A stretch of DNA of 64,000 nt from Gelidibacter salicanalis (GTDB lineage: Bacteria > Bacteroidota > Bacteroidia > Flavobacteriales > Flavobacteriaceae), in assembly GCF_016469035.1 (NCBI RefSeq), contig NZ_JAEHJZ010000036.1, forward strand, positions 112,864 to 176,863, written 5' to 3'. Position numbers and translations under genes: made by a program. The notes under the pieces were generated by a model. The model searched no databases. It was not told the DNA's origin and saw only the letters and a list, made by a program, of their open reading frames with translations. Positions 1 through 64,000 of this stretch are shown piece by piece. Every line of letters begins with the position of its first letter. The first letter of the stretch is position 1.

Positions 1-1088
1 GAACTCATCATGGAGAACACGCCCAAATCATGTAAAATATCTTCTGCAGCAATAGTTTCTGGACGAATACGGGAATCTGCAAATGATACATCTTCTTTTA
101 CGTTTTTATCTAAATGGTGACATACCATTAACATATCTAAATGCTCATCTGCTGTATTTACAGTAAATGGTCTAGTTGGGTTTGTAGAAGAAGGTAAAAC
201 ATTTGGCAAAGCAGAAACGGTAAGAATATCAGGAGCATGTCCTCCACCAGCACCTTCTGTATGGAAAGTATGGATAGTTCTACCATTAATAGCTTTAATA
301 GTGTCTTCAACAAAACCAGATTCGTTTAACGTATCTGTATGAATTGCTACTTGAACATCATATTTATCCGCAACGGTTAAACAACAATCAATAGCAGAAG
401 GCGTAGAACCCCAATCTTCGTGCAATTTTAATCCTAAAACACCTGCTTCAACTTGTTCGATTATCGCAGCCTCAGAAGAAGAGTTACCTTTACCGAACAA
501 ACCAAAGTTCAATGGTAATTCATCCAATGATTCCAGCATTTTCTGAATATGCCAAGCTCCAGGAGTTACCGTAGTAGCCAATGTACCATGGTTAGGTCCT
601 GTACCACCGCCAATCATAGTTGTAATACCGCTATATAAAGCAGTATCAATCAACTGTGGACAAATAAAGTGGATATGCGCATCTATCGCACCAGCAGTAA
701 AAATATGACCTTCACCACCTAAAGCTTCAGTTGAGGCTCCGATATTCATACCGTGAGTCACACCATCCATTGTATTTGGGTTACCAGCTTTACCAATACC
801 TGAAATTTTACCATCCTTAATACCGATATCTGCTTTTACGATACCCCAAAAATCAATAATTAAGGCATTGGTAATTACTAAATCCAATACGCCTTCATCT
901 CTTGTGTGCGTAGCAGACTGAGCCATACCATCTCTTAAGGTTTTACCCCCACCAAATTTATTTTCTTCACCATAAACTGTATAATCTTTTTCAACTTCTG
1001 CAAATAGGTGACTATCTCCTAAACGAACTTTATCTCCCGTTGTAGGGCCATACATTGACGCATACTTTTTTCTATCTATTTTGCTCAT
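1..1088 (-). CDS. ureC: Urease subunit alpha, C-terminus cut by window edge
   Basis: Catalytic subunit of urease, which hydrolyses urea to ammonia and carbamate in the cytoplasm. About 362 of the usual ~570 residues are present. The start [20 protein letters not shown] is the standard UreC N-terminus. Nickel-site residues visible are H138 and H140 (DAHIH), the lysine that is carbamylated, K221 ([12 protein letters not shown]), H250 (AIHTDTLNE) and H276 ([12 protein letters not shown]). The flap histidine lies in MVCHHLD near residue 324. The remaining aspartate ligand would lie just past the left edge. The gene starts 4 nt after ureB, so the two are surely co-transcribed. The reading frame is intact over the visible part. 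Accessory genes ureEFGD, if present, lie beyond the window. Confidence 0.97.
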
Positions 1089-1092
1089 AATA

Positions 1093-1446
1093 TTATTTTT
1101 TTAATTTTAAAGATTTCAATTTCTGTTGTTCGTGTCTCAGACTAAATCCTCTAATCACACAAGAACCCCCAAATCTGATCAACTCTACGTCAGCATTAGT
1201 CTCTCCTGGTTCAAATCTAATCGATAGACCGGCAGGTATGTTTAACCTTTTTTCTTCTGCAGCGGCTCTATCAAATTCTAAAGCAGAATTTGTTTCAGCA
1301 AAATGGTAGTGAGAACCTACCTGTATAGGTCTGTCCCCAGTATTGGTTACTTTAATTTTAGTAACTTTTTTTCCGGCATTTAATTCAATGTCCCCTTTCG
1401 CGAAAATAATTTCGCCAGGAATTATGTAATTTTTTTTTGCGCTCAT
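1093..1446 (-). CDS. ureB: Urease subunit beta
   Basis: Structural small subunit of urease, 117 residues, normal for a separate UreB. Family signatures include [19 protein letters not shown] near the N-terminus, [19 protein letters not shown] at about 46-64, and [18 protein letters not shown] towards the end. The tail is lysine-rich (KLKSLKLKK). It sits between ureA (18 nt gap) and ureC (4 nt gap) in the order ureA-ureB-ureC, the usual three-subunit bacterial arrangement, not the fused ureAB of Helicobacter. Confidence 0.97.
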
Positions 1447-1464
1447 AATTTCTTTTTTTTATGG

Positions 1465-1767
1465 TTAAGCAATAGGATTATGTACAGTAACTAATTTTGT
1501 TCCGTCAGGGAATGTTGCTTCAATTTGTACATCATGTACCATTTCTGCAACACCGTCCATAACGTCTGCACGTTTTAGATAAGTAGTTCCTTCTTTCATT
1601 AAGACGGCCACTTTTTTACCTTCCCGTGCGCCTTCAATAAGCCTTTTTGCTATAAAAGCAATAGCTTCAGGATGGTTCAATTTTAAACCTTTAGCTTTTC
1701 TGTCTTCGGCTACAGTGCCAGCTAAATAAAGCAGTAATTTCTCTTGTTCTCTTGGTACTAAGTGCAT
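1465..1767 (-). CDS. ureA: Urease subunit gamma
   Basis: The smallest urease structural subunit, 100 residues, full length. It begins with [20 protein letters not shown] and carries the family segments [22 protein letters not shown] and [20 protein letters not shown], ending in HNPIA. It is the first of the three structural genes on the minus strand. An 83-nt gap separates it from the urea transporter gene upstream, the largest gap in the block, so an extra promoter or a processing site could lie there. Confidence 0.97.
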
Positions 1768-1842
1768 AATTCTAAAATTTAAATGATTAATAATTCGTTA
1801 ATTAATAAATTCAATAAGTAGCGTTACTACAGTTTTTACAAC

Positions 1843-1859
1843 AATCCCTATCAGGGATT
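1843..1859 (-). other. Short hairpin over the transporter stop codon
   Basis: A perfect 7-bp inverted repeat (AATCCCT, 3-nt loop, AGGGATT) spans the stop codon of the urea transporter. It has no following T-run, so it is not a classical terminator. It may act as an RNA processing or stabilising hairpin between the transporter and ureA. This is weak evidence. Confidence 0.25.
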
Positions 1860-2759
1860 CATCATTCTAACTAATTTTGTGGTATCCGGATTCGATTTGT
1901 CTACATTTGCTCTTACCACAAGCATAATCCAACTTGCAATAATAAAACCTATGGTATAGGTCGCAATAAATTGGCTAAATGCATAGTGAATTAAAACCGC
2001 TAGCAGGGTACCTATGATAACATAGAGAAAGTCAGCAATTTTGGGACCTACAAATGCACAAGCTACCAATATTGGAGAAAAGCCATAGATACCATTGGCA
2101 AGGGTATTGGCGTCTATACCTAAGATATAATGTGCAAACAATGCTCCCACGGTAGCCGCAACAGTAGCATACATTGCAGCTGGCGGATTAGCAATAGCAA
2201 TACCTAAAAAGATTAAAATACCAGTTATAAAGTGGGCACCAAAATTAACTTCGGCCCAAGCAAAAAATGGCGATTGAATAGCAGCTATAGTTGATGTGTA
2301 ATCTGGAAGTGCTGGTGTAGTTTGAACGAGCCCCATAACCCCAAAGTGGCTAAACCCCCAACACGTTACCCAACACGTTACTACAAATGGAAACGTATAT
2401 GCTACCTTACCATTTCTTACAAAAAGATTCATAACTACGGTTGAAATTATAGCAGATACACCTCCTATAATCCAAATTATCGGACTTGATGCATCTACTA
2501 AACCGTAGGTAAATATTGCACACATAAAAGCTAAACTCCCATTAAAACCATATAGACCAAACAAGATATCCTCTTCTTTGTACTTGAGTAACTTTGCCGT
2601 TATAGTGCCTACAATGGCTCCTAATATGCATGCTACCCCTAATGCCCAATGGCTAAAAAACATTCCGATTGTGATAAGCACACCTGCCCATCCGTTATCT
2701 TGAAGAAATATTTGACCTACTCCTACAAAGCTTGTTTTAATAAATTTGGATATTCCCAT
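1851..2759 (-). CDS. Urea transporter (UT family)
   Basis: Inner-membrane urea channel of the UT/Yut family, 302 residues, about ten hydrophobic segments. The family half-repeat is visible twice: LFGLYGFNGSLAFMCAIFTY near residues 66-85, and ANGIYGFSPILVACAFVG near 220-237. In known UTs these repeats line the urea selectivity filter. The position directly upstream of ureABC and downstream of hypB (6 nt gap) supports urea uptake feeding cytoplasmic urease. The alternative, a urea/amide channel of other specificity, is less likely in this context. Confidence 0.93.
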   Translation of the reverse strand: MGISKFIKTSFVGVGQIFLQDNGWAGVLITIGMFFSHWALGVACILGAIVGTITAKLLKYKEEDILFGLYGFNGSLAFMCAIFTYGLVDASSPIIWIIGGVSAIISTVVMNLFVRNGKVAYTFPFVVTCWVTCWGFSHFGVMGLVQTTPALPDYTSTIAAIQSPFFAWAEVNFGAHFITGILIFLGIAIANPPAAMYATVAATVGALFAHYILGIDANTLANGIYGFSPILVACAFVGPKIADFLYVIIGTLLAVLIHYAFSQFIATYTIGFIIASWIMLVVRANVDKSNPDTTKLVRMMNP

Positions 2760-2765
2760 AAAAAT

Positions 2766-3479
2766 TTATTTATAATTGTTTTTGTTCTTTTTCTCCTCAA
2801 GTTTTGTCTGAATCCATTGTATCCAAGCATCCAGTCCTGTGTCTTTTAAGGAAGAAATCTCCAGCACATCAATATCAGGGTTTACTGTTCTTGCATCCTC
2901 TGTTACCGCTTCCACAGAAAATGGTAAATACGGTAACAAATCAAGTTTAGAAATCAACATCAACTCACTGGTCAGAAACATTTTAGGATACTTTCTTGGC
3001 TTATCATCTCCCTCTGTAGTTGAAATAAGGGTTACTCTATAATCCTCTCCCAAATCGAAGGAGGATGGACACATTAAGTTTCCTACATTCTCTATAAACA
3101 ACACATCAGTACCTTCCAGATCAATCAAGTCAATGGCCTGTAATATCATTTGCGACTCTATATGACAGATTCCCCCAGTGACAATTTGCAATGCATTAAT
3201 ACCCGATTCTTTCATCCGTACAGCATCCCTATCTGTTTCTGGATCTGCAACTAGTACAGACATTTTTAATTTACCTTTAAGCAATTCGCCTGTTTTTTGC
3301 ATTAAAGTGGTTTTTCCACTACCAGGAGAAGAACATACATTGATTACCAAAATATCTTTTAACTGTTCTCTAATTTTTTGGGCCACAAAATCATTGGCTC
3401 TTAAAAGATTTAGTGATACATGTTCCGTATCTACACTTCCTGCTGTAATTCTTGATGATTTAGGTTTCGTCGTATTCAT
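2766..3479 (-). CDS. hypB: HypB-type nickel-delivery GTPase
   Basis: SIMIBI-class GTPase for nickel insertion, 237 residues. The P-loop SSPGSGKTT is at about 50-58, the switch/metal-site segment GGICHIES at about 102-109 (C105-H106, the metal pair known in HypB), and ENVGNLMCPSSFDLGE follows. The guanine-specificity motif is SKLDLLPYL. There is no histidine-rich N-terminal extension, so it is a delivery rather than a storage form. It overlaps the 3' end of hypA by 20 nt. Its place inside a urease operon suggests nickel delivery to urease, as HypAB do in Helicobacter. No hydrogenase gene is visible in the window. UreG is related but has a different length and sequence. Confidence 0.92.
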   Translation of the reverse strand: MNTTKPKSSRITAGSVDTEHVSLNLLRANDFVAQKIREQLKDILVINVCSSPGSGKTTLMQKTGELLKGKLKMSVLVADPETDRDAVRMKESGINALQIVTGGICHIESQMILQAIDLIDLEGTDVLFIENVGNLMCPSSFDLGEDYRVTLISTTEGDDKPRKYPKMFLTSELMLISKLDLLPYLPFSVEAVTEDARTVNPDIDVLEISSLKDTGLDAWIQWIQTKLEEKKNKNNYK

Positions 3480-3822
3480 TTTTGTTTTTGAATTTTATTT
3501 CGTTTATAAATAATTCTTCGCCTTGAATGATATTTCTACAAGGATCCTTGCAGCGCTCACAAACAAAACGGTTCATTTTAACTTTAGTTTTAGCCCCACA
3601 TTTACAGGATATTATAACTGGAAGCGTGTCTATAATCAACTTCGTATTATAATATTGTGGGAACTCCATTACAAATGCCTTAAACGCATTTGTCAAAAGA
3701 ATTGGCTGAACATTGCTCAATAAGCCAATCTTTAAATGTATTTCTGAAACTCTTTCAAATTTTTCAGGAAACTCTTCCTCGATTCTTTCGAAAGTATTTC
3801 GAATTAAAAATATTTCGTGCAT
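3460..3822 (-). CDS. hypA: HypA-type nickel metallochaperone
   Basis: Nickel metallochaperone of 120 residues. The N-terminal MHE, whose Met1 amine and His2 bind nickel in HypA, is intact. The zinc site is unusual: C73 and C75 are one residue apart (CKC) where most HypA proteins have CxxC; the second pair C88-x2-C91 is normal and C95 is an additional cysteine. It is the first gene of the leftward block that continues through hypB, the urea transporter and ureABC. Overlap with hypB implies translational coupling. Confidence 0.9.
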   Translation of the reverse strand: MHEIFLIRNTFERIEEEFPEKFERVSEIHLKIGLLSNVQPILLTNAFKAFVMEFPQYYNTKLIIDTLPVIISCKCGAKTKVKMNRFVCERCKDPCRNIIQGEELFINEIKFKNKNEYDET

Positions 3823-3947
3823 TACTTTAGAATAGGTGAATTGAAAATTACCAATACTTCAACATTCAACAATACTATCCCGTTATTGATGGGATTTGTT
3901 AAACAAGTTTTAAAACATCAACCCTATTTTCTAGGATTATTGGTAAA

Positions 3948-4310
3948 TCAGGAGGGAATTTTAATAGAAGAATAAAGAATGAATAACCCGATTTTCGATC
4001 CGGTATTGATTCCATTACTATAAGATATTAAATAAGGCAAATCCTTTGTGGGATTTTCTATATTATCTCTTTTATTTTTAGAAAAATGCTCATAATCGGG
4101 AATTTTGTTTATAGTAGCAACAAATTCCTCCATTTCCATGGAAGCCAAATTCCATACTTTAATATTAGAAGTGTTTTGTGCATGAGCAACATCAGCTAGT
4201 CCTGTTTCACTAACAGCATTACTGTTGTCATTAACTGCAAAAAAACAGACCGCAAACAACAATACTAAAGTACCAATGTTAATTTTTAGGAATGTTGTTA
4301 TATTTTTCAC
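3948..4310 (-). CDS. Small secreted protein, unknown function
   Basis: I do not recognise this 120-residue protein. It has a hydrophobic N-terminal segment (TLVLLFAVCFFAV, about 15-27) followed by a plausible signal-peptidase site after AHA near residue 43, so it should be exported. The rest is polar with no motif. The last ~30 residues (after DLPYLISYSNG) look random and may be a shifted tail, so the gene could be truncated. It points the same way as hypA, 125 nt upstream of it, but no shared role can be claimed. Confidence 0.45.
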   Translation of the reverse strand: MKNITTFLKINIGTLVLLFAVCFFAVNDNSNAVSETGLADVAHAQNTSNIKVWNLASMEMEEFVATINKIPDYEHFSKNKRDNIENPTKDLPYLISYSNGINTGSKIGLFILYSSIKIPS

Positions 4311-5450
4311 AATTGATTCTTGCTTATACGCGCTAAGAATTGTATTATCTTAGACTTTAACCTAGGTAAAGTTAGAGCTGTTAACTGGATTTTCTCAACT
4401 CGAAGTAATAAGCGTCGGTATTTCGTTGAAAAATGCAGAAAAGACAAGTTAATTGAAGTACAAATAAATAACAACAGTCGTTAATTCTTCCTTTTACAAA
4501 TTAAACACCGCTGAAAATAGAAGACCTTTTATCATTTTTAAATATTGTTGTCAGGGAAAAGAATCAAGACCTCTTCGCTGTTAGAACCAAGAACAAAGAC
4601 TTGCTTACAACTAACTGACAAACAATATCATCTAAAATTGATCTTATGACCTATTTCGTTTTATGGAATAATTTCCCGACGTGGGTTCTTGACCCGCTAA
4701 TTTATAGGACATCCTGGGAAAAGTATGGTATTGTATGCAAGACATACAATATAAGAAACCCTATGGGCTATGGCCAAGCCAGCATGGCAATGTTTGGACA
4801 CGTTATATTGGCATGGCCTTATGCCCTACCGTAAAAAGGACACTTCTACCCTGGAGTTTCAACGGCAATTGTACCACTCGCGCTACGATACGCTTTGGTA
4901 TCTCACGCTCAGAATAGGTGGGGCAATAGCCAAACGTGCTGACTTTTAGGTGATGGAAAGAAAAAGCGATAAAAAGACCCAGAAAGGGGTGTGGCAGGTA
5001 AAGACAATCAAACGTCGCCGTGATAGGTTGAATCAACTCCCTGGAAAACATCAATATGGGAAAATAGAACAGTCACTGCCGAGAATTCAAGGTAAAAATA
5101 GTAGGTTCTGAAAGTCTCGAAAGAGATCGACAAAACATTCAAGGAGTACTTCGACAAAAAAAGTATAGTCTTCAGCGCCAAGAGCACTTTTAAGTGAACA
5201 TTTCCGATTACGCGGAGATGGATATTAGTGTTAGGGGTGGTAAAAAGACCACGGCCAGGACCCTGAAATGGTGCAGATTGCTTACCAAGGCAAAAAGGAT
5301 CTGTTACATCAATAGTTTCGACTAATTGGTCAAGTATAGGCGGACAAATTATACTTATAGCTTACATTACAAAACGGGCTTATACCCATTATTTGTAAGA
5401 GATTTGAAAAACCGTAGATACTATACTAAATGGGATTTATTTAAATCTCA
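4311..5450. other. 1.1 kb without an intact gene
   Basis: No complete gene could be found here. Short open stretches on the plus strand look like broken coding sequence: one around 4830-4920 reads as PYRKKDTSTLEFQRQLYHSR and one around 5206-5325 encodes about 40 residues ending NSFD and a stop. Higher G+C than the flanks and repeated frame breaks suggest a decayed imported gene. I could not name the family. Confidence 0.5.
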
Positions 5451-6203
5451 TTATTTCAATCGTAAAAACTTCAAAAAATCAGCATATTTACGTTGAGAAA
5501 TGGTCAACAATTCTCCAGTTTCCATTTCACAATACCAAGATCCCATCTCTTTATGAATCTTATGAAGGTAATTCACGTTCACATAATATTTAGCATGAAT
5601 TCGAAAGAAATTTCCTGATATTAAACTTTCATATTTCCCGAGGTTCCTAGATGATATTATATGTTTCCCGTCCTTTAAATAAAAATGGGTATAACGACTA
5701 TCGGAAGATAAATAAATAATATTGTCCACCTTTATTAATTCTATATCATTTATTGTAGTTACTGCAATAATCTGACGCATATCATAATTAATACTTTCAC
5801 GAAGACTTACTAATTGTGCTTCTTTTGTATATATTTTATGTTCAAGTTCTGTAATGGTCTTATTAACAGCCATAACCAGATCCGTTTTATTTATAGGTTT
5901 CACGATGTAAGCAATGGTGTTATAACCAAATGCTTTGATAGCAAATTCATCATACGATGTTACAAAAATCACTTTAGCATCCAGCGGTTCAATTTGCTCC
6001 AAAACATCAAATCCTGTATAAAAAGCATCTAAATTCACATCCATAAAGATGAGGTTGGGACGTACTTTATTGATCAGTTCAACTGCTCCACTTTTTGTGT
6101 TGGAAACACCAAGAATGTTAACTGTCGAACATTCTTTTTTCATCAACCGCTCTATTAATTTTATATTTTCAACTTCGTCATCGATAATTACTGCTCCTAT
6201 CAT
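5451..6203 (-). CDS. LytTR-family response regulator
   Basis: Two-component response regulator of 250 residues. The receiver domain (about 1-120) has the acidic pocket IIDDE at 6-10, the phospho-acceptor D55 (LIFMDVNLDA), T/S in VIFVTSYDEFAIKAFGYN and K in YIVKPI. A LytTR DNA-binding domain follows (about 145-250, with IIYLSSDSRYTHFYLKDGK and FFRIHAKYYVNVNYLHKI). LytTR regulators usually pair with a HisKA_5/His_kinase sensor; no such gene is adjacent. The kinase at 7731-9278 is of the ordinary HisKA class, so it is probably not the partner. Confidence 0.92.
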   Translation of the reverse strand: MIGAVIIDDEVENIKLIERLMKKECSTVNILGVSNTKSGAVELINKVRPNLIFMDVNLDAFYTGFDVLEQIEPLDAKVIFVTSYDEFAIKAFGYNTIAYIVKPINKTDLVMAVNKTITELEHKIYTKEAQLVSLRESINYDMRQIIAVTTINDIELIKVDNIIYLSSDSRYTHFYLKDGKHIISSRNLGKYESLISGNFFRIHAKYYVNVNYLHKIHKEMGSWYCEMETGELLTISQRKYADFLKFLRLK

Positions 6204-6927
6204 TTACTTAATTTTTAAAAATTTTGTTGGTTAAATTAACTCCCTTAGGCGGGGCCATCGAGGTATCACAATAACGTCTGCTGGTCTGAATGTATTTTTT
6301 CATTCTTCGATTTTTCAAAGATACTCGAATCACTACCTCTTTATAATAAAGCCCAATTATTGGCCAAAATAGCCAATTGTCCAAAACTTACCGCCCCATA
6401 GTGTCACTTTAATCTCTGGATATCTTGAAACAATTGTTTTGCAAGAATGCTCTTTAAAATACTAATAATTTTGGACGATGGATAACCGGAGACACACTGA
6501 ACATCCCCTCACCTACTTCTTTTGTTATAACTTCCTATGCTTCAATGAAAAACCAAATGGCACATCAATAAGGGGTTGTTATGCCATTTGAAAATATATT
6601 CTCCCATACCCCGAATTATACTTTTTTTCATAGTGTTGAAACACTTTCCGTTTTTTAAACTTTTCCGCTTAAACCTCAAGGAGAGTAATTTATTAGGTAA
6701 AATTACAGCGGTTGAGTACCATATTCTATGATAATCGTCATAAATCACAATTTGGCTTTGTAAAGTCATATTGGTAACAGTAATTTGATTAAAGAACTAT
6801 AGTGTGACGAAATTACGGAAATTGATCAAAGAATGATTCATATTTTGTTAAAAGCAAGAACTACGCTCAATAAAATCGTTGTATTTTTCCCTATTGTCCA
6901 TAGCAAGGGGTGTATTTTAAAAAAGGG
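6204..6927. other. Intergenic, no gene recognised
   Basis: A 0.7 kb stretch between the LytTR regulator and a transposase remnant. An imperfect inverted repeat (TTGGC, 7 nt, GCCAA) lies near 6360-6378 upstream of the regulator. A 12-nt string AACTATAGTGTG at 6795-6806 recurs at 26643-26654. Open frames here look random. Confidence 0.4.
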
Positions 6928-7351
6928 CTAATTTTGGATCGGTAGGTTTGTGACCAAACCTTTCCATTGTTTGTTTGGGACTTCAAGTTTCTTGAAGATA
7001 TCGATATAGGTCATACGATAGAACCGGATCATCGCTACCATATTAAAGTATGCCCATTTTCTTTTTGTTCTGTGTTGAAAGACAAACATAAGTAGCAGTA
7101 TCATAATTCTGCAGTAAATCTGCCCGACGAGTAGGCGGGGTCGGTATTTCAATCGCATTTTGAGGGTCTCCAAGAAAATATTTAAATGGAAAATTCTGTT
7201 TAAGTCTAGTGGACATCGTCTCTATCTGCCATCTGGGTTTATAGATTGCAGCCGTTTTATCCCGTTCTAGCTCAAAATGTTTCGTGATAAATGTATACAC
7301 TTTTGCCTTTTCACTATCCCAATATGCAATAAGTCTTAACGCGAAGGCCAT
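6928..7351 (-). pseudogene. IS4-family transposase remnant
   Basis: The C-terminal part of a DDE transposase in two frames. The upstream frame (7351 back to about 7145) has AYWDSEKAKVYTFITKHFEL and then IYKPRWQIETMSTRLKQNF, which matches the IS4 signature Y-x2-R-x3-E-x6-K. The sequence then shifts frame; the second piece (to 6928) reads KRKWAYFNMVAMIRFYRMTY. The N-terminal two thirds with the first two catalytic aspartates are absent. It is therefore inactive. No terminal inverted repeats were found around it. Confidence 0.8.
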
Positions 7352-7730
7352 TTCTTTTTATGTACACAGATCCATCCTCCCCCTATAATGTTGAAAAGAC
7401 TGTTCGGCCCATAAAATCTGGGGAAATCAACTTTAACATTTGATTGATAATGGGCTGTCTGATAAAAGTTGTTACTTTTGTTCAAAGTAGTTTAGCTTGT
7501 GATAGAACCAAATTACATAGAGCGGGAAAAATTTCAAGATCATCGGCTTTAAAAGTTTAATCGGAAACTCCTAATAAAAAAAATTTAATTTTTATCATCC
7601 AGTTTACTATCTTCCCCTTTTAAATATCATCATTTTGATTATGCATGGAAAATAATTCACAAAAAATTGACGGTATTACTTTACCGAAAAAGTCATGTAA
7701 AAACCTATTTTATAAAAAAAAAGAAGCGTT
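7352..7730. other. Intergenic, upstream of the sensor kinase
   Basis: A 379-nt stretch between the transposase remnant and the sensor kinase. It should hold the kinase promoter, but no convincing -7 box was found. Nothing else was recognised. Confidence 0.4.
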
Positions 7731-9278
7731 GTGTTTTATAAAGATAAGTACCTGGCATTAACCGTTAAGATCATCAGCTTAGCTATAATAATAGTTGTAG
7801 TGATCTTTTTTTTTTATAAGATCTACCAAGGGGAAAACACATATTCTCAGATACTAGATGATAAATTTAAATCTGAAAAAATAATAAACGAAATCCGTCA
7901 AAATTCTGAAGACCTTACCAGGTTAGCCAGATTGTATACCAATACAAAGGACACGCTTTACAAAAATCAATATTTTGAAATCTTAAACATCAGTAAAGGC
8001 GTATCGCCTCGGCCCGAGAATTTTAACAGGGTTTACTGGGGTATTTTAACCACAAAAGAGCAGCAAGACCCCCCATTTATAAAAACGATAAAAAAATCGG
8101 GCTCTCAACTAATAGCCACTGCAAAATTGGACACACTTGAAAAGGAGAGGATTTCCAATGCCCTAAACTATTCCCTTTTATTAACTCAGCTAGAAATAGA
8201 AGCACTTCATGTTTTAGAAGAGGCACCTACAAGTCTGAACACTCTTGAAGCGGTGCCAAATCAAACAAAGGCAATTGACTTGGTAAACTCTGAGGATTAT
8301 CACAAGCGGGTTATATTAATAATGAAAGAATTAAACAAGGCTTATGCATTGTTGGAAACCCGAACCACCAAAGAATTATCCACCTTGGAAAGTGAAATTA
8401 AAAAAAGTATAATCATAATTTCTGTTCTTTTATTTATTATCATTTTAACTATAGTAGTCATTATTCAATCGGCTTTACAACTAAAAAAAGGGACCATTGA
8501 TCAATTACAAATATCTGTTCAAAACAAAACAAAGAAACTTAATGAAAGTCTTATGATCAACAGAGAAATCACAAAGGACTTACAGACATTGAATATTTCC
8601 AAAGACCTTTTTTTCTCCATTATAGCCCATGATTTAAAAGGTCCTTTTAATTCACTCATTGGTTTTAGCACCCTTTTGTTAGATGATCCTGTCGTCAATG
8701 AACATGAAGAATTAAAAGAATCTGTCCAAATTATAAAAAGCAGTTCCCAAAACACCTTTGAATTGTTGCAAAATCTTTTAAATTGGGCTCAAATACAGAA
8801 AGGAAATTTACCGTTTACTCGTGAAAACCTAAAAATTGACGATATCGTAAATAATGTATTGAAAGTTTTAAGCTATCAATCAATGCATAAGAATATTGAA
8901 ATTAAAACTATAATACCAGACGGTCCTATACTGGTATATGCCGATAAAGATATGCTGAGCACCATCCTAAGGAACTTAATCTCCAATGCCATTAAATACA
9001 GCCACAAGAATGGCACTATTGAAATAATCTGCGAAAAAACAACCAATGCGGTAAATATCATTATTTCTGACACCGGAATTGGTATACCTGAAGAAAGAAT
9101 CAAGAAACTTTTCGATTTTCAGTATGTTCAAAAAACCAGAGGTACACAAGGAGAAAAAGGAACTGGTCTGGGTTTAATCCTCACCAAAGATTTTATTCAA
9201 AGACACCATGGCGCCATTTGGGTTGAAAGCGAATTGGGCAAGGGGTCTAAATTCACGTTTACTTTACCTGATTTTTAG
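7731..9278 (+). CDS. Membrane sensor histidine kinase
   Basis: Histidine kinase of 515 residues with two membrane helices, about 12-28 and about 225-245, flanking an extracytoplasmic sensor region of ~195 residues with no recognised fold. A coiled linker leads to a HisKA domain with the phospho-acceptor H300 (FFSIIAHDLKGPF). The ATPase domain has the N box (LISNAIKYSHKNG), G1 box (ISDTGIGIPEE) and G2 box (GTGLGLILTKDFIQRHHG). There is no receiver or output domain and no response regulator downstream, so it appears to be an orphan. The start chosen gives a short positively charged N-terminus before the first helix. Confidence 0.93.
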   Translation: MFYKDKYLALTVKIISLAIIIVVVIFFFYKIYQGENTYSQILDDKFKSEKIINEIRQNSEDLTRLARLYTNTKDTLYKNQYFEILNISKGVSPRPENFNRVYWGILTTKEQQDPPFIKTIKKSGSQLIATAKLDTLEKERISNALNYSLLLTQLEIEALHVLEEAPTSLNTLEAVPNQTKAIDLVNSEDYHKRVILIMKELNKAYALLETRTTKELSTLESEIKKSIIIISVLLFIIILTIVVIIQSALQLKKGTIDQLQISVQNKTKKLNESLMINREITKDLQTLNISKDLFFSIIAHDLKGPFNSLIGFSTLLLDDPVVNEHEELKESVQIIKSSSQNTFELLQNLLNWAQIQKGNLPFTRENLKIDDIVNNVLKVLSYQSMHKNIEIKTIIPDGPILVYADKDMLSTILRNLISNAIKYSHKNGTIEIICEKTTNAVNIIISDTGIGIPEERIKKLFDFQYVQKTRGTQGEKGTGLGLILTKDFIQRHHGAIWVESELGKGSKFTFTLPDF

Positions 9279-9948
9279 AACAGTCCTTAATAGGAGTTCC
9301 CAATCGATTAATAAGATCCTTGCAAATTGAATTCAATGGTCAGGCAACAGCTTTTTACAGCTTCACTAAAACAGATCTAATCCCACAATAAGGATCATCC
9401 TATCCAATATATTTTTTAAATCAGTAAGTCCTTACCAGATAGTTTTTTGTGCCTGCTTTTTTCAATCTAACCCAAATAACGCTTTGCCCATTGCAACGAA
9501 TGTATTTTGGGAGCGTATCACAATACTTTCAATACCTCTATAGGCTTCACTTGCTTCGTTTTGTCTTAATACGTTTATTATGTTCTCTTTTTTTAGATGT
9601 TACCAATGCCCTCTTTCTGTGTCTTTCTAAAAATAAATCCAATTTAAAATTGGCTACATAAACTATAATCAGGTTCATAGAATCAAAATCAATAAAAATT
9701 CATGAAAGTTTGATTTTTAATTGGTCATATTTCCTAATTCAAGGACAATTAACGCCTAAAATTACACATATTAATTTTATGGCTGCATTTACAGTTCTAT
9801 AAGGTCATTTATTACTTCGAGCTTAAGCCTAGGACATATTGGGGTTAAATTTGCGTCAAATAAAAAACGTCTGATGGCATTCTATGTCTTTGTACAGGAA
9901 AACTCCCATTTTTCAATTTGAACTTACAATTAACTTAAATATATCTTT
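9279..9948. other. 670-nt intergenic, nothing recognised
   Basis: Lies between the sensor kinase and the MFS carrier. A 70-codon open stretch at 9449-9661 has no features of a real protein. The promoter of the MFS/TonB receptor pair should be near the right end. Confidence 0.4.
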
Positions 9949-11343
9949 ATGGATGCTAAAGCAGCAAAAAAAATGTCAATGAAGGTACTCATCGCGGGTA
10001 TCTTATCCAATTTTAGTGTTGGTATTTTATACACTTGGAGTAATTTAAAAGATGTTATTGAATACACAATTGATCCCGAGACTGGAGGGAGGTTATATGA
10101 CCAATGGGAAATTAGTCAGTTAAGTCTTCCTTATTCCATTGGAGGAATGGTATTTGCCGCCATATTAATTGTGGCTGGTACACTACAAGATAAAATTGGA
10201 CCCCAAAAGGTAATGATAATGGGAGTTACCATGGTAGGTTTGGGTACCATTTTATCTGGGTTTGCAACACATACGCCCATGTTTTTCTTTATTACATTTG
10301 GGGTTATCGTTGGTTCAGGAATAGGATTTGTGTACGCCTGCCCCCGTCCAGCAGCAATGAAATGGTTCCATCCATCAAAAAAAGGGATGATCAATGGTTT
10401 GGTCGTTGCTGGTTTTGGTTTGGGAGCCTTGTGGTTAGGTCCTTTAGAAGTTTTACTTTTGAAAAGTTTGGGCTTTTCGCTAGAACAAACCCTTATGATT
10501 TTGGGAGGCTTGATATTACTTATTGGGCTACCAATGGCGTACATGGTGAAAAATCCTCCAAAAGGATATGTTATCCCACAACCTGACAGAGATGACAGCA
10601 AACCTCTAAAGGAGACGCAAATGCATACACCTAGTGTTTCTGTAGGGACAGTTGTTAAAACTCCACAAGCATGGATGTTGATGGTAATTTATGCATTCTT
10701 TTGTTCGGCCGGAGCATTGGTAATTGGAAACGTAACCGATATCATGTTAGTGCAGACTGGTGGCGAACTTGGTGCTTATGCTACAACAGTTGCTGGATTA
10801 CTGGTGATTATGGTTCCTATAGCTTCCATATCAAATTCAACGGGTAGAGCATCAGGAGGAATAGTTTCTGACAAAATAGGAAGAAAAAATGCCTATTATA
10901 TCATCCATGCCCTTGCTGCAATAAACATGTTCCTTTTCCCAATGTATACAACACCATATACGGTAATTTTTGGAATTGTAGTTGCTTGTGTGGCATACGG
11001 ATCAGCATTAAGTATCACTCCTTCGATCGTTGCAGATTATTTCGGATTGAAAAATTATGGTGCCAACTATGGTTTTGTGTATTACGGATGGGGTTTTTCC
11101 TTAATCATAGGCCCACAAATTTCAGCAAATGTTAAAGCCGCAACCGGATCATATACATATGCATATTATGCTGCTATTGTGCTCATCGCTATTTCGGCCA
11201 TCCTTGTTTATTTTCTGAAAAAGCCAACATTTAGGCAAGACCAAATTATAGATGAGCCACATGTACATTTAGAGTTAGGTAAAGATAAAAAAGCGTCAAT
11301 AGATATAGATTTGGATGAAGATTGGACGCCAGACCTAAAATAA
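9949..11343 (+). CDS. MFS carrier of the oxalate/formate antiporter (OFA) type
   Basis: Inner-membrane secondary carrier, 464 residues, 12 predicted helices. The N-terminus (AGILSNFSVGILYTWSNLKDVI) and segments such as GTLQDKIGPQKVMIMG, FVYACPRPAAMKWFHPSKKG and GRASGGIVSDKIGRKNAYYI are typical of the OxlT/OFA group, which exchanges small carboxylates (oxalate, formate, lactate, pyruvate-type acids). The C-terminal 40 residues are hydrophilic and acidic. A TonB-dependent receptor begins 110 nt downstream on the same strand; the two could import one substrate across both membranes. Substrate cannot be read from sequence. Confidence 0.85.
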   Translation: MDAKAAKKMSMKVLIAGILSNFSVGILYTWSNLKDVIEYTIDPETGGRLYDQWEISQLSLPYSIGGMVFAAILIVAGTLQDKIGPQKVMIMGVTMVGLGTILSGFATHTPMFFFITFGVIVGSGIGFVYACPRPAAMKWFHPSKKGMINGLVVAGFGLGALWLGPLEVLLLKSLGFSLEQTLMILGGLILLIGLPMAYMVKNPPKGYVIPQPDRDDSKPLKETQMHTPSVSVGTVVKTPQAWMLMVIYAFFCSAGALVIGNVTDIMLVQTGGELGAYATTVAGLLVIMVPIASISNSTGRASGGIVSDKIGRKNAYYIIHALAAINMFLFPMYTTPYTVIFGIVVACVAYGSALSITPSIVADYFGLKNYGANYGFVYYGWGFSLIIGPQISANVKAATGSYTYAYYAAIVLIAISAILVYFLKKPTFRQDQIIDEPHVHLELGKDKKASIDIDLDEDWTPDLK

Positions 11344-11377
11344 TAGGTAACCAATTTACACTTAAATAACTTATAGA

Positions 11378-11440
11378 ATGTCAATTATTAAAAAATACGA
11401 AGAAAATAATCCGGCGCTGATTTATCCTTTCTATACCTAA
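11378..11440 (+). CDS. Possible 20-residue peptide between MFS and receptor genes
   Basis: A short open frame starts MSIIKKYEENNPALIYPFYT and stops 12 nt before the receptor ATG. Its position in the operon gap makes it a candidate leader peptide, but nothing proves that it is translated. Small MFS-associated peptides of this kind occur with some OFA carriers, as far as I recall; treat this as weak. Confidence 0.25.
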   Translation: MSIIKKYEENNPALIYPFYT

Positions 11441-11452
11441 AACCTTACCAAA

Positions 11453-13723
11453 ATGCAGTTTGCAAAAGTATTATTTTTCCTTTCTGGTCTTATAAACATT
11501 TCTGGAATTATTGCCCAAGAGAAGGGCAAAGTTGAAGGTCTAATAATCTCTGAGGCAGGTTCTGTTATGGACAATGTAAATATATTGGTTTTAGGAACTG
11601 ATAAAGGTGCCTTTTCAAATAACAATGGACGTTTTGTCATTAGCGATATAGCGGTGGGAGAATATACCTTGGAGGCCTCTGCTATTGGCTATGATGGCGC
11701 AAGTAAAAGAATAAAGGTTGAAGCGGGGAAAACTGTTGTAGTGAAGATAAACCTCAAAGAAATATCCTTCCAATTGAAAGAAATTACAATTAAGGGCGGT
11801 GCTTTAAAAACCCGGAATAGGGTAGCATCCATTAGTACTGTTAACCTCAACACCATTAAAAACCTCCATCTTACCAACGCACAACAAATTTTAAATCAAG
11901 TACCGGGAGTGGAGATTGGCGCCTATAACCAAGGCGGTGTGGCCGATGTATTTACGATGCGGGGTTTTAGCGGTGCGGGCCATGAGGGCCAAGCCGCTAT
12001 AGAAGTTGATGGTGTATCCCTAAACGAGGGAGAAGGCGCTCACGACGGCTATGCCGATATGAATTTAATAATCCCCATAAATATTAGTAAGGTAGATGTT
12101 TATAAAGGTCCGTCGTCGGTATTATTCGGGAGGTATGGAATGGCTGGAACCTTGGCTTTTGAGACCAGAAAAGGTGGAGTATACCAAGATTTGAGTCTTA
12201 AGGGTGGCTCTTTCGAAACCTTTGATGCACAAATTGCCTTTGGACAGCCTTTCGAATTGGGTAAAAAAACTCTGAAAACCAATTTTGCCGCGCAATTGTA
12301 CAGAACAAACGGTTTTACGGAAAACTCTGAATTCCTTAAAGGAAATTTGAATGCACGTGTGGCTTATAACGTCACTGAGCGTACCGATATTACCTTAAAC
12401 CTTAAAGGCTATAGCGGAAAATGGGACGCCCCAGGTTACATCCCCGGTGAACAGTTCTACGACGAAGATAGACGGGGCAAACAGGCTGTTAATGCTGAGA
12501 ATGATGGTGGGAATAAGAATTATGTCTCTGAACGTGTTGATGTCAATCATAGTTTTAACAAAACCCTGCGTTTGTTGGTTTTTGGATATGCAGTACAGCA
12601 AGATTACCAACGTTTTAGTAAATATGGTTTCGAACTGGGAGGACAAACCGAAGATTATATAGTTCGTGATGTATATGCCGTAGGTGCCAATTTAAACGGA
12701 ATACATAACATAGGTTCAATTGATGTGAATTGGGTAAGCGGCCTTGAGTTTTATAACGAATTTAGCGACTTTAAAGGTTGGGCTACTGAAAATAGAGTGA
12801 GACGGGATTTTAGCAAGAATCGCCATAATAAACTGCAATCCTTTTCAGCTTTCGCCCAAGGGGAATTTGAAATTAGTTCTTATTTTAGACCAACCCTCGG
12901 TGTCCGCTATGATGTTTATGACGGCAGTTTAAAATTAAATGACCCAGGTACCCCTGAAGAAAAAAAGTCGCTCAACAATTTATCGCATTTAAGTCCGAAG
13001 GTTGGTTTTCGCTCTACCCTATTTCAAGGATTTGATTTTAAAACCAATGTTTCCAACGGTTTTACCCTTCCTAGTGGCATTACCCGCTATAATAGTAATG
13101 TAAATCTAGAGCCTTCAGAAATCTGGCAATATGAAGCTGGCGTTGAATATGCTTATAAAAATCATTTCAACCTAAATTTAACCGGATTTATTTTGAATAC
13201 TTCCAAAGAGGTAACTGAAACCGCCCCAGGTTCTGGAGAATTCTTTAATTCAGGGAAAACACAACGTCGTGGGCTTGAGTTAGGACTCGCAGTGGAACCT
13301 TTGGAACGCTTAAGCTTAAAAGGCTCTTTTGCCTATACTAGGACCGAAATAATGGATAATGTTGATAAAACCCTAGAAGGGAAGGAAGTGCTCAATGTTC
13401 CAAGAACGATAACGCACCTCTCCTTAGATTACACGTTAAAATCTGCACTAGGCGCACGCCTGAGTTTAAGGGATATCGGGAAATATGCTACTGGGGTAGA
13501 CAACTCCTTTTTTTACCAAGGATATACACTTGTCGATGCCAGCTTCTTTTATAATTTGGGAGGAGCTTTGTCTCATAAGGGTCAAGTTTTTGTTGATATT
13601 TCCAATCTTTTCAATAAAAATTATGCCTCGTATGCCTTTGATTCTTTTGATGATGTTGGAGGGCAGTCTTATTCTCCTGCACCATTGCGAAATTTTTCTA
13701 TTGGAGTGACTTATAATCTTTAA
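11453..13723 (+). CDS. TonB-dependent outer-membrane receptor
   Basis: Outer-membrane active transporter of 756 residues. A signal peptide (about 1-21, ending IIAQ) is followed by a carboxypeptidase-like regulatory domain (about 25-105), a plug domain (about 115-235, with LNQVPGVEIG, FTMRGFSG and VDVYKGPSSVLFGRYGMAG) and a 22-strand barrel ending in a C-terminal aromatic-rich strand (FSIGVTYNL). There is no SusD partner, so it is a small-ligand receptor (metal chelate, siderophore, organic acid) rather than a glycan SusC. The MFS gene upstream on the same strand may share its substrate. Confidence 0.93.
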   Translation: MQFAKVLFFLSGLINISGIIAQEKGKVEGLIISEAGSVMDNVNILVLGTDKGAFSNNNGRFVISDIAVGEYTLEASAIGYDGASKRIKVEAGKTVVVKINLKEISFQLKEITIKGGALKTRNRVASISTVNLNTIKNLHLTNAQQILNQVPGVEIGAYNQGGVADVFTMRGFSGAGHEGQAAIEVDGVSLNEGEGAHDGYADMNLIIPINISKVDVYKGPSSVLFGRYGMAGTLAFETRKGGVYQDLSLKGGSFETFDAQIAFGQPFELGKKTLKTNFAAQLYRTNGFTENSEFLKGNLNARVAYNVTERTDITLNLKGYSGKWDAPGYIPGEQFYDEDRRGKQAVNAENDGGNKNYVSERVDVNHSFNKTLRLLVFGYAVQQDYQRFSKYGFELGGQTEDYIVRDVYAVGANLNGIHNIGSIDVNWVSGLEFYNEFSDFKGWATENRVRRDFSKNRHNKLQSFSAFAQGEFEISSYFRPTLGVRYDVYDGSLKLNDPGTPEEKKSLNNLSHLSPKVGFRSTLFQGFDFKTNVSNGFTLPSGITRYNSNVNLEPSEIWQYEAGVEYAYKNHFNLNLTGFILNTSKEVTETAPGSGEFFNSGKTQRRGLELGLAVEPLERLSLKGSFAYTRTEIMDNVDKTLEGKEVLNVPRTITHLSLDYTLKSALGARLSLRDIGKYATGVDNSFFYQGYTLVDASFFYNLGGALSHKGQVFVDISNLFNKNYASYAFDSFDDVGGQSYSPAPLRNFSIGVTYNL

Positions 13724-14404
13724 AATTTTCAAAAAACACCTGTAATTTCTTTCCGCCTAATACGCCGATGGCCCTGGCTCCTTTATATTTGACTGAAGAC
13801 TTGAGTAACAAACACTATTCAAGAAGACCGTAGCCGGGCAAAAGTCCTGATACATTGTGGCCTCATTGTAGTTAAGTGTTTGACGGTAATGCATATAAAT
13901 TGTGTATTGTGTTGGATAAAAGCACAAAAGCAATCTACATTAGCGAATAGTATTTGTGATTTACGAGTGCGGAAAGTCAACAAACTTTTTGCATAATGAC
14001 AGGTTCAAAAACCTCGTGGAACTCATAGATGTTAAAGAAAATTTCAGTAACTTCCTCCTTAGAAATCACTGCGGAAATTTTAGTTTTATATTTGGTTTTT
14101 TGATACTTAAATATACTTAATTTCCGCTTTCCTTTTGTTTAAAAAATACAGTAATAATTGAGTTTTTACAGCAAGCCCAGTTTATCAATAAAAAATGTTG
14201 AATTTTCGTTCAAGATATGATTTTTGGAACAACTGTGGCTATTTTGAAGTGATGGTTGTCACTCGTTTACTTTGAAAGATACTGGACTTCCTGCTTTTTT
14301 ATGGATGCCATAATTAATACTTATTTTAAACCAATAAACTTTTAACCAAGGATTTGCTACAACCGAGAAATCTCAAATGGTTAAGTCACTAAAATGTTAT
14401 AAAT
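13724..14404. other. 681-nt intergenic, nothing firm
   Basis: Between the receptor and the unknown membrane protein. A plus-strand open stretch at about 13950-14120 encodes some 55 residues ending in FIFGFLILKYT and a stop, but it lacks a start and resembles nothing I know. No terminator hairpin with a T-run was seen after the receptor. Confidence 0.4.
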
Positions 14405-15298
14405 ATGACTAAAAATAACATAGTATCATTTCTCTTCGACAAGCTTCTTTCAGAGAATACTCGTGGGAAAACTGAAGTGATCATTCTCCAAGTGGCGCTC
14501 ATTAGTTTTTTTATTCATTTAGCGGTCATCTATTTTTTGAAATTAAATTATATAGACTTTCCATCAAACTCGGAATTATTCAATAACCCTATATCTGCCA
14601 TCTATACCCCATTCTCTTTTATTCTTATTTATGAGGTTTATCTATTAATTTATTATTTACCTAAGTCGTTTACAACCTACATCACAAAGCAATATGAAAT
14701 TATTACGCTTATTATAATCCGTAAATTGTTTAAGGATTTATCGGCATTGGAGCTTTCTGCAAATTGGTTTGAAATTAAAGGAGACCTACAATTTACCTAT
14801 GATTTAGTCGCTTCGCTTTTACTTTTTTATTTAATATTCCTGTTTCAAAAACAAGGACAACGAAAAGGTGTCCAGAATGCAAGTATTAAACCAGTAATTG
14901 AAAGATTTGTTAAAAAGAAAAGGTTAATTGCAGTTATTTTGGTGCCCTTATTTTTTGTTATGGCTTTATATACACTTATAGACTGGTTTAAGGAAATTTC
15001 CATCTCATTCAGCGAATTGACCTCATTTGAAAGTATCAATAATCTCTTTTTTGAACAATTTTTTACTGTATTAATTCTAGTAGATGTCGTACTACTTTTA
15101 ATTTCATTCTTTTATACAGACCAGTTTCATAAAATTATCAGAAACTCTGGATTTGTTATTTCGACAATTTTAATACGAATGTCGTTTGGAGTCAGCGGAT
15201 TAATTAGCACTATATTAATTGTTGTGGCTGTTCTTTTTGGATTGGCTATACTAACAATTCATAACAAATACGAAAAAAATACTGTTGTTAATGACTAA
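14405..15298 (+). CDS. Integral membrane protein, unknown function
   Basis: I do not recognise the family. The 297 residues hold about seven hydrophobic helices: about 28-48, 64-88, 136-150, 174-190, 216-238 and two near 250-290. The N-terminus is cytoplasmic-like (MTKNNIVSFLFDKLLSENTRGKTE). A charged loop QKQGQRKGVQNASIKPVIER lies at about 151-170. No catalytic or transport motif is visible. It stands alone between decayed insertion sequences and a 681-nt gap. The sequence is intact and looks like a true gene. Confidence 0.7.
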   Translation: MTKNNIVSFLFDKLLSENTRGKTEVIILQVALISFFIHLAVIYFLKLNYIDFPSNSELFNNPISAIYTPFSFILIYEVYLLIYYLPKSFTTYITKQYEIITLIIIRKLFKDLSALELSANWFEIKGDLQFTYDLVASLLLFYLIFLFQKQGQRKGVQNASIKPVIERFVKKKRLIAVILVPLFFVMALYTLIDWFKEISISFSELTSFESINNLFFEQFFTVLILVDVVLLLISFFYTDQFHKIIRNSGFVISTILIRMSFGVSGLISTILIVVAVLFGLAILTIHNKYEKNTVVND

Positions 15299-15655
15299 GG
15301 ATTCTGATGGCCGGTAAGGCTGAAGCTTAAAACTATGTTGCCTGAATTGGTTCTTTTCCGATGAGTGAGATGGGGCTTAAGTTGTATTCTCGAGATGTTT
15401 TTTCGTATATAAAGTTGAAGCACCTCTGGCTGGCTGGCTCTTAATTTGACATTAAAGTGATTTAAACTTTTTGTGAAAAATAGAAGGGTTGCCCATAATT
15501 GCGTTCCCAACGTTTCATATTCAAAAACAATTCTTTATGTACACCGTGGGTTACAAGAAAGAAGGAGATTATTCCACACCTCTCCCACTAGAAAAACGAG
15601 TAATTTAACTATAGTGACAATGTCAAGATTGTTAATGCGCTTTTAAAATAGTAAC
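15299..15655. other. 357-nt intergenic, nothing recognised
   Basis: Separates the unknown membrane protein from the IS5 remnant. A 71-codon open stretch on the minus strand (15295-15510) has no protein-like features. The string TAACTATAGTGACAATGTCA near 15607 resembles the AACTATAGTGTG motif seen at 6795 and 26643. Confidence 0.4.
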
Positions 15656-16075
15656 GTGCGTGCAATGGCATCAATTGTCCTACACAGATGCCTTCTTGAT
15701 GAAAAGGCCATTATGCTTTGTCAACGGGGATTGAAAAAATTGCTGGCTAGCTCTTTTGAAAAGATACAAATCTCTCTTGGATCTCTCCAGTTCAGACCTA
15801 GATGGCAGCCATACTCCAGCAATACGTGGAGGAAAACTGGAGGAGTACCATGGCAGGGAAAAAACGCAAGCTCCATACACGTACTCACTTCACCCACAGG
15901 CAGAGACGGCCAATAGCCATAATCGAATCTTTGGCAGGAAACCCAAACAACCTTTATGAGATTGAAGTGTAGTTGGAGGTGGCCTTAAAGTATACAAAAG
16001 TTTTTAATGTCTCGTTAGATGAGGCAGCTTGCACTAGAATGAAGATCCAAAGAGCTGAATCTATAGAATGGGTAA
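15656..16075 (+). pseudogene. IS5-family transposase remnant
   Basis: A middle piece of an IS5-type DDE transposase. One frame holds RYKSLLDLSSSDLDGSHTPA followed by IRGGKLEEYHGRE, around the first catalytic aspartate. A frameshift near 15855 moves it to GKKRKLHTRTHFTHRQRRPI and then IIESLAGNPNNLYEIEV, the position of the second catalytic segment, followed by a stop. A further open piece runs to about 16090. No complete transposase or terminal repeats remain. Higher G+C than the flanks fits an imported element. Confidence 0.75.
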
Positions 16076-16108
16076 AAAAAAGTAGTGATTTATAATCACT
16101 ACTTTTTT
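16076..16108. terminator. Perfect 15-bp hairpin, bidirectional terminator-like
   Basis: A perfect inverted repeat of 15 bp with a 3-nt TAT loop. The stem begins with A6 and ends with T6, so either transcript would form a hairpin followed by a U-run. It lies between the IS5 remnant and the left end of the IS4 element and could shield either from read-through. Confidence 0.7.
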
Positions 16109-16148
16109 AAAAAACTTGTAAATAAATATAATTATTATAAAACTTTTT

Positions 16149-17373
16149 AGTACATGACAAAAATACAACCCTCTGAAAATCAACGAAATAAATGTTAAAA
16201 ATGCAATATAAATCATTGATTATCAGTATGTTATACTGATAATTCGCCCTATTTTTCTAATGGAGACAACCAATGCTTGCCTTAAAAATACACAATTAAC
16301 TTCATTCTCAATACCCATTTCAAAGGAAGGATCAACTTGACCAGGGTCAAGTTCATCTCTTACTTTATCATTGCCTTTTGCAAGGTGCAGACCGTGGGTT
16401 TCGAGAAACTCCCAATGCCTTTTACGCCGGTGCCAAAAAGGATTCCTCCCTGAGGCGTATCCAGCGTTTCATTTCAGAGTATGCCATGGACAGCGATCTT
16501 GTGGCCAAGCTTGTTTTCAATTTGCTGCCCAAAAACAAGGGATAAGGTTGAGTATTGACCAGACGAATTGGAAGTTTGGACAGCTGGACATCAACATTTT
16601 CATGCTCGGGGTGGTATATCAAGGTGTGGCCTTTCCGTTGCTCTTTACGATGCTGCCCAAGCGGGGGAATTCAAGCAGCCAGGAACGTATTGACATGGTG
16701 GAACATTTCATCAGGCTCTTTAGAAAAGATGTGATCGAATCCTTGGTTGCCGATAGGGAGTTTGTGGGGCAGCAATGGCTGGGCTACCTCAACCACAACA
16801 ACATTAGGTACCATATACGCATCCGCAACAACTTCAAAGCGTTCCTGCCCCACAAAAACAAAGAAATAAAAGCAGCCCTCCTTTTCCACAACCTGGCCTT
16901 GGGCCAGCTCAGGCACTGTTCAAAGATCGTCAGGGGTCAACGGCGAGTTGTGCAATTTGTCCGGGCAAAAAACATATGCCAGGGATGATAAACTGGATTT
17001 CCTGATCCTGGGTTCTTTCAACAAACCGGAGGGCCCGCAAAAAAATTAGGCCCAAAGATGGCAAATAGACCCGCCAGCCGGACGGGCAGGAATGCGCTTC
17101 AAATCCATGAAATCCAGTGGCTTCGATATAGAAAAGACCCACCTCCAGGATATCGAGCGGATAGAAAAACTGGTGCTCTTGATAATGGTGGCTTTCGTGC
17201 GGTGTTACAAGGTTGGGATCTTTTTACATAAAAATATAAAGTCCAAACCCATAAAAAAACATGGAAGGAAGGCAAAAAGTATATTCAAATATGGGCTGGA
17301 CCACCTCATGGAACTTTTCTTGAATGCCCTAAAACAAGATATTATAAATGTCTTCTCGTTTTTGTCATGTACT
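16149..17373 (+). mobile_element. Decayed IS4-family element with intact 15-bp ends
   Basis: The 1225-bp element is bounded by perfect 15-bp terminal inverted repeats: AGTACATGACAAAAA at 16149-16163 and its reverse complement at 17359-17373. The enclosed transposase gene is broken by frameshifts (see pseudogene entry). An obvious target-site duplication was not found in the flanks. Intact ends on a dead element mean it might still be mobilised by a related transposase elsewhere in the genome. Confidence 0.82.
16219..16243. repeat. Perfect 11-bp inverted repeat inside the IS4 element
   Basis: ATTATCAGTAT, a 3-nt loop GTT and ATACTGATAAT form a perfect stem-loop. It lies between the left IS end and the transposase remnant, where insertion sequences often carry a hairpin limiting outside transcription. 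It could instead be an operator. No T-run follows. Confidence 0.5.
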
Positions 17374-17376
17374 TAA
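16318..17376 (+). pseudogene. IS4-family transposase, several frameshifts
   Basis: Successive pieces in different frames give RINLTRVKFISYFIIAFCKV, then a central segment with LSIDQTNWKFGQLDINIFML (first catalytic Asp), VAFPLLFTMLPKRGNSSSQE and ESLVADREFVGQQWLGYLNH (second Asp), and a terminal piece MKSSGFDIEKTHLQDIERIE near 17106-17165. The region just before the last piece, where Y-x2-R-x3-E-x6-K should be, is scrambled (about 17000-17095). The stop overlaps the right terminal repeat. It cannot make an active transposase. Confidence 0.85.
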
Positions 17377-17392
17377 ATAAAACATTTAAACC

Positions 17393-18004
17393 TTAATTTT
17401 TACCTAAAAGGTCTTCAAAATCAAGAATGCGATGGCATGTTCTTTTTAATAAGGGGAATTCGTGACTAATAACCAACATTCCCAGTTGACGCTGCTTAAT
17501 TAACTGCAAAACAGTTTCCCAAATCTGTGCTTTAGTAATAGCATCAAGCATCGTGGTCATCTCATCTGCAATCAAATATTTGGTTTCTGGCACAAGAGCT
17601 CTTGCAAGGCAAAACCGCTGCAATTCTCCTCCCGAAAGTTGAGAGGGAAAACGGTGCATCCACTCGTTACTAATTCCCAATTCCCGTAAAAATTCATCGC
17701 TAAATACGCCAGATTCTCCTAAAACCTGATTCATTTGCCAGCGCGGATTAATGGTGTTCTCAGGATGCTGCCCAATTAATTGTACAGGATTTCGCCTTTT
17801 AAAAGGATAAGTTTCACCATCTACCACTACTGAACCTGTATCTGGTTTGAGGTAACCTGCAATAATTTTGGCAAAAGTAGTTTTACCTATGCCACTTTTT
17901 CCGTACAGTCCAAGGATTTCCCCAGGCTTTAGGCTTAAACTAATGTCCTTGAATACCCCATGTTCTGAGTTATAACCAAAACTTATGTTGTTAACTTTCA
18001 GCAT
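17393..18004 (-). CDS. ABC importer ATPase (NikE/DppF type)
   Basis: ATP-binding subunit of the dipeptide/nickel importer class, 203 residues. Walker A is LYGKSGIGKTTFAK (about 34-47), the signature is LSGGELQRF, Walker B is YLIADEMT, and the H-loop is VISHEF. It is shorter than most DppF/NikE proteins (~260) because it lacks the C-terminal regulatory segment; the core ATPase is complete. Its start overlaps the end of the preceding ATPase by 14 nt. It is the last gene of a five-gene operon (SBP, two permeases, two ATPases). The gene symbol is withheld because substrate is inferred. Confidence 0.88.
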   Translation of the reverse strand: MLKVNNISFGYNSEHGVFKDISLSLKPGEILGLYGKSGIGKTTFAKIIAGYLKPDTGSVVVDGETYPFKRRNPVQLIGQHPENTINPRWQMNQVLGESGVFSDEFLRELGISNEWMHRFPSQLSGGELQRFCLARALVPETKYLIADEMTTMLDAITKAQIWETVLQLIKQRQLGMLVISHEFPLLKRTCHRILDFEDLLGKN

Positions 18005-18977
18005 AAAAACATCTTACTATTCCATTATTTACCATCGCAGACTTTGGTTTGTTTTTTTTACAAAAATCAGTCGCTATAGGACATCGGGGTTCAAACACAC
18101 AGCCAGGGAATACTTCCCCAGCTTCAGGTTGATTTCCTTTTAAGGCTTTAAAATCATTTTCTGGCAAAGCGCGCCACAAAGCTTTTGTATAAGGATGCCT
18201 TAAATTTTCACCTTTTCCTAAAAAGTCCTCATTGTTGGCAATTTCTACGGTTTCACCGCCATAAAAAACCGCAATTCTATCAGCGATTTTTAAAGCTGCG
18301 TGAATATCGTGCGTAATAAACATCATGCCTCTGTCATTTTCACTGAGTTGTTTGATGTGGGTTAGCGTCTCTTCCAAAGCTTGCTCATCCAAACCGGGAG
18401 TGGGTTCATCGGCAATTATTAATTTGGCTTCGCTTACCATGGCGGTTGCTATTAAAACCCTCCTGGCCATTCCCCCAGAAAGTTCAAAAGGATACTTTTT
18501 ATGGGTGTCTTTTGGTAAGCCCAGCTTTTGAAATGCTTCCTTTTGTATTCTTTTCTTCTCTTTTTTGTTTTGGATACTGCTTTGTACTTGTTGACCCGTT
18601 TTCATTAAAGGATCTAAAGCCATTACCGATTGTGGAATTAGTGAAATCTCCTTACCCCGGATTTGCTGCTGGCGTTTTGCAGTTAACGCTACCCCTTCAA
18701 AATAAATCTTCCCCTTGATTTCTGCATTTTCAGGTAAAATCCCTAGTAGGGAATCTGCCAACAAGCTTTTTCCCGACCCACTCGAACCTACCACTGCAAC
18801 TATTTCACCCGGATGAATGGTCAATTCAAAATCCTTGATTACTTCAATATAGGATTCTCGAAATCCTTTTTTGTACTGTGGAAATGAAAGCGAAAAATCT
18901 TTAACCTCCAATAAAGACTTCATCTCTTTTGTTTCAGAAAACGGTATTTTTTTCAGCTTTTCCATCGTCAAACTCAA
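17991..18977 (-). CDS. ABC importer ATPase (NikD/DppD type)
   Basis: ATP-binding subunit, 328 residues from a TTG start that overlaps the permease stop by 4 nt. ATG alternatives are at 18965 (MEKLKK) and 18923 (MKSLLEVKDF); the last matches where the ABC domain begins. Walker A is VVGSSGSGKSLLAD, the signature LSGGMARRV, Walker B LIIADEPT and H-loop FITHDI. The C-terminus has the oligopeptide/dipeptide transporter motif GCVFEPRCPIATDFCKK with cysteines that can carry an iron-sulfur cluster in this family. The operon context indicates a nickel or peptide importer. Confidence 0.88.
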   Translation of the reverse strand: MSLTMEKLKKIPFSETKEMKSLLEVKDFSLSFPQYKKGFRESYIEVIKDFELTIHPGEIVAVVGSSGSGKSLLADSLLGILPENAEIKGKIYFEGVALTAKRQQQIRGKEISLIPQSVMALDPLMKTGQQVQSSIQNKKEKKRIQKEAFQKLGLPKDTHKKYPFELSGGMARRVLIATAMVSEAKLIIADEPTPGLDEQALEETLTHIKQLSENDRGMMFITHDIHAALKIADRIAVFYGGETVEIANNEDFLGKGENLRHPYTKALWRALPENDFKALKGNQPEAGEVFPGCVFEPRCPIATDFCKKNKPKSAMVNNGIVRCFYAES

Positions 18978-19837
18978 TGTTTTTGCCCTTTAAACGGGTC
19001 GAATACTTTACGCAAATTACGTCCCAAACTATCAAAAACAGCCACCATAACCAAAAGCATCAAACCCGGAAACACTGCCAGCCACCACATGCCCGAAGAT
19101 AAATACCCCATTGCTTCCGAAAGGATAATTCCAATAGCTGGTTGCTCTGAAGACAATCCAAAGCCCAAAAAGGTGATACTGGCTTCGTGTAAAATGGCGT
19201 GCGGAAACATTAAGATAAAACCGATAAACAGCTGGGGCATTAAATGTGGTAAAATATGATGTTGGGCAATCCAAAACCATGATTTCCCCATATGTCGGGA
19301 AACCGAAATATATTCACTATTTTTTATCTGCATAATCTCTGCCCTTAGCAAACGTGCCAATCGCGGCCAATGCGTTAAAGCCACTGCAATAATAACCCCG
19401 TAAAGTCCGCCGCCAAGCATAAAGGAGATTAAAATAAGCGCTACGATATGTGGTACGCCAAGAAATAAATCAATAAGTCCGGTAACCAATGAATCCAGTG
19501 TTTTGTTTACAAGCAATAATAAACTAAGAATCAAGGCGATCACTCCGCTTATGAAAGCAGCGAGCAATCCTACCCAAAAACTTAGGGACAAACCTTTAAC
19601 CGTTCTAACAAACATATCCCGTCCCAACCAATCTGTACCAAAAGGATGGCTCCATGAAGGGGCGCTATTAGCTTCATCAAAATTTACCACCAGACCTTGA
19701 GTGTCTATCAAGAAACCGCTACCCACAAGAATAAGCAATAAAATAACGCCTAAGACAGAAAAAGTTAAGGCTCGTTTTCGTCGATTCCTTTTTTTGGAAC
19801 GCTTCAAGGGCAAATATTTAGAAATCAACTCAGTCAT
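18974..19837 (-). CDS. ABC importer permease (NikC/DppC type)
   Basis: Inner-membrane permease, 287 residues from the ATG chosen at 19837, which overlaps the preceding stop as ATGACTGA (8 nt). An upstream in-frame start at 19876 would lie deep inside the preceding gene. Six helices are expected: one near the N-terminus, five within the BPD_transp_1 domain. The pattern SWSHPFGTDWLGRDMFVRTV is the classic DppC/NikC periplasmic motif, and the EAA loop is RAEIMQIKNSEYISVSRHMG. The paired permease upstream forms the heterodimer. Confidence 0.88.
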   Translation of the reverse strand: MTELISKYLPLKRSKKRNRRKRALTFSVLGVILLLILVGSGFLIDTQGLVVNFDEANSAPSWSHPFGTDWLGRDMFVRTVKGLSLSFWVGLLAAFISGVIALILSLLLLVNKTLDSLVTGLIDLFLGVPHIVALILISFMLGGGLYGVIIAVALTHWPRLARLLRAEIMQIKNSEYISVSRHMGKSWFWIAQHHILPHLMPQLFIGFILMFPHAILHEASITFLGFGLSSEQPAIGIILSEAMGYLSSGMWWLAVFPGLMLLVMVAVFDSLGRNLRKVFDPFKGQKH

Positions 19838-20810
19838 GGGAAGGTTTAATTTGCATCCTTGGGTCGATAACGACATACAGTAAATCTGCTATAAAGTTCC
19901 CGACAAAGATGAAAATCACACTAAACAATGTGATTCCTAAAAGTAAGGGCACATCTCCCCCCAAACCAGCTTTGACCACCGCCTGCCCCAAACCGGGATA
20001 GGAAAATACCTGTTCAGTCAAAACGGCACCGCCAAAAAGTTCGCCAAAGGAGGCAAAGTGCAAAGAGATGGCCGGCAACGAGATATTCCGCAGTCCGTGG
20101 CGCCAAAATAGTTTGATTCCGCTTTCTCCTTTGGCACGAGCAAATCGGATAAATTCACTGTTTAAGACTTCAATTAATTTTTCCCTTGTATGCAAAGCAA
20201 CACCAGCCACTCCAACGATACTCAAGGTAAGAACGGGCAGAAATAAATGGTTAATTTTATCTGCAAAACTTACTTCCCCCGTTAGACTGCCGGCAGGAGA
20301 AGCCAAGCCCACTGGGAACCAGCCCAGCCACGAAGCAAAAAACATCAATAACAATAACCCAAGCCAAAAAGACGGCGTAGAGGCCAAAATGAAACAGTAA
20401 CTTTTAATGAGTCGATCCAGTAAAGAACCTTCGTTCATCCCCGCAAGAATGCCCAGTAAAAATCCAAAAACACCTGAAAACAACCAGGCTAAACCCATAA
20501 GCGCAATGGAGGCAGAAAACCTATCGATTATAATTTCAGAAACGGGTTCTCGATAAATTAAGGATGTTCCTAAGTTACCTTGAGTCAAAGCTTTGGCCCA
20601 TTGGAGGAATTGTTGGGGTTTCGATTGGTTTAAACCCCAATATTGTTCGATGTTTTTCTGTTGTTCAGGACTTATCCTTGATATTTCTGCACCAATATAG
20701 GAACGAACCGGATCCACAGGTGAGTAACTTATCAATATAAATGACAAGATGCTGATCGCCGCCAGTAATGCAGCCAATTTTCCTAATTTTTTCAGGATAA
20801 ATGTAATCAT
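19830..20810 (-). CDS. ABC importer permease (NikB/DppB type)
   Basis: Inner-membrane permease of 326 residues. The N-terminus FILKKLGKLAALLAAISILS is the first helix typical of DppB/NikB, followed by SYSPVDPVRSYIG. The EAA loop is REKLIEVLNSEFIRFARAKG with downstream ENISLPAIS-like segment NISLPAISLHFASFGELFGG. It ends VVIDPRMQIKPSHD. It begins 24 nt after the substrate-binding protein gene. Confidence 0.88.
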   Translation of the reverse strand: MITFILKKLGKLAALLAAISILSFILISYSPVDPVRSYIGAEISRISPEQQKNIEQYWGLNQSKPQQFLQWAKALTQGNLGTSLIYREPVSEIIIDRFSASIALMGLAWLFSGVFGFLLGILAGMNEGSLLDRLIKSYCFILASTPSFWLGLLLLMFFASWLGWFPVGLASPAGSLTGEVSFADKINHLFLPVLTLSIVGVAGVALHTREKLIEVLNSEFIRFARAKGESGIKLFWRHGLRNISLPAISLHFASFGELFGGAVLTEQVFSYPGLGQAVVKAGLGGDVPLLLGITLFSVIFIFVGNFIADLLYVVIDPRMQIKPSHD

Positions 20811-20834
20811 TAATAACCTTTTTCTTATGCTATT

Positions 20835-22427
20835 TTAGTTTTTCCAATGCCAGTATTCAATAAAATCAGTAACGGGCCAATTATGTTCGTGGGGTTGCAC
20901 CTTTTGAGGACCAATAATCAGGTTTTCCCGCATAAGAAATAGATGGTCTAGATTAACCAACCACACCCAGGGTGCATCTCCTATATTGGAAAATCCGGTT
21001 TTTCCATCCCATTGTGCTTTTTTCCAATATAAATTGGCCTGTTCTTGTGATGGGGCCTGGAGTGCCTTTTCAAAATAGGCATCAACCGAATCGTTGGCAT
21101 AATAATTTACATTGTGCAAGCCTCGACCCCGCACTTTACTACTAAAGGCATTGTATAATTCAATCGGATCATGACTGCCCAAACCGAATAAGGTAGCACT
21201 GGAATGCATCTCTTTTTCTATCGCATTCCAGTTCTTGCCTTTCGTCCCTATTTTGAGCCCCAAAGGTTTCATCATATCGGCAAAAGCAATAGACAAGGAT
21301 TTTCGAATTTGGTCATTTGCTGGATAATATAAGGTGAACTCTGCTTTAGTTCCTTTCTTTTCACGGATACCATCCTCTTTTACCTTCCAACCAGCGTTCT
21401 CTAAAATTTCTTTGGCTTTTTCTATATCACCATCATTTTTTATCTCCGTCTCAGGATTCCACCAGGGCAAATGGTCTGCTATGGTATACGCCGGTGTTCC
21501 ATATCCTTTTAAAACCCCATTGACCAAAGCCTCTCGATCAATCCCAATATTTATGGCTTTCCGGATTGCTATATCTGAGGTCACATTATTCCCAATGGGA
21601 TGACCGTTCACTGTCTTTCCTTCATTTGGCACAAAAGGCAATACTACGCCACGATTATCGGCACTTTTCAAGTTGACAAGCTTCATCCCTTCGACTTTTT
21701 GATCAGCCAATGTGGGCGAAACCGAGGCGACATCGACCTGACCGGATTTGGCCGCGGCAAAGGCTGCGTCTTGGGATAAAAACAAAAAAGTTAAGTTTTT
21801 AAAATAAGGTTGCTTTCCAAAATAATAAGGATTGGCTTCCAGGATTAATTGTTGTCCTTTATCCCACTGCACCATTTTATAAGGGCCAGAGCCAACCGGA
21901 TTTTCTTTGTATGCTTCGTTATAAGCGTGCTTAGGAACGATACCAAGGCTCACGAGATAAAAAATAAAGGTAGAATTACGTTGTTTTAAGGTAAATTCAA
22001 CGGTATGATTATCAATTTCATCAACCTTTTCCAAGTTGGTGAGGTCAACAACGGACGCACTATTCTTAGCGGTATTAAAAGTAAACACAACATCTTTGGC
22101 GGTAAGGGGTTTTCCATCTGAAAATTGGATGCTATCCCGAAGTGTTATGGTCCATTTCAGACCGCTCTCGCTTACCTTATAATCGATGGCAGCATTAGGT
22201 TGAATTTTAAAATCTTTATCATATTTTAATAACGTACTTTGAAAAAGAGGCGACCCATATTGCCCCCAACCCGTGGTGGGATCGAAACCGTTATCGGGTT
22301 CCCCGCCAATTGCCAGGACTAAATTGTCCTTTTGCTCTCCTTTTGCGTTATTTTTATCTTGATCTGCACAAGAAATCAATAATACAGCAAGCAGCAGAAA
22401 TAAGGCCTGCGTTATTTTCTTATTCAT
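20835..22427 (-). CDS. ABC importer substrate-binding lipoprotein (NikA-like)
   Basis: Family 5 extracellular solute-binding protein of 530 residues. The lipobox LLIS-C places the lipidated cysteine at residue 20, so it is membrane-anchored in the periplasm. The segment LKWTITLRDSIQFSDGKPLT is the SBP_bac_5 signature. The C-terminus contains PHEHNWPVTDF and HLFLMRENLIIG; a similar histidine-containing PHxHxWP end occurs, as I recall, in nickel-type proteins such as NikZ. This, and the urease block 17 kb away, suggest nickel(-histidine) binding, but a peptide ligand cannot be excluded. It is the first gene of the operon. Confidence 0.8.
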   Translation of the reverse strand: MNKKITQALFLLLAVLLISCADQDKNNAKGEQKDNLVLAIGGEPDNGFDPTTGWGQYGSPLFQSTLLKYDKDFKIQPNAAIDYKVSESGLKWTITLRDSIQFSDGKPLTAKDVVFTFNTAKNSASVVDLTNLEKVDEIDNHTVEFTLKQRNSTFIFYLVSLGIVPKHAYNEAYKENPVGSGPYKMVQWDKGQQLILEANPYYFGKQPYFKNLTFLFLSQDAAFAAAKSGQVDVASVSPTLADQKVEGMKLVNLKSADNRGVVLPFVPNEGKTVNGHPIGNNVTSDIAIRKAINIGIDREALVNGVLKGYGTPAYTIADHLPWWNPETEIKNDGDIEKAKEILENAGWKVKEDGIREKKGTKAEFTLYYPANDQIRKSLSIAFADMMKPLGLKIGTKGKNWNAIEKEMHSSATLFGLGSHDPIELYNAFSSKVRGRGLHNVNYYANDSVDAYFEKALQAPSQEQANLYWKKAQWDGKTGFSNIGDAPWVWLVNLDHLFLMRENLIIGPQKVQPHEHNWPVTDFIEYWHWKN

Positions 22428-22461
22428 CGTTTAAATTATCAGGGACGCTTAAAAATTTTTT

Positions 22462-22469
22462 CAAAAGTA
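22462..22469 (-). promoter_or_regulatory. Candidate -7 box of the ABC importer operon
   Basis: On the minus strand the sequence reads TACTTTTG, matching the Bacteroidota -7 consensus TAnnTTTG, 34 nt before the start codon. No clear -33 TTTG was found, so this is tentative. Confidence 0.35.
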
Positions 22470-22690
22470 ATATTTATTTATGGAATCGTAGTACTATTTT
22501 CTGTTTAAGACTTAATTAGCCAGTCAAAGACTTAACGTTCTGTATTACAACTTTTTTACCTGTCCAAATTGCCGTTTTTTGGATTTAAATCCAATCATTT
22601 TTAGGGCAGATATGGATTTGAACGCTATTCCAATTTCAACTTCCTTCAATAAGACCTATCTGCAGACCAGATAAACAAAAAAAAGACAGG

Positions 22691-23326
22691 AATATCCCTA
22701 GATTTAATGCCTCCTTAAAAAACAATCTACAATGGAATTCCGTTGAAACCACTATAACCTCAGGCATAGGCTTGAGGCATGACATTATTGATGATGTTGA
22801 ATTGTCTCATACTTTAAACCGAAAAACAACGCTAGACCATCTGAAATTAGGAGACATCAACCAATCCAATTTGTTTGCCTATGTCAATGTCGATTTCGAA
22901 TTGGGAAATTTCACCATTGCCCCAGCCCTGCGTTTAGATTATTTTAAATTTATGTACGAAGACCAATTGGCAGAAACCTACACCTTGCAAGCAGAGCAGA
23001 AAGCAGTTGTGAGTCCCAAATTAAATTTTCTCTATAATCCTAACCAAAATTTACAATGGTTCTTAAAGACCGGAATTGGATTTCATTCTAATGACACACG
23101 CATAGTGGTAAAGCAAGAAGGTGAGAAAATTTCACCTAGGGCATACGGAGCCGATTTTGGTTCTATTTATAAACCCATTCCAAAATTAGCGGTCAATTCT
23201 GCGTTGTGGAATTTGTTTTCTGAACAGGAATTTGTGTATGTAGGTGATGCTGGAATTGTGGAGCCAAGTGGTAAATCTCAGCGCTTTGGGGCAGATTTAG
23301 GATTGCTTTATCAAGCTGACCTCTAA
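22691..23326 (+). pseudogene. TonB-dependent receptor, truncated remnant
   Basis: About 210 codons of the barrel of a TonB-dependent receptor. The frame is open upstream of the first ATG-like start, reading WNSVETTITSGIGLRHDI, and continues through FAYVNVDFELGNFTIAPALR, KTGIGFHSNDTRIVVK and EFVYVGDAGIVEPSGKSQRF, all typical barrel segments with the GFHSNDTR motif. Signal peptide, plug and N-terminal barrel are gone, and the last strands are missing because a stop follows YQADL. A hairpin terminator follows at 23400. It lies divergent from the ABC importer and may once have served it. Confidence 0.8.
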
Positions 23327-23399
23327 AAATTTACCGTTTGGGAAGGAATATAAAAACCCAAAAGTTGAAAGGATGGTCGTTGTCTCTGACGATACAACA

Positions 23400-23435
23400 A
23401 AAACCCCCGCAAACACAATGGTTACGGGGATTTTT
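23400..23435 (+). terminator. Rho-independent terminator
   Basis: A C-rich/G-rich imperfect stem (AAACCCCCGCAAAC against GTTACGGGGATTTT) followed by T5 lies downstream of the receptor remnant. Its preservation suggests the receptor decayed by deletion with its 3' end left in place. Confidence 0.7.
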
Positions 23436-23787
23436 AGTTTTAGCTGACAATTATGCTTTCTGAATTCATCATTTCTACACTTAAAAATAAGCTGGCATTA
23501 ATAAAAGACACCGTATAAGTATGATATATAAACTAAAATTTATTCCCATTTAATTTTTATCATAATTCCCCATTTAGTTAGCCTTACTACACCTTGTAGG
23601 ATTATTACCATAGAACTATTTAAGAAATTTAAAAGATATGGAGTACATCTATTGAATAAATCTTAAATTGGTGGGTTAATGATCAGAAGTCCGTCAAATA
23701 ATAGTTGATATTAATTACACTGACTTAAAAAACAACATCGGAATTAAGCAGAAAACGACAATATAAATTTTGTAACTTTGCTTTTAT
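23436..23787. other. Intergenic, upstream of the AT-rich cassette
   Basis: About 350 nt with no gene. It contains the -7-like box of the cassette near its right end. No inverted or direct repeats marking an integration end were identified. Confidence 0.45.
23773..23780 (+). promoter_or_regulatory. -7 box, possible leaderless start
   Basis: TAACTTTG fits the Bacteroidota -7 consensus. It lies only 7 nt before the ATG at 23788, so transcription would begin close to or at the start codon, giving a leaderless or nearly leaderless mRNA. No clear -33 element was found at the usual distance. Confidence 0.5.
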
Positions 23788-24672
23788 ATGGAAATAGCAA
23801 CTGACATAAGTAAAATTCGTAGTTTGTCGCAAATCATTTCGCCATCTAATTTCAAAAAGATTGTACGAGAAGGTGACTGTTATTCAACATTTTACAAAAT
23901 AAAAAAACATATAACAGTTACGGATTCCACAACTAACCTAGACGCAATAAATGTTATTTATAATTCACTCTTAAAAAATTACAGGAATGAATATGTTTAT
24001 AAAAATATACTTACAAACAAATTACTTCTAAAAAAGTATAGTTTAAAAAACACAATAGCATTAAACGAATTCAATATTGGAAAGTCAATTGCTGATTTTG
24101 TTTTGTTAAACGGAGAAGCGAGAGTTTATGAGATAAAAACAGAGCTAGATAATCTTGAAAAATTAGATAAGCAAATATTAGATTACTGCAAATTTGGAGA
24201 CAAAGTTTATATCGTAACTAGTTCAAAATATATTAACAAATTAATGGAACTTTATGTAAATTCCACCCTTGGAATTGTGGAATTAACATCAAGAAATTCA
24301 TTAAAAACAGTAAAAGAAGCAAAAAGTAATGTGTCAACTTTTAATTACGAGACATTATTTAAAACATTAAGAAAACAGGAATATCTAGATTTAATTGAAG
24401 AGTATTATAAATTTATTCCTGATGTCTCTAATACTAGGATTTTTAGAGAGTGTTTAAATCTTGCTAAAGAGATAGAAATTTCATTATTTCAAAAATTAGT
24501 AATTAGGAAACTTAAATCTAGAAATATTTCACATCCAAAAAAGATCAAAGATAAATCTATTCCAGATAGCTTAAAACATATTTGTTATACTTTAGATTTT
24601 TCCGAAAATGAATACGTGGAATTAAAATCATTTCTAAATAAAAATAGCAAAATATGTATTTCCCATATTTAA
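23788..24672 (+). CDS. sce7726-family protein, PD-(D/E)XK nuclease-like
   Basis: A 294-residue protein that resembles the sce7726 family, which is of unknown function. A nuclease-like core is visible: E94 (LNEF), D103 (SIADFVLLNG) and E115-I-K117 (VYEIKTE), then a helix with Q129 (KLDKQILDYCKFGDKVYIV), the usual order of a PD-(D/E)XK fold. The C-terminal half is helical and unassigned. It is first in a three-gene cassette; its stop overlaps the next start by 19 nt. Base composition is far more AT-rich than the fucose region, consistent with transfer. The nuclease activity is inference. Confidence 0.75.
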   Translation: MEIATDISKIRSLSQIISPSNFKKIVREGDCYSTFYKIKKHITVTDSTTNLDAINVIYNSLLKNYRNEYVYKNILTNKLLLKKYSLKNTIALNEFNIGKSIADFVLLNGEARVYEIKTELDNLEKLDKQILDYCKFGDKVYIVTSSKYINKLMELYVNSTLGIVELTSRNSLKTVKEAKSNVSTFNYETLFKTLRKQEYLDLIEEYYKFIPDVSNTRIFRECLNLAKEIEISLFQKLVIRKLKSRNISHPKKIKDKSIPDSLKHICYTLDFSENEYVELKSFLNKNSKICISHI

Positions 24673-25589
24673 GAGGTAAACAATTTGAATTAATTGCTTT
24701 AAGAGAATTATGTGCTTTATTTCCACATGAATTAGACAAAATTTCACCTGTAATTGAACCCGTGAAATCTTCAAGTACTTTAAATACAACACTTACCGAA
24801 TTAGCTAATAGAAATGCGAATTTCAATATTATAATTAACCCAAGAGTCGGTGATTTAAAAAGTCAATACGCTCAAATAGTAGAAATTATTAGTACATCTG
24901 TTCCAGTAGATTACACTAATTATCAATTAGCAGTCATAATTCATCCCAAAACAGAGACAAACATTGAAGTTCTAATTGATTTTTTAAATGGATTAAAATT
25001 AAACTATAATGGAATAACACTAATTCATAAAACTGAAATTAGTAATCATAATATTGAATTATTGAATCGTGAGCTAAATATTGTTTATAATTTAATATAC
25101 TTTTCAAAAACAAGTCGTAGATACTATCGCGAATTTGAACCAGCAACACTAGTAAGTCTTGACGACTACTTCGAAGAGCAATCAAGAAATGCTGACTATT
25201 TAAATCAAGAGAGTGATTTTTCTAATGAGTATAGGTTTTATCAACAAGACGGTTTTGTAGGTTTTTCAGATTTTCTAACAATTGGAGACAACTATTCCGA
25301 ATCTGGGTTCTTACCAAGAGCTGTTGCTATTCATTTAAGTTATGTAGATAACGACAGAATTAAAGTAAAACATTTTGTGTCTGATTCGAATGAAGATGTT
25401 TCAGATATAGGTGGTAAATTTTCAGAGGCAATTAATAAATTGGTTATTTGGTGTGACCAAAATAATAAAAATACTGCTGCGATAAACGTATTTAGAGATT
25501 TGCAACAAAGAGGTCATTTTCCAGGTTTAGGAACTTTAAAAAAACTATCTATAATGAATCACATAGAATTAGTAATTAACAATATTTAA
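24654..25589 (+). CDS. sce7725-family protein (Beta-protein-like)
   Basis: A 311-residue protein beginning MYFPYLRGKQFELIALREL, the opening I associate with the sce7725 family, which is usually encoded next to sce7726. These proteins show relation to the T4 Beta-protein (Pfam Beta_protein) group. Segments such as ISPVIEPVKSSS, IINPRVGDLK and SRRYYREFEP are conserved-looking. Function is unknown; in the family a TIM-barrel-like fold has been suggested, which I cannot verify here. The ATG lies inside the end of the preceding gene and the RES gene follows after 2 nt, so the three are coupled. Confidence 0.75.
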   Translation: MYFPYLRGKQFELIALRELCALFPHELDKISPVIEPVKSSSTLNTTLTELANRNANFNIIINPRVGDLKSQYAQIVEIISTSVPVDYTNYQLAVIIHPKTETNIEVLIDFLNGLKLNYNGITLIHKTEISNHNIELLNRELNIVYNLIYFSKTSRRYYREFEPATLVSLDDYFEEQSRNADYLNQESDFSNEYRFYQQDGFVGFSDFLTIGDNYSESGFLPRAVAIHLSYVDNDRIKVKHFVSDSNEDVSDIGGKFSEAINKLVIWCDQNNKNTAAINVFRDLQQRGHFPGLGTLKKLSIMNHIELVINNI

Positions 25590-25591
25590 TT

Positions 25592-26632
25592 ATGAATTGT
25601 TGCGTTAATTGCTTTACAAGTTCATATCTTATTAGCATTATTAATGGGGATGATAGAACTGGATCTTGTGATTTTTGCAATACCGTTAACACTTCTATTT
25701 ATTCAGCAAGAGAATTGTCACCATTTTTCAGAAACATACTTTCTCTTTATGTTCCTGATGAAAATTCAGATTCTCAAATTTCTGAATCATTAAAAGAAGA
25801 TTTTAATGTAATAAGTGAAATTGTTGAAAGTCCTACTGACCTATTGAAAGCTATTTTTGAGGATGAAATTGAAGTTTTTGAATCAATTTTCAATAGCAAT
25901 GTTTCCTTAACACGCAAGCCATTTCTAGAAACTCAGGCAGATAACATACATAATGTTTGGAACGAATTTAAAAAAGAAATTAAATTTGTAAATCGTTACC
26001 ATATTCAGAACACAATTGACCTAAAAAAACTAGAAACGTTTTTTCTGCACGAGAGCTTTTATAGAAACATCAAAAAAGGGAGGATTTTTTTTAGATGCAG
26101 AGTTTCAGATAAAAGTGGATTTCCTTGCGAGCAAATGGGAAACCCACCAATTGAATTAGCTTCAAGCGGCAGAGCAAACCCAAAAGGAATTTCATACCTG
26201 TACGTAGCTGATAGCCTTGAAACATCAATGTATGAGACTAGAGCATCACTATTTGACTATGTAACTGTTGGTGAATTCAAACTAACGGAAGATATTAAAA
26301 TATTAAATCTTCGAAATCCAAAAGACGACCCGATTTATTGGTCAGAAATTGAGGAAATTGAAAATTATTTAATATATATTCCATTCATTCAAACACTTCA
26401 AAAGGAACTGTCTTTACCCATTAGAAAACGTGACCAAACATTAGATTATATTCCTACCCAATATATATCGGAATTCATTAAATCTTTAGGATTTGATGGT
26501 GTGGAATATCAAAGTTCATTGAATTCAGATGGTTACAATATCGCCATTTTTAATCCAAAGAAATTAGAATGTTTTAAAACAGATGTTTACGAAATTAAAG
26601 ATATCCAATTAACACACGGAAAAATAAAATAA
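25592..26632 (+). CDS. RES-domain NAD-degrading toxin-like protein with zinc ribbon
   Basis: A 346-residue protein. The N-terminus has a zinc-ribbon-like pair C4-x2-C7 and C26-x2-C29. The RES domain (about 155-335) shows FFRCR (R168, R170), SGRANPKGISYLYVADSLET (about 192-211), the glutamate of MYETR (E215) and the terminal FDGVEYQSSLNSDGYNIAIF. RES toxins such as those of the RES-Xre systems degrade NAD+. There is no Xre/antitoxin gene beside it; the sce7726 and sce7725 genes take that place. It probably acts as an effector of a defence or toxin module. The enzymatic role is inferred from motifs. Confidence 0.8.
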   Translation: MNCCVNCFTSSYLISIINGDDRTGSCDFCNTVNTSIYSARELSPFFRNILSLYVPDENSDSQISESLKEDFNVISEIVESPTDLLKAIFEDEIEVFESIFNSNVSLTRKPFLETQADNIHNVWNEFKKEIKFVNRYHIQNTIDLKKLETFFLHESFYRNIKKGRIFFRCRVSDKSGFPCEQMGNPPIELASSGRANPKGISYLYVADSLETSMYETRASLFDYVTVGEFKLTEDIKILNLRNPKDDPIYWSEIEEIENYLIYIPFIQTLQKELSLPIRKRDQTLDYIPTQYISEFIKSLGFDGVEYQSSLNSDGYNIAIFNPKKLECFKTDVYEIKDIQLTHGKIK

Positions 26633-26865
26633 CTATCCCAAAAACTATAGTGTGGCGGGAATTGAAATGTCAGTGTGGCTTGTTTAATCACGCCATAATA
26701 TAAATTTAAAGTAACTCTATTGAAATTTTCTCACAGCATTCATTATTCCAACTAAAAACCCACCACCTGAATGTGCTGATTGCTCATTTGAGATAAGATA
26801 ACCCCGTAAGAAGGCCATCTACCTTCAAAATTTATCTTAAATTTCTAGTTCTCAATGCTCTTTTT

Positions 26866-27501
26866 ATGAATTCCAATCCAACACCGTCTGATCAAGACAT
26901 TTCATTAACATTGCCCGTTCAAATAGGCTTTGAAGTCCTTGATACCTTCCTGAAGAAAAAATTTAGGGATACCAACATCAGTCATAAAGACGCGAAGGGC
27001 AACAGCTCTAACTATTTTAGAATCCTAGATCTGAAGCTTGCCGAAAGTGAACACAATGCGTACAATCTCTGTCTAAAGATGCGCCTACAACCGCTCACGC
27101 TGCTATTCAATAGGAATACCGTTGAAGTGTCGGTCCATGCGGATTTAAAGTTGAATGTCGACACCCAAAAATTATATGTGGAAGCCTATAACATGGACAG
27201 TAGCGGAAAAAATTGGGTTACTAATAACCTGCTAAAATCTGTACTGAATACCTTTATTTATAAAAAAATCATCAACGCCTTGAGCCTCGATCTAATGCCA
27301 ATTGTAAAGGAAAAGATCGAAATTATAAATGCTCAGTTGGCGTCTACTCTAAAAACGACAAAGGGTGTTTCCATCATGGGGAATGTCGCCAATTTTACCA
27401 TTAGTCATTTTGAGATCAAAAAAGATGTGATCTGGGTGCTCATCCATACCCAAGGTTGGTGTGTGATCAGCATTGACGATTTAGAGTTTGGAGCAGATTA
27501 A
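26866..27501 (+). CDS. Uncharacterised protein, DUF4403-like half
   Basis: A 211-residue soluble protein with no signal peptide. Its alternating beta pattern (ISLTLPVQIGFEVLDTFLKK near the start, GNVANFTISHFEIKKDVIWV and WCVISI near the end) resembles one half of DUF4403/TULIP-type lipid-binding proteins, which are usually about twice as long. This is a weak resemblance. It is not fused to the AT-rich cassette: composition returns to the local average and there is a 233-nt gap. It is convergent with the GH95 gene. Confidence 0.5.
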   Translation: MNSNPTPSDQDISLTLPVQIGFEVLDTFLKKKFRDTNISHKDAKGNSSNYFRILDLKLAESEHNAYNLCLKMRLQPLTLLFNRNTVEVSVHADLKLNVDTQKLYVEAYNMDSSGKNWVTNNLLKSVLNTFIYKKIINALSLDLMPIVKEKIEIINAQLASTLKTTKGVSIMGNVANFTISHFEIKKDVIWVLIHTQGWCVISIDDLEFGAD

Positions 27502-27543
27502 TTTAATCCTTCTAATCACGAAATAGCCCTTTCTTACTAATTT

Positions 27544-29898
27544 CTATTTTTGAGCCGCATACGTATACACCCCATCAGCATTTAAACTGAATGTTAACAC
27601 CTCATCATTAACTTTAACTTGACCTGATTCATTTGGTTGTCCTGCGATTTTTGCTGTATGGATACGTCCATTTTCCCAAAGCATATCTATTTCAAATCCG
27701 CCACGCGCCTTTAATCCTGTCACTTCTCCTGAGTTCCAGGCATCCGGTAAAGCTGGCAATAATTCGATGATTCCTGAGTGCGATTGGAGCAGCATTTCTG
27801 CCATTCCAGAAGCGCCCCCCATATTACCATCCAATTGAAATGGCGGGTGTGCACACAATAAATTGGAATAGGTTCCTCCAGCGGTGGACATGTCAACACT
27901 GGTGTCTGCAACAGGTTTGAGTAAGCTTTTCAACATTTTATGGGTGCGGTTCCCGTCATTAAGACGTGCCCAAAAGTTCATCTTCCAACCACGCGACCAG
28001 CCTGTACCGCTATCGCCACGAGCGTTTAAGGTGACTCTGGAGGCTTCAGCTAATTCTGGCGTTTTCGCCGTTGAAATTTGATTTCCTGGATGCAAGGCGA
28101 ATAAATGAGAGACATGACGGTGATTGCTTTTTGGATCATCCACATCTTCTGTCCATTCCTGTAACTGTCCCCAAGAGCCAATTTTAGGTGCTAAAATCCC
28201 ATCTCTAGTCATTTTGGCTATGTTGGTGAAGTCGTCGTTGATTCCTAGCACCTCAGCAGCTTTGATAGAATTGTTCAAAACATCCCAGGCAATTTGATGG
28301 TCCATAGAAGCTCCTTGTGAAATCCCACCGTGCTCTGGTGAATATGACGGTGTGGACACCAACTTACCGTTTTCATCTTTAGTAAGGTAATCGATCCAAA
28401 AGAGCGCCGATTCTTTCATGATTGGATAGGCCTTCTCTTTTAAATAGGTTGTGTCTTGTGTAAAATCATAATGGTCCCATAAATGTTGCGAAAACCACGC
28501 TGCACCTGTTGGAAAGAATCCCCAATCTACGCCCCATCCTGGTGAGGTATAACCAAAGGCATTGATCATGGTATTGGCCATCCAACCACGGGTATTAAAA
28601 AATTCTTTGGCAGCCAATTTTCCTGGTTCTACCAAACTCTCAATCAAGTCTAAAAACGGTTCATGGCATTCTGAAAGATTGGTCATTTCTGCAGGCCAAT
28701 AAATCATTTCCAAGTTAATATTACTGTGGTAATCAGCAGCCCATGGCGGATTGGTGGAGTTGTTCCACTTGCCCTGTAAGTGCATCGACATGGTGTTTGG
28801 TCGGCTGCCTGCTATCATTAAATAGCGTGCATACTGAAAATACAGACTTTCTAAAGCGTTATCATCTGAACCATTCGCGTAGGCATTTAAGCGTTCATTA
28901 GTTGGGATGTTTAGGGTTGGACCCTCGCCCAAATTCAGACTGACGCGATCAAATAAATTAGAATAATCTGTAACATGTTCGTTCTTCAATTGATCAAATG
29001 TGGTGCTTTCCCATTTTTTCAATACAGCGTTATTGCCTGCTTTATAATCGTTTCCTTTATACGTAGGATAATCAAGCCTGTACCCTGTTGCAGAAGTGTT
29101 CAAGATGACTACATTTTTCGCGCCTTTTACATAAATGATACCATCCTTGTAGGTGATTTTACCATCTGACATTTTCAAGGATAACTTCGTTTCAAACGGC
29201 ATTCCGTTATCAGCAACTTTACCTTCAAAAGTGTATATACCAGCATTGAAATTTTGAGAAACCAGTTCGTGAGGTGTTTCAAATCGAATTTCATAATCCG
29301 TCTTTTTTGAACTTTCAAAACGATACACCATAGTATTGCTTGGGTAATTTCCAAAATACGTACGGTTGTAGGTATCTTTGCCAATATTGTAGGTAACTTT
29401 CCCCTGTGCTTTGCTAATATCAAGACTGCGTTTGTAGTTGGCAACTTCTCCCGTATGTCCCACTTTTACGAAGATATCGCCCATGGTTTGTTGCGCTCCA
29501 TAATCGCCAAAATCAGCATTGTACTGTTTCCCGGTGTTAATAATACCGGTAAATTGAGCCTGGGCAATTTTATGAGCCTCAGCTTTTTTGCCTTCTTTTA
29601 ACAAGGCTCTTACTTCAGGTAAATGCTTATAGGCACTGTCACGCATCCCGAAGTTGTAGTCAGGATTTGAATCAGGCCCCCCAGACCACAGGCTGCCTTC
29701 TGAAAATTGAATTTGTTCTTCCTGAACACCTCCAAAAAACATGGCACCCACATAACCGTTTCCAATAGGTAAGGCTTGCGTCATCCACACCGTAGCGGGC
29801 TCATCATACCACAGTTCTAAAGGATTACTTTTTTGAGCAAAGGTTGTCATCGTCAGAAAAATGAAGTACACACTACATGCTAATTTTAAACTTTTCAA
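27544..29898 (-). CDS. GH95 alpha-L-fucosidase, exported
   Basis: Glycoside hydrolase of family 95, 784 residues, releasing terminal L-fucose (or, in some members, L-galactose) by inversion. A signal peptide (about 1-21, ending TFAQ) exports it. The N-terminal segment ELWYDEPATVWMTQALPIGN with GYVGAMFFGG is the family opening. Catalytic-site regions visible are NINLEMIYWPAEMTNLSE (Asn pair region; most members have MNYWPAE), SYSPEHG with the general acid Glu, and FQLDGNMGG with the base-assisting Asp. It lies downstream of the fucose operon on the same strand, separated by a repeat tract, and would supply its substrate. Confidence 0.93.
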   Translation of the reverse strand: MKSLKLACSVYFIFLTMTTFAQKSNPLELWYDEPATVWMTQALPIGNGYVGAMFFGGVQEEQIQFSEGSLWSGGPDSNPDYNFGMRDSAYKHLPEVRALLKEGKKAEAHKIAQAQFTGIINTGKQYNADFGDYGAQQTMGDIFVKVGHTGEVANYKRSLDISKAQGKVTYNIGKDTYNRTYFGNYPSNTMVYRFESSKKTDYEIRFETPHELVSQNFNAGIYTFEGKVADNGMPFETKLSLKMSDGKITYKDGIIYVKGAKNVVILNTSATGYRLDYPTYKGNDYKAGNNAVLKKWESTTFDQLKNEHVTDYSNLFDRVSLNLGEGPTLNIPTNERLNAYANGSDDNALESLYFQYARYLMIAGSRPNTMSMHLQGKWNNSTNPPWAADYHSNINLEMIYWPAEMTNLSECHEPFLDLIESLVEPGKLAAKEFFNTRGWMANTMINAFGYTSPGWGVDWGFFPTGAAWFSQHLWDHYDFTQDTTYLKEKAYPIMKESALFWIDYLTKDENGKLVSTPSYSPEHGGISQGASMDHQIAWDVLNNSIKAAEVLGINDDFTNIAKMTRDGILAPKIGSWGQLQEWTEDVDDPKSNHRHVSHLFALHPGNQISTAKTPELAEASRVTLNARGDSGTGWSRGWKMNFWARLNDGNRTHKMLKSLLKPVADTSVDMSTAGGTYSNLLCAHPPFQLDGNMGGASGMAEMLLQSHSGIIELLPALPDAWNSGEVTGLKARGGFEIDMLWENGRIHTAKIAGQPNESGQVKVNDEVLTFSLNADGVYTYAAQK

Positions 29899-30020
29899 TG
29901 TCTTTTTAATTTTATATTAATTTGATATGAGTATTCAGGAAACAGGTAAAATATGAACAAACTTAATTCAGAATCACGAATGATTATCAGTTAGTTCAAA
30001 TCAAGTCTTGGTTCTTGGTT

Positions 30021-30056
30021 CTCTGTTCCCTGTTCCCTGTTCCCTGTTCCCTGTTC
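30021..30056. repeat. Heptamer tandem repeat, tract 1
   Basis: GTTCCCT repeats four times perfectly (30025-30052) plus a partial unit, with degenerate copies before it. It is one of three heptamer tracts between GH95 and the L-lactate dehydrogenase gene. Confidence 0.85.
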
Positions 30057-30160
30057 AAAATATAATCCTACTTATAATCAACCAAAAACCACATCGTCTT
30101 CTGCTTCTCTCCGGAAGCAGAATCCACTCCTCCCTCACGAGGAGGAGAATTTAAGAGGGT
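30046..30160. repeat. 115-bp duplicated module, copy 1
   Basis: Matches 30231-30345 over its full 115 bp with three substitutions. The unit starts in the heptamer tract and holds two short inverted repeats, GCTTC/GAAGC around TCTCCG and CTCCTCC/GGAGGAG. It encodes nothing recognisable. Confidence 0.85.
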
Positions 30161-30196
30161 AGTTTAATTTGGGAATTGTGAATTGTGATTCCAGAT

Positions 30197-30241
30197 TTCT
30201 CTATTCTCTATTCTCTACTCTCTACTCTCTGTTCCCTGTTC
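30197..30241. repeat. Heptamer tandem repeat, tract 2
   Basis: A degenerate 7-nt periodicity with units CTCTATT, CTCTACT, CTCTGTT and CCCTGTT, running into the second copy of the duplicated module. Confidence 0.75.
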
Positions 30242-30345
30242 AAAATATAATCCTACTTATAATCAACCAAAAACCACCTCGTCTTCTGCTTCTCTCCGGA
30301 AGCAGAATCCACTCCTCCTTCCCGAGGAGGAGAATTTAAGAGGGT
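30231..30345. repeat. 115-bp duplicated module, copy 2
   Basis: Second copy of the unit at 30046-30160, offset by 185 bp, with the same two hairpins. It differs at three positions (ACATC/ACCTC and two within the C-rich stem). Confidence 0.85.
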
Positions 30346-30380
30346 GAGTAATTAATAAATCGTGAATTATAAATCGAGAA

Positions 30381-30440
30381 TTTCTCTTCTCTCTGTTCTC
30401 TGTTCTCTATTCTATTTTCTTTGTTCTTTGTTCTCTTCTC
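30381..30440. repeat. Heptamer tandem repeat, tract 3
   Basis: A third pyrimidine-rich tract with 7-nt periodicity (CTCTGTT, CTCTATT, then degenerate), starting after the second module and ending close to the stop of the lactate dehydrogenase gene. Confidence 0.65.
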
Positions 30441-30451
30441 TAAAATCTCCA

Positions 30452-31600
30452 TCACTTCACCAAAAACTTCGGTAAATCTTCTACTTTCTCACAACACACC
30501 TGCTCCATCACTTGCTGAAATTCGCGTTTCATCAACGAAATGGTATGATTCCCACCTTCTTTGCCCAAAGCACCAACACCATACATAAAACTGCGTCCCA
30601 TAAACGTAAACTCTGCGCCGCTTGCCATGGCCCTTGCTATATCAGGACCTCCACGTAAACCAGAGTCGACCATCATTTTTATTTGGCCCTTAAATTTTTC
30701 GGCCAAATGCGTCATCGGTACAATGGTAGATTGGCCGGCATCCAATTGACGTCCGCCGTGATTGGACACAATTAATCCATCTACTCCTAAATTGATCGCT
30801 TTCTGCACGTCTTCTTCACTGACCACGCCCTTAATCACTAATTTCCCTTCCCACTGGTCTCTTATTGAAGCGATTCGATCTTCATTTAAGCGTCCAGAAA
30901 AAGTCACGTCCATAAACTCACCCAACTTTTTCAAATTTAAACCTTTGGGCATATAAGCTTCCATGGTTTTAAAAGACGGTTGGCCATGAATTAAAGTTTG
31001 AATCGCCCAATCGGGTTTTGTAAAAACTTCAAGAATATTTGTTAAGCTCATGGTTGGCGGCATGGCCAGACCATTTCTAATATCACGTGGACGATGCCCA
31101 AACGTAGGTACATCGGCTAAAATCACCAACACATCAGTTCCAGCATTGGCGGCTCTATCCAGCAAATCCCGCTTCACTTTTTCATCGGCGGGATGATACA
31201 GTTGAAACCAGGATTTGCCCTCCGTTAATTCTGCAATTCGTTCAATACTTGATGTGGTTACCGTACTCAATATAAACGGAATATTATGAGCAAACGCGGC
31301 TTTGGCTAAAATTTCTGGAGCGTTAGGCCACATGAGACCTTGAAGTCCTATTGGAGCTATACCAAAAGGCGCATCGTAGGTATGGCCAAACAATTCAGTT
31401 TTAGTATCTGACCTATCAAACTTTGACAAATACTGTGGCATCAATTCCACCTTTTGCAGATCTGTACGGTTTTTATCTAAATTGATATCTTCGTTACAAC
31501 CACCGTCCAAATATTCAAAAGCGAACTTTGGTATTTTTACCATCGCCCTGTTCCTTAAATCGGTTACAGACGGATATTTAGGGTTTATTGTCAATTCCAT
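30452..31600 (-). CDS. lldD: FMN-dependent L-lactate dehydrogenase (alpha-hydroxy-acid oxidase family)
   Basis: FMN alpha-hydroxy-acid dehydrogenase, 382 residues, oxidising L-lactate to pyruvate. Visible are GIAPIGLQGLMWPNAPEILA (FMN/substrate site), the central WFQLYHP, KGVVSEEDVQKAINLGVDGL with the FMN lysine, the active-site histidine in VSNHGGRQLD and VDSGLRGGPDIARAMASGA for the phosphate. It is the last gene of the fucose operon, 6 nt after the mutarotase. The pathway there produces pyruvate plus L-lactate, so this enzyme closes the route. Symbol is by family and context; the electron acceptor is not known. Confidence 0.85.
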   Translation of the reverse strand: MELTINPKYPSVTDLRNRAMVKIPKFAFEYLDGGCNEDINLDKNRTDLQKVELMPQYLSKFDRSDTKTELFGHTYDAPFGIAPIGLQGLMWPNAPEILAKAAFAHNIPFILSTVTTSSIERIAELTEGKSWFQLYHPADEKVKRDLLDRAANAGTDVLVILADVPTFGHRPRDIRNGLAMPPTMSLTNILEVFTKPDWAIQTLIHGQPSFKTMEAYMPKGLNLKKLGEFMDVTFSGRLNEDRIASIRDQWEGKLVIKGVVSEEDVQKAINLGVDGLIVSNHGGRQLDAGQSTIVPMTHLAEKFKGQIKMMVDSGLRGGPDIARAMASGAEFTFMGRSFMYGVGALGKEGGNHTISLMKREFQQVMEQVCCEKVEDLPKFLVK

Positions 31601-31606
31601 ATTATG

Positions 31607-31948
31607 CTACGCTTTTAAATGATATATCTTATCCATCAATACCCACTTTTCACCAGCTTTTGCGCCAGGAAGTGCTTGTTGATACTTCCACATAAGGCTC
31701 TCCCATTCTTGAACTTTTGGGTTGTTGGCATCCCTATCATTTTTCTTTTCAAATGAGAAACCCTCGTTAACATCCATAATCATAAAGAGACGATTTTCAA
31801 CAACATAAATCTCTAAGTTTTCAATGCCGCTATCCTTAATACTTTCAACAATTTCCGGCCAAACTTTTTCATGATGTTTCTTATAGGCCGAAATTAATTC
31901 GGCATCATTGATCAAATCGAGTGCAAAACAGTATCTATGCGTTTTCAT
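31607..31948 (-). CDS. RhaM-type sugar mutarotase
   Basis: A 113-residue protein of the L-rhamnose mutarotase (RhaM, DUF718) family, interconverting sugar anomers. The start KTHRYCFALDLINDAELISA, the segment HHEKVWPEIVESIKDSGIEN and VQEWESLMWKYQQALPGA are typical. In a fucose operon it likely acts on L-fucose, supplying the anomer the dehydrogenase uses. It overlaps the transporter gene by 14 nt. Confidence 0.85.
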   Translation of the reverse strand: MKTHRYCFALDLINDAELISAYKKHHEKVWPEIVESIKDSGIENLEIYVVENRLFMIMDVNEGFSFEKKNDRDANNPKVQEWESLMWKYQQALPGAKAGEKWVLMDKIYHLKA

Positions 31949-33266
31949 GCTTCATAGTTTTATATCCGAACAATGCCACCACGGCTAAACAAATTAACGG
32001 CAGAATGAACGAAAAATTAACTTCCGGTATATAGCCTAAGATTTTTGCATCGCTAAAACCTGGGCCGCCAATATCTAATATACTTCCTTGTAAAACTGGC
32101 AATAGGGCGCCGCCTACAATGGCCATCACCAAACCGGCTGAACCAATTTTAGCTTCATCGCCCATATTATTTAAAGCAATACCGTAAATGGTTGGGAACA
32201 TAATACTCATAAAAAGTGATGTGGCAACTAGGCTGTACAATCCTAAATGTCCGCCGACAAAGACAGTGATCATCGTAGTGATTACACCGCCAATTCCAAA
32301 AACAAACAACAATTTGGCCGGGCTAAAACGCTTCATTGAGAGCGTCCCAAGCCATCTTCCTGCCAAAAATAATAGCATCGCGCCAACATTATACCAAGTT
32401 GCGGTGAGTTGTTCGTTGGCTGGTAATGTTGCATTCAAATTGTCTACATATTGAAAAATGAAAGTCCAGCACATAATTTGGGCACCTACATAAAAAATTT
32501 GCGCTACCACCCCAGTGATGTAGGTTTTATTCTTAACCAAAATTTTAAAGGTCTTTGAAAGTGCAATTTTGGAATGCGCTTCCACCTTCGGAAATTTAAC
32601 TGCCATGATTGCCCCCATGATTACCAAAACCAAAATACCCAAAGCAATGTATGGCACACTGATGACGCTTAAATCGTTCTCGCGAATGACGGCCATTTCT
32701 GAATTGGATAAGGCTTGGTAGGTTTCTTCCGTAAAATCTACGGATCGCAGAGCATCAATAATAAATACCTGCGCGATGATCATTCCTGTTAAGGAGCCTA
32801 TGGGGTTGAATGATTGCGCTAAATTGAGACGTTGGGTTGCAGTTTCTTTAGGTCCTAAGGCTAAAATCAACGGATTAGAAGTGGTTTCTAAAAATGCCAA
32901 TCCGCAGGTCATTACCCAAAGGGAAATCAAGAAGTAATTAAAAGTTTCGAATTTTGCCGCCGGAAAAAACAAAAATGCGCCAATGGCATACAAGGTCAAT
33001 CCAACAATAATTCCAGACTTATAACTGTATTTTCTAATAAACAACGCTGCTGGCAAAGCCATAAAGAAATATCCAAAATAAAAGGCAAATTGCACTAATG
33101 ACGCTTGTGTATTTGAAAGTTCTGGCATGACTTTTTTAAATGCCGACACCATAGGATTGGTTAAATCATTCGCGATTCCCCATAGTGCAAATAGAGAGGT
33201 TATCAATATGAATGGCAGGAGAATGTTTCGGGAAACGATTGGTTGTTTAGTAAGGTTTTTCATCAT
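31935..33266 (-). CDS. fucP: L-fucose:H+ symporter, FucP family
   Basis: MFS sugar symporter of 443 residues with 12 helices. Signature segments are ALWGIANDLTNPMVSAFKKV at the N-terminus, QFAFYFGYFFMALPAALFIR, FLETTSNPLILALGPKETAT and SIMFPTIYGIALNNMGDEAK, typical of FucP rather than the glucose/galactose GluP group. The start overlaps the preceding dehydrogenase stop by one base (TAATG). Context of a full fucose pathway supports L-fucose as substrate. Confidence 0.92.
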   Translation of the reverse strand: MMKNLTKQPIVSRNILLPFILITSLFALWGIANDLTNPMVSAFKKVMPELSNTQASLVQFAFYFGYFFMALPAALFIRKYSYKSGIIVGLTLYAIGAFLFFPAAKFETFNYFLISLWVMTCGLAFLETTSNPLILALGPKETATQRLNLAQSFNPIGSLTGMIIAQVFIIDALRSVDFTEETYQALSNSEMAVIRENDLSVISVPYIALGILVLVIMGAIMAVKFPKVEAHSKIALSKTFKILVKNKTYITGVVAQIFYVGAQIMCWTFIFQYVDNLNATLPANEQLTATWYNVGAMLLFLAGRWLGTLSMKRFSPAKLLFVFGIGGVITTMITVFVGGHLGLYSLVATSLFMSIMFPTIYGIALNNMGDEAKIGSAGLVMAIVGGALLPVLQGSILDIGGPGFSDAKILGYIPEVNFSFILPLICLAVVALFGYKTMKHENA

Positions 33267-34045
33267 TATAAGGAGCGGTCTAAATGTGTGTACCCACCAT
33301 CAACAAACACCAATTGTCCGGTAGTATGGCTTGATAATTCTGATAATAAAAATGCGACAGTATTGGCGATTTCAGTAGTGGTGGTCATACGGTTTTCTAA
33401 AGGAATATTTTTGGTGATTTCAGCCAATCGTTCTTTCGGATTTGGGAAGGTTTTTAACCAATTGGAATATTGTGGTGTATCACATTCCGCAACAATTACG
33501 GCGTTTACACGAATGCTGTACGGCAATAATTCTAACGCCCATTCTCTAGTCAATGCGTTTCTGGCACCGTTGGCAGCGGCGTAACCTGATGTTCCACCTT
33601 GACCGGTAACTGAAGTTTTAGAGCCAATATTCACGATAGCACCTTTAGATTTTTTAAGCTCGGGCAATGCGTGATGAGCCATCGCGTAATAATGGGCCAC
33701 ATTGCGTTGAATGGACAACATAAAGTCATCGTAATTACCAGATTCAAGACCGACACCATCATTAACACCTGCGTTATTTACCAAACCGTCAATACGTCCA
33801 AATTTCTTAATCACACTTTCAACCGCATTTTTACATGCTTCCTTATTGGTCAGTTCAGCAATAGCATGAAATGCGTTCCCTCCCCTTTCTTTTATGTTAT
33901 TTACAGCCTCTAAAACATCCGATTCAGTGCGTCCTACAATCACCGGAACAGCGCCTTCTTGAGCTAATACATTACAAATACCGTTGCCGATACCTTTTGA
34001 ACCTCCCGTGACAATTATTACTTTATTCTTCAGTTTTAAATCCAT
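33266..34045 (-). CDS. SDR L-fucose dehydrogenase
   Basis: Short-chain dehydrogenase of 259 residues. The Rossmann motif is TGGSKGIGN (13-21) and NNAG is at about 90-93. The active site is unusual: S142, Y155, but the SDR lysine of YxxxK is replaced by N159 (GYAAANGARNALTREWA). The end GQLVFVDGGYTHLDRSL and the segment RVNAVIVAECDTPQYSNW fit the fucose-dehydrogenase group encoded in such operons. Likely reaction: L-fucose to L-fucono-1,5-lactone with NAD(P)+. It starts 4 nt after the lactonase gene ends. Confidence 0.85.
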   Translation of the reverse strand: MDLKLKNKVIIVTGGSKGIGNGICNVLAQEGAVPVIVGRTESDVLEAVNNIKERGGNAFHAIAELTNKEACKNAVESVIKKFGRIDGLVNNAGVNDGVGLESGNYDDFMLSIQRNVAHYYAMAHHALPELKKSKGAIVNIGSKTSVTGQGGTSGYAAANGARNALTREWALELLPYSIRVNAVIVAECDTPQYSNWLKTFPNPKERLAEITKNIPLENRMTTTTEIANTVAFLLSELSSHTTGQLVFVDGGYTHLDRSL

Positions 34046-34049
34046 AGTT

Positions 34050-34880
34050 TCAATCTTTTAAATGGTACCACGCTTGTGCGTTACGTCCCATAATGTGTTG
34101 TTGTTCGGTTTCTGAAAATTGTGCGATATAATCCTCAACAAGACCAACCGTTTCAGCATAATTTCCCGCCATTACACTCACTGGCCAATCGCTGCCAAAA
34201 AGTGTTCTCTTGGTTCCAAAGGCTTTAAAAACCACATCCAAATAAGGTTGCATGGTGGTGTTGTCCCAATTGTTCCAATCTGCTTCTGTAGTAAATCCGG
34301 ACACTTTACAGGCGACATTTTCAAAGCCTGATAGTGTTTGGATATGACGTTTCCAGGTCTTTATTCTGCCGTCTTTGATATAAGGTTTTGCACAATGGTC
34401 CAGTATAAAGTTTTGGTTAGGAAATGTTTTGACCAATGCGATGGCTTCTTCCAATTGATGTGGAAAAATCAAGATGTCATAAGTGAAATTGTAGTTTTCC
34501 AGCGCAGACATACCGCGTTGAAAATCCTTTCGCAGCATAAAACCTTCCGGTTCCGCTTGCACGATATGTCGGAGACCTTTTAGGGTTTCATATGTTGAAA
34601 AATGCTCCAATCGTTCATCAATAGCAACACTACATAAATCCAACCACCCCACAACACCTTTAATAAACATGTGTTGTTCTGCTAAATCCAATAAGAATTC
34701 AGTTTCTTTTTCTGAAGTGTCCGCTTGTACCGCAATACAACCATCAAACTGATGCTGTTGCAATAACGGATGTAAGTCTTCAGGTAAAAAGTCACGTTGA
34801 AGCACACCCATTCCATCCGTAATCCACGCATCTCTTTGCGGATTAAATTGCCAAAAATGTTGATGTGCGTCTATTTTCAT
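34050..34880 (-). CDS. L-fucono-1,5-lactonase (amidohydrolase family)
   Basis: Amidohydrolase_2 protein, 276 residues. It opens with KIDAHQHFWQFNPQRDAWI (HxH metal motif H6-x-H8, DAHQHFW) and has FILDHCAKPYIKDG (His) and LFGSDWPV (Asp) late in the chain, matching the COG3618 lactonases of sugar acid pathways. It should hydrolyse L-fuconolactone to L-fuconate between the dehydrogenase and the dehydratase. No signal peptide; cytoplasmic. Confidence 0.88.
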   Translation of the reverse strand: MKIDAHQHFWQFNPQRDAWITDGMGVLQRDFLPEDLHPLLQQHQFDGCIAVQADTSEKETEFLLDLAEQHMFIKGVVGWLDLCSVAIDERLEHFSTYETLKGLRHIVQAEPEGFMLRKDFQRGMSALENYNFTYDILIFPHQLEEAIALVKTFPNQNFILDHCAKPYIKDGRIKTWKRHIQTLSGFENVACKVSGFTTEADWNNWDNTTMQPYLDVVFKAFGTKRTLFGSDWPVSVMAGNYAETVGLVEDYIAQFSETEQQHIMGRNAQAWYHLKD

Positions 34881-34971
34881 GTGTATTTATCTATTGTTTT
34901 TTTTTGGACACATGCTGTTCGCGATTAGCCATTTCCGTTGAGCTATTAAATTTTGAACATGCTCGTTTCAT

Positions 34972-35823
34972 TTATTTGTAAGCTACTGCTGTTTGTTCTT
35001 GTACACCTAAACCATCAATGCCTAAACGCATCACATCTCCTGATTTTAAATAACGTGGTGGCTTAAATCCTAACCCAACGCCAAATGGGGTTCCGGTTGA
35101 AATCACATCGCCAGGCAATAAGGTCATAAACTGACTGATGTAGGATACTACATGCTGTACGTTAAATATAAAATCAGAGGTTGACGAGTCTTGCAAACGC
35201 TCACCGTTAACATCTAACCACAATTTCAAATTATTTGGATCTTTAACTTCATCCTTAGTGGCCATAAATGGTCCTAAAGGTGCAAACGTATCACATCCTT
35301 TCCCTTTACACCACTGGCCTTCCTTCTCAATTTGGAACGCACGTTCAGATACATCATTATGCAAGACATACCCCGCGATATGGTCGTCTGCCTCTTCTAA
35401 CGACACATACGATGCTTTTTTACCAATAACGATGGCCAATTCCACTTCCCAATCCGTTTTCTCACTATTTTTTGGAATGATGACCTTATCATTTGGACCG
35501 ACGATTGCCGTAGTAGATTTGAAAAACAAAACTGGCTCTGATGGTACTTTCATTCCCGCTTCCGCAGCATGTTGTGCGTAATTTAATCCGACACACACCA
35601 ATTTTGAAGGTCTTGCAATAGGCGATCCTAAGCGCAGACTCTCGGCAACCGCAGGGCAACTTGCCTCATTAGTTTTCAACCACTCCTTTAAACGCTCCAA
35701 TCCGTTGTTTTCGAAGAATTTTTCGTTGAAATCTTCAGCAAATGCACTGACATCTATACGTTTATTTTCTAATTGAAGTCCTGGTTTTTCTTGACCTTCT
35801 GATCCGAATCTTATGAGTTTCAT
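34972..35823 (-). CDS. FAH-family 2,4-diketo-3-deoxy-L-fuconate hydrolase
   Basis: Fumarylacetoacetate-hydrolase family, 283 residues. The metal-binding pattern is DWEVELAIVIGK (Glu pair) followed by YVLHNDVSERAF (Asp), and LVCVGLNYAQHAAEAGMKVP leads into the catalytic domain. In non-phosphorylating L-fucose pathways this family cleaves 2,4-diketo-3-deoxy-L-fuconate to pyruvate and L-lactate. The adjacent fuconate genes support this. The family is broad, so the exact substrate rests on context. Confidence 0.85.
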   Translation of the reverse strand: MKLIRFGSEGQEKPGLQLENKRIDVSAFAEDFNEKFFENNGLERLKEWLKTNEASCPAVAESLRLGSPIARPSKLVCVGLNYAQHAAEAGMKVPSEPVLFFKSTTAIVGPNDKVIIPKNSEKTDWEVELAIVIGKKASYVSLEEADDHIAGYVLHNDVSERAFQIEKEGQWCKGKGCDTFAPLGPFMATKDEVKDPNNLKLWLDVNGERLQDSSTSDFIFNVQHVVSYISQFMTLLPGDVISTGTPFGVGLGFKPPRYLKSGDVMRLGIDGLGVQEQTAVAYK

Positions 35824-35898
35824 TTTTGAGGTATTATTTAATTTTTATTATTAGTTTTTACTGGCACAACTTGATTTTCACGTGATTTTGAATATGAC

Positions 35899-36675
35899 TT
35901 AACCATTCAATTTAATAAATCCGCCATCAATAGGAAAATCAGTTCCTGTGATAAAAGACGCTTCATCACTACATAGATACAATGCCAAATGGGCAATTTC
36001 CTCAGGTTTCCCCATCCGTCCTATTGGTTGGGTCTTTGAGAGTTTCTCAAACATTTCAGCCTGATTATCTGGATAATTTTGTTCTATAAATCCATCTACA
36101 AACGGCGTATGCACTCGTGCTGGAGAAATACAGTTACATCGGATCCCGTTAGCAACATAATCTTTTGCCACCGAATAGGTCATGGTCAAAACCGCTCCTT
36201 TGGTCATGGAATAGGCAAATCGGTCAGAAATTCCAACCGACGAGGCAATAGACGCCATATTGATAATCACTCCTTTATTCTGCTTTTTAAAATATGGGAT
36301 GGCCGTTTTCATGCCGTTATAAACCCCTTTAATGTTAACGTTGTACAAACGGTCCAAATCATCGGGATTCGTGTTTTCTATATTGCCAACATGCGCTATT
36401 CCGGCATTGTTTATTAAAATATCGATGGCATTGGTCTTGGCAATTTGGCTAAAAATGTCCTCTACTTGCCCTTGATTGGAAACATCACATTGATAAAAAT
36501 TGGCCGATCCATTTTCATTTTTAATTTCTGAAACGGTGGCATTACCATTATCTGTATTAAAATCTAAAATACAAACATGTGCGCCTTGTTTAGCAAATGT
36601 GGTAGCAATGGCTTTCCCTATGCCGCTTCCACCACCAGTGATGACGGCTGTTTTTCCTTTTAAACTGAATACCAT
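35899..36675 (-). CDS. SDR 2-keto-3-deoxy-L-fuconate dehydrogenase
   Basis: Short-chain dehydrogenase of 258 residues with intact motifs: TGGGSGIGKA (13-22), NNAG, catalytic Ser and YSMTK around residues 152-156. Cofactor-binding D of CILDFNTDN suggests NAD preference. The product would be 2,4-diketo-3-deoxy-L-fuconate. It is followed 2 nt upstream in the operon by the fuconate dehydratase gene (gap 36676-36677). A family this broad needs the context for its call. Confidence 0.85.
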   Translation of the reverse strand: MVFSLKGKTAVITGGGSGIGKAIATTFAKQGAHVCILDFNTDNGNATVSEIKNENGSANFYQCDVSNQGQVEDIFSQIAKTNAIDILINNAGIAHVGNIENTNPDDLDRLYNVNIKGVYNGMKTAIPYFKKQNKGVIINMASIASSVGISDRFAYSMTKGAVLTMTYSVAKDYVANGIRCNCISPARVHTPFVDGFIEQNYPDNQAEMFEKLSKTQPIGRMGKPEEIAHLALYLCSDEASFITGTDFPIDGGFIKLNG

Positions 36676-36677
36676 AA

Positions 36678-37997
36678 TTATGCGTTTTGTAATTTTTTAG
36701 TCCAAACTTCTCCGTTTGGAAAACTATAGGTTTCTAATGATTCTGGTTTCATGGTGATGCTATATCCTGGTTGTTGCGGTGGCATGTAAGCACCATTTTT
36801 AATGACTACAGGATCGAAGAAATGTTCGTGTAAATGGTCTACATATTCAATAATCCGATCTTCCATAGTGCCACTGACACAAATATAATCGATCATGGAT
36901 AAGTGCTGCACATACTCGCACAACCCTACACCACCAGCGTGCGGACACACAGGAACTTTAAATTTTGCCGCCATCAACAAAATGGCTAAAATTTCATTAA
37001 CGCCACCCACACGACAACTATCAATTTGACAGATCTGTAACGCATCTGCCATAATCAATTGTTTAAACATGACCCGGTTTTGGCAATGTTCTCCCGTCGC
37101 CACTTTTATAGGTGCTACAGCTCTGGCAATTTTTGCGTGACCCAAAATATCGTCGGGACTTGTAGGCTCTTCAATCCAATAGGGATTAAATTTTTTGAGC
37201 GATGCCATATTTTCTATCGCTTCATCCACATCCCATTTTTGGTTGGCATCCATCATCAATTGTAAATCATCTCCAATTTCTTCACGGATAATCTGTGCTC
37301 GACGCATATCATCCTGCAAATCAGAACCAACTTTTATTTTCATATGTTTAAAACCATCCGCTTTCGCTTCTTGGCATAATCTGCGCATTTTATCATCGGG
37401 ATAGCCTAACCAACCTGCAGAGGTCGTATAGGCAGGATAACCACTTTTCATTAAAGTATCAATGCGTTCTTGCTTGGTAGCGGCATTACTTCTGAGAAGT
37501 TCCAAAGCCTCCTGGGGAGTGATAGCATCAGTGATATAGGTAAAGTCCACACATTTCACGAACTCTTCCGGAGACATATCAGCAATTAATTTCCAGACTG
37601 GCTTGCCTTCCACTTTAGCATATAAATCCCAAACAGCGTTGACCAAGGCACCTGTTGCCAAATGGATGACCCCTTTTTCAGGACCCAACCAACGTAATTG
37701 ACTGTCGCCCGTAATCATCTTATAGAAATCGCCCATATTTTGAGTAAAGGACTCCAAGGTTTTTCCAATAATTAAATGTGAAAGCGACTCAATGGCTGAG
37801 ACACATAATTCGTTACCACGACCAATGGTAAAGGTCAATCCGTGACCTTCAAATTCAGGGTGGTCCGTTTTTAAAATGACATAGGCCGCGGAATAATCCG
37901 GATCCGTATTCATAGCATCTGAACCGTCCAGCTCATCACTTGTTGGGAAACGTACATCTTTGGTAAGGACTTCGGTAATGGTTATTGTTTGTTTCAT
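36678..37997 (-). CDS. L-fuconate dehydratase (enolase superfamily)
   Basis: Enolase-superfamily dehydratase of 439 residues, in the fuconate dehydratase group by its opening TKDVRFPTSDELDGSDAMNT and GHGLTFTIGRGNELCV. The catalytic KxK (HMKIKVGSD), metal ligands D (LMMDANQKWD), E (YWIEEPTSPDD) and E (ATGEHCQNR), and the late His (CPHAGGVGL) are all visible. It converts L-fuconate to 2-keto-3-deoxy-L-fuconate. It is the first gene of the operon, 148 nt from the AraC regulator. Confidence 0.93.
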   Translation of the reverse strand: MKQTITITEVLTKDVRFPTSDELDGSDAMNTDPDYSAAYVILKTDHPEFEGHGLTFTIGRGNELCVSAIESLSHLIIGKTLESFTQNMGDFYKMITGDSQLRWLGPEKGVIHLATGALVNAVWDLYAKVEGKPVWKLIADMSPEEFVKCVDFTYITDAITPQEALELLRSNAATKQERIDTLMKSGYPAYTTSAGWLGYPDDKMRRLCQEAKADGFKHMKIKVGSDLQDDMRRAQIIREEIGDDLQLMMDANQKWDVDEAIENMASLKKFNPYWIEEPTSPDDILGHAKIARAVAPIKVATGEHCQNRVMFKQLIMADALQICQIDSCRVGGVNEILAILLMAAKFKVPVCPHAGGVGLCEYVQHLSMIDYICVSGTMEDRIIEYVDHLHEHFFDPVVIKNGAYMPPQQPGYSITMKPESLETYSFPNGEVWTKKLQNA

Positions 37998-38145
37998 TTG
38001 TTAATAGATATTGTTTACAAGACTCAATGAAATATCGAAGATTTCATATCGAGTCATTTCTTAACCTTACAAATCTAGAGTATGAATTGTATGAAGTCCA
38101 CTCATTATTCCACTCTTGCTAATACTATTTTTGCACTTGAGGGTC

Positions 38146-39024
38146 TTAAATGACATCAGGAGCGTAATTACTATGCTTTTTTAAATATATAGATGGCGAC
38201 ATGTTTTTTATGACTTTAAACTGTCGGTTAAAATTTGACAAATTATTAAACCCAGATTCATAGGCGATTGCCGCAACATTCAATTCATTTTCCATGAGTA
38301 GTTTGCAGGCATAACCAATTCTAATTTCATTGACGTATTTTGAAAATGTTTTGCGGTGCACGCGTTTAAAGGATCTACTGAATGCGGAAGGATTCATGTT
38401 GACGAGTTCAGCCACGGTTGCCAGATCCATATCGGTATTAAAATTCTTAAAAATATAAGCAATCACTTTATTAGACAGCTTAGGCTCTTCCAGTTTTAAT
38501 GAGGCCACATAGCCCGAACTAGCCAAGAGTTTAACATCTTCATGCCCTGCCAACTCATTTAAGATGCCTAAAAACTGATGTGTTTTATTGAAATCCGTTT
38601 CGTCATTAAGATTTATTATCGCTTGCCGCAACACTTTTGAAACATTTTTAAATTGAATTCCTTGCTCTGCTTGTTTAAACAACGCGACAATAGGTTTCAT
38701 TTCTGATAATTGTAGAAACCTGTCTCCTAAAAAATCCTCTCTAAAATGGATCGAAATGGCCTCTGCAGTTAAGGTTTTGTCCTCTTGGAAGTATTTAGGA
38801 TCATTTAACCACATGTGCGGCAAATTCTTCCCGATCAGCACCACGTCTTTCGGTTGAAATTTCTTGATACTATCGCCGATAAATCGCGTGCCCTTACTTT
38901 TAAGAACGGTTACCAATTCGAGTTCTGGATGGTAATGCCAGATTTTAAGAAAATTGGCATAACTATTCTTTCGTACTGAAAGTGTAGCTGTCGTGTTACT
39001 CCGATCTATTAAATGTAATTTCAT
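38146..39024 (-). CDS. AraC-family transcriptional regulator
   Basis: Regulator of 292 residues. A cupin-like sensor domain (about 20-140; WHYHPELELVTVLKSKGTRF and DVVLIGKNLPHMW) is followed by the AraC double helix-turn-helix (about 190-285; MDLATVAELVNMNPSAFSRS and VAAIAYESGFNNLSNFNRQF). It is on the same strand as, and upstream of, the fucose genes, so it likely senses a fucose-pathway sugar or acid and activates them. Divergent from the serine hydrolase gene. Confidence 0.88.
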   Translation of the reverse strand: MKLHLIDRSNTTATLSVRKNSYANFLKIWHYHPELELVTVLKSKGTRFIGDSIKKFQPKDVVLIGKNLPHMWLNDPKYFQEDKTLTAEAISIHFREDFLGDRFLQLSEMKPIVALFKQAEQGIQFKNVSKVLRQAIINLNDETDFNKTHQFLGILNELAGHEDVKLLASSGYVASLKLEEPKLSNKVIAYIFKNFNTDMDLATVAELVNMNPSAFSRSFKRVHRKTFSKYVNEIRIGYACKLLMENELNVAAIAYESGFNNLSNFNRQFKVIKNMSPSIYLKKHSNYAPDVI

Positions 39025-39187
39025 CGCAATGAAAATAGCACTTTTAGCTCAATTTACATCGTAATGTGCAAAAAAAGTATCTAGTGGAAAAATTTCTGCT
39101 GCAAGAAATTAAATCCGACACCAGAATTTCAACATAAAAAATTAAAAAAATCAATACCTTTAATGATTCGTTTTTAAAATCTCTTTC

Positions 39188-40756
39188 ATGAAATCAATTA
39201 CCTTTAAAACGCTTCTTCTTGCGGCACTTTTCTTTTCTGTCAAGGCTTCTGTAAATGCTCAGGCTTTGAGCAGGACCCAAATTGACAGTTTAGTTCAAAA
39301 AACAATGCAGACTTTTGATGTTCCAGGCATAGCTGTAGCGGTTTTAAAAGATGGCAAAATTTATCATAAAAACACCTACGGCGTTCGCTCAGTAAAAACA
39401 AACGCTGAAGTTAATGAAAACACGCTTTTTGGGGTAGCTTCAAATACCAAAGCGTTTACGACCTCGGCCTTAGCACAGCTTATTGACCGTGGCAAACTGA
39501 CTTGGGATACCAAAGTGATAGACGTCATTCCTGAGTTTCAACTCTACGATGCCTACGTCACCAGAGAATTTACAGTGCGCGACCTTGTTACCCACCGTAG
39601 CGGATTAGGTCTTGGTGCGGGCGACTTGATGGTGTTTCCTGCTTCTAATACGACTACTAAAGACGAGATGATTCACAATCTTCGTTATTTAAAACCGGTG
39701 TCATCCTTCCGCAGTAAATTTGATTATGACAACCTCTTATATATTGTAGCCGGTGAGATTGTTTCCAGAGTTTCGGGACAATCATTTGACGATTATATCT
39801 CAGATCACTTTTTTAAGCCTTTACAAATGGAGCGTTCTTTAGTGTCACTTCCACAAATAAAAGCCGATCCGAATAGAATTGATGGTCATGCGCCAGTTAA
39901 CGGCACATTGGAATTGACCACTGATACCTTTACACAAATCTCTACCCCTGCAGGAGGAATTTATGCATCCATCAACGATATGAGCACTTGGGTACAAGCG
40001 CAATTGAATGATGGAAAATATGGTAAAAATCTAACCGATAGTCTTTTTAGCTCTAAAGAACATAGAGAAATGTGGACGCCACAAACCTTGATTAAAAGCG
40101 GCAAAGGCCCTTATAACACTCATTTTTCCGCATACGGTTTAGGTTGGTTTTTGAGTGATGTGAATGGTTATTTTCAAGTCAGCCACACGGGAGGATTATT
40201 AGGGATTGTCAGCCAAGTTACCATGATTCCTGAATTGGATTTAGGGATTATCGTCCTTACCAACCAACAAAGTGGTGCGGCGTTTAGCGCAATTACAAAC
40301 TCGATTAAGGACGCTTATTTTGGCATCAAAGATGAAGACCGCATCAAACAGTATAACGAACGCCGATTGGCCGGCGAAAAGGAAGAGGATAGCATTGTCT
40401 CTGCCTTAGAAAAAGACATTGCCGCACAACTGAAAAGTAAAGCTCCAAAACCGAATCCAGCAGATTATGTAGGGACCTATAAAGACAATTGGTTTGGCAA
40501 TGTCGCTATTACTGACCAAAATGGCACCCTTATTTTTAAGTCTGAAAAATCGTCGGATTTAACTGGAACAATGACGTTTTACAAAGGAACAACTTATGTC
40601 GTCCGTTGGAATGACGCCGCGCTAAAAGCTGATGCTTTTGTGAATTTTAATTTAGACACCCAAGGAAAAGCGATTGGTTTCATGATGAGTCCGATATCGC
40701 CATTGACGGATTTCAGTTATGATTTTCAGGATTTGGAATTTAAAAGAGCGGAATAA
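39188..40756 (+). CDS. Exported serine hydrolase, beta-lactamase class C fold
   Basis: Penicillin-binding-protein-like hydrolase of 522 residues. A signal peptide (about 1-25, ending VNAQ) exports it. The nucleophile motif is S85-N-T-K88 (GVASNTKAF), the second motif is YDN near residue 181 (KFDYDNLLY) and the third is HTGG (FQVSHTGGLLG). A DUF3471-type C-terminal domain (about 420-520) follows. Such proteins include D-aminopeptidases, esterases and alkaline D-peptidases. The D-serine ammonia-lyase gene follows after 107 nt on the same strand, consistent with release of D-serine-containing products, though that is inference. Confidence 0.88.
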   Translation: MKSITFKTLLLAALFFSVKASVNAQALSRTQIDSLVQKTMQTFDVPGIAVAVLKDGKIYHKNTYGVRSVKTNAEVNENTLFGVASNTKAFTTSALAQLIDRGKLTWDTKVIDVIPEFQLYDAYVTREFTVRDLVTHRSGLGLGAGDLMVFPASNTTTKDEMIHNLRYLKPVSSFRSKFDYDNLLYIVAGEIVSRVSGQSFDDYISDHFFKPLQMERSLVSLPQIKADPNRIDGHAPVNGTLELTTDTFTQISTPAGGIYASINDMSTWVQAQLNDGKYGKNLTDSLFSSKEHREMWTPQTLIKSGKGPYNTHFSAYGLGWFLSDVNGYFQVSHTGGLLGIVSQVTMIPELDLGIIVLTNQQSGAAFSAITNSIKDAYFGIKDEDRIKQYNERRLAGEKEEDSIVSALEKDIAAQLKSKAPKPNPADYVGTYKDNWFGNVAITDQNGTLIFKSEKSSDLTGTMTFYKGTTYVVRWNDAALKADAFVNFNLDTQGKAIGFMMSPISPLTDFSYDFQDLEFKRAE

Positions 40757-40863
40757 TCAGAACGATTTCTACAACATCTAAATATTGATTTGTTGTGGCA
40801 AATATTGAAACCTTAAGCTCCTTGTCACTTTTGATGATCTTATAATTAAAATAATTTGATCCC

Positions 40864-42195
40864 ATGTATTCCAAAAAAGAAATAGATGCATTAATAAAAA
40901 ATACTCCGATCCTTCAAGACATCATAGATGCAAAGCCTGTGAGTTGGATAAACCCTGAGTTGCTACCATTTGACGATGCACCTAAATTCTCCTTAGGTAT
41001 GAAAGATATGGAAGTTGCAGAACAGTTATGGATCCGTTTTGCGCCATTTTTTGTCAAAGCTTTTCCAGAAACTAGTGAAAGTGCTGGTATTTTGGAATCG
41101 ACTCTCAGAGAAATCCCGAATATGAAGGCTGTTTTGGAAGGCAATCACGGAAACTTTGATGGAGGGTTGTTCTTAAAATGTGATCATGAACTACCTATTG
41201 CGGGCTCCATTAAAGCGCGTGGTGGATTTTTTGAGATCATCAAATATGCGGAGAAATTAGCCCTCGAAGCAGGGCTTTTGAAAAAAGAGGATGATTACAG
41301 TAAGTTGTTGGCTCCTGAATTCCGCGAGTTTTTTAGGAAGTATAAAATTGGTGTATCCTCTACTGGAAATCTCGGACTTGGCATTGGTATCATGAGTGCG
41401 AAGTTAGGTTTTGAAGTCACTGTTTATGTTTCAGCTGATGCGAAACAGTGGAAAAAAGAGTTGTTGCGAGAAAAAGGTGTTATTGTTATTGAATTTGATG
41501 GCGATTTCAGTGAAGCTGTTTTAGCTGGGCGCCAGCAAACATTGACTGACCCCAATGCCCATTTTGTGGATGACGAAGATTCTGAAGATTTATTTATTGG
41601 CTACACTGGTGGCGCTCTCAGGATTGCCGAGCAATTAAAAGCCCAGAAAGTGATGGTTGATGTGGATCATCCGTTATTCGTCTACTCGCCTTGCGGTGTT
41701 GGAGGTTCTCCAGGCGGCATAGCTTTTGGTTTAAAGCAAATTTATGGGGACCATGTACATTGTTTCTTTATAGAACCCACACATAGCCCAGGGGTCTTAA
41801 CGGGATTGGTTACGGCTGAGATGAGCCATATTAGCGTACAAGATATTGGATTGGACAATCAAACGGAAGCAGATGGACTGGCGGTGGGGCGGCCGTCACA
41901 TTTCGCTACAAAAATCAGCAAGCATTTGGTCAGTGGTATTTTCACCCTTGAAGATGATCAGCTCTTTAAACTTTTAGCACAATTAAAAGATTCCGAAAAT
42001 ATCTTTTTAGAACCATCAGCCACTGCAGGATTAATCGGACCTCAACGGATCCAAATATCAGAATACGCCAAAACACACCACCTCAATTTGAAAAACGCAA
42101 CGCATATAGTTTGGGCTACAGGAGGCTTATTGGTTCCGGAGTATCAAAGGACAGCATTTTATGAAAGAGGGCAACACCTACTGAAAACTGAATAA
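40864..42195 (+). CDS. dsdA: D-serine ammonia-lyase
   Basis: PLP enzyme of 443 residues converting D-serine to pyruvate and ammonia. The PLP lysine is K117 in PIAGSIKARGGFFE. A glycine-rich phosphate loop is CGVGGSPGGIAFGL, and the motif STGNLGLGIGIMSA is also typical of DsdA. N-terminal IDAKPVSWINPEL matches the family. It follows the serine hydrolase and is ended by a hairpin terminator. Confidence 0.95.
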   Translation: MYSKKEIDALIKNTPILQDIIDAKPVSWINPELLPFDDAPKFSLGMKDMEVAEQLWIRFAPFFVKAFPETSESAGILESTLREIPNMKAVLEGNHGNFDGGLFLKCDHELPIAGSIKARGGFFEIIKYAEKLALEAGLLKKEDDYSKLLAPEFREFFRKYKIGVSSTGNLGLGIGIMSAKLGFEVTVYVSADAKQWKKELLREKGVIVIEFDGDFSEAVLAGRQQTLTDPNAHFVDDEDSEDLFIGYTGGALRIAEQLKAQKVMVDVDHPLFVYSPCGVGGSPGGIAFGLKQIYGDHVHCFFIEPTHSPGVLTGLVTAEMSHISVQDIGLDNQTEADGLAVGRPSHFATKISKHLVSGIFTLEDDQLFKLLAQLKDSENIFLEPSATAGLIGPQRIQISEYAKTHHLNLKNATHIVWATGGLLVPEYQRTAFYERGQHLLKTE

Positions 42196-42252
42196 TTTTA
42201 TGATAACGCCATCCCATTTCAATTTTTAAGACATACTAGCCAATAACAAATA

Positions 42253-42285
42253 AAAACCCCATAAACATAATGTTTACAGGGTTTT
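42253..42285 (+). terminator. Terminator after dsdA
   Basis: A 14-nt imperfect stem (AAAACCCCATAAAC against GTTTACAGGGTTTT) with a 5-nt loop and ending in T4 closes the dsdA transcript. It may also stop the leftward neighbour. Confidence 0.75.
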
Positions 42286-42312
42286 CCACTTTTCGAATTA
42301 ACAAAATGCACT

Positions 42313-42636
42313 CTATATTTGGCTGAGTATATGATACCTTTCTATATGATTTAGAAAGTCTGAAAGTTTCTTTTTAATTTTTAAGCCGACATGTCGACAT
42401 TTGCTTTCAATGGTTAATTTTGAACGTAGCTTGCTCCCGTCTTCATCCTCATTTTTCACTTTTATCTGTCCGTTAGGAAAATAAATGGTCAAAAACTGAC
42501 CTTGATCCTGTTGAAAGAAATAAAATTCGTCAGACAACCAATTGACAAATTGATCGTATTTATCAACACACGAAAAGCTCATTTCAAAAGCCCAATGGTG
42601 ACCCTGTATAGCACTCAAATCCTGATCGTGTTTCAT
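42313..42636 (-). CDS. Small unknown protein
   Basis: I do not recognise this 107-residue protein. It is acidic near the N-terminus and lysine-rich after residue 60, with FYFFQQDQGQFLTIYFPNG in the middle that looks like paired beta strands. No cysteines forming a metal site and no signal peptide. It lies between the dsdA terminator and the short LacI regulator, on the minus strand. Confidence 0.55.
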   Translation of the reverse strand: MKHDQDLSAIQGHHWAFEMSFSCVDKYDQFVNWLSDEFYFFQQDQGQFLTIYFPNGQIKVKNEDEDGSKLRSKLTIESKCRHVGLKIKKKLSDFLNHIERYHILSQI

Positions 42637-42708
42637 TTATAGGTGTTGTAATCCGTATTTAATTAATCGTTGCTTCCAATGAATTGGAATAAATATTCTA
42701 AATTTAAG

Positions 42709-43269
42709 TTATACCATATGTATTTGCATCCCAGTACTCAATGCTTCTATTTTTGACAATAGCGCGTGAATAATTTTTTTCCCAAAATGCTTATAATCAT
42801 CTGATTTTAGATCTGAATTCTCAATCTTCGTTACGACGGTCGGCATAAAATGTTCTGCAGCATTTTTCTTGATGGCATCCAATTTACTAGAAGTTCCAAT
42901 AAGAATGATCCCGTCAATTCCGCCATTTCTCAAGCTCTTTAGACTTTCAAAAGCGCCGTCCTCACCATTGAGGTACTGCTGCACCACCACACGGTAGCCC
43001 TGTTCAAAAGCTATATGTTGTATACTGTTAAGCATACTTCCATAAATCTTGGAATCAATTTGCGGTACAATAACGGCAATAGTGTTGCTCTTTTGGGATC
43101 TGAGCGCTATAGCTGAGTTATTTGGTACAAAATCACAGCTTTCTGCCAATTCTTTTATAATCCGTCTCGTTTTTAAGCTGATATCTTTTTTGTCACGTAG
43201 CGCCTTCGATACCGTCGAAACGGAATAGCCGCTCATTTTTGACAAGGTTTTCATGGTTACTTCCATCAT
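42709..43269 (-). CDS. LacI-family regulator, short form
   Basis: LacI-type regulator of only 186 residues against the usual ~335. The HTH is intact (MKTLSKMSGYSVSTVSKALR), followed by the hinge and the N-subdomain of the effector domain (NTIAVIVPQIDSKIYGSMLN and GGIDGIILIGTSSK), and then a stop. The C-subdomain, needed for normal ligand closure, is absent. This is either a truncated gene or a short family member. It lies 22 nt beyond the end of the nagB fusion gene, so it is probably part of the same operon. Confidence 0.8.
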   Translation of the reverse strand: MMEVTMKTLSKMSGYSVSTVSKALRDKKDISLKTRRIIKELAESCDFVPNNSAIALRSQKSNTIAVIVPQIDSKIYGSMLNSIQHIAFEQGYRVVVQQYLNGEDGAFESLKSLRNGGIDGIILIGTSSKLDAIKKNAAEHFMPTVVTKIENSDLKSDDYKHFGKKIIHALLSKIEALSTGMQIHMV

Positions 43270-43291
43270 AATTCATTTTCCTTAATAGTGG

Positions 43292-45220
43292 TTAAAAATG
43301 CCATCTTACAAATGCCTCCATTGCTGCATAATGCGATAGGCCTAACTGATCATAGGTATCAGCAGTTTCCTTGTTTCTGTCTTCTGCACGTTGCCAAAAC
43401 TCTCTAGAGTCTGCCCCTTGAAATACCACACCATCTTTTTGTGATTGGTGTTTAAATATGCCATGGCGTTTTTCTAAGACCTGCTCAGGACTCATAGGAA
43501 CTGCCATTTCTATTTCGTCAACATTCCACTCTTGCCATGCACCTCTGTAAAGCCACACACGACAATCTTTCATAAATGGTTTGTCTTTTAATCTTTTTAC
43601 CGCTTCAAATACCGCATCAAGACATACTTTATGGGTGCCATGCGGATCAGCCAGATCTCCAGCTGCATAAATTTGATGTGGTTTAATGCTTTCAATTAAA
43701 CTGATAGTTAATTGAATATCTTCCTCACCCAACGGTTTTTTATCAATGGTTCCTGTTTCATAAAAAGGCATTTCCATAAAATGGATCTGCTTGTCTGTTA
43801 AGCCCACAAAATGACTCGTAGCTCTGGCCTCTCCTTTTCTGATTAATCCTTTGATGTAACGTGTTTCAGGAATATCAATTTCACTTGGTTTCTTTTCTCT
43901 AAGCGCTTTAACCATTTTGGTGTAGATCTTTCCAGTGGCGTCGCTATTTATTCCAAATTTCTCGTTGTAATCAATTACAAAATTTGCAAATCTCAGGGCT
44001 TCTTCATCTGCTACGGCAATATTTCCGGAAGTTTGGTAGCCCACGTGTACGTCGTGACCTTGTTCATGAAGCCTTTTAAAAGTTCCGCCCATACTGATGA
44101 TGTCATCATCTGGATGCGGACTAAAGATCAGCACACGTTTTTTAGCTGGTTCCGCACGTTCTGGACGCTTGGTATCGTCAGCATTTGGCTTCCCTCCTGG
44201 CCAACCCGTGATGGTATGTTGGAGATCATTAAAAATCTTAATATTGATATCGTAACCATTTCCATAATCGGCCAATAAATCACTCATCCCATTTTCTATA
44301 TAATCTGCTTCAGTGAGCATCAAAATAGGTTTTTTGAGATGCAGCGCCAATCCTGTCACTGCTTTTCTGATCAGCTTATCCGTCCATGTTACTTTTTCAA
44401 CCAACCATGGCGTATTGATACGTGTTAATTTTGATGCTGCACCTTTATCCAATACAAATGTTGCATTGTTGTGTTCCTGTAAAAAGGATGCCGGTACCTG
44501 ATTGGTAACCTGACCTTCTACAGATGCTCTAATAATAGCAGATTTTGCCTCACCCCAAGCCATAAGGATGACACGTTTGGCTTCCATAATCTTTTTTACA
44601 CCTAAAGTAATAGCCGTTTTTGGTGTATTAGATAATCCTGCAAAATCTTTACTGGCAGCCACTCTTGTAATATGATCTAAGGCAACTAATCGTGTTTTAG
44701 AGTTTTGTAGGGAGCCTGATTCGTTAAAACCAATATGACCATTCCCACCAATTCCTAGAATTTGCAGATCGATGCCGCCCAAAACCTCTATTTTCGATTC
44801 GTAACGGCTACAATAATCAGCAATATCCGCTTTTGCTAATTTTCCATCAGGAATATGGCAATTTTCTGGCAGGATATCTACTTGATCAAATAACAAGGTT
44901 TTCATAAAACGGACATAGCTATTCACCGAGTCTGGTTCCATTGGATAGTATTCATCCAAATTAAAAGTCACCACATTTTTAAAACTTAAACCCTCTTCTT
45001 TGTGCAAACGCACCAATTCAGCATACAAGCCTTTAGGAGAAGAACCTGTAGCCAAACCCAACACACAAGGTTGTTTTTGAGATTGTTTTACTTTAATGAG
45101 TTTCGCTATTTCTTTAGCGATGGCTTTTGAAGCTGCTTGAGAATCTTCAAAGACCTTGGTATTAATGTTTTCAAACCTTTTTTCGAAACCAGTAGCTTTA
45201 TCGATGGTGCTTTTTAACAT
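43292..45220 (-). CDS. nagB: Glucosamine-6-phosphate deaminase fused to a LmbE-type deacetylase domain
   Basis: Fusion of 642 residues. The N-terminal part (about 20-290) is NagB/SugarP isomerase: VLGLATGSSPKGLYAELVRL, FNLDEYYPMEPDSVNSYVR, GIGGNGHIGFNESGS and the active-site run. The C-terminal part (about 365-640) is LmbE/PIG-L with the metal motif SPHPDDDIISMGG and LADPHGTHKV. NagB converts GlcN6P to Fru6P and ammonia. The fusion is known in Bacteroidota; the deacetylase domain may remove an acetyl group from an amino sugar, though its substrate is not certain. It is preceded by the oxidoreductase gene (11-nt gap). Confidence 0.9.
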   Translation of the reverse strand: MLKSTIDKATGFEKRFENINTKVFEDSQAASKAIAKEIAKLIKVKQSQKQPCVLGLATGSSPKGLYAELVRLHKEEGLSFKNVVTFNLDEYYPMEPDSVNSYVRFMKTLLFDQVDILPENCHIPDGKLAKADIADYCSRYESKIEVLGGIDLQILGIGGNGHIGFNESGSLQNSKTRLVALDHITRVAASKDFAGLSNTPKTAITLGVKKIMEAKRVILMAWGEAKSAIIRASVEGQVTNQVPASFLQEHNNATFVLDKGAASKLTRINTPWLVEKVTWTDKLIRKAVTGLALHLKKPILMLTEADYIENGMSDLLADYGNGYDINIKIFNDLQHTITGWPGGKPNADDTKRPERAEPAKKRVLIFSPHPDDDIISMGGTFKRLHEQGHDVHVGYQTSGNIAVADEEALRFANFVIDYNEKFGINSDATGKIYTKMVKALREKKPSEIDIPETRYIKGLIRKGEARATSHFVGLTDKQIHFMEMPFYETGTIDKKPLGEEDIQLTISLIESIKPHQIYAAGDLADPHGTHKVCLDAVFEAVKRLKDKPFMKDCRVWLYRGAWQEWNVDEIEMAVPMSPEQVLEKRHGIFKHQSQKDGVVFQGADSREFWQRAEDRNKETADTYDQLGLSHYAAMEAFVRWHF

Positions 45221-45231
45221 GGCTATTTATT

Positions 45232-46230
45232 TTAATTGTTAATGACTTTAATGTTGTTTTGTAAAACTTGTTCCATAATCCAAGAGGTATGGGCAGCGGT
45301 TTTTCCCGTTGAAGGGTGCGATGACGCTCCAACCAAGTACGACTTCATGTTTTGAACATGGTAGGTTTGTATATGTTCTGGGTGAGCGATGTTTAAACTT
45401 GTTGTTTCTTCATCACGCTCTAAAATGATAGGGCTTTCTCCAAATACTGAGAATGTTATGTTTCCTTCATTCCCGTAGATTTTTACGATATCCTGACGCT
45501 CCTCAGCTCCAAAATCCCAAGTTCCAAACCCTGTAGCACCAGAGTCATGCGTCCACTTTCCTGTTACTGTATCTTTTGCGGTATAGAGTCCCAATCTATT
45601 TTCTGCTGTTCCTTCTGCACTTTTGATAGTGCCCAATAGAAATACAAATAAATCCAATCCGTGAGAGGCCAAATCATCAAAATATCCGCCTGGTGCAATA
45701 GTAGCGTCTGTACGCCAATTGTATGTTTTGGAGACATCGAGATCATTGGTGGGTTTACTAAACTGCCAATGAATATGCCGGATAGCCCCTATTTTATTTT
45801 GATCGATCCATTCTTTTATTTTTAAAAATCTTGGCAATGACCTTCTGTAATACGCCACAAATAATGGTAGGTTTTTATCCTTAAATGCGTCATTGATTCT
45901 TATACACGCCGCATAACTCGGCGCCATTGGTTTTTCTATACAACATATTTTGCCCGCCGCTGCAACTTTTAGCGCATAATATTCATGCGTATCTGGAGGC
46001 GTAGCAATATAGATAGCATCAATCTCCGGATGATTGATTAAGGCATCTGCATCATCATAAAAGTGAGGCACTTTATGTCTTCTCGCATAATCTTCTGCTT
46101 TAGCCAGATCCCTTCGCATTACAGCGAAAAGTTCAAATCCATCAGTTTTTTGGTAAGCAGGACCGCTCTTCACTTCCGTTACGCTACCACAACCAATCAT
46201 TCCCCATTTATATGTTTTATTCTCCCCCAT
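45232..46230 (-). CDS. Gfo/Idh/MocA-family oxidoreductase
   Basis: NAD(P)-dependent sugar oxidoreductase. The start chosen at 46230 gives GENKTYKWGMIGCGSVTEVK, placing the Rossmann motif GMIGCGSVTEV at the N-terminus; an upstream in-frame start at 46293 would overlap the transporter gene and adds an unmatched 21 residues. The catalytic lysine lies in CCIEKPMAPS. The C-terminal domain is alpha/beta (RHIHWQFSKPTNDLDV). Exact substrate unknown; operon context indicates amino-sugar or sugar metabolism. Confidence 0.85.
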   Translation of the reverse strand: MGENKTYKWGMIGCGSVTEVKSGPAYQKTDGFELFAVMRRDLAKAEDYARRHKVPHFYDDADALINHPEIDAIYIATPPDTHEYYALKVAAAGKICCIEKPMAPSYAACIRINDAFKDKNLPLFVAYYRRSLPRFLKIKEWIDQNKIGAIRHIHWQFSKPTNDLDVSKTYNWRTDATIAPGGYFDDLASHGLDLFVFLLGTIKSAEGTAENRLGLYTAKDTVTGKWTHDSGATGFGTWDFGAEERQDIVKIYGNEGNITFSVFGESPIILERDEETTSLNIAHPEHIQTYHVQNMKSYLVGASSHPSTGKTAAHTSWIMEQVLQNNIKVINN

Positions 46231-46252
46231 CTCAACAATTCGTTTCTTTAAA

Positions 46253-47563
46253 TTATTTGCTCCAACTTTTAATTTTATGACCCCAAAGCGCAAAAAACAA
46301 AATAGTCAGATAACACGGAATCAAAATCCAATAACTACTGGTCGAAGCCGTCGACAAAGCGTCGGCCTCCTGAATTCCACTAGCAATGAGTTCATGTTTA
46401 TTGGCATCTACCATACGCCCGTACAATGGTGGAATGATAGCTCCACCCGATATTGCCATAATTAAAAGTGCAGACGCTGTTTTGGTATGCTTGCCTAAAC
46501 CGTCTAAGGTCAGAGGCCAAATTGCTGGCCAAACTAAAGCGTTAGAAATTCCTAAAGCCGCTACAAATAATACAGACGTAAATCCTGATGTTGACAGAAT
46601 AAGGATACTGAATATGATTCCTAATATGGCACTTGCTACAAGAGCCGTTTTTTGTTTGAGGTATTTCGGAATTAAGAACACTCCTAGCGCGTAGGTTCCA
46701 ACCATGGCCATGAGCGTATAGGTGGTAAAGAATTTAGCTTCTGTGGCCGGTATACCTAAGGATATACCGTAAGAAATAATGGTGTCTCCCGCAATCACCT
46801 CTGCACCAACATATACAAATAATGCAATGACCCCTAACCATAATTGTGGGTATTGAAATATGGTTTTTTGAGTAGATCCGTTGGTAGTTACCTCATCTTC
46901 TACGGTTGCTTCAACATTCGGCAACGCCGCTTTCCTTATTAAGAACGCGAAAATAAATAAGACCACAGCCATAACAATATATGGTGTGTGGACACTATCT
47001 GCCATGGTGTCTAAAAGCACCGATTTCTCATCAGCAGAAACACTGCCTAATTTTTCATTTACCTCATCAATACCAGATAATAATAAGGCCCCAAAAATCA
47101 AAGAACCTAGTGCTCCCGCAACTTTATTTGCAATACCCATCATTGCCATACGCTTAGCGCCACTTTCAATTGGGCCCAAAATGGTGATGTATGGATTGGC
47201 AGCAGTCTGACAGATGGTCATCCCAATGCCTTGAATAAAAATAGCGACTAAAAACAACCAATACGTGCGGGCATCAGCGGCAGGTATAAATACCAAAGCA
47301 CCAACGGCCATAATTGCCAATCCTAATGAGATCCCATTTTTATATCCTACTTTATTGATGATGTAAGATGCAGGCAATGCCATGACTACAAAAGAAATAT
47401 ATGATGCCGTGGCTACTAAATAAGACTGGGCTTCAGTAAGTTCATTAATAGTTTTCATGAAGGGAATTAACGCTCCATTGATCCAAGTAACAAAACCAAA
47501 AATGGCAAAGAGTCCGCCAATAATTACGATTGGGACGATATTGTTTTTAGTTGTAGTGCTCAT
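46253..47563 (-). CDS. FucP-like MFS sugar transporter (NagP type)
   Basis: 12-helix MFS carrier of 436 residues, in the FHS family (FucP/NagP/GluP). It opens with IVIIGGLFAIFGFVTWINGA and has YLVATASYISFVVMALPASY, CQTAANPYITILGPIESGAK and GAIIPPLYGRMVDANKH. In a NagB operon it most likely imports N-acetylglucosamine or a related amino sugar. FucP in the fucose block is a different paralogue. Confidence 0.87.
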   Translation of the reverse strand: MSTTTKNNIVPIVIIGGLFAIFGFVTWINGALIPFMKTINELTEAQSYLVATASYISFVVMALPASYIINKVGYKNGISLGLAIMAVGALVFIPAADARTYWLFLVAIFIQGIGMTICQTAANPYITILGPIESGAKRMAMMGIANKVAGALGSLIFGALLLSGIDEVNEKLGSVSADEKSVLLDTMADSVHTPYIVMAVVLFIFAFLIRKAALPNVEATVEDEVTTNGSTQKTIFQYPQLWLGVIALFVYVGAEVIAGDTIISYGISLGIPATEAKFFTTYTLMAMVGTYALGVFLIPKYLKQKTALVASAILGIIFSILILSTSGFTSVLFVAALGISNALVWPAIWPLTLDGLGKHTKTASALLIMAISGGAIIPPLYGRMVDANKHELIASGIQEADALSTASTSSYWILIPCYLTILFFALWGHKIKSWSK

Positions 47564-47647
47564 AGTGACAGGATTTTGGTTAGTGACATAATTTATTTCG
47601 GTTTTTAGTTTTGGTTTGCGTGTCTATAATTATCAATTTAATAGGTT

Positions 47648-48712
47648 TTAAACCCCTAACTTCTCACTTAAACTCTGTAAAAGTTTAAATTGGTTTTTGG
47701 CGCGATCAAGATTATGTTCGGAATATTTCGTTTTATAATAACTATCTCCATTGAGATAATCTGTTAAAAACCGTAAACCAATAATAAAAATCATTGTTTT
47801 GGCTCCCAAGGGCAGATATTTCAACTCTGTGGGTGTCAATGACTTTTTCATCTTCTTTAAGAATCCTTCAGTAAAAGCGTTGTAATATTCGACATTAAAC
47901 TCTACCAAATCGAGATTGGTTTCATCCTCTGCCGCAGTATTACAAATGGTACGAATAGCATCTCCAAAATCATAATGCACGATGCCCGGCATAACGGTAT
48001 CCGTATCGATCAAACACAGCCCTTTATCTCGTTTATTAAATAGAACGTTGGAAATTTTAGTGTCATTATGTGTTACACGCACTTTAATATCTCCAGATTC
48101 TTTCAAATTTTGTAGAATGTGCATTTCTTCTTTTGCACTTTCCACCATCTCTATATACAATTTAGCGTTTTCCAGACGTTCTTTGGACGCTAATCTTCTG
48201 GCTTCTTCAAACTCCCAATATCTGAAAGACATGTCATGGAATTTCGGAATGACTTCTGTTAATTTGGACGCATCAAAATCGCTCGTTAAGGTTAAAAACT
48301 GACCTAACAGTCGCCCCCCTTCATAGGCAATAATTTCACTTGGCACCGATTCATGGGTCACGCTTTTATCAATAAAATGCATGAGATTCCAGTAATTTCC
48401 TTCGTCTCCCCTATAATATGGATCTCCTGTTTTTGTGGTATAAAACCTCAGGATGCGTCTGTTTTGTTTTTTAGGCGATAAGTGACTCAGCTTTTCTTTG
48501 ATATGATTACTAATCATCACTTTATTTTCAATAAGTCCTGGAACATCTTTGAACACCCCATGATTGATCCGCTGCAACACAAAATATGGCTTATTTTGGG
48601 TCTTTATCAAATACGTATCATTGATATGACCGGAAGCCAACTCTTTGTAGGACTCAAATTCAGCGTCATGCTCAAATTGTCCAAAAATAAATTTCAACTT
48701 TTCTGCTATCAT
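47648..48712 (-). CDS. APH-family sugar kinase
   Basis: Phosphotransferase of 354 residues. The catalytic loop is VTHNDTKISNVLF (HxDxxxxN) and the metal motif LIDTDTVMPG follows. Glycine-rich N-terminal ASGHINDTYLIKT binds ATP. These features fit the APH/choline-kinase-like family that includes N-acetylhexosamine 1-kinase, as I recall for NahK. It sits 1 nt from the nucleotidyltransferase gene upstream; together they could make a nucleotide-activated sugar from a free sugar. Substrate is inferred only. Confidence 0.8.
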   Translation of the reverse strand: MIAEKLKFIFGQFEHDAEFESYKELASGHINDTYLIKTQNKPYFVLQRINHGVFKDVPGLIENKVMISNHIKEKLSHLSPKKQNRRILRFYTTKTGDPYYRGDEGNYWNLMHFIDKSVTHESVPSEIIAYEGGRLLGQFLTLTSDFDASKLTEVIPKFHDMSFRYWEFEEARRLASKERLENAKLYIEMVESAKEEMHILQNLKESGDIKVRVTHNDTKISNVLFNKRDKGLCLIDTDTVMPGIVHYDFGDAIRTICNTAAEDETNLDLVEFNVEYYNAFTEGFLKKMKKSLTPTELKYLPLGAKTMIFIIGLRFLTDYLNGDSYYKTKYSEHNLDRAKNQFKLLQSLSEKLGV

Positions 48713-48713
48713 C

Positions 48714-49625
48714 TTACCATAAATTTTCTGGGTACACCCCTTGTTTCTTCAATTTTCCTATGGCTGCCTCTACAATTTCTTTATCTTCTTTGTAAGTTAC
48801 CCCAAACCATTGCGCATCAGATTTGAGAACTTCTAAACTCGCTTTATCTGATCTTAAAATCTCATTGACTACATACGGTATAAAAAATTCCGCTTTTGGA
48901 TTGTTCTTGTTCACTTTTAAAAATGCGTCAAACAATTCGCCACCAAATTCAAAACATTTTGGGGTAAATCCCCAGAAATTCATTGACACAACGGTATCTC
49001 CATCAATAGGAATAAACTTACCGTTCTCATCCTTTCTCATCAGCTCACCATCAATTTTTTCAATATGCGTACGTTCAGTAACATCTATCAAATAGCCATT
49101 TTCATCAACTTCACATTCTCCTCGAGCTACATGGCCATGATCTGACACCGTGTTTTTAAGAAGATACGCCATCATATTAAAATCATAAGACCCCTTGTCC
49201 TTTTCAGATAAGGACTTCGCCATGACCTTAAAGGCTTCTCTTCCGTAAAAATCATCAGCATTGATAATGGCAAAATTTTCATTCACCGCATCTTTGGCCA
49301 TCAATAAGGCATGACCTGTACCCCAAGGTTTGGTTCTATTTGGATCTATATATTTTTCTGGAACGCTATCAAATTCCTGATATACATAAGCCACTTCAGC
49401 CTTGCCTTCCAGTTTTTTATTTATTTTTTCCTTGAATTCTTTTTCAAAACTTTTTCTTATGATAAAAACAAATTTGCCAAACCCTGCTTCCAGGGCATCA
49501 TATAACGAAAAATCGATAATTGTATCACCTTGTGGTGTAAACGCGTCTATCTGTTTTAAACCACCGTACCTACTCCCCATTCCTGCAGCCAAAATGACCA
49601 ATGTAGGTTTGTTTGTCTCTACCAT
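48714..49625 (-). CDS. NTP sugar-1-phosphate nucleotidyltransferase
   Basis: Nucleotidyltransferase of 303 residues. The signature is LAAGMGSRYGGLKQIDAF at the N-terminus (GxGxR and K), and INADDFYGREAF is the metal site. WGTGHALLMAKDAV is typical of the family. It would transfer an NMP to a sugar-1-phosphate. First gene of the operon with the kinase after it (overlap-free, 1 nt gap). No other sugar-nucleotide gene is in view, so the product cannot be named. Confidence 0.85.
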   Translation of the reverse strand: MVETNKPTLVILAAGMGSRYGGLKQIDAFTPQGDTIIDFSLYDALEAGFGKFVFIIRKSFEKEFKEKINKKLEGKAEVAYVYQEFDSVPEKYIDPNRTKPWGTGHALLMAKDAVNENFAIINADDFYGREAFKVMAKSLSEKDKGSYDFNMMAYLLKNTVSDHGHVARGECEVDENGYLIDVTERTHIEKIDGELMRKDENGKFIPIDGDTVVSMNFWGFTPKCFEFGGELFDAFLKVNKNNPKAEFFIPYVVNEILRSDKASLEVLKSDAQWFGVTYKEDKEIVEAAIGKLKKQGVYPENLW

Positions 49626-49820
49626 GAATTTTTTTTTTTAATTCTTAAAGTTAATTTACTGATTATCAAACACCAACCACTAAACCCTCAATCCACATTT
49701 TTAATTGTTTTACACAAACGTAAGATTTGAATTTGATATAACAAAAGATTTTTCATAAATTGTGTTCGAACACAGTAATGCGAATATAAACATCTATTGT
49801 GTGCTAAACAAATGTCATTC

Positions 49821-50858
49821 ATGAAAAAATATACCATAAAAGATATTGCCCTATTGGCGGGTGTTTCAAAAGGAACCGTTGATAGGGTCATTCATAACAG
49901 AGGGAATGTTGCGAAAGATGTGGAAGAAAAAGTGAAGCAACTTCTTGAAGAAATTAATTACCAACCCAATTTGATTGCCCGAAATTTAAAAAATAATAAA
50001 GTATTTTATATTGGGGTATTGATCCCTGATCCTAAGATAGATGCGTATTGGGCGGTATGTATAGATGGCATTAACAGTGCTTTGTCTGAATTTAGCGCGT
50101 TTGACGTTCAGATCAACACGTTTTTATTTGATCCGACTGATACTGACGATTTTTTAGCTTGTAATGACACTATGTTAAAGACCGCGCCTGATGTTATTTT
50201 AATGGTACCTTTATTTTATAAAGAAGCCACCAGTGTCTTAAAACATTATGAATCATTGAATATTCCTGTTGGTACCTTTAATAACCAGATCATTTCATCT
50301 TCAGCAAATTTTATAGGGCAGGATCTTTACCAAAGTGGTAGAATAGCCGCTAAACTACTCCACAGCATTAGCAACAAAGGTGATATGGCTATTGTACATA
50401 TTGATGAAAAATATAAAAATGCGGTGCATATGCAGGAAAAGGAAAAAGGATTTAAAAGTTATTATGACGATATGGACCTTTTTGAAGATTCCGTTTTAAC
50501 CTGTAAGATCAAATATTTTGAAACTGAAGATAAACTACGTGATTTTTTAAACAATCACCCTCATATAGAAGGTATTTTTGTAACCAATTCAAAGGCCTTC
50601 CACGTGGCACGTTTATTAGAGTCAGAAAACAAAACCCACATTAAACTAGTGGGATATGATTTATTGTCAGACAACGTCAATTACCTGAACAGTGGCACAA
50701 TAGATTTCCTTATCCACCAAAACCCCAGACAGCAGGCCTATTTAGGATTAAAATACTTAATAGAATATCTGGTGTTTGACAAACAAATTCCTGAGAAGTT
50801 TCTATTGCCAATTGATATTATAAATTCAGAAAATGTGACGCCTTTTTTAAGGCCTTAA
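49821..50858 (+). CDS. LacI-family transcriptional regulator
   Basis: Full-length regulator of about 345 residues from the ATG at 49821 (MKKYTIKDIALLAGVSKGTV); an ATG at 49812 is also possible. The HTH runs to HNRGNVAKD. The effector domain is of the periplasmic-binding type: VFYIGVLIPDPKIDAYWAVC, GRIAAKLLHSISNKGDMAIV and GIFVTNSKAF. Divergent from the amino-sugar operon with about 195 nt between starts, so it is the likely local regulator. Its stop overlaps the CBM9-like gene's stop by 4 nt. Confidence 0.87.
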   Translation: MKKYTIKDIALLAGVSKGTVDRVIHNRGNVAKDVEEKVKQLLEEINYQPNLIARNLKNNKVFYIGVLIPDPKIDAYWAVCIDGINSALSEFSAFDVQINTFLFDPTDTDDFLACNDTMLKTAPDVILMVPLFYKEATSVLKHYESLNIPVGTFNNQIISSSANFIGQDLYQSGRIAAKLLHSISNKGDMAIVHIDEKYKNAVHMQEKEKGFKSYYDDMDLFEDSVLTCKIKYFETEDKLRDFLNNHPHIEGIFVTNSKAFHVARLLESENKTHIKLVGYDLLSDNVNYLNSGTIDFLIHQNPRQQAYLGLKYLIEYLVFDKQIPEKFLLPIDIINSENVTPFLRP

Positions 50859-51499
50859 TAATTGTCGAGTTTTAATTTCCCAAAAGAGGACGCAATGTGA
50901 AAATCGGGCGAGGATGTTTGAGGATCTACCCAAGTGATCCAGGTTGGCTCAAACTGTCCGTTTTGTTGTTGGTTGTATTTGGCGCGGTAAATTCCTGCCT
51001 CCATAGTTCCATCCGTCTGAATAAGCTCGAATTTTTTTAACGAGGCCATACTGAGTGCTACTTCTACGCAAAAATAAGTGGGTGCTATATAAGATTGGAT
51101 AGCAATATCTTTTTTTGGCCAATCCCATGAAAAATCAAATTCCTTATTTGGTCTGGCAATAAAATCCTGAATTCTTGACAAGGGATCTATTTCAAGACAA
51201 TAATAAGGATTAAGGTGCCTATCACTCCTTAAAAATAATTCTATCCTATCGGAATTATTGACGCTCTCTTTAGAATCGTCAGTACTGTCAATATGCAAGT
51301 GCGTGTCGTTTACTTTGTAAGATACAAAAAGTGAGTCACCATCATGTAATGCCCGAAATTCAATATCGCCCACAGATTCAAAATGCCACGGTGACAAAAA
51401 ATCATTCAACACGATTGCCTTTTCCCATAGGGGATGATCTCCCCTTCCATTAATTTTTATATGGTTGCCATCAACCTTATTAACTTTATATGTTTTCAT
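50855..51499 (-). CDS. CBM9-like carbohydrate-binding protein
   Basis: A 214-residue beta-sandwich-like protein. Start chosen at 51499 (MKTYKVNKVDGNHIKINGRG); the TTG at 51514 is unlikely. Sequence WHFESVGDIEFRALHDGDSL, FVSYKVNDTHLHIDSTDDSK and DRIELFLRSDRHLNPYYCLE fit the family 9 binding-domain group. There is no signal peptide, so it is either cytoplasmic or exported by another route. It converges on the LacI gene at 50858. Confidence 0.75.
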   Translation of the reverse strand: MKTYKVNKVDGNHIKINGRGDHPLWEKAIVLNDFLSPWHFESVGDIEFRALHDGDSLFVSYKVNDTHLHIDSTDDSKESVNNSDRIELFLRSDRHLNPYYCLEIDPLSRIQDFIARPNKEFDFSWDWPKKDIAIQSYIAPTYFCVEVALSMASLKKFELIQTDGTMEAGIYRAKYNQQQNGQFEPTWITWVDPQTSSPDFHIASSFGKLKLDNY

Positions 51500-51879
51500 A
51501 ACTTTAGAGTACAAAATTGTAACTTTACTGAGTATTTAGCGCATTGAAAATTGTGCCAATCCTTTCTTCAATAATGCGCATTTGACAATTGTTTGCAGTG
51601 AATTTTTAGAACATTTGCCCTTCACTGCACCTTGAATGGTTTTACAGAAAAATAAACTTTTCAATTGATTTTGCGAAAATAAGAGTTCTTGGTTGTTTTT
51701 AAAGCTATTGCGTGCGCATTTTTTTTTAGGTGCTTGCTGGGTTCAATTTAGGAAACCAAACAATCAATAACTTCAGGCCTAAAGTAGAACTTAAAATGAG
51801 CGGCACATTTATTAGACCGGACACTATTTTATTTGCCTATAAACCATAGCTGGTTTTAAAGGAATTCCAAACATTTTTT
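51500..51879. other. 380-nt intergenic, nothing recognised
   Basis: Between the CBM9-like gene and the patatin gene, with no hairpin or long open stretch that could be named. It should hold the promoter of the CBM9-like gene. Confidence 0.4.
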
Positions 51880-52668
51880 CTATCGAGAAGATTTCGCGGG
51901 AATTCTAAATTTTTCTAGATCAAAAGTTGAAAGCGCCGTTTTAGTAGCGCTATAACCAATATTATAAATCTCATAAATATTTTTCCTGTCAAAGGTTCCA
52001 AATTTATTTAGTGCAGCAGGACGGATCATCAGGTCGCAAGCTTCAAATTTGTGCTGGTTTTCCAGTACAGATTTTACTTTAAACACCCGCTCTACCACAT
52101 TGTGGGAATGTTTCAGATCTTTTATGGTGAGTACATCAAAGCCATCTACATAAACGCCAATAATAATATCACATTTTTGTTTTAAAGGTTCTAACGGAAA
52201 ATTATTAAGAGCTCCACCATCTATATAATAGGAACTTCTAATTTTTACTGGTGCAAACAAACCAGGAAAAGCAGCAGATGCCAAAACAGGTTTAATCAAT
52301 TCGCCCTTTTCGAATATTTTGAGTTTGCCGTTCAAGATGTTGGTAGCTGTGATGTATAATTTCTTTTTCAAAACTGAAAAATCATCTTCCTTCAAATAGA
52401 CCTTGAATTCATCATAAAATTTTTCAGCATCGAGAAATCCGGGTTTGTTAATGGCATATTTTGTAATACCCAATAATTGAACTTCTTTAAAAAACGCCAG
52501 TATGTCATTCCATTGATATCCATAGGCATATAACGCCCCCACAATCGCACCAGCACTAGATCCGGCAATATGCGTAGGATAAATCTGATGTTCTTCCAGC
52601 GCCCGTATGACCCCAATATGTGCAGCACCCCGCATGCCTCCACCAGATAACACTAAACCAATTTTCAT
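51880..52668 (-). CDS. Patatin-like phospholipase
   Basis: Patatin-family lipase of 262 residues from the ATG at 52668 (MKIGLVLSGGGMRGAAHIGV); a start at 52683 is also plausible, and one at 52812 would add 48 unmatched residues. The oxyanion loop is SGGGMRGAAH (8-17), the nucleophile is S38 in GSSAG, and the aspartate is in YYIDGGALNNF. It should act on lipid acyl esters in the cytoplasm or at the membrane. Stands alone; no partner visible. Confidence 0.88.
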   Translation of the reverse strand: MKIGLVLSGGGMRGAAHIGVIRALEEHQIYPTHIAGSSAGAIVGALYAYGYQWNDILAFFKEVQLLGITKYAINKPGFLDAEKFYDEFKVYLKEDDFSVLKKKLYITATNILNGKLKIFEKGELIKPVLASAAFPGLFAPVKIRSSYYIDGGALNNFPLEPLKQKCDIIIGVYVDGFDVLTIKDLKHSHNVVERVFKVKSVLENQHKFEACDLMIRPAALNKFGTFDRKNIYEIYNIGYSATKTALSTFDLEKFRIPAKSSR

Positions 52669-52812
52669 ATCACTTAACTGCATTATTTGTCTGTAATTTT
52701 TATGTAACATAAGGTTTTTCAGCGTGAAAAGCATTAATTTTCTGCTGCGCTTGCTATTCAATATTGACGAATTTGAATTAGACTTCTTTAAAACCGCTCT
52801 AGCAAACCCCAA

Positions 52813-53287
52813 TTGATTTACGTTTTTATTCCCACGATCAGTGCAGGCATCCGTTATAACAAAATTGATAATTTTAATAGTTGGACGATGTGAAAAAGCC
52901 CATCATAAAAATTAAACTAGATAAACGTTTCATAATGCTATGGTTCATGGTTAGGTATAAAAATATCCCTAATTATGACGTTGGGAAATGACATCCATCA
53001 TGACGGCAAGAATAATTTCTTTATTATGAGACACTTAGTCCGCCTTTTAAAACCACATAGCGCTCATTTTTACCATTAAAAATATGCTTTAAGCCCATCC
53101 AACATCTTTAAAATTTAAATAACCTATCTCTAGAGCTTGCCACACATGAAGCTATAGAGACCAAATAGGACTGATTTGTTTTACCAAACCTTGCTGGAGT
53201 GGATATTAAGGGATATATAGGCGTATTGGCTTTATATAAGACCAAATTTTTGTATTTTTATCCCTTCTATTTTTTTGCCAAAAATCC
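52813..53287. other. 475-nt intergenic, nothing recognised
   Basis: Divergent region between the patatin gene and the PAS kinase. No open stretch resembling a gene and no dyad matching the Usp promoter motif were found. A tract of T residues precedes the kinase start. Confidence 0.4.
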
Positions 53288-54535
53288 ATGTTTAAACAAG
53301 ATCAACGAAAAGTATTTAAAATCCTTTTGGGAGCGGTTTCTGAAGGCGTCATCATAGTTGATGAAACCCAAACAATTATGGAGGTTAATGCGTCAGCTGA
53401 ACTTATTTTTGGATACACAAGAGAGGATCTGGTAGGTCAGTCTCTCAACACCCTGATTCCTAAAAAATATCATGCCACCCACGGTGGGCATTTTAACCAG
53501 TTTATGGAAAAGCATGAACGGCGACAAATGGGGAAAGGCCGTGATATTTATGGCAAAAGAAAAGATGGTTCTATTTTTCCCGTTGAAGCAGGATTAAATC
53601 CTTTTGAAATTTACGGCAAAACCTTTGTCATGGCCCTTATCATTGATATTAGCGACCGAAAAAGACAAGAACAGCAAATATTAGAACTAAATAACAAGCT
53701 GGAGAAAAAAGTTGAAGAACGCACCAAGTCCCTAAACCATAGTGTCGAAGAACTTAAAGTTGCGAATTTAGAGTTGGACAGTGAAAATAAACGCCGGATT
53801 AAGGCAGAGAAAGAAACCCAAATTGCACTTAAAAAGGAAATAGAACTCAATGAACTCAAGACCAAATTTCTATCCTTAGTCTCTCATGAATTCAAAACAC
53901 CTTTGAGTGGGATTTTGTCTTCCACGGTGTTATTAGGCAAATATAAATTGGCAGAAGAACAGGAAAAACGGGACAAGCATCTGAACACCATCATCAGCAA
54001 GGTGCACTATCTCAACAACATTCTTAATGATTTTCTTTCTGTAGAACGCTTAGAAACAGGAAAAGTCAACTATACTTTTAAGACTTTTAAATTGAGCAAA
54101 GTACTCAATGAGGTCATTTATAATGCCAATATGCTTTTAAAAGACGGACAGAACATTCATTATCCTGAAAACATTGATGACATGTCACTACATCAAGACG
54201 AAAAAATTTTAGAGCTGTCCTTGTCCAATATTGTCCATAATGCAATAAAATACTCTCCAGAGCACACCAATATTGAGATTAAAATTTCACAAAACGATAA
54301 AAACACCGTATTTAAAATAAAGGATAACGGGATAGGCATTCCTGAAGTTGAGCAAAAAAACATCTTCAACCGCTATTTTAGGGCTGAAAATGTGCTCAAC
54401 ATCCAGGGTACGGGCATCGGGCTTAACATCGTTAAAAGTCATCTCGAAAATTTAGGAGGCACGATAGTATTTACCAGTAAGCAACACGAAGGCAGTGTTT
54501 TTAAAATCACATTACCAAACAAGGCACAACAATGA
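53288..54535 (+). CDS. PAS-domain histidine kinase
   Basis: Soluble kinase of 415 residues without membrane helices. A PAS domain (about 8-120; GAVSEGVIIVDETQTIMEVN and IFGYTREDLVGQSLNTLIP) is followed by a coiled linker (about 130-185), a HisKA domain with H200 (LSLVSHEFKTPLSG), and an ATPase domain with N box (NIVHNAIKYSPEHT), G1 (KDNGIGIPEVE) and G2 (GTGIGLNIVKSHLE). Its stop overlaps the response regulator start as ATGA. It probably senses a cytoplasmic redox or metabolic cue. Histidine pairs such as HATHGGHF in the PAS region could hold a ligand, a weak observation. Confidence 0.92.
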   Translation: MFKQDQRKVFKILLGAVSEGVIIVDETQTIMEVNASAELIFGYTREDLVGQSLNTLIPKKYHATHGGHFNQFMEKHERRQMGKGRDIYGKRKDGSIFPVEAGLNPFEIYGKTFVMALIIDISDRKRQEQQILELNNKLEKKVEERTKSLNHSVEELKVANLELDSENKRRIKAEKETQIALKKEIELNELKTKFLSLVSHEFKTPLSGILSSTVLLGKYKLAEEQEKRDKHLNTIISKVHYLNNILNDFLSVERLETGKVNYTFKTFKLSKVLNEVIYNANMLLKDGQNIHYPENIDDMSLHQDEKILELSLSNIVHNAIKYSPEHTNIEIKISQNDKNTVFKIKDNGIGIPEVEQKNIFNRYFRAENVLNIQGTGIGLNIVKSHLENLGGTIVFTSKQHEGSVFKITLPNKAQQ

Positions 54536-55581
54536 AAAGATTACTATTAATAGAAGATGATACCGTTTTAAGAGAAAATACTGCAGAGTTATTAGAACTT
54601 TCAGATTTTCAAGTCATGACCGCACCCAATGGTAAAATTGGGGTGCTTCTTGCCAAAGAACATCTTCCAGACCTTATTGTTTGTGATATCATGATGCCAG
54701 AAATGGATGGTTATGCCGTACTGGAAGCACTTTCTAAAAACGAAAGCACCCAGCACATCCCCTTTATCTATTTGTCTGCCAAAACAGAACGTCAGGACGT
54801 TAGAAAAGGCATGAATTTGGGCGCCGATGATTATATTACCAAACCTTTTAGCGAAGACGAACTGATCAGCGCTATTGAAAGCAGGCTGGCCAAAGTATCT
54901 ATCTTAAAAGAAATTCAGGAAAAAACCCTCACCACTGCTGAAAACGAAACCGAATTACGCACCTTAAACGATCTCAAAAATTTTTTTGATGACAACGGCG
55001 AAACTATAATTGTTGCTGAAGGCGACAATATTTATGAAGAAGGCCAACATTCCAATACCATTTATCTGATCATTAAAGGGCTTGTTAAATGTCATAAATT
55101 AGATGAGCAGGGTAAAGAATTAACCACTGCATTGCACAAGGAAGATGACCTGTTTGGCTATACGTCTTTTACTGAAAACACCCCTTATCAAGAAACCGCA
55201 ACGGCCATTCAGAAAACTGAATTGGTCAGTTTGTCCAGTCATAGCCTAAAAGGTATCCTCAACACCAACCATCAGGTCACTATGGAGTTAATTGACCTAT
55301 TAACTGAAGATTTGAAAGGCACCAAAGACCAACTCCTACAAATGGCCTACAGTTCTGTTCATAAAAAAACAGCCACCACCATTTTAAAATTTGCAGAAAA
55401 GCTGAATAAAAAACCTGAAGAACCTATCAGAATCTCCCGAAATGACCTTGCAAGTGTTGCAGGTATTGCCACAGAAACGTTGATAAGAACCATGTCTTCT
55501 TTCAAAAAGGAAGGCATCTTAGAGATCGAAGGTAGGAACATTAGAATTTTAGATATAGAAAAACTCAAGAACATTAGTTAG
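54532..55581 (+). CDS. Response regulator with REC, cNMP-binding and CRP/FNR HTH domains
   Basis: Protein of 349 residues that joins a receiver domain (about 1-120; D52 in LIVCDIMMPEMDG, K in YITKPFSEDE), a cNMP-binding-like domain (about 155-275; IIVAEGDNIYEEGQHSNTIY and FGYTSFTENTPYQETATAIQ) and a Crp-type winged helix (about 300-345). The recognition helix reads ATETLIRTMSSFKKEG, with the Glu and Arg that contact TGA in FNR/CRP sites. The REC-cNMP-HTH fusion lets the kinase directly control a CRP-type DNA binder. Three promoters in the Usp cluster have matching dyads. Confidence 0.92.
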   Translation: MKRLLLIEDDTVLRENTAELLELSDFQVMTAPNGKIGVLLAKEHLPDLIVCDIMMPEMDGYAVLEALSKNESTQHIPFIYLSAKTERQDVRKGMNLGADDYITKPFSEDELISAIESRLAKVSILKEIQEKTLTTAENETELRTLNDLKNFFDDNGETIIVAEGDNIYEEGQHSNTIYLIIKGLVKCHKLDEQGKELTTALHKEDDLFGYTSFTENTPYQETATAIQKTELVSLSSHSLKGILNTNHQVTMELIDLLTEDLKGTKDQLLQMAYSSVHKKTATTILKFAEKLNKKPEEPIRISRNDLASVAGIATETLIRTMSSFKKEGILEIEGRNIRILDIEKLKNIS

Positions 55582-55600
55582 AACTCCTTGAGAATCAGAT

Positions 55601-55644
55601 ATGATTTTTATCATTTTTTAAAGGGACAATGCCGTCTACATTTG
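55601..55644 (+). promoter_or_regulatory. CRP/FNR-type dyad plus -7 box before the first Usp gene
   Basis: ATGAT-TTTT-ATCAT, a perfect 5-bp dyad with 4-nt spacer, lies at 55601-55614. A Bacteroidota -7 box TACATTTG is at 55637-55644, with its first base 29.5 nt from the dyad centre. The dyad ends 50 nt before the start codon. Layout fits class II activation, with the dyad near -41. Confidence 0.7.
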
Positions 55645-55663
55645 CTTCATGAAGATTTAACCC

Positions 55664-56503
55664 ATGAAAAATATATTATTGCCCACAGATTTTTCAGAAA
55701 ACTCATTGAATGCCATCACCTATGCGTTGAATTTGTTTGAAGAATCGGCATGCAATTTCTATTTACTGCACGTCATAAAACCTAATGATATAGGTCTTAG
55801 TGATTCGCCGTACCTTGTATCTAGTTTACAGGTTAATGAGGTGTACACCCAAACTGCAAAAACAAGGTTAAGAGACACCATAAACCTTATTACCACTACC
55901 ATCTCTACCAATAAAAAGCACAAATTCTACGCCATTACAGACCATAATTTTTTGGTTGAATCCATACGACAGCAGGTCCGTGAGAAAAAAATAAACATGA
56001 TTGTGATGGGCACCAAAGGTGCCTCCGGACTCAAAAAGATAATTGTAGGAAGCAATACTGGCGATGTTATTACTAAGGTGCATTGCAACGCCTTAGTGGT
56101 CCCTGAGAATGCTACGTTTAAAAATCTCAAAGAAATGGCATTCCCCACCGATTTCTCAATGCTGTATAATATTAACGTTCTTCAACCCGTAGTCAATATT
56201 ATTGAAAAGCACGCTGCCGCCATTCGGATTTTAAACATTAGCAGAAAAGATGCGGTGTTACATAATGATCAAATTAAAAATAAAGAACTTCTAGAAGATT
56301 ATTTCAGTAGTCTTGACCATAGCTTTCATTTCCTGACCAACAGCAAAGTAGAAGATGCCGTGCAATGTTTTGTAGAAAGCAGGAATATAGATATGATTAC
56401 CATGGTTGCAAAAAACCTCAATTATTTTCAACACATCCTGTTCAATTCTAAAATTAAAAAGATCAGTTACCATACTGATGTTCCCTTTTTGGTCTTACAC
56501 TAA
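55664..56503 (+). CDS. Universal stress protein, tandem Usp domains
   Basis: Usp protein of 279 residues. The N-terminal domain (about 1-145) starts KNILLPTDFSENSLNAITYA and holds the ATP motif G-x2-G-x9-G-S (VMGTKGASGLKKIIVGSN). The C-terminal half (about 150-279) repeats the fold without the glycine motif and ends DVPFLVLH, so it likely does not bind ATP. First of five consecutive Usp genes; preceded by the dyad promoter at 55601. Role: stress adaptation; exact partner unknown. Confidence 0.9.
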   Translation: MKNILLPTDFSENSLNAITYALNLFEESACNFYLLHVIKPNDIGLSDSPYLVSSLQVNEVYTQTAKTRLRDTINLITTTISTNKKHKFYAITDHNFLVESIRQQVREKKINMIVMGTKGASGLKKIIVGSNTGDVITKVHCNALVVPENATFKNLKEMAFPTDFSMLYNINVLQPVVNIIEKHAAAIRILNISRKDAVLHNDQIKNKELLEDYFSSLDHSFHFLTNSKVEDAVQCFVESRNIDMITMVAKNLNYFQHILFNSKIKKISYHTDVPFLVLH

Positions 56504-56538
56504 AATTCATTTATTTCTTGCGCTTTCCCGCTAAGTAT

Positions 56539-56582
56539 CTGATATTTATCATAGGTTTTGTCTGATTTGATTTCTAACTTTA
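56539..56582 (+). promoter_or_regulatory. CRP/FNR-type dyad plus -7 box before the second Usp gene
   Basis: CTGAT-ATTT-ATCAT (one mismatch to the dyad at 55601) lies at 56539-56552, and TAACTTTA at 56575-56582. The first base of the -7-like box is again 29.5 nt from the dyad centre. The dyad ends 51 nt before the ATG at 56603. Confidence 0.65.
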
Positions 56583-56602
56583 ACAGAAACAAATCGGAAA
56601 CC

Positions 56603-57454
56603 ATGAGACGTATCTTAATTCCAACAGATTTTTCAGACAATGCAATGAATGCCGTTAGATATGCGCTCGAACTTTTAAAGTACGAAAAGTGCGACTTCTA
56701 CATTATGCATGCCTACCAGGATGCCGTTCATAAAGAAACGACATCTCTGACCCGGGAAAATATTGATCAAGTTACCAAACTGATGGCAGATAAATCTGCG
56801 GCGGAATTGAAGCGTATTTTGAAAGAAATCAATGACATTTCTCCCAATCCACGTCATAACTATCACACCATATCTGCCAACAATATTCTTATTGACGAAG
56901 CCGACAAAATTGTGGATGAAAAGGATATTGATCTGATCGTGATGGGCACTAGAGGCAAGAGCAATGACAAAAAAATTACGTTTGGGAGCCAAACCTTACA
57001 GGTTTTAAAATATGTACAGTGTCCAGTTTTAGCCATTCCTGAAAAGCAGACCTACACACAACCAAAACATATTCTATTTCCTACAAATTATCTGATCCCA
57101 TACAAAAGAAGAGAGCTTAAACTATTCTGTGATATCGTTACGCCGTACCGCTCTATCATTGATGTGGTCTATATTTCCAAAAGTAAAAAACTGTCCATCA
57201 GACAAGAAGACAACCAGCTCTTTATGAGAGGAGCGTTGTGTAATAACGAGATTAACTTTATAACTATAGACAGTAAAGATGTAGTATCTTCTATTGAACA
57301 ATATGTTAAAGATCACCCTATAGATATGTTGGTGATGGTCAATACGAGGGAATCATTTTTAGAATCGTTTTTATATCCATCTCGGGTTGATCAATTGAGC
57401 TTGAAGCTCAACGTTCCATTTTTGGCAATGCAAAACATCAAAAGAGATGCGTAA
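56603..57454 (+). CDS. Universal stress protein, tandem Usp domains
   Basis: Usp protein of about 283 residues. The start at 56603 gives RRILIPTDFSDNAMNAVRYA as in its paralogues; an earlier in-frame start at 56558 lies inside the promoter. The ATP motif is VMGTRGKSNDKKITFGSQT. The second domain ends KLNVPFLAMQNIKRDA and lacks the motif. It has its own dyad promoter. Confidence 0.9.
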   Translation: MRRILIPTDFSDNAMNAVRYALELLKYEKCDFYIMHAYQDAVHKETTSLTRENIDQVTKLMADKSAAELKRILKEINDISPNPRHNYHTISANNILIDEADKIVDEKDIDLIVMGTRGKSNDKKITFGSQTLQVLKYVQCPVLAIPEKQTYTQPKHILFPTNYLIPYKRRELKLFCDIVTPYRSIIDVVYISKSKKLSIRQEDNQLFMRGALCNNEINFITIDSKDVVSSIEQYVKDHPIDMLVMVNTRESFLESFLYPSRVDQLSLKLNVPFLAMQNIKRDA

Positions 57455-57473
57455 CCTTTTCAACTTATAAGCT

Positions 57474-58310
57474 ATGAAGAACATACTGTTACCAACTGAT
57501 TTTTCTGAGAATTCATGGAATGCCATTAGTTATGCCATGCATCTTTTTAAGGATGAGGTCTGTACTTTTTACCTACTGAACACCTATACTCCAGTTATTT
57601 ATCATGTGGAATATGTATTGGGGTATCCAGCGCAATTTGGATTGCAGGACACGATTAGAAACACAGCACAACAGCATTTAGAAACTTTAAAGCAACGTAT
57701 TCAGGATACGTTTGGCGACAATCCTGACCACGAAATTCAGGACATGGCCAGATTTGACAGCTTAATCTCCGGTATTATAGAATTTACGGACACCCATACC
57801 ATACACATGATTGTTATGGGCACCAAGGGTGCTACAGGCGCAAAAGAGGTGCTTTTTGGATCGAACACCGTCCAAGTTTTTAAAAATGTAAAATGTCCCG
57901 TATTGGCAATCCCTGAAGGGTTTGCCTATAATTCGCCTACCACTATTTTGTTTCCTACAGATTATGGGATTGTGTACCAAACATCCCAATTCAAATCACT
58001 ACTGACACTTGCTAAAACGCAGACTTCAAAAATTGACATTCTACATGTGCTGACTTCTCCACTATCTGAGGTCCAACTTAAAAACAAGGCCAGTCTTGAA
58101 CAACTCATGTCTCAAGAAAATCATGAATTTAACGAGGTGTCAGGCGACGATGTGATGCAAGCCATTATCAATTTTCAAGCGCAAAAGCCCATAGATTTAC
58201 TGGTGATGATCAATAATAAAAAATCATTTTTTGAAAATATATTTTTTAAATCGACGGTCAACCAAATTGGGTTTCATTTAACAGTTCCCTTTTTGGTGAT
58301 GCCGTCATAA
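57474..58310 (+). CDS. Universal stress protein, tandem Usp domains
   Basis: Usp protein of 278 residues, opening KNILLPTDFSENSWNAISYA. The motif VMGTKGATGAKEVLFGSNT holds G-x2-G-x9-G-S. The second half ends VPFLVMPS. The gap to the preceding Usp gene is 19 nt and no dyad or -7 box was found in it, so it is probably transcribed with that gene. Confidence 0.9.
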   Translation: MKNILLPTDFSENSWNAISYAMHLFKDEVCTFYLLNTYTPVIYHVEYVLGYPAQFGLQDTIRNTAQQHLETLKQRIQDTFGDNPDHEIQDMARFDSLISGIIEFTDTHTIHMIVMGTKGATGAKEVLFGSNTVQVFKNVKCPVLAIPEGFAYNSPTTILFPTDYGIVYQTSQFKSLLTLAKTQTSKIDILHVLTSPLSEVQLKNKASLEQLMSQENHEFNEVSGDDVMQAIINFQAQKPIDLLVMINNKKSFFENIFFKSTVNQIGFHLTVPFLVMPS

Positions 58311-58333
58311 ATTAACCCTCAAAACTAAAAAAC

Positions 58334-59170
58334 ATGAAAAAATCCATTTTAATACCTACTGATTTTTCAGATAACGCATGGAGCGCGGTAACCTACGCTT
58401 TAAAATTGTATGCTCATGAAGTCTGCACCTTCTATTTTCTAAATTCCTATTACTTTTCAAATGCACAATCACGAACCTTTATCACCAGTCATTTTATTGC
58501 CAGCTTAAAAGAAGCGTCACAAAAGGACTTAACAGAACTAAAAGCCAGAGCCGATAAAGAAAACACCAACACCAAGCATACTTTTGAAATACTTATGAGT
58601 GGTGACGAATTATTATATGCCATTAAAAATAGTATTGAAAGGTATCATATAGATATAGTCGTGATGGGAACCAAAGGAGCCACAGGCGTAGATAAGTTCT
58701 TTTTTGGCAGTAACACCGTAAAAACCATTCAAAACATTACAGGTTGTCCTGTACTTGCAGTACCAGATAGCAGAACATTTGTGGCACCAAAACAGATCGC
58801 CTTTCCAACGGATTTTAACCGTGCCTACGATGTTGCAATGCTGAAAGGTTTACAGGATTTTGCGGCATTACATGATGCCCACATTAACATATTGCATATT
58901 AATGTTGAAAAGTCCTTAAGTAATAAACAACAAATAAACGTGGATATGCTAAAGGAAATCTTCAAAGAAAACAAACATAGCTTCCATTGGATGCCTGCCT
59001 ACTCTACAAAATCTGAGATCATTAACGATTTCATTAAAGAATTGAATATTGACATTTTGGCCATGTTCAATTACAAACATAGTATTATAGAGAACATGAC
59101 TAAAGAACCCATTATTAAAAAAATAGGATACCAACCCATCATTCCATTTTTAATTATTCCGAGTGAATAA
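58334..59170 (+). CDS. Universal stress protein, tandem Usp domains
   Basis: Usp protein of 278 residues opening KKSILIPTDFSDNAWSAVTY. Motif VMGTKGATGVDKFFFGSNT is intact. The second domain ends QPIIPFLIIPSE. Gap of 23 nt from the previous gene; no separate promoter seen. Confidence 0.9.
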   Translation: MKKSILIPTDFSDNAWSAVTYALKLYAHEVCTFYFLNSYYFSNAQSRTFITSHFIASLKEASQKDLTELKARADKENTNTKHTFEILMSGDELLYAIKNSIERYHIDIVVMGTKGATGVDKFFFGSNTVKTIQNITGCPVLAVPDSRTFVAPKQIAFPTDFNRAYDVAMLKGLQDFAALHDAHINILHINVEKSLSNKQQINVDMLKEIFKENKHSFHWMPAYSTKSEIINDFIKELNIDILAMFNYKHSIIENMTKEPIIKKIGYQPIIPFLIIPSE

Positions 59171-59231
59171 TCGACGATGTATATCAATAAACACGCATTT
59201 AGATTCATTAAATAATTTTAAAAAAGCACTC

Positions 59232-60086
59232 ATGAAACGAAGAATATTATTACCCACAGACTTTTCGCTTAATGCCTCTCAAGCCATTAATTATGCTATA
59301 GAACTTTATAAAGATGAACCTTGCATTTTCTATCTAATGAATGTGTTCTTTATTGATTCCAACAACATCGAAAGTTTGATGAATATGGAACCAGGGAATG
59401 GGTTCTACGAAGTTTCAAAAGCGGAATCGCTAAGTAGATTGGAGAAGGTGATGAATAGTTTAGTGTTTGGAGAAAAAGGAAACCCAAAGCATAGTTTTCA
59501 AATCATTTCTATATGTAATCATCCCTTAGAGGCTATTAAAACAGTGGTAGAAGAAAAAGACATTGAACTCATTATTATGGGCACTAGGGGCGAAACGAAT
59601 TCCCGCAGTAAAATCTACGGTAGTACGGCTTTGAGCGTGATGGAAAAAATCAGGAACTGCCCCGTTATAGTGGTCCCACAATTGGCAAAATCGGGCCTTC
59701 CTCAAGAGATCGTCTTTCCCACAAGTTATAAGATCCATTTTAAAGGCAACAATCTAAAATACCTTATAGATATTGCTAAAAGATGCGACGCCTCTATAAA
59801 AGTGCTGCATATTTTAGAAACAGAGACACTGAATCCCAAACAAATGGCCAAGAAAAAACAATTGGAAGATTACTTCCATGATGTCAATCACGCCTTTCAT
59901 TTTTTAAGAAATATATCCGTGCCCGCTGCCGTCAATTGTTTTGTAGAAAGTAGAGAAAGCGATATGGTAGCATTCATCAATAAAAAGCATTCTTTTTTTG
60001 CCAGTATCATCAATCAGCCTTTAGTAAAAGGCATCGCATATGAGTCTAGAGTACCAATATTGGTCATGCACGACTTGAGAAGTTAA
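59232..60086 (+). CDS. Universal stress protein, tandem Usp domains
   Basis: Usp protein of 284 residues; the start at 59232 gives KRRILLPTDFSLNASQAINY, matching the family, while the in-frame start at 59163 overlaps the previous gene. Motif IMGTRGETNSRSKIYGSTA has the G-x2-G-x9-G-S spacing. The second half ends RVPILVMHDLRS. Sequence is the most divergent of the five. Confidence 0.88.
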   Translation: MKRRILLPTDFSLNASQAINYAIELYKDEPCIFYLMNVFFIDSNNIESLMNMEPGNGFYEVSKAESLSRLEKVMNSLVFGEKGNPKHSFQIISICNHPLEAIKTVVEEKDIELIIMGTRGETNSRSKIYGSTALSVMEKIRNCPVIVVPQLAKSGLPQEIVFPTSYKIHFKGNNLKYLIDIAKRCDASIKVLHILETETLNPKQMAKKKQLEDYFHDVNHAFHFLRNISVPAAVNCFVESRESDMVAFINKKHSFFASIINQPLVKGIAYESRVPILVMHDLRS

Positions 60087-60181
60087 AGCAAAAAGTATCA
60101 TCAATTATTAAGTGATGACTTAGGGTAGAACATCTGTCCTGTCAACGCACGATTTAACAATCACTATTCCAACACGAAGCT

Positions 60182-61018
60182 ATGGATACTAATGTTAACA
60201 TTATTAAATCTTCTGGTGAAAATGTGAAATTTTCAGTACACAAACTGCGTACTTCTTTAGGAAAGTCAGGCGCCGATAAGCATACTGTTGATCAAATTAT
60301 TGAAAAAGTGCAAGACGAATTGTACGATGGCATTTCAACCAAAGAAATCTACAATAGAGCATTTTCTTTACTCAAAAAGAAGGGCGGCTACCTAGCCTCA
60401 AGATATAAACTTAAAAAAGCCATCTACGAGTTGGGTCCTACTGGGTATCCGTTTGAGCGTTTTATAAGTGCCATTTTAAAGTACTCAGGTTATGACGCTC
60501 ATGTCAGCGAGATCATGTCAGGCCATTGTGTAAGCCATGAGATAGATGTGGTGGCTACAAAAAATGGAACCACCAGCCTTATAGAATGTAAATTTCATAA
60601 TGAAGAAGGTCGAAATTGCAATGTTAAAGTCCCTTTATATATTGCCTCACGGTTTAAAGATGTCAAAACCCATTGGGAATCAAAAGCCCATGACACAATT
60701 TTAGATGTGGGTTGGGTAGTTACCAACACGCGTTTTACCGAAGACGCTTTGCAATACGGAAAGTGCATTGGGCTATACCTGCTAAGTTGGGATCTTCCAA
60801 AAAACGACGGATTGAAAGACCGCATAGACCGATTGGGATTGTACCCCATTACGGTGTCCACATTATTGACCAATCGCGAAAAGCAATTTTTACTCAGTAG
60901 AGACGTGGTGCTGAGTCGCGACTTGATAGACGATGTTTTTTTCTTGGATCATCTGGGAATTTCAGAAACCCGCAAATCTAAAATTAAGAACGAGATAAGA
61001 CTCCTGTGTAAAATTTAA
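60182..61018 (+). CDS. ATP-cone protein with Mrr-like PD-(D/E)XK domain
   Basis: A 278-residue protein. The N-terminal ATP-cone (about 5-95; IIKSSGENVKFSVHKLRTSL) is followed by a segment of GPTGYPFERFISAILKYSGY and an Mrr-type nuclease core HEIDVVATKNGTTSLIECKF (D and ExK-type residues at about 122-141). The C-terminal part has a winged or HhH-like run RKSKIKNEIRLLCKI. ATP-cones normally allosterically control nucleotide-dependent enzymes such as ribonucleotide reductase. It lies 4 nt before the beta-CASP gene, so the two are co-transcribed. Whether it cuts DNA or RNA is unknown. Confidence 0.82.
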   Translation: MDTNVNIIKSSGENVKFSVHKLRTSLGKSGADKHTVDQIIEKVQDELYDGISTKEIYNRAFSLLKKKGGYLASRYKLKKAIYELGPTGYPFERFISAILKYSGYDAHVSEIMSGHCVSHEIDVVATKNGTTSLIECKFHNEEGRNCNVKVPLYIASRFKDVKTHWESKAHDTILDVGWVVTNTRFTEDALQYGKCIGLYLLSWDLPKNDGLKDRIDRLGLYPITVSTLLTNREKQFLLSRDVVLSRDLIDDVFFLDHLGISETRKSKIKNEIRLLCKI

Positions 61019-61022
61019 AATT

Positions 61023-62396
61023 ATGGAACCACATATAAAAGTTAGTTTTCTGGGAGCCTCCAGCGTTGTTACTGGCTCAAAATTTTTTCTTGAAACTTCA
61101 GAAAAAAATATCCTAATAGATTGTGGCATGTTCCAAGGACTGAAAGAGTTGCGCGAACGCAATTGGACTGACCTTCCTATAGATGTTCCTAGTATTGACC
61201 TAGTACTCCTTACCCACGGGCATTTAGACCATGTTGGCTATTTACCCCGACTGGTAAAACAAGGTTTTAACGGTAAAGTTATTGGTACCGCACCAACCTT
61301 AGCCATTGCTGAAATAATTTTAAGAGATAGCGCTAAAATACATGAAGAAGATGCAGGAAGGGCTAACGACGAAAACTACACCAAGCACAACCCTGCACTC
61401 CCTTTTTATACCATTGGAGAAGCAGAAAAAACAATTCTTTTGTTTCACGCTGAAGTGGAAGACCAATGGGTGAAGCTTTCAGAACACATCTCCTACCGCT
61501 TTCAATACAATGGACACATCTTGGGTGCCACGTTTATAGAATTGGACATCAATTCTAAACGTTTTGTGTTTTCTGGAGATATTGGTAGAAACAATGATTA
61601 TTTACTGGAAAATCCAAAACGTCCTGAATGGGCCGATTTTTTATTTATAGAAAGCACCTACGGCAACAAACGGCATCCTGAAGAAGATGTAGAGCAGTTA
61701 CTTACCGATATCATCCTAGAGGCCATTCATAAAAAGGGGAACCTCATCATCCCAAGTTTTGCCGTAGAACGCCTTCAAACCTTAATGTTTATACTTTGGA
61801 AATTATATCAAAAAAATAAAATTCCCAACATTCCCGTTTTTGTGGATAGCCCCATGGGCATCAATGTGTTGGATGTTTTCCAACGCTTTCCAAAATGGCA
61901 CAGACTATCTGATTCAGAATACAATGCCATGTGCAACCATGCAAACATTATCGAATCTTACAAAGAAACCTGGGAAACGATTGATGACAAACGCTCTAAA
62001 ATAATCATTGCGGGCAGCGGTATGGTTACCGGAGGAAGAGTCCTCACTTATTTGCAGCAACTTATCGATGATGCCTCTACTACTGTCTTATTGGTAGGGT
62101 ATCAGGCAGAAGGCACGCGTGGCAGACAGTTATTTGATGGCGTACATGAAATTAAATTTGGTGGCAAGTACTATCCAGTAAAAGCTACCATTAAGCACCT
62201 GCAAAGTTTATCAGCCCATGCTGACCAACAAGAATTACTAAATTGGATGAGTGAGATTGTCAATGTTCCTGAAAAAGTTTATCTTATCCATGGCGAGCCG
62301 TCTGCATCAGATGCTTTAAGAGTTAAAATTAAAGATACCTATAATTGGAATGTGTGCATCCCCAAACTCAATGATGTTGAAGATTTAATCGTTTAA
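61023..62396 (+). CDS. MBL-fold beta-CASP metallo-hydrolase (RNase-type)
   Basis: A 457-residue metallo-beta-lactamase-fold enzyme. The metal motif is H65-G-H67-L-D69-H70 (LLTHGHLDHVGYLPRLV), with further ligands in NGHILGATF and SGDIGRN. The beta-CASP region has FIESTYGN and IIPSFAVERLQ, and the end LSAHADQQELLNW with YLIHGEPSAS closes the RMMBL part. The family includes CPSF73-like nucleases and archaeal aCPSF1. In bacteria the substrate is commonly RNA. It follows the ATP-cone gene and precedes a coiled-coil protein. Confidence 0.9.
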   Translation: MEPHIKVSFLGASSVVTGSKFFLETSEKNILIDCGMFQGLKELRERNWTDLPIDVPSIDLVLLTHGHLDHVGYLPRLVKQGFNGKVIGTAPTLAIAEIILRDSAKIHEEDAGRANDENYTKHNPALPFYTIGEAEKTILLFHAEVEDQWVKLSEHISYRFQYNGHILGATFIELDINSKRFVFSGDIGRNNDYLLENPKRPEWADFLFIESTYGNKRHPEEDVEQLLTDIILEAIHKKGNLIIPSFAVERLQTLMFILWKLYQKNKIPNIPVFVDSPMGINVLDVFQRFPKWHRLSDSEYNAMCNHANIIESYKETWETIDDKRSKIIIAGSGMVTGGRVLTYLQQLIDDASTTVLLVGYQAEGTRGRQLFDGVHEIKFGGKYYPVKATIKHLQSLSAHADQQELLNWMSEIVNVPEKVYLIHGEPSASDALRVKIKDTYNWNVCIPKLNDVEDLIV

Positions 62397-62407
62397 AATA
62401 TACAACC

Positions 62408-62821
62408 ATGAAAAAATATGAGATACATAAATACGCGTACACAGACAAGACTTCTGAAGAACTTCAATTTAACTTGGCATTTTACGAATCACGGTTAGTG
62501 CTATTACAGGAAGAGTTGGAGTTTTTTAAACACGTGTTGGGCTCTACTATTTTCAATCCTAAAACACCCAACCTATTTGAAAATATTGAGTTATTCAAAG
62601 CGCAAATTGATCAACACATGAAGCTGACTTCCAAATTGACCACAACAGTTGAAAAACAATACAAGGAAGTGCAACTTAAAGTGGAGTGTGACGAATTATC
62701 CTGTGATGATTACTTCCTTAGAAATTATCATGATACTGAGTTGGAGCTTGTCAGTTTTTTAACCCAAACGGCGCAATTCAAATCTGAAATGATGGAATAC
62801 CTCAAAGGCATCATCCTATAA
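62408..62821 (+). CDS. Coiled-coil protein, unknown function
   Basis: I do not recognise this 137-residue protein. The composition and heptad-like spacing (SRLVLLQEELEFFKHVLG and MKLTSKLTTTVEKQYKEVQL) point to two helical coiled-coil segments. A short cysteine-containing piece VECDELSCDDYFL lies at about 93-105. It follows the beta-CASP gene by 11 nt, so a role with that nuclease is possible. Confidence 0.6.
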   Translation: MKKYEIHKYAYTDKTSEELQFNLAFYESRLVLLQEELEFFKHVLGSTIFNPKTPNLFENIELFKAQIDQHMKLTSKLTTTVEKQYKEVQLKVECDELSCDDYFLRNYHDTELELVSFLTQTAQFKSEMMEYLKGIIL

Positions 62822-62865
62822 TCAATTCGATGAGGTGAGAGCAAGCCGTAGCTATCAAAACTTCG

Positions 62866-63699
62866 CTATGCATGAAAAACGAGCATTGGAAAATGCGTGT
62901 GCTTGCTGATTTTAGTGGTGGTTGAACCCGCAAATAAATGTTCTAGAAAGTTTTGCCTCTCCATAATGAGCCCTAAAATGTCTATAGGATTAGTTTGCAA
63001 ATAGGTCCCGACAGCATATTCCATGGGGATATTAGTTATGAGGTGATAATTGTAGGCGGCGTCTTTCATATAACCGCTTAGTGCTGCATTGTCCGTTTCA
63101 TTAAAGTGATGATCGTCAGTATGAGAATCAAATCTCAGAATGTGCACCTTTAAATTATGGGCCGTAACAAATTTGAAAAATTCGTCTAATGGTTTTCCTT
63201 GCAATTCATCTGAAGGGTCGAGTGCCAAGAGCATTTCTTTTGGCTGCTGGTACGCAAAATCCTCCGGTATGACCAATGTGGTGCAACTCACCCTACGAAT
63301 TACATTTAGCGTATTACTTCCAAAAACAACTTCTTTAGCGCCAGTAGCACCATTGCTACCCATTACGATGAGGTCAATGTCTTTATTTCTAACGCTCTGT
63401 TTAATGGACGCAATAATGGAATCAAAATCCACCATTATCTGAAAGTTGAAGTTTTCAGTATCAAATTCTGATTCCAATTGCGCGGCATACGCAATAAGTT
63501 TTAAACGATTCTTGTTAATGAGCGCATCGTATAAACTCGTTGATGCTTGAGACACGACGTCGTCTGTCGTATAATTTGTTGAATCTTGAATATAAAGCAG
63601 GTGGAATGCACATTTTTCTTTCTCAAATAACTTTAGAGCATAGGAAATCGAATTTTTTGAAGGATCGGAAAAATCAGTTAAAAGCAGAATATTTTTCAT
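62866..63699 (-). CDS. Universal stress protein, tandem Usp domains
   Basis: Usp protein of 277 residues on the opposite strand from the other five. It opens KNILLLTDFSDPSKNSISYA and has VMGSNGATGAKEVVFGSNT, the ATP motif with Ser in place of the usual Thr. The second half ends THFPMLVFHA. It has its own dyad promoter at 63719-63762 and converges on the coiled-coil gene. Confidence 0.9.
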   Translation of the reverse strand: MKNILLLTDFSDPSKNSISYALKLFEKEKCAFHLLYIQDSTNYTTDDVVSQASTSLYDALINKNRLKLIAYAAQLESEFDTENFNFQIMVDFDSIIASIKQSVRNKDIDLIVMGSNGATGAKEVVFGSNTLNVIRRVSCTTLVIPEDFAYQQPKEMLLALDPSDELQGKPLDEFFKFVTAHNLKVHILRFDSHTDDHHFNETDNAALSGYMKDAAYNYHLITNIPMEYAVGTYLQTNPIDILGLIMERQNFLEHLFAGSTTTKISKHTHFPMLVFHA

Positions 63700-63718
63700 G
63701 TCGCATTGTTTACTCCTT

Positions 63719-63762
63719 TAAAATTACATAAATCAGGACAATCAGCACATGATTTTAATCAT
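63719..63762 (-). promoter_or_regulatory. CRP/FNR-type dyad plus -7-like box of the last Usp gene
   Basis: ATGAT-TTTA-ATCAT at 63749-63762 and, on the minus strand, TAATTTTA at 63726-63719. The first base of this box is 29.5 nt from the dyad centre, identical to the spacing at the other two sites. The dyad ends 50 nt before the start. Confidence 0.65.
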
Positions 63763-64000
63763 CATTGCCATGGATTCCCATACGTTAAGGTAATTCACAT
63801 ACAGCTCTCCTAGTGCTAGTTAAATAAATTAAATTCCAGCTCTAAACAAAAAAACCTTATATGATAAAGTTCATATAAGGTTACAATTAAAATAAGGGTT
63901 GGTTAGTTACATCTCTATATTTTAAAAGTTTGTGATGTTGTTGGCGAGCATCGCTGCCAAACGGGTGGTAAGATATGTTTAATTAGTGTCTGGTCGGTAA
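63763..64000. other. Right-edge intergenic region
   Basis: Contains a terminator-like hairpin at 63853-63882. On the minus strand an open stretch at the far right could be the tail of a leftward gene lying beyond the edge, but no reading frame was convincing. Confidence 0.4.
63853..63882 (-). terminator. Rho-independent terminator for a leftward gene beyond the edge
   Basis: A perfect 12-bp stem (AACCTTATATGA and its complement) with a 6-nt loop. On the minus strand it is followed by a run of T, so it would end a leftward transcript entering from the right edge. The motif is symmetric enough to act in both directions only if the plus-strand side had a T-run, which it lacks. Confidence 0.75.

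Follow-up and report, generated by a model that had tools for sequence, protein, structure and literature searches.

A cassette of three genes, here called A, B and C, was analysed within the window (the whole stretch of DNA under study, 64 kb in length). We hold, with somewhat more confidence than doubt, that it is a mobile three-component abortive-infection module directed against phages, a RES-effector branch of the gop-beta-cII type.

Organization of the Locus

Gene A (23788..24672, forward strand, as for all features below) encodes a 294-aa protein of the sce7726 family, gene B (24654..25589) a 311-aa protein of the sce7725 family and gene C (25592..26632) a 346-aa protein in which a zinc ribbon and a HEPN_RES_NTD1 domain precede a RES domain. 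The ORF coordinates agree with the three rightward, coupled genes described in an earlier note on this DNA: the end of A is the start of B over 19 nt (24654..24672), and a 2-nt gap separates B from C. Translation of A and B is likely coupled through this overlap, and a -19 overlap of the two genes was also found in many related loci.

The -7 box that the earlier note had placed close to the ATG was recovered as TAACTTTG (23773..23780), 7 nt ahead of the gene A ATG. It is of the TAnnTTTG type, which we take to be the -7 consensus, and a leaderless or near-leaderless message for the cassette is plausible. Boxes of this type lie at most 40 nt from the gene A start in 40 of 68 loci, many of them close relatives, against 1.9% in shuffled sequence; 27 of the 40 end 4–8 nt ahead of the start.

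The cassette is also as AT-rich as had been noted: its GC content is 0.282, that of the 5 kb on either side 0.391 and 0.406, and the lowest value among 555 other cassette-sized segments of the 64 kb was 0.328. On the left it is bounded by a truncated TonB-receptor ORF (22772..23326); a relative (G007) that yielded no B shares 87% identity with the DNA at 22584–23314. On the right lies a DUF4403-type gene (26866..27501), matched in all 10 genomes of the genus. The decayed mobile elements suggested to lie nearby were not confirmed: the truncated receptor ORF was seen, and a Pfam scan of 20 proteins of the window revealed no transposase or integrase. These neighbors are transport, receptor and sugar-hydrolase genes, with no known defense family among the 20.

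Families and Conserved Residues of the Three Proteins

The family assignments proposed earlier (sce7726, sce7725 and RES) were borne out by HMM scores above cut-off in every case. Protein A passes NF033832 (sce7726; E 3.6e-49, 167.2 bits, curated cut-off 70 bits). Restriction and repair nucleases are among its closest folds, and the range aligned to them (residues about 68–180, 23989..24327) holds the PD-(D/E)XK core. The D-ExK-Q core residues, including the D103, E115 and K117 pointed out before, are invariant in 60 A sequences. Protein A is thus a PD-(D/E)XK-fold protein with its core residues in place and may act as a nuclease. Comparison with cII of phage P4, which is itself labeled sce7726 in the P4 record, gave a sequence match of 2e-13 and a profile-profile E of 1.1e-22, and on this sequence evidence A is homologous to cII.

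Protein B passes NF033831 (sce7725; E 2.1e-86, 290.5 bits, curated cut-off 60 bits); it matches this NCBIfam family of its own and is not matched by Pfam Beta_protein (PF14350). Alignment of B with the beta family by hhalign gave E 1.2e-5 and 3.4e-6 (probability 81–88%), the stronger result spanning only the first 100 columns, while unrelated pairs gave E 0.11–0.13. A B profile matched 2 of 16 beta-type proteins (4e-6 and 1.4e-5) and missed the other 14. The NCBIfam sce7725 model scored one beta protein at 20.9 bits, which proves nothing since an unrelated-looking protein (L104) scored higher, at 23.5 bits. These comparisons suggest that B is a remote homologue of the P4 beta family. A search of viral contigs with P4 beta returned only three near copies of P4 beta.

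Protein C begins with a CxxC...CxxC zinc ribbon (C4–C29, 25601..25678), whose cysteines C4, C7, C26 and C29 are each conserved in at least 90% of 51 C sequences. The HEPN_RES_NTD1 domain follows at residues 21–141 (25652..26014; PF18870, E 5.8e-7, 30.3 bits, cut-off 27.4) and the RES domain at residues 187–326 (26150..26569; PF08808, E 1.5e-16, 61.2 bits, cut-off 23.2). In the 51-sequence alignment R194, Y204, E215 and S308 are invariant and N316 is at least 90% conserved, so both the zinc ribbon joined to a RES domain and the retention of the catalytic residues, as claimed before, hold in the alignment. Alignment of C with ParT was weak (E 0.48). From its Pfam domains, conserved residues and this weak alignment, C is a predicted NAD+-consuming effector. 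No clear relative was found in PDB sequence searches with profiles of A, B and beta or with C alone, and a search of viral contigs with C alone gave no relative of C.

Relationship to gop-beta-cII

The gop-beta-cII system of phage P4 confers protection from lambda and P1, and its Gop protein is toxic when beta is missing, according to the accessible part of PMC9122126, the only paper in the open-access literature in which we found the system by name. The two systems are alike in that cII is an sce7726 member, as is A, beta a likely remote homologue of B, and a toxin gene, gop, is the neighbor of beta just as C is of B. They differ in the third gene, RES here and gop in P4, with no detectable similarity between C and Gop (hhalign E 0.3), and in orientation, as P4 beta and cII are convergent whereas A, B and C are co-directional. 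Plain membership in gop-beta-cII was rejected on these two grounds. As B appears remotely related to beta and A is a cII homologue, gop-beta-cII is the closest described system and B the best candidate for a restraining partner.

A gene of the sce7726 family was also found convergent with a beta-family gene in 16 sampled loci. Six of the beta-type genes were identified by Pfam and nine by our own profile built without them; the remaining one (L273/L178) was recognized by eye and by a profile containing it, and the one at L272 is in pieces. With the cassette these loci share the pairing of sce7726 with a protein of beta type. Unlike the cassette, none of the 16 showed a C-type gene in its retrieved stretch, and in 9 of them a motif count, made with no control for chance, placed an HExxH gene (M78/ImmA-IrrE-like) immediately upstream of beta. 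Given RES beside the tandem pair, the M78-like gene in convergent loci and the lack of a C-type gene there, the third partner of the nuclease-like/beta-type pair seems to be exchangeable. We tentatively suggest, giving it a chance just short of even, a cross-phylum immune class built on one sce7726/cII plus sce7725/beta pair with RES as the third part in tandem loci and an M78-type protein or Gop in convergent loci, the class and its third parts being judged together.

Proposed Mode of Action

From the families, fold, conserved residues, homologies and distribution of these proteins we infer a scheme of sensing, restraint and NAD+ loss that would end in protection. C would be the effector, whose RES domain, once freed, would stop growth by splitting NAD+ through phosphorolysis, the reaction known from characterised RES toxins. 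B would hold C inactive, probably via the zinc-ribbon/NTD1 region of C, as beta prevents Gop toxicity. A would work with B and act as the trigger; most likely it would bind, or cut, phage DNA or a replication intermediate and thereby loosen the hold of B on C.

Conservation of the Three-Gene Unit

To the question raised by the earlier note, whether the three families co-occur beyond chance, the neighborhoods of B give a clear answer. Around B in 79 named cellular loci from many phyla, A adjoins in 79 and C in 76, and A and B are co-directional in all 79; these loci were drawn from the best 80 of 362 relatives and are biased to close relatives. Fragment copies among them are those of A in L049 (123 aa) and L082 (contig start) and of C in L064, L075 and L089 (contig ends) and L079 (228 aa). 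In a Bacteroidota sample not ranked by similarity, B occurs with A in 14/14 and with C in 13/14 cases. A Pseudomonadota sample, likewise not ranked, gave three B genes beside A, all three with C; because the search for B was confined here to neighbors of sce7726, B without A would escape. Pooling both phyla, C follows B in 16/17 loci. Chance co-occurrence was therefore rejected, with A and C beside B in nearly all cellular loci examined. On plasmids, the coordinates place C next to B in 10 of 11 records. The three proteins have correlated distances (r 0.91–0.92, 0/2000 permutations, 51 loci), a correlation that shared descent would also yield.

Among 32 loci in viral contigs, A was present in 28 and C in 20, ten of the latter being near-identical contigs. 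The unit is thus near-constant in cellular genomes and looser in viral contigs, and A-B pairs without C occur at three viral-contig loci (L124, L125 and L127). Such pairs would suit a direct restriction system, in which A and B cut phage DNA as the main effector and C fires if cutting fails; the invariant core of A and its fold, near restriction and repair nucleases, point the same way. However, C accompanies B too constantly in the sampled cellular loci to be a likely optional backup, and neither the annotation of three plasmid loci nor the scanned window neighbors show a methyltransferase next to the cassette. One Pseudomonadota locus (L255), on the other hand, has an upstream ORF that by our own reading resembles a cytosine methyltransferase, and type I restriction genes lie near the cassette in two E. 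coli loci. We regard direct restriction as unlikely.

Seen from C, the link is loose. Of 187 plasmid records matching C, only 10 have B beside it, and HEPN_RES_NTD1 adjoins sce7725 in only 5 of the 14 genomes that have HEPN_RES_NTD1. Stand-alone NTD1-RES proteins exist without A and B, and on a Glutamicibacter plasmid a C-like gene that retains the key residues was found, with neither A nor B in the stretch retrieved. Taken together, this orphan gene, the stand-alone proteins and the plasmid C-like genes without B suggest that C is tolerated without B. This would favor activation over restraint: C would be inactive alone, and an A-B complex on phage DNA would bind the zinc-ribbon/NTD1 region and switch C on, with B as an adaptor. 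B also varies least among the three proteins (median pairwise distance 0.63 vs. 0.68–0.70), as would suit a scaffold. Yet the P4 toxin is harmful without beta, as reported in the accessible part of PMC9122126. In one E. coli locus C is annotated as frameshifted while A and B are intact, which fits either model. All in all, we consider activation rather unlikely, if the most credible of the alternatives, and prefer restraint of C by B.

Mobility and Genomic Neighborhood

The cassette was found in only 2 of 10 genomes of the genus, at different sites, so that a core gene of the genus was rejected, in line with the earlier expectation that it is not fixed in close relatives. It is present in 18 of 5426 E. 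coli. Five of these 18 loci were opened; in all five the cassette is cargo of a mobile element and has defense-gene neighbors, and type I restriction genes lie nearby in two. B occurs on 11 plasmid records, and the cassette on an ICE and in mobilisable elements. The cassette is accessory and mobile. Location in defense islands, which the earlier note proposed to weigh, was thus seen in the five opened E. coli loci, whereas the Pfam-scanned neighbors of the cassette in the window included no known defense family.

As a flank test, 148 of 200 candidate ORFs (51 loci) gave 101 PADLOC families, against 39 for 145 Bacteroidota control ORFs (left from a draw of 148 out of 164 after removal of the three longest). 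This is only suggestive, since the counts refer to models rather than proteins, many models are redundant and 25 of each set are listed, 21 of the 25 control models listed being PD-T4-6.

Presence on plasmids, an ICE and mobilisable elements would also be expected of an addiction module of the toxin-antitoxin (TA) type that stabilises plasmids, ICEs and genomic islands, any effect on phages being incidental, and it is chiefly through TA pairs that RES domains are known (PMC11535050, in its accessible part). The cassette nevertheless has three genes, one of them of nuclease fold, and no Xre gene beside it; moreover, the homology to a proven antiphage system (accessible part of PMC9122126) and the defense genes around the opened E. 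coli loci speak against addiction as its role. We judge this explanation improbable, the least credible of those considered, and retain the abortive-infection module.

Comparison With Known RES Proteins

The RES domain of C resembles those of RES-Xre pairs (NatRT, accessible part of PMC11535050, and ParT): by our own mapping it has the R, R, Y, S and N positions listed for NatT, and its E aligns with the E of ParT. Unlike these pairs, C has no adjacent Xre gene, as had been remarked for the whole cassette, and adds a zinc ribbon, NTD1 and two near-constant partner genes. A RES-Xre pair was rejected, as the neighbors of C are sce7725 and the DUF4403 gene.

According to the part of the NatRT paper available (PMC11535050), no RES TA system has been implicated in immunity, and NAD+-depleting defenses are listed as TIR or SIR2. 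If our reading is true, immunity through a RES NAD+ phosphorylase would be met for the first time in the RES branch, next to the NADases of TIR and SIR2 type, with NAD+ phosphorolysis as a further predicted chemistry among NAD+-depleting defenses. It would give a role to sce7725 and sce7726, families that NCBI names by number only, and to RES proteins unpaired with Xre, all of which are here linked to an antiphage system of phage P4 that is already proven. The natural E. coli cassettes make direct testing possible in laboratory strains.

The earlier note had further held the combination of the three families to be undescribed. This needs to be qualified. Among the open-access papers listed on RES with phage defense or immunity, no title or opening of an abstract described the A-B-C cassette, and the DefensePredictor paper (PMC13092281), in its accessible part, contains no 'sce77', 'gop' or 'Beta family', its 'RES' being journal abbreviations. 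The architecture of zinc ribbon, HEPN/RES-NTD1 and RES that C shares was described in 2013 (PMC3710099), with an RNase role predicted for RES; unlike in the cassette, sce7725 and sce7726 go unmentioned in the accessible text of that paper. RES, sce7725 and sce7726 are named together, without a function, in a P. aeruginosa element (PMC9394441, accessible part). In a sister genome, the site homologous to that of the window cassette holds an ORF that by reading is nuclease-like.

Organization and Conservation of the Three-Gene Cassette

Three genes on the + strand of the window, encoding an sce7726 protein (A; 23788-24672; NCBIfam sce7726, E 3.6e-49), an sce7725 protein (B; 24654-25589; NCBIfam sce7725, E 2.1e-86) and a zinc-ribbon protein with HEPN_RES_NTD1 and RES domains (C; 25592-26632; Pfam RES, E 1.5e-16; HEPN_RES_NTD1, E 5.8e-7), are coupled, A and B overlapping by 19 nt and B and C being 2 nt apart. 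This confirmed the arrangement and the families proposed in an earlier note, as well as the AT-richness of the cassette (28.2% GC vs. 39.1% and 40.6% in the flanks). Upstream of A lies a TAACTTTG box, the end of which is 7 nt from the ATG, and the surrounding genes encode transport, receptor and sugar-hydrolase functions. Elsewhere in the window, an ordinary urease cluster (3-3822, - strand) encodes the three enzyme subunits (alpha, beta and gamma) together with a urea transporter, and includes genes of the metal-insertion type.

The earlier statement that the combination is not known to be described calls for qualification: RES, sce7725 and sce7726 are listed together, without function, in the accessible text on a Pseudomonas aeruginosa element (PMC9394441). 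In the literature excerpts mentioning sce7725 or sce7726, neither is given a function; PMC8248536 is a further paper that names one or both families. The zinc ribbon-NTD1-RES architecture was described in 2013 as a predicted RNase (PMC3710099, in excerpt), and the available text of the NatT paper states that an immunity role has been implicated for no RES toxin-antitoxin system (PMC11535050).

A scan of GTDB contigs with the B alignment yielded 362 relatives, of which the best 80, representing 79 loci, were kept; partners were called with our own profiles (E up to 1e-5), and some gene copies were fragments. Among these best-scoring loci, A was found upstream of B on the same strand, overlapping or within 100 nt, in 79/79; in 76/79, C lay downstream at a distance of up to 163 nt. 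By record title they belong to Flavobacteriaceae, other Bacteroidota, Mycolicibacterium, Marinilactibacillus, Thiorhodococcus, Nitrospinota, Sphaerochaeta, Fibrobacter and others. C was missing at a contig edge (L050) and at two loci with other genes in its place: a Schlafen AlbA_2 protein by Pfam (L062), and ORFs that by eye appear DprA-like and phosphoribosyltransferase-like (L063). These two are possible effector swaps. Across 51 loci, the pairwise distances calculated for the A, B and C proteins were correlated with one another (0.92, 0.91 and 0.92; 0/2000 permutations as high), as expected from joint inheritance.

As the scan favors close relatives, two evenly drawn phylum samples were added. 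In Bacteroidota, sce7725 was above the cut-off in 14 of 395 genomes, with A adjacent in 14/14 and C in 13/14; in Pseudomonadota, sce7726 was above it in 12 of 378, with B in three and C beside all three. Pooled, B was accompanied by C in 16/17 loci. C also adjoined B, by coordinates, in 10 of 11 plasmid records with B (three of the 10 opened). Viral contigs found with B carried A in 28/32 loci and C in 20/32, ten of the 20 being near-identical. Seen from C, the association is loose: of the 187 plasmid records with a match to C (E up to 1e-5), 10 contain B, and 5 of 14 Bacteroidota genomes with HEPN_RES_NTD1 have it adjoining sce7725.

Relationship to the gop-beta-cII System of Phage P4

Of the three proteins, PADLOC models recognized A alone, as 'cll', which we take to be the cII of the P4 gop-beta-cII antiphage system, in agreement with the annotation of the P4 record. 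There, cII is named sce7726 and faces beta, which adjoins gop. A aligned to P4 cII at 2e-13 by sequence and 1.1e-22 profile to profile. In hhalign, B matched the beta family at E 1.2e-5 (298 columns, probability 81%) and, with a deeper alignment, at E 3.4e-6 (100 columns, 88%), vs. 0.11-0.13 for unrelated pairs. Of 16 beta-type proteins, two also gave a direct match to the B profile (4e-6 and 1.4e-5).

Gene context agrees with this relation. The 27 Bacteroidota sce7726 genes above the cut-off include 14 in tandem with B, seven facing a beta-type gene and six with neither partner in the DNA examined; the 12 from Pseudomonadota divide into three and nine, so that a B- or beta-type partner accompanies 33/39. 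Seven plasmid records matched P4 beta, and sce7726 faced it in 4/4 opened.

P4 has gop and convergent beta and cII, whereas the cassette lacks both features, and it is therefore not a gop-beta-cII member; by homology, it should nevertheless work in a similar way. The third component of P4 is Gop. No C-type gene was present in the stretches fetched around 16 beta loci. Directly upstream of beta in nine of these, where beta faces sce7726 (L261, L262, L263, L265, L266, L267, L269, L270 and L272), lies an HExxH (M78/ImmA-IrrE-type) gene, overlapping or within 5 nt in eight. Pfam confirmed Peptidase_M78 for two (L180 and L183, the genes of L267 and L269), the other seven being assigned by motif. 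These trios possibly represent a third-part branch of gop-beta-cII. Another combination is seen at L273 (3934-6433; the genes of L178), with a SocA/Panacea antitoxin-like gene upstream of sce7726 and a facing gene that is beta-like by eye.

Proposed Mode of Action and Departing Loci

We favor a model in which A together with B would form a sensor and B would restrain C until a trigger, C once released being predicted to remove NAD+. It is favored because Gop is toxic without beta (PMC9122126, in excerpt), B adjoins C and the catalytic residues are retained. Two observations count against this model and fit activation of an otherwise inactive C by A-B at least as well: some A-B pairs of viral contigs lack C, and C-like genes exist where neither A nor B is present.

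The former occur in the IMG/VR contigs L124, L125 and L127; a pair of this kind, lacking RES, may be self-sufficient or may oppose a RES cassette of the host. The latter include stand-alone zinc-ribbon/NTD1/RES-like proteins of ~390-500 aa (L140-L143 and L145; NTD1 by Pfam, RES by eye), with neither A nor B in the stretches fetched around them. Profile searches did not detect sce7726 beside the sce7725-type genes of L129-L131 and L133. In L133, B is preceded by an ORF that looks nuclease-like by eye and gave no clear match in Pfam or NCBIfam, and in an Enterococcus plasmid (L226) by an unnamed ORF.

Distribution and Mobility

The cassette is not an ordinary core element of close relatives, a case that the earlier note had set out as speaking against its proposal: B occurs in 2 of 10 genomes of the genus. 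In the second, G009, the cassette lies on a different contig and its proteins are 45-53% identical to those of the window. Among the best 80 of the 362 relatives, the nearest B is from Winogradskyella (92%, vs. 53-55% in G009), which suggests horizontal transfer. At the site homologous to that of the window cassette, G009 carries a different ORF of 885 aa and 28.5% GC (L218, 5199-7856), with a nuclease-like start by eye and a weak orc1/cdc6-type match below the cut-off; this position is possibly a small hotspot. In G007, another genome of the genus, the two flanks are present and enclose other genes.

A PADLOC test of the cassette flanks was only suggestive of a defense context. The unit is present in 18 of 5426 Escherichia coli genomes, always chromosomal, and each of the five loci opened has tyrosine integrases and a relaxase in its stretch. 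Defense-type neighbors within 14 kb of these five were a KwaB-like gene (three loci), type I restriction genes (two, one with McrBC), and AbiE and BREX genes, SIR2 and PLD genes, and reverse transcriptase, caspase and TIR genes (one each). At one opened locus RES is annotated as frameshifted, with A and B intact.
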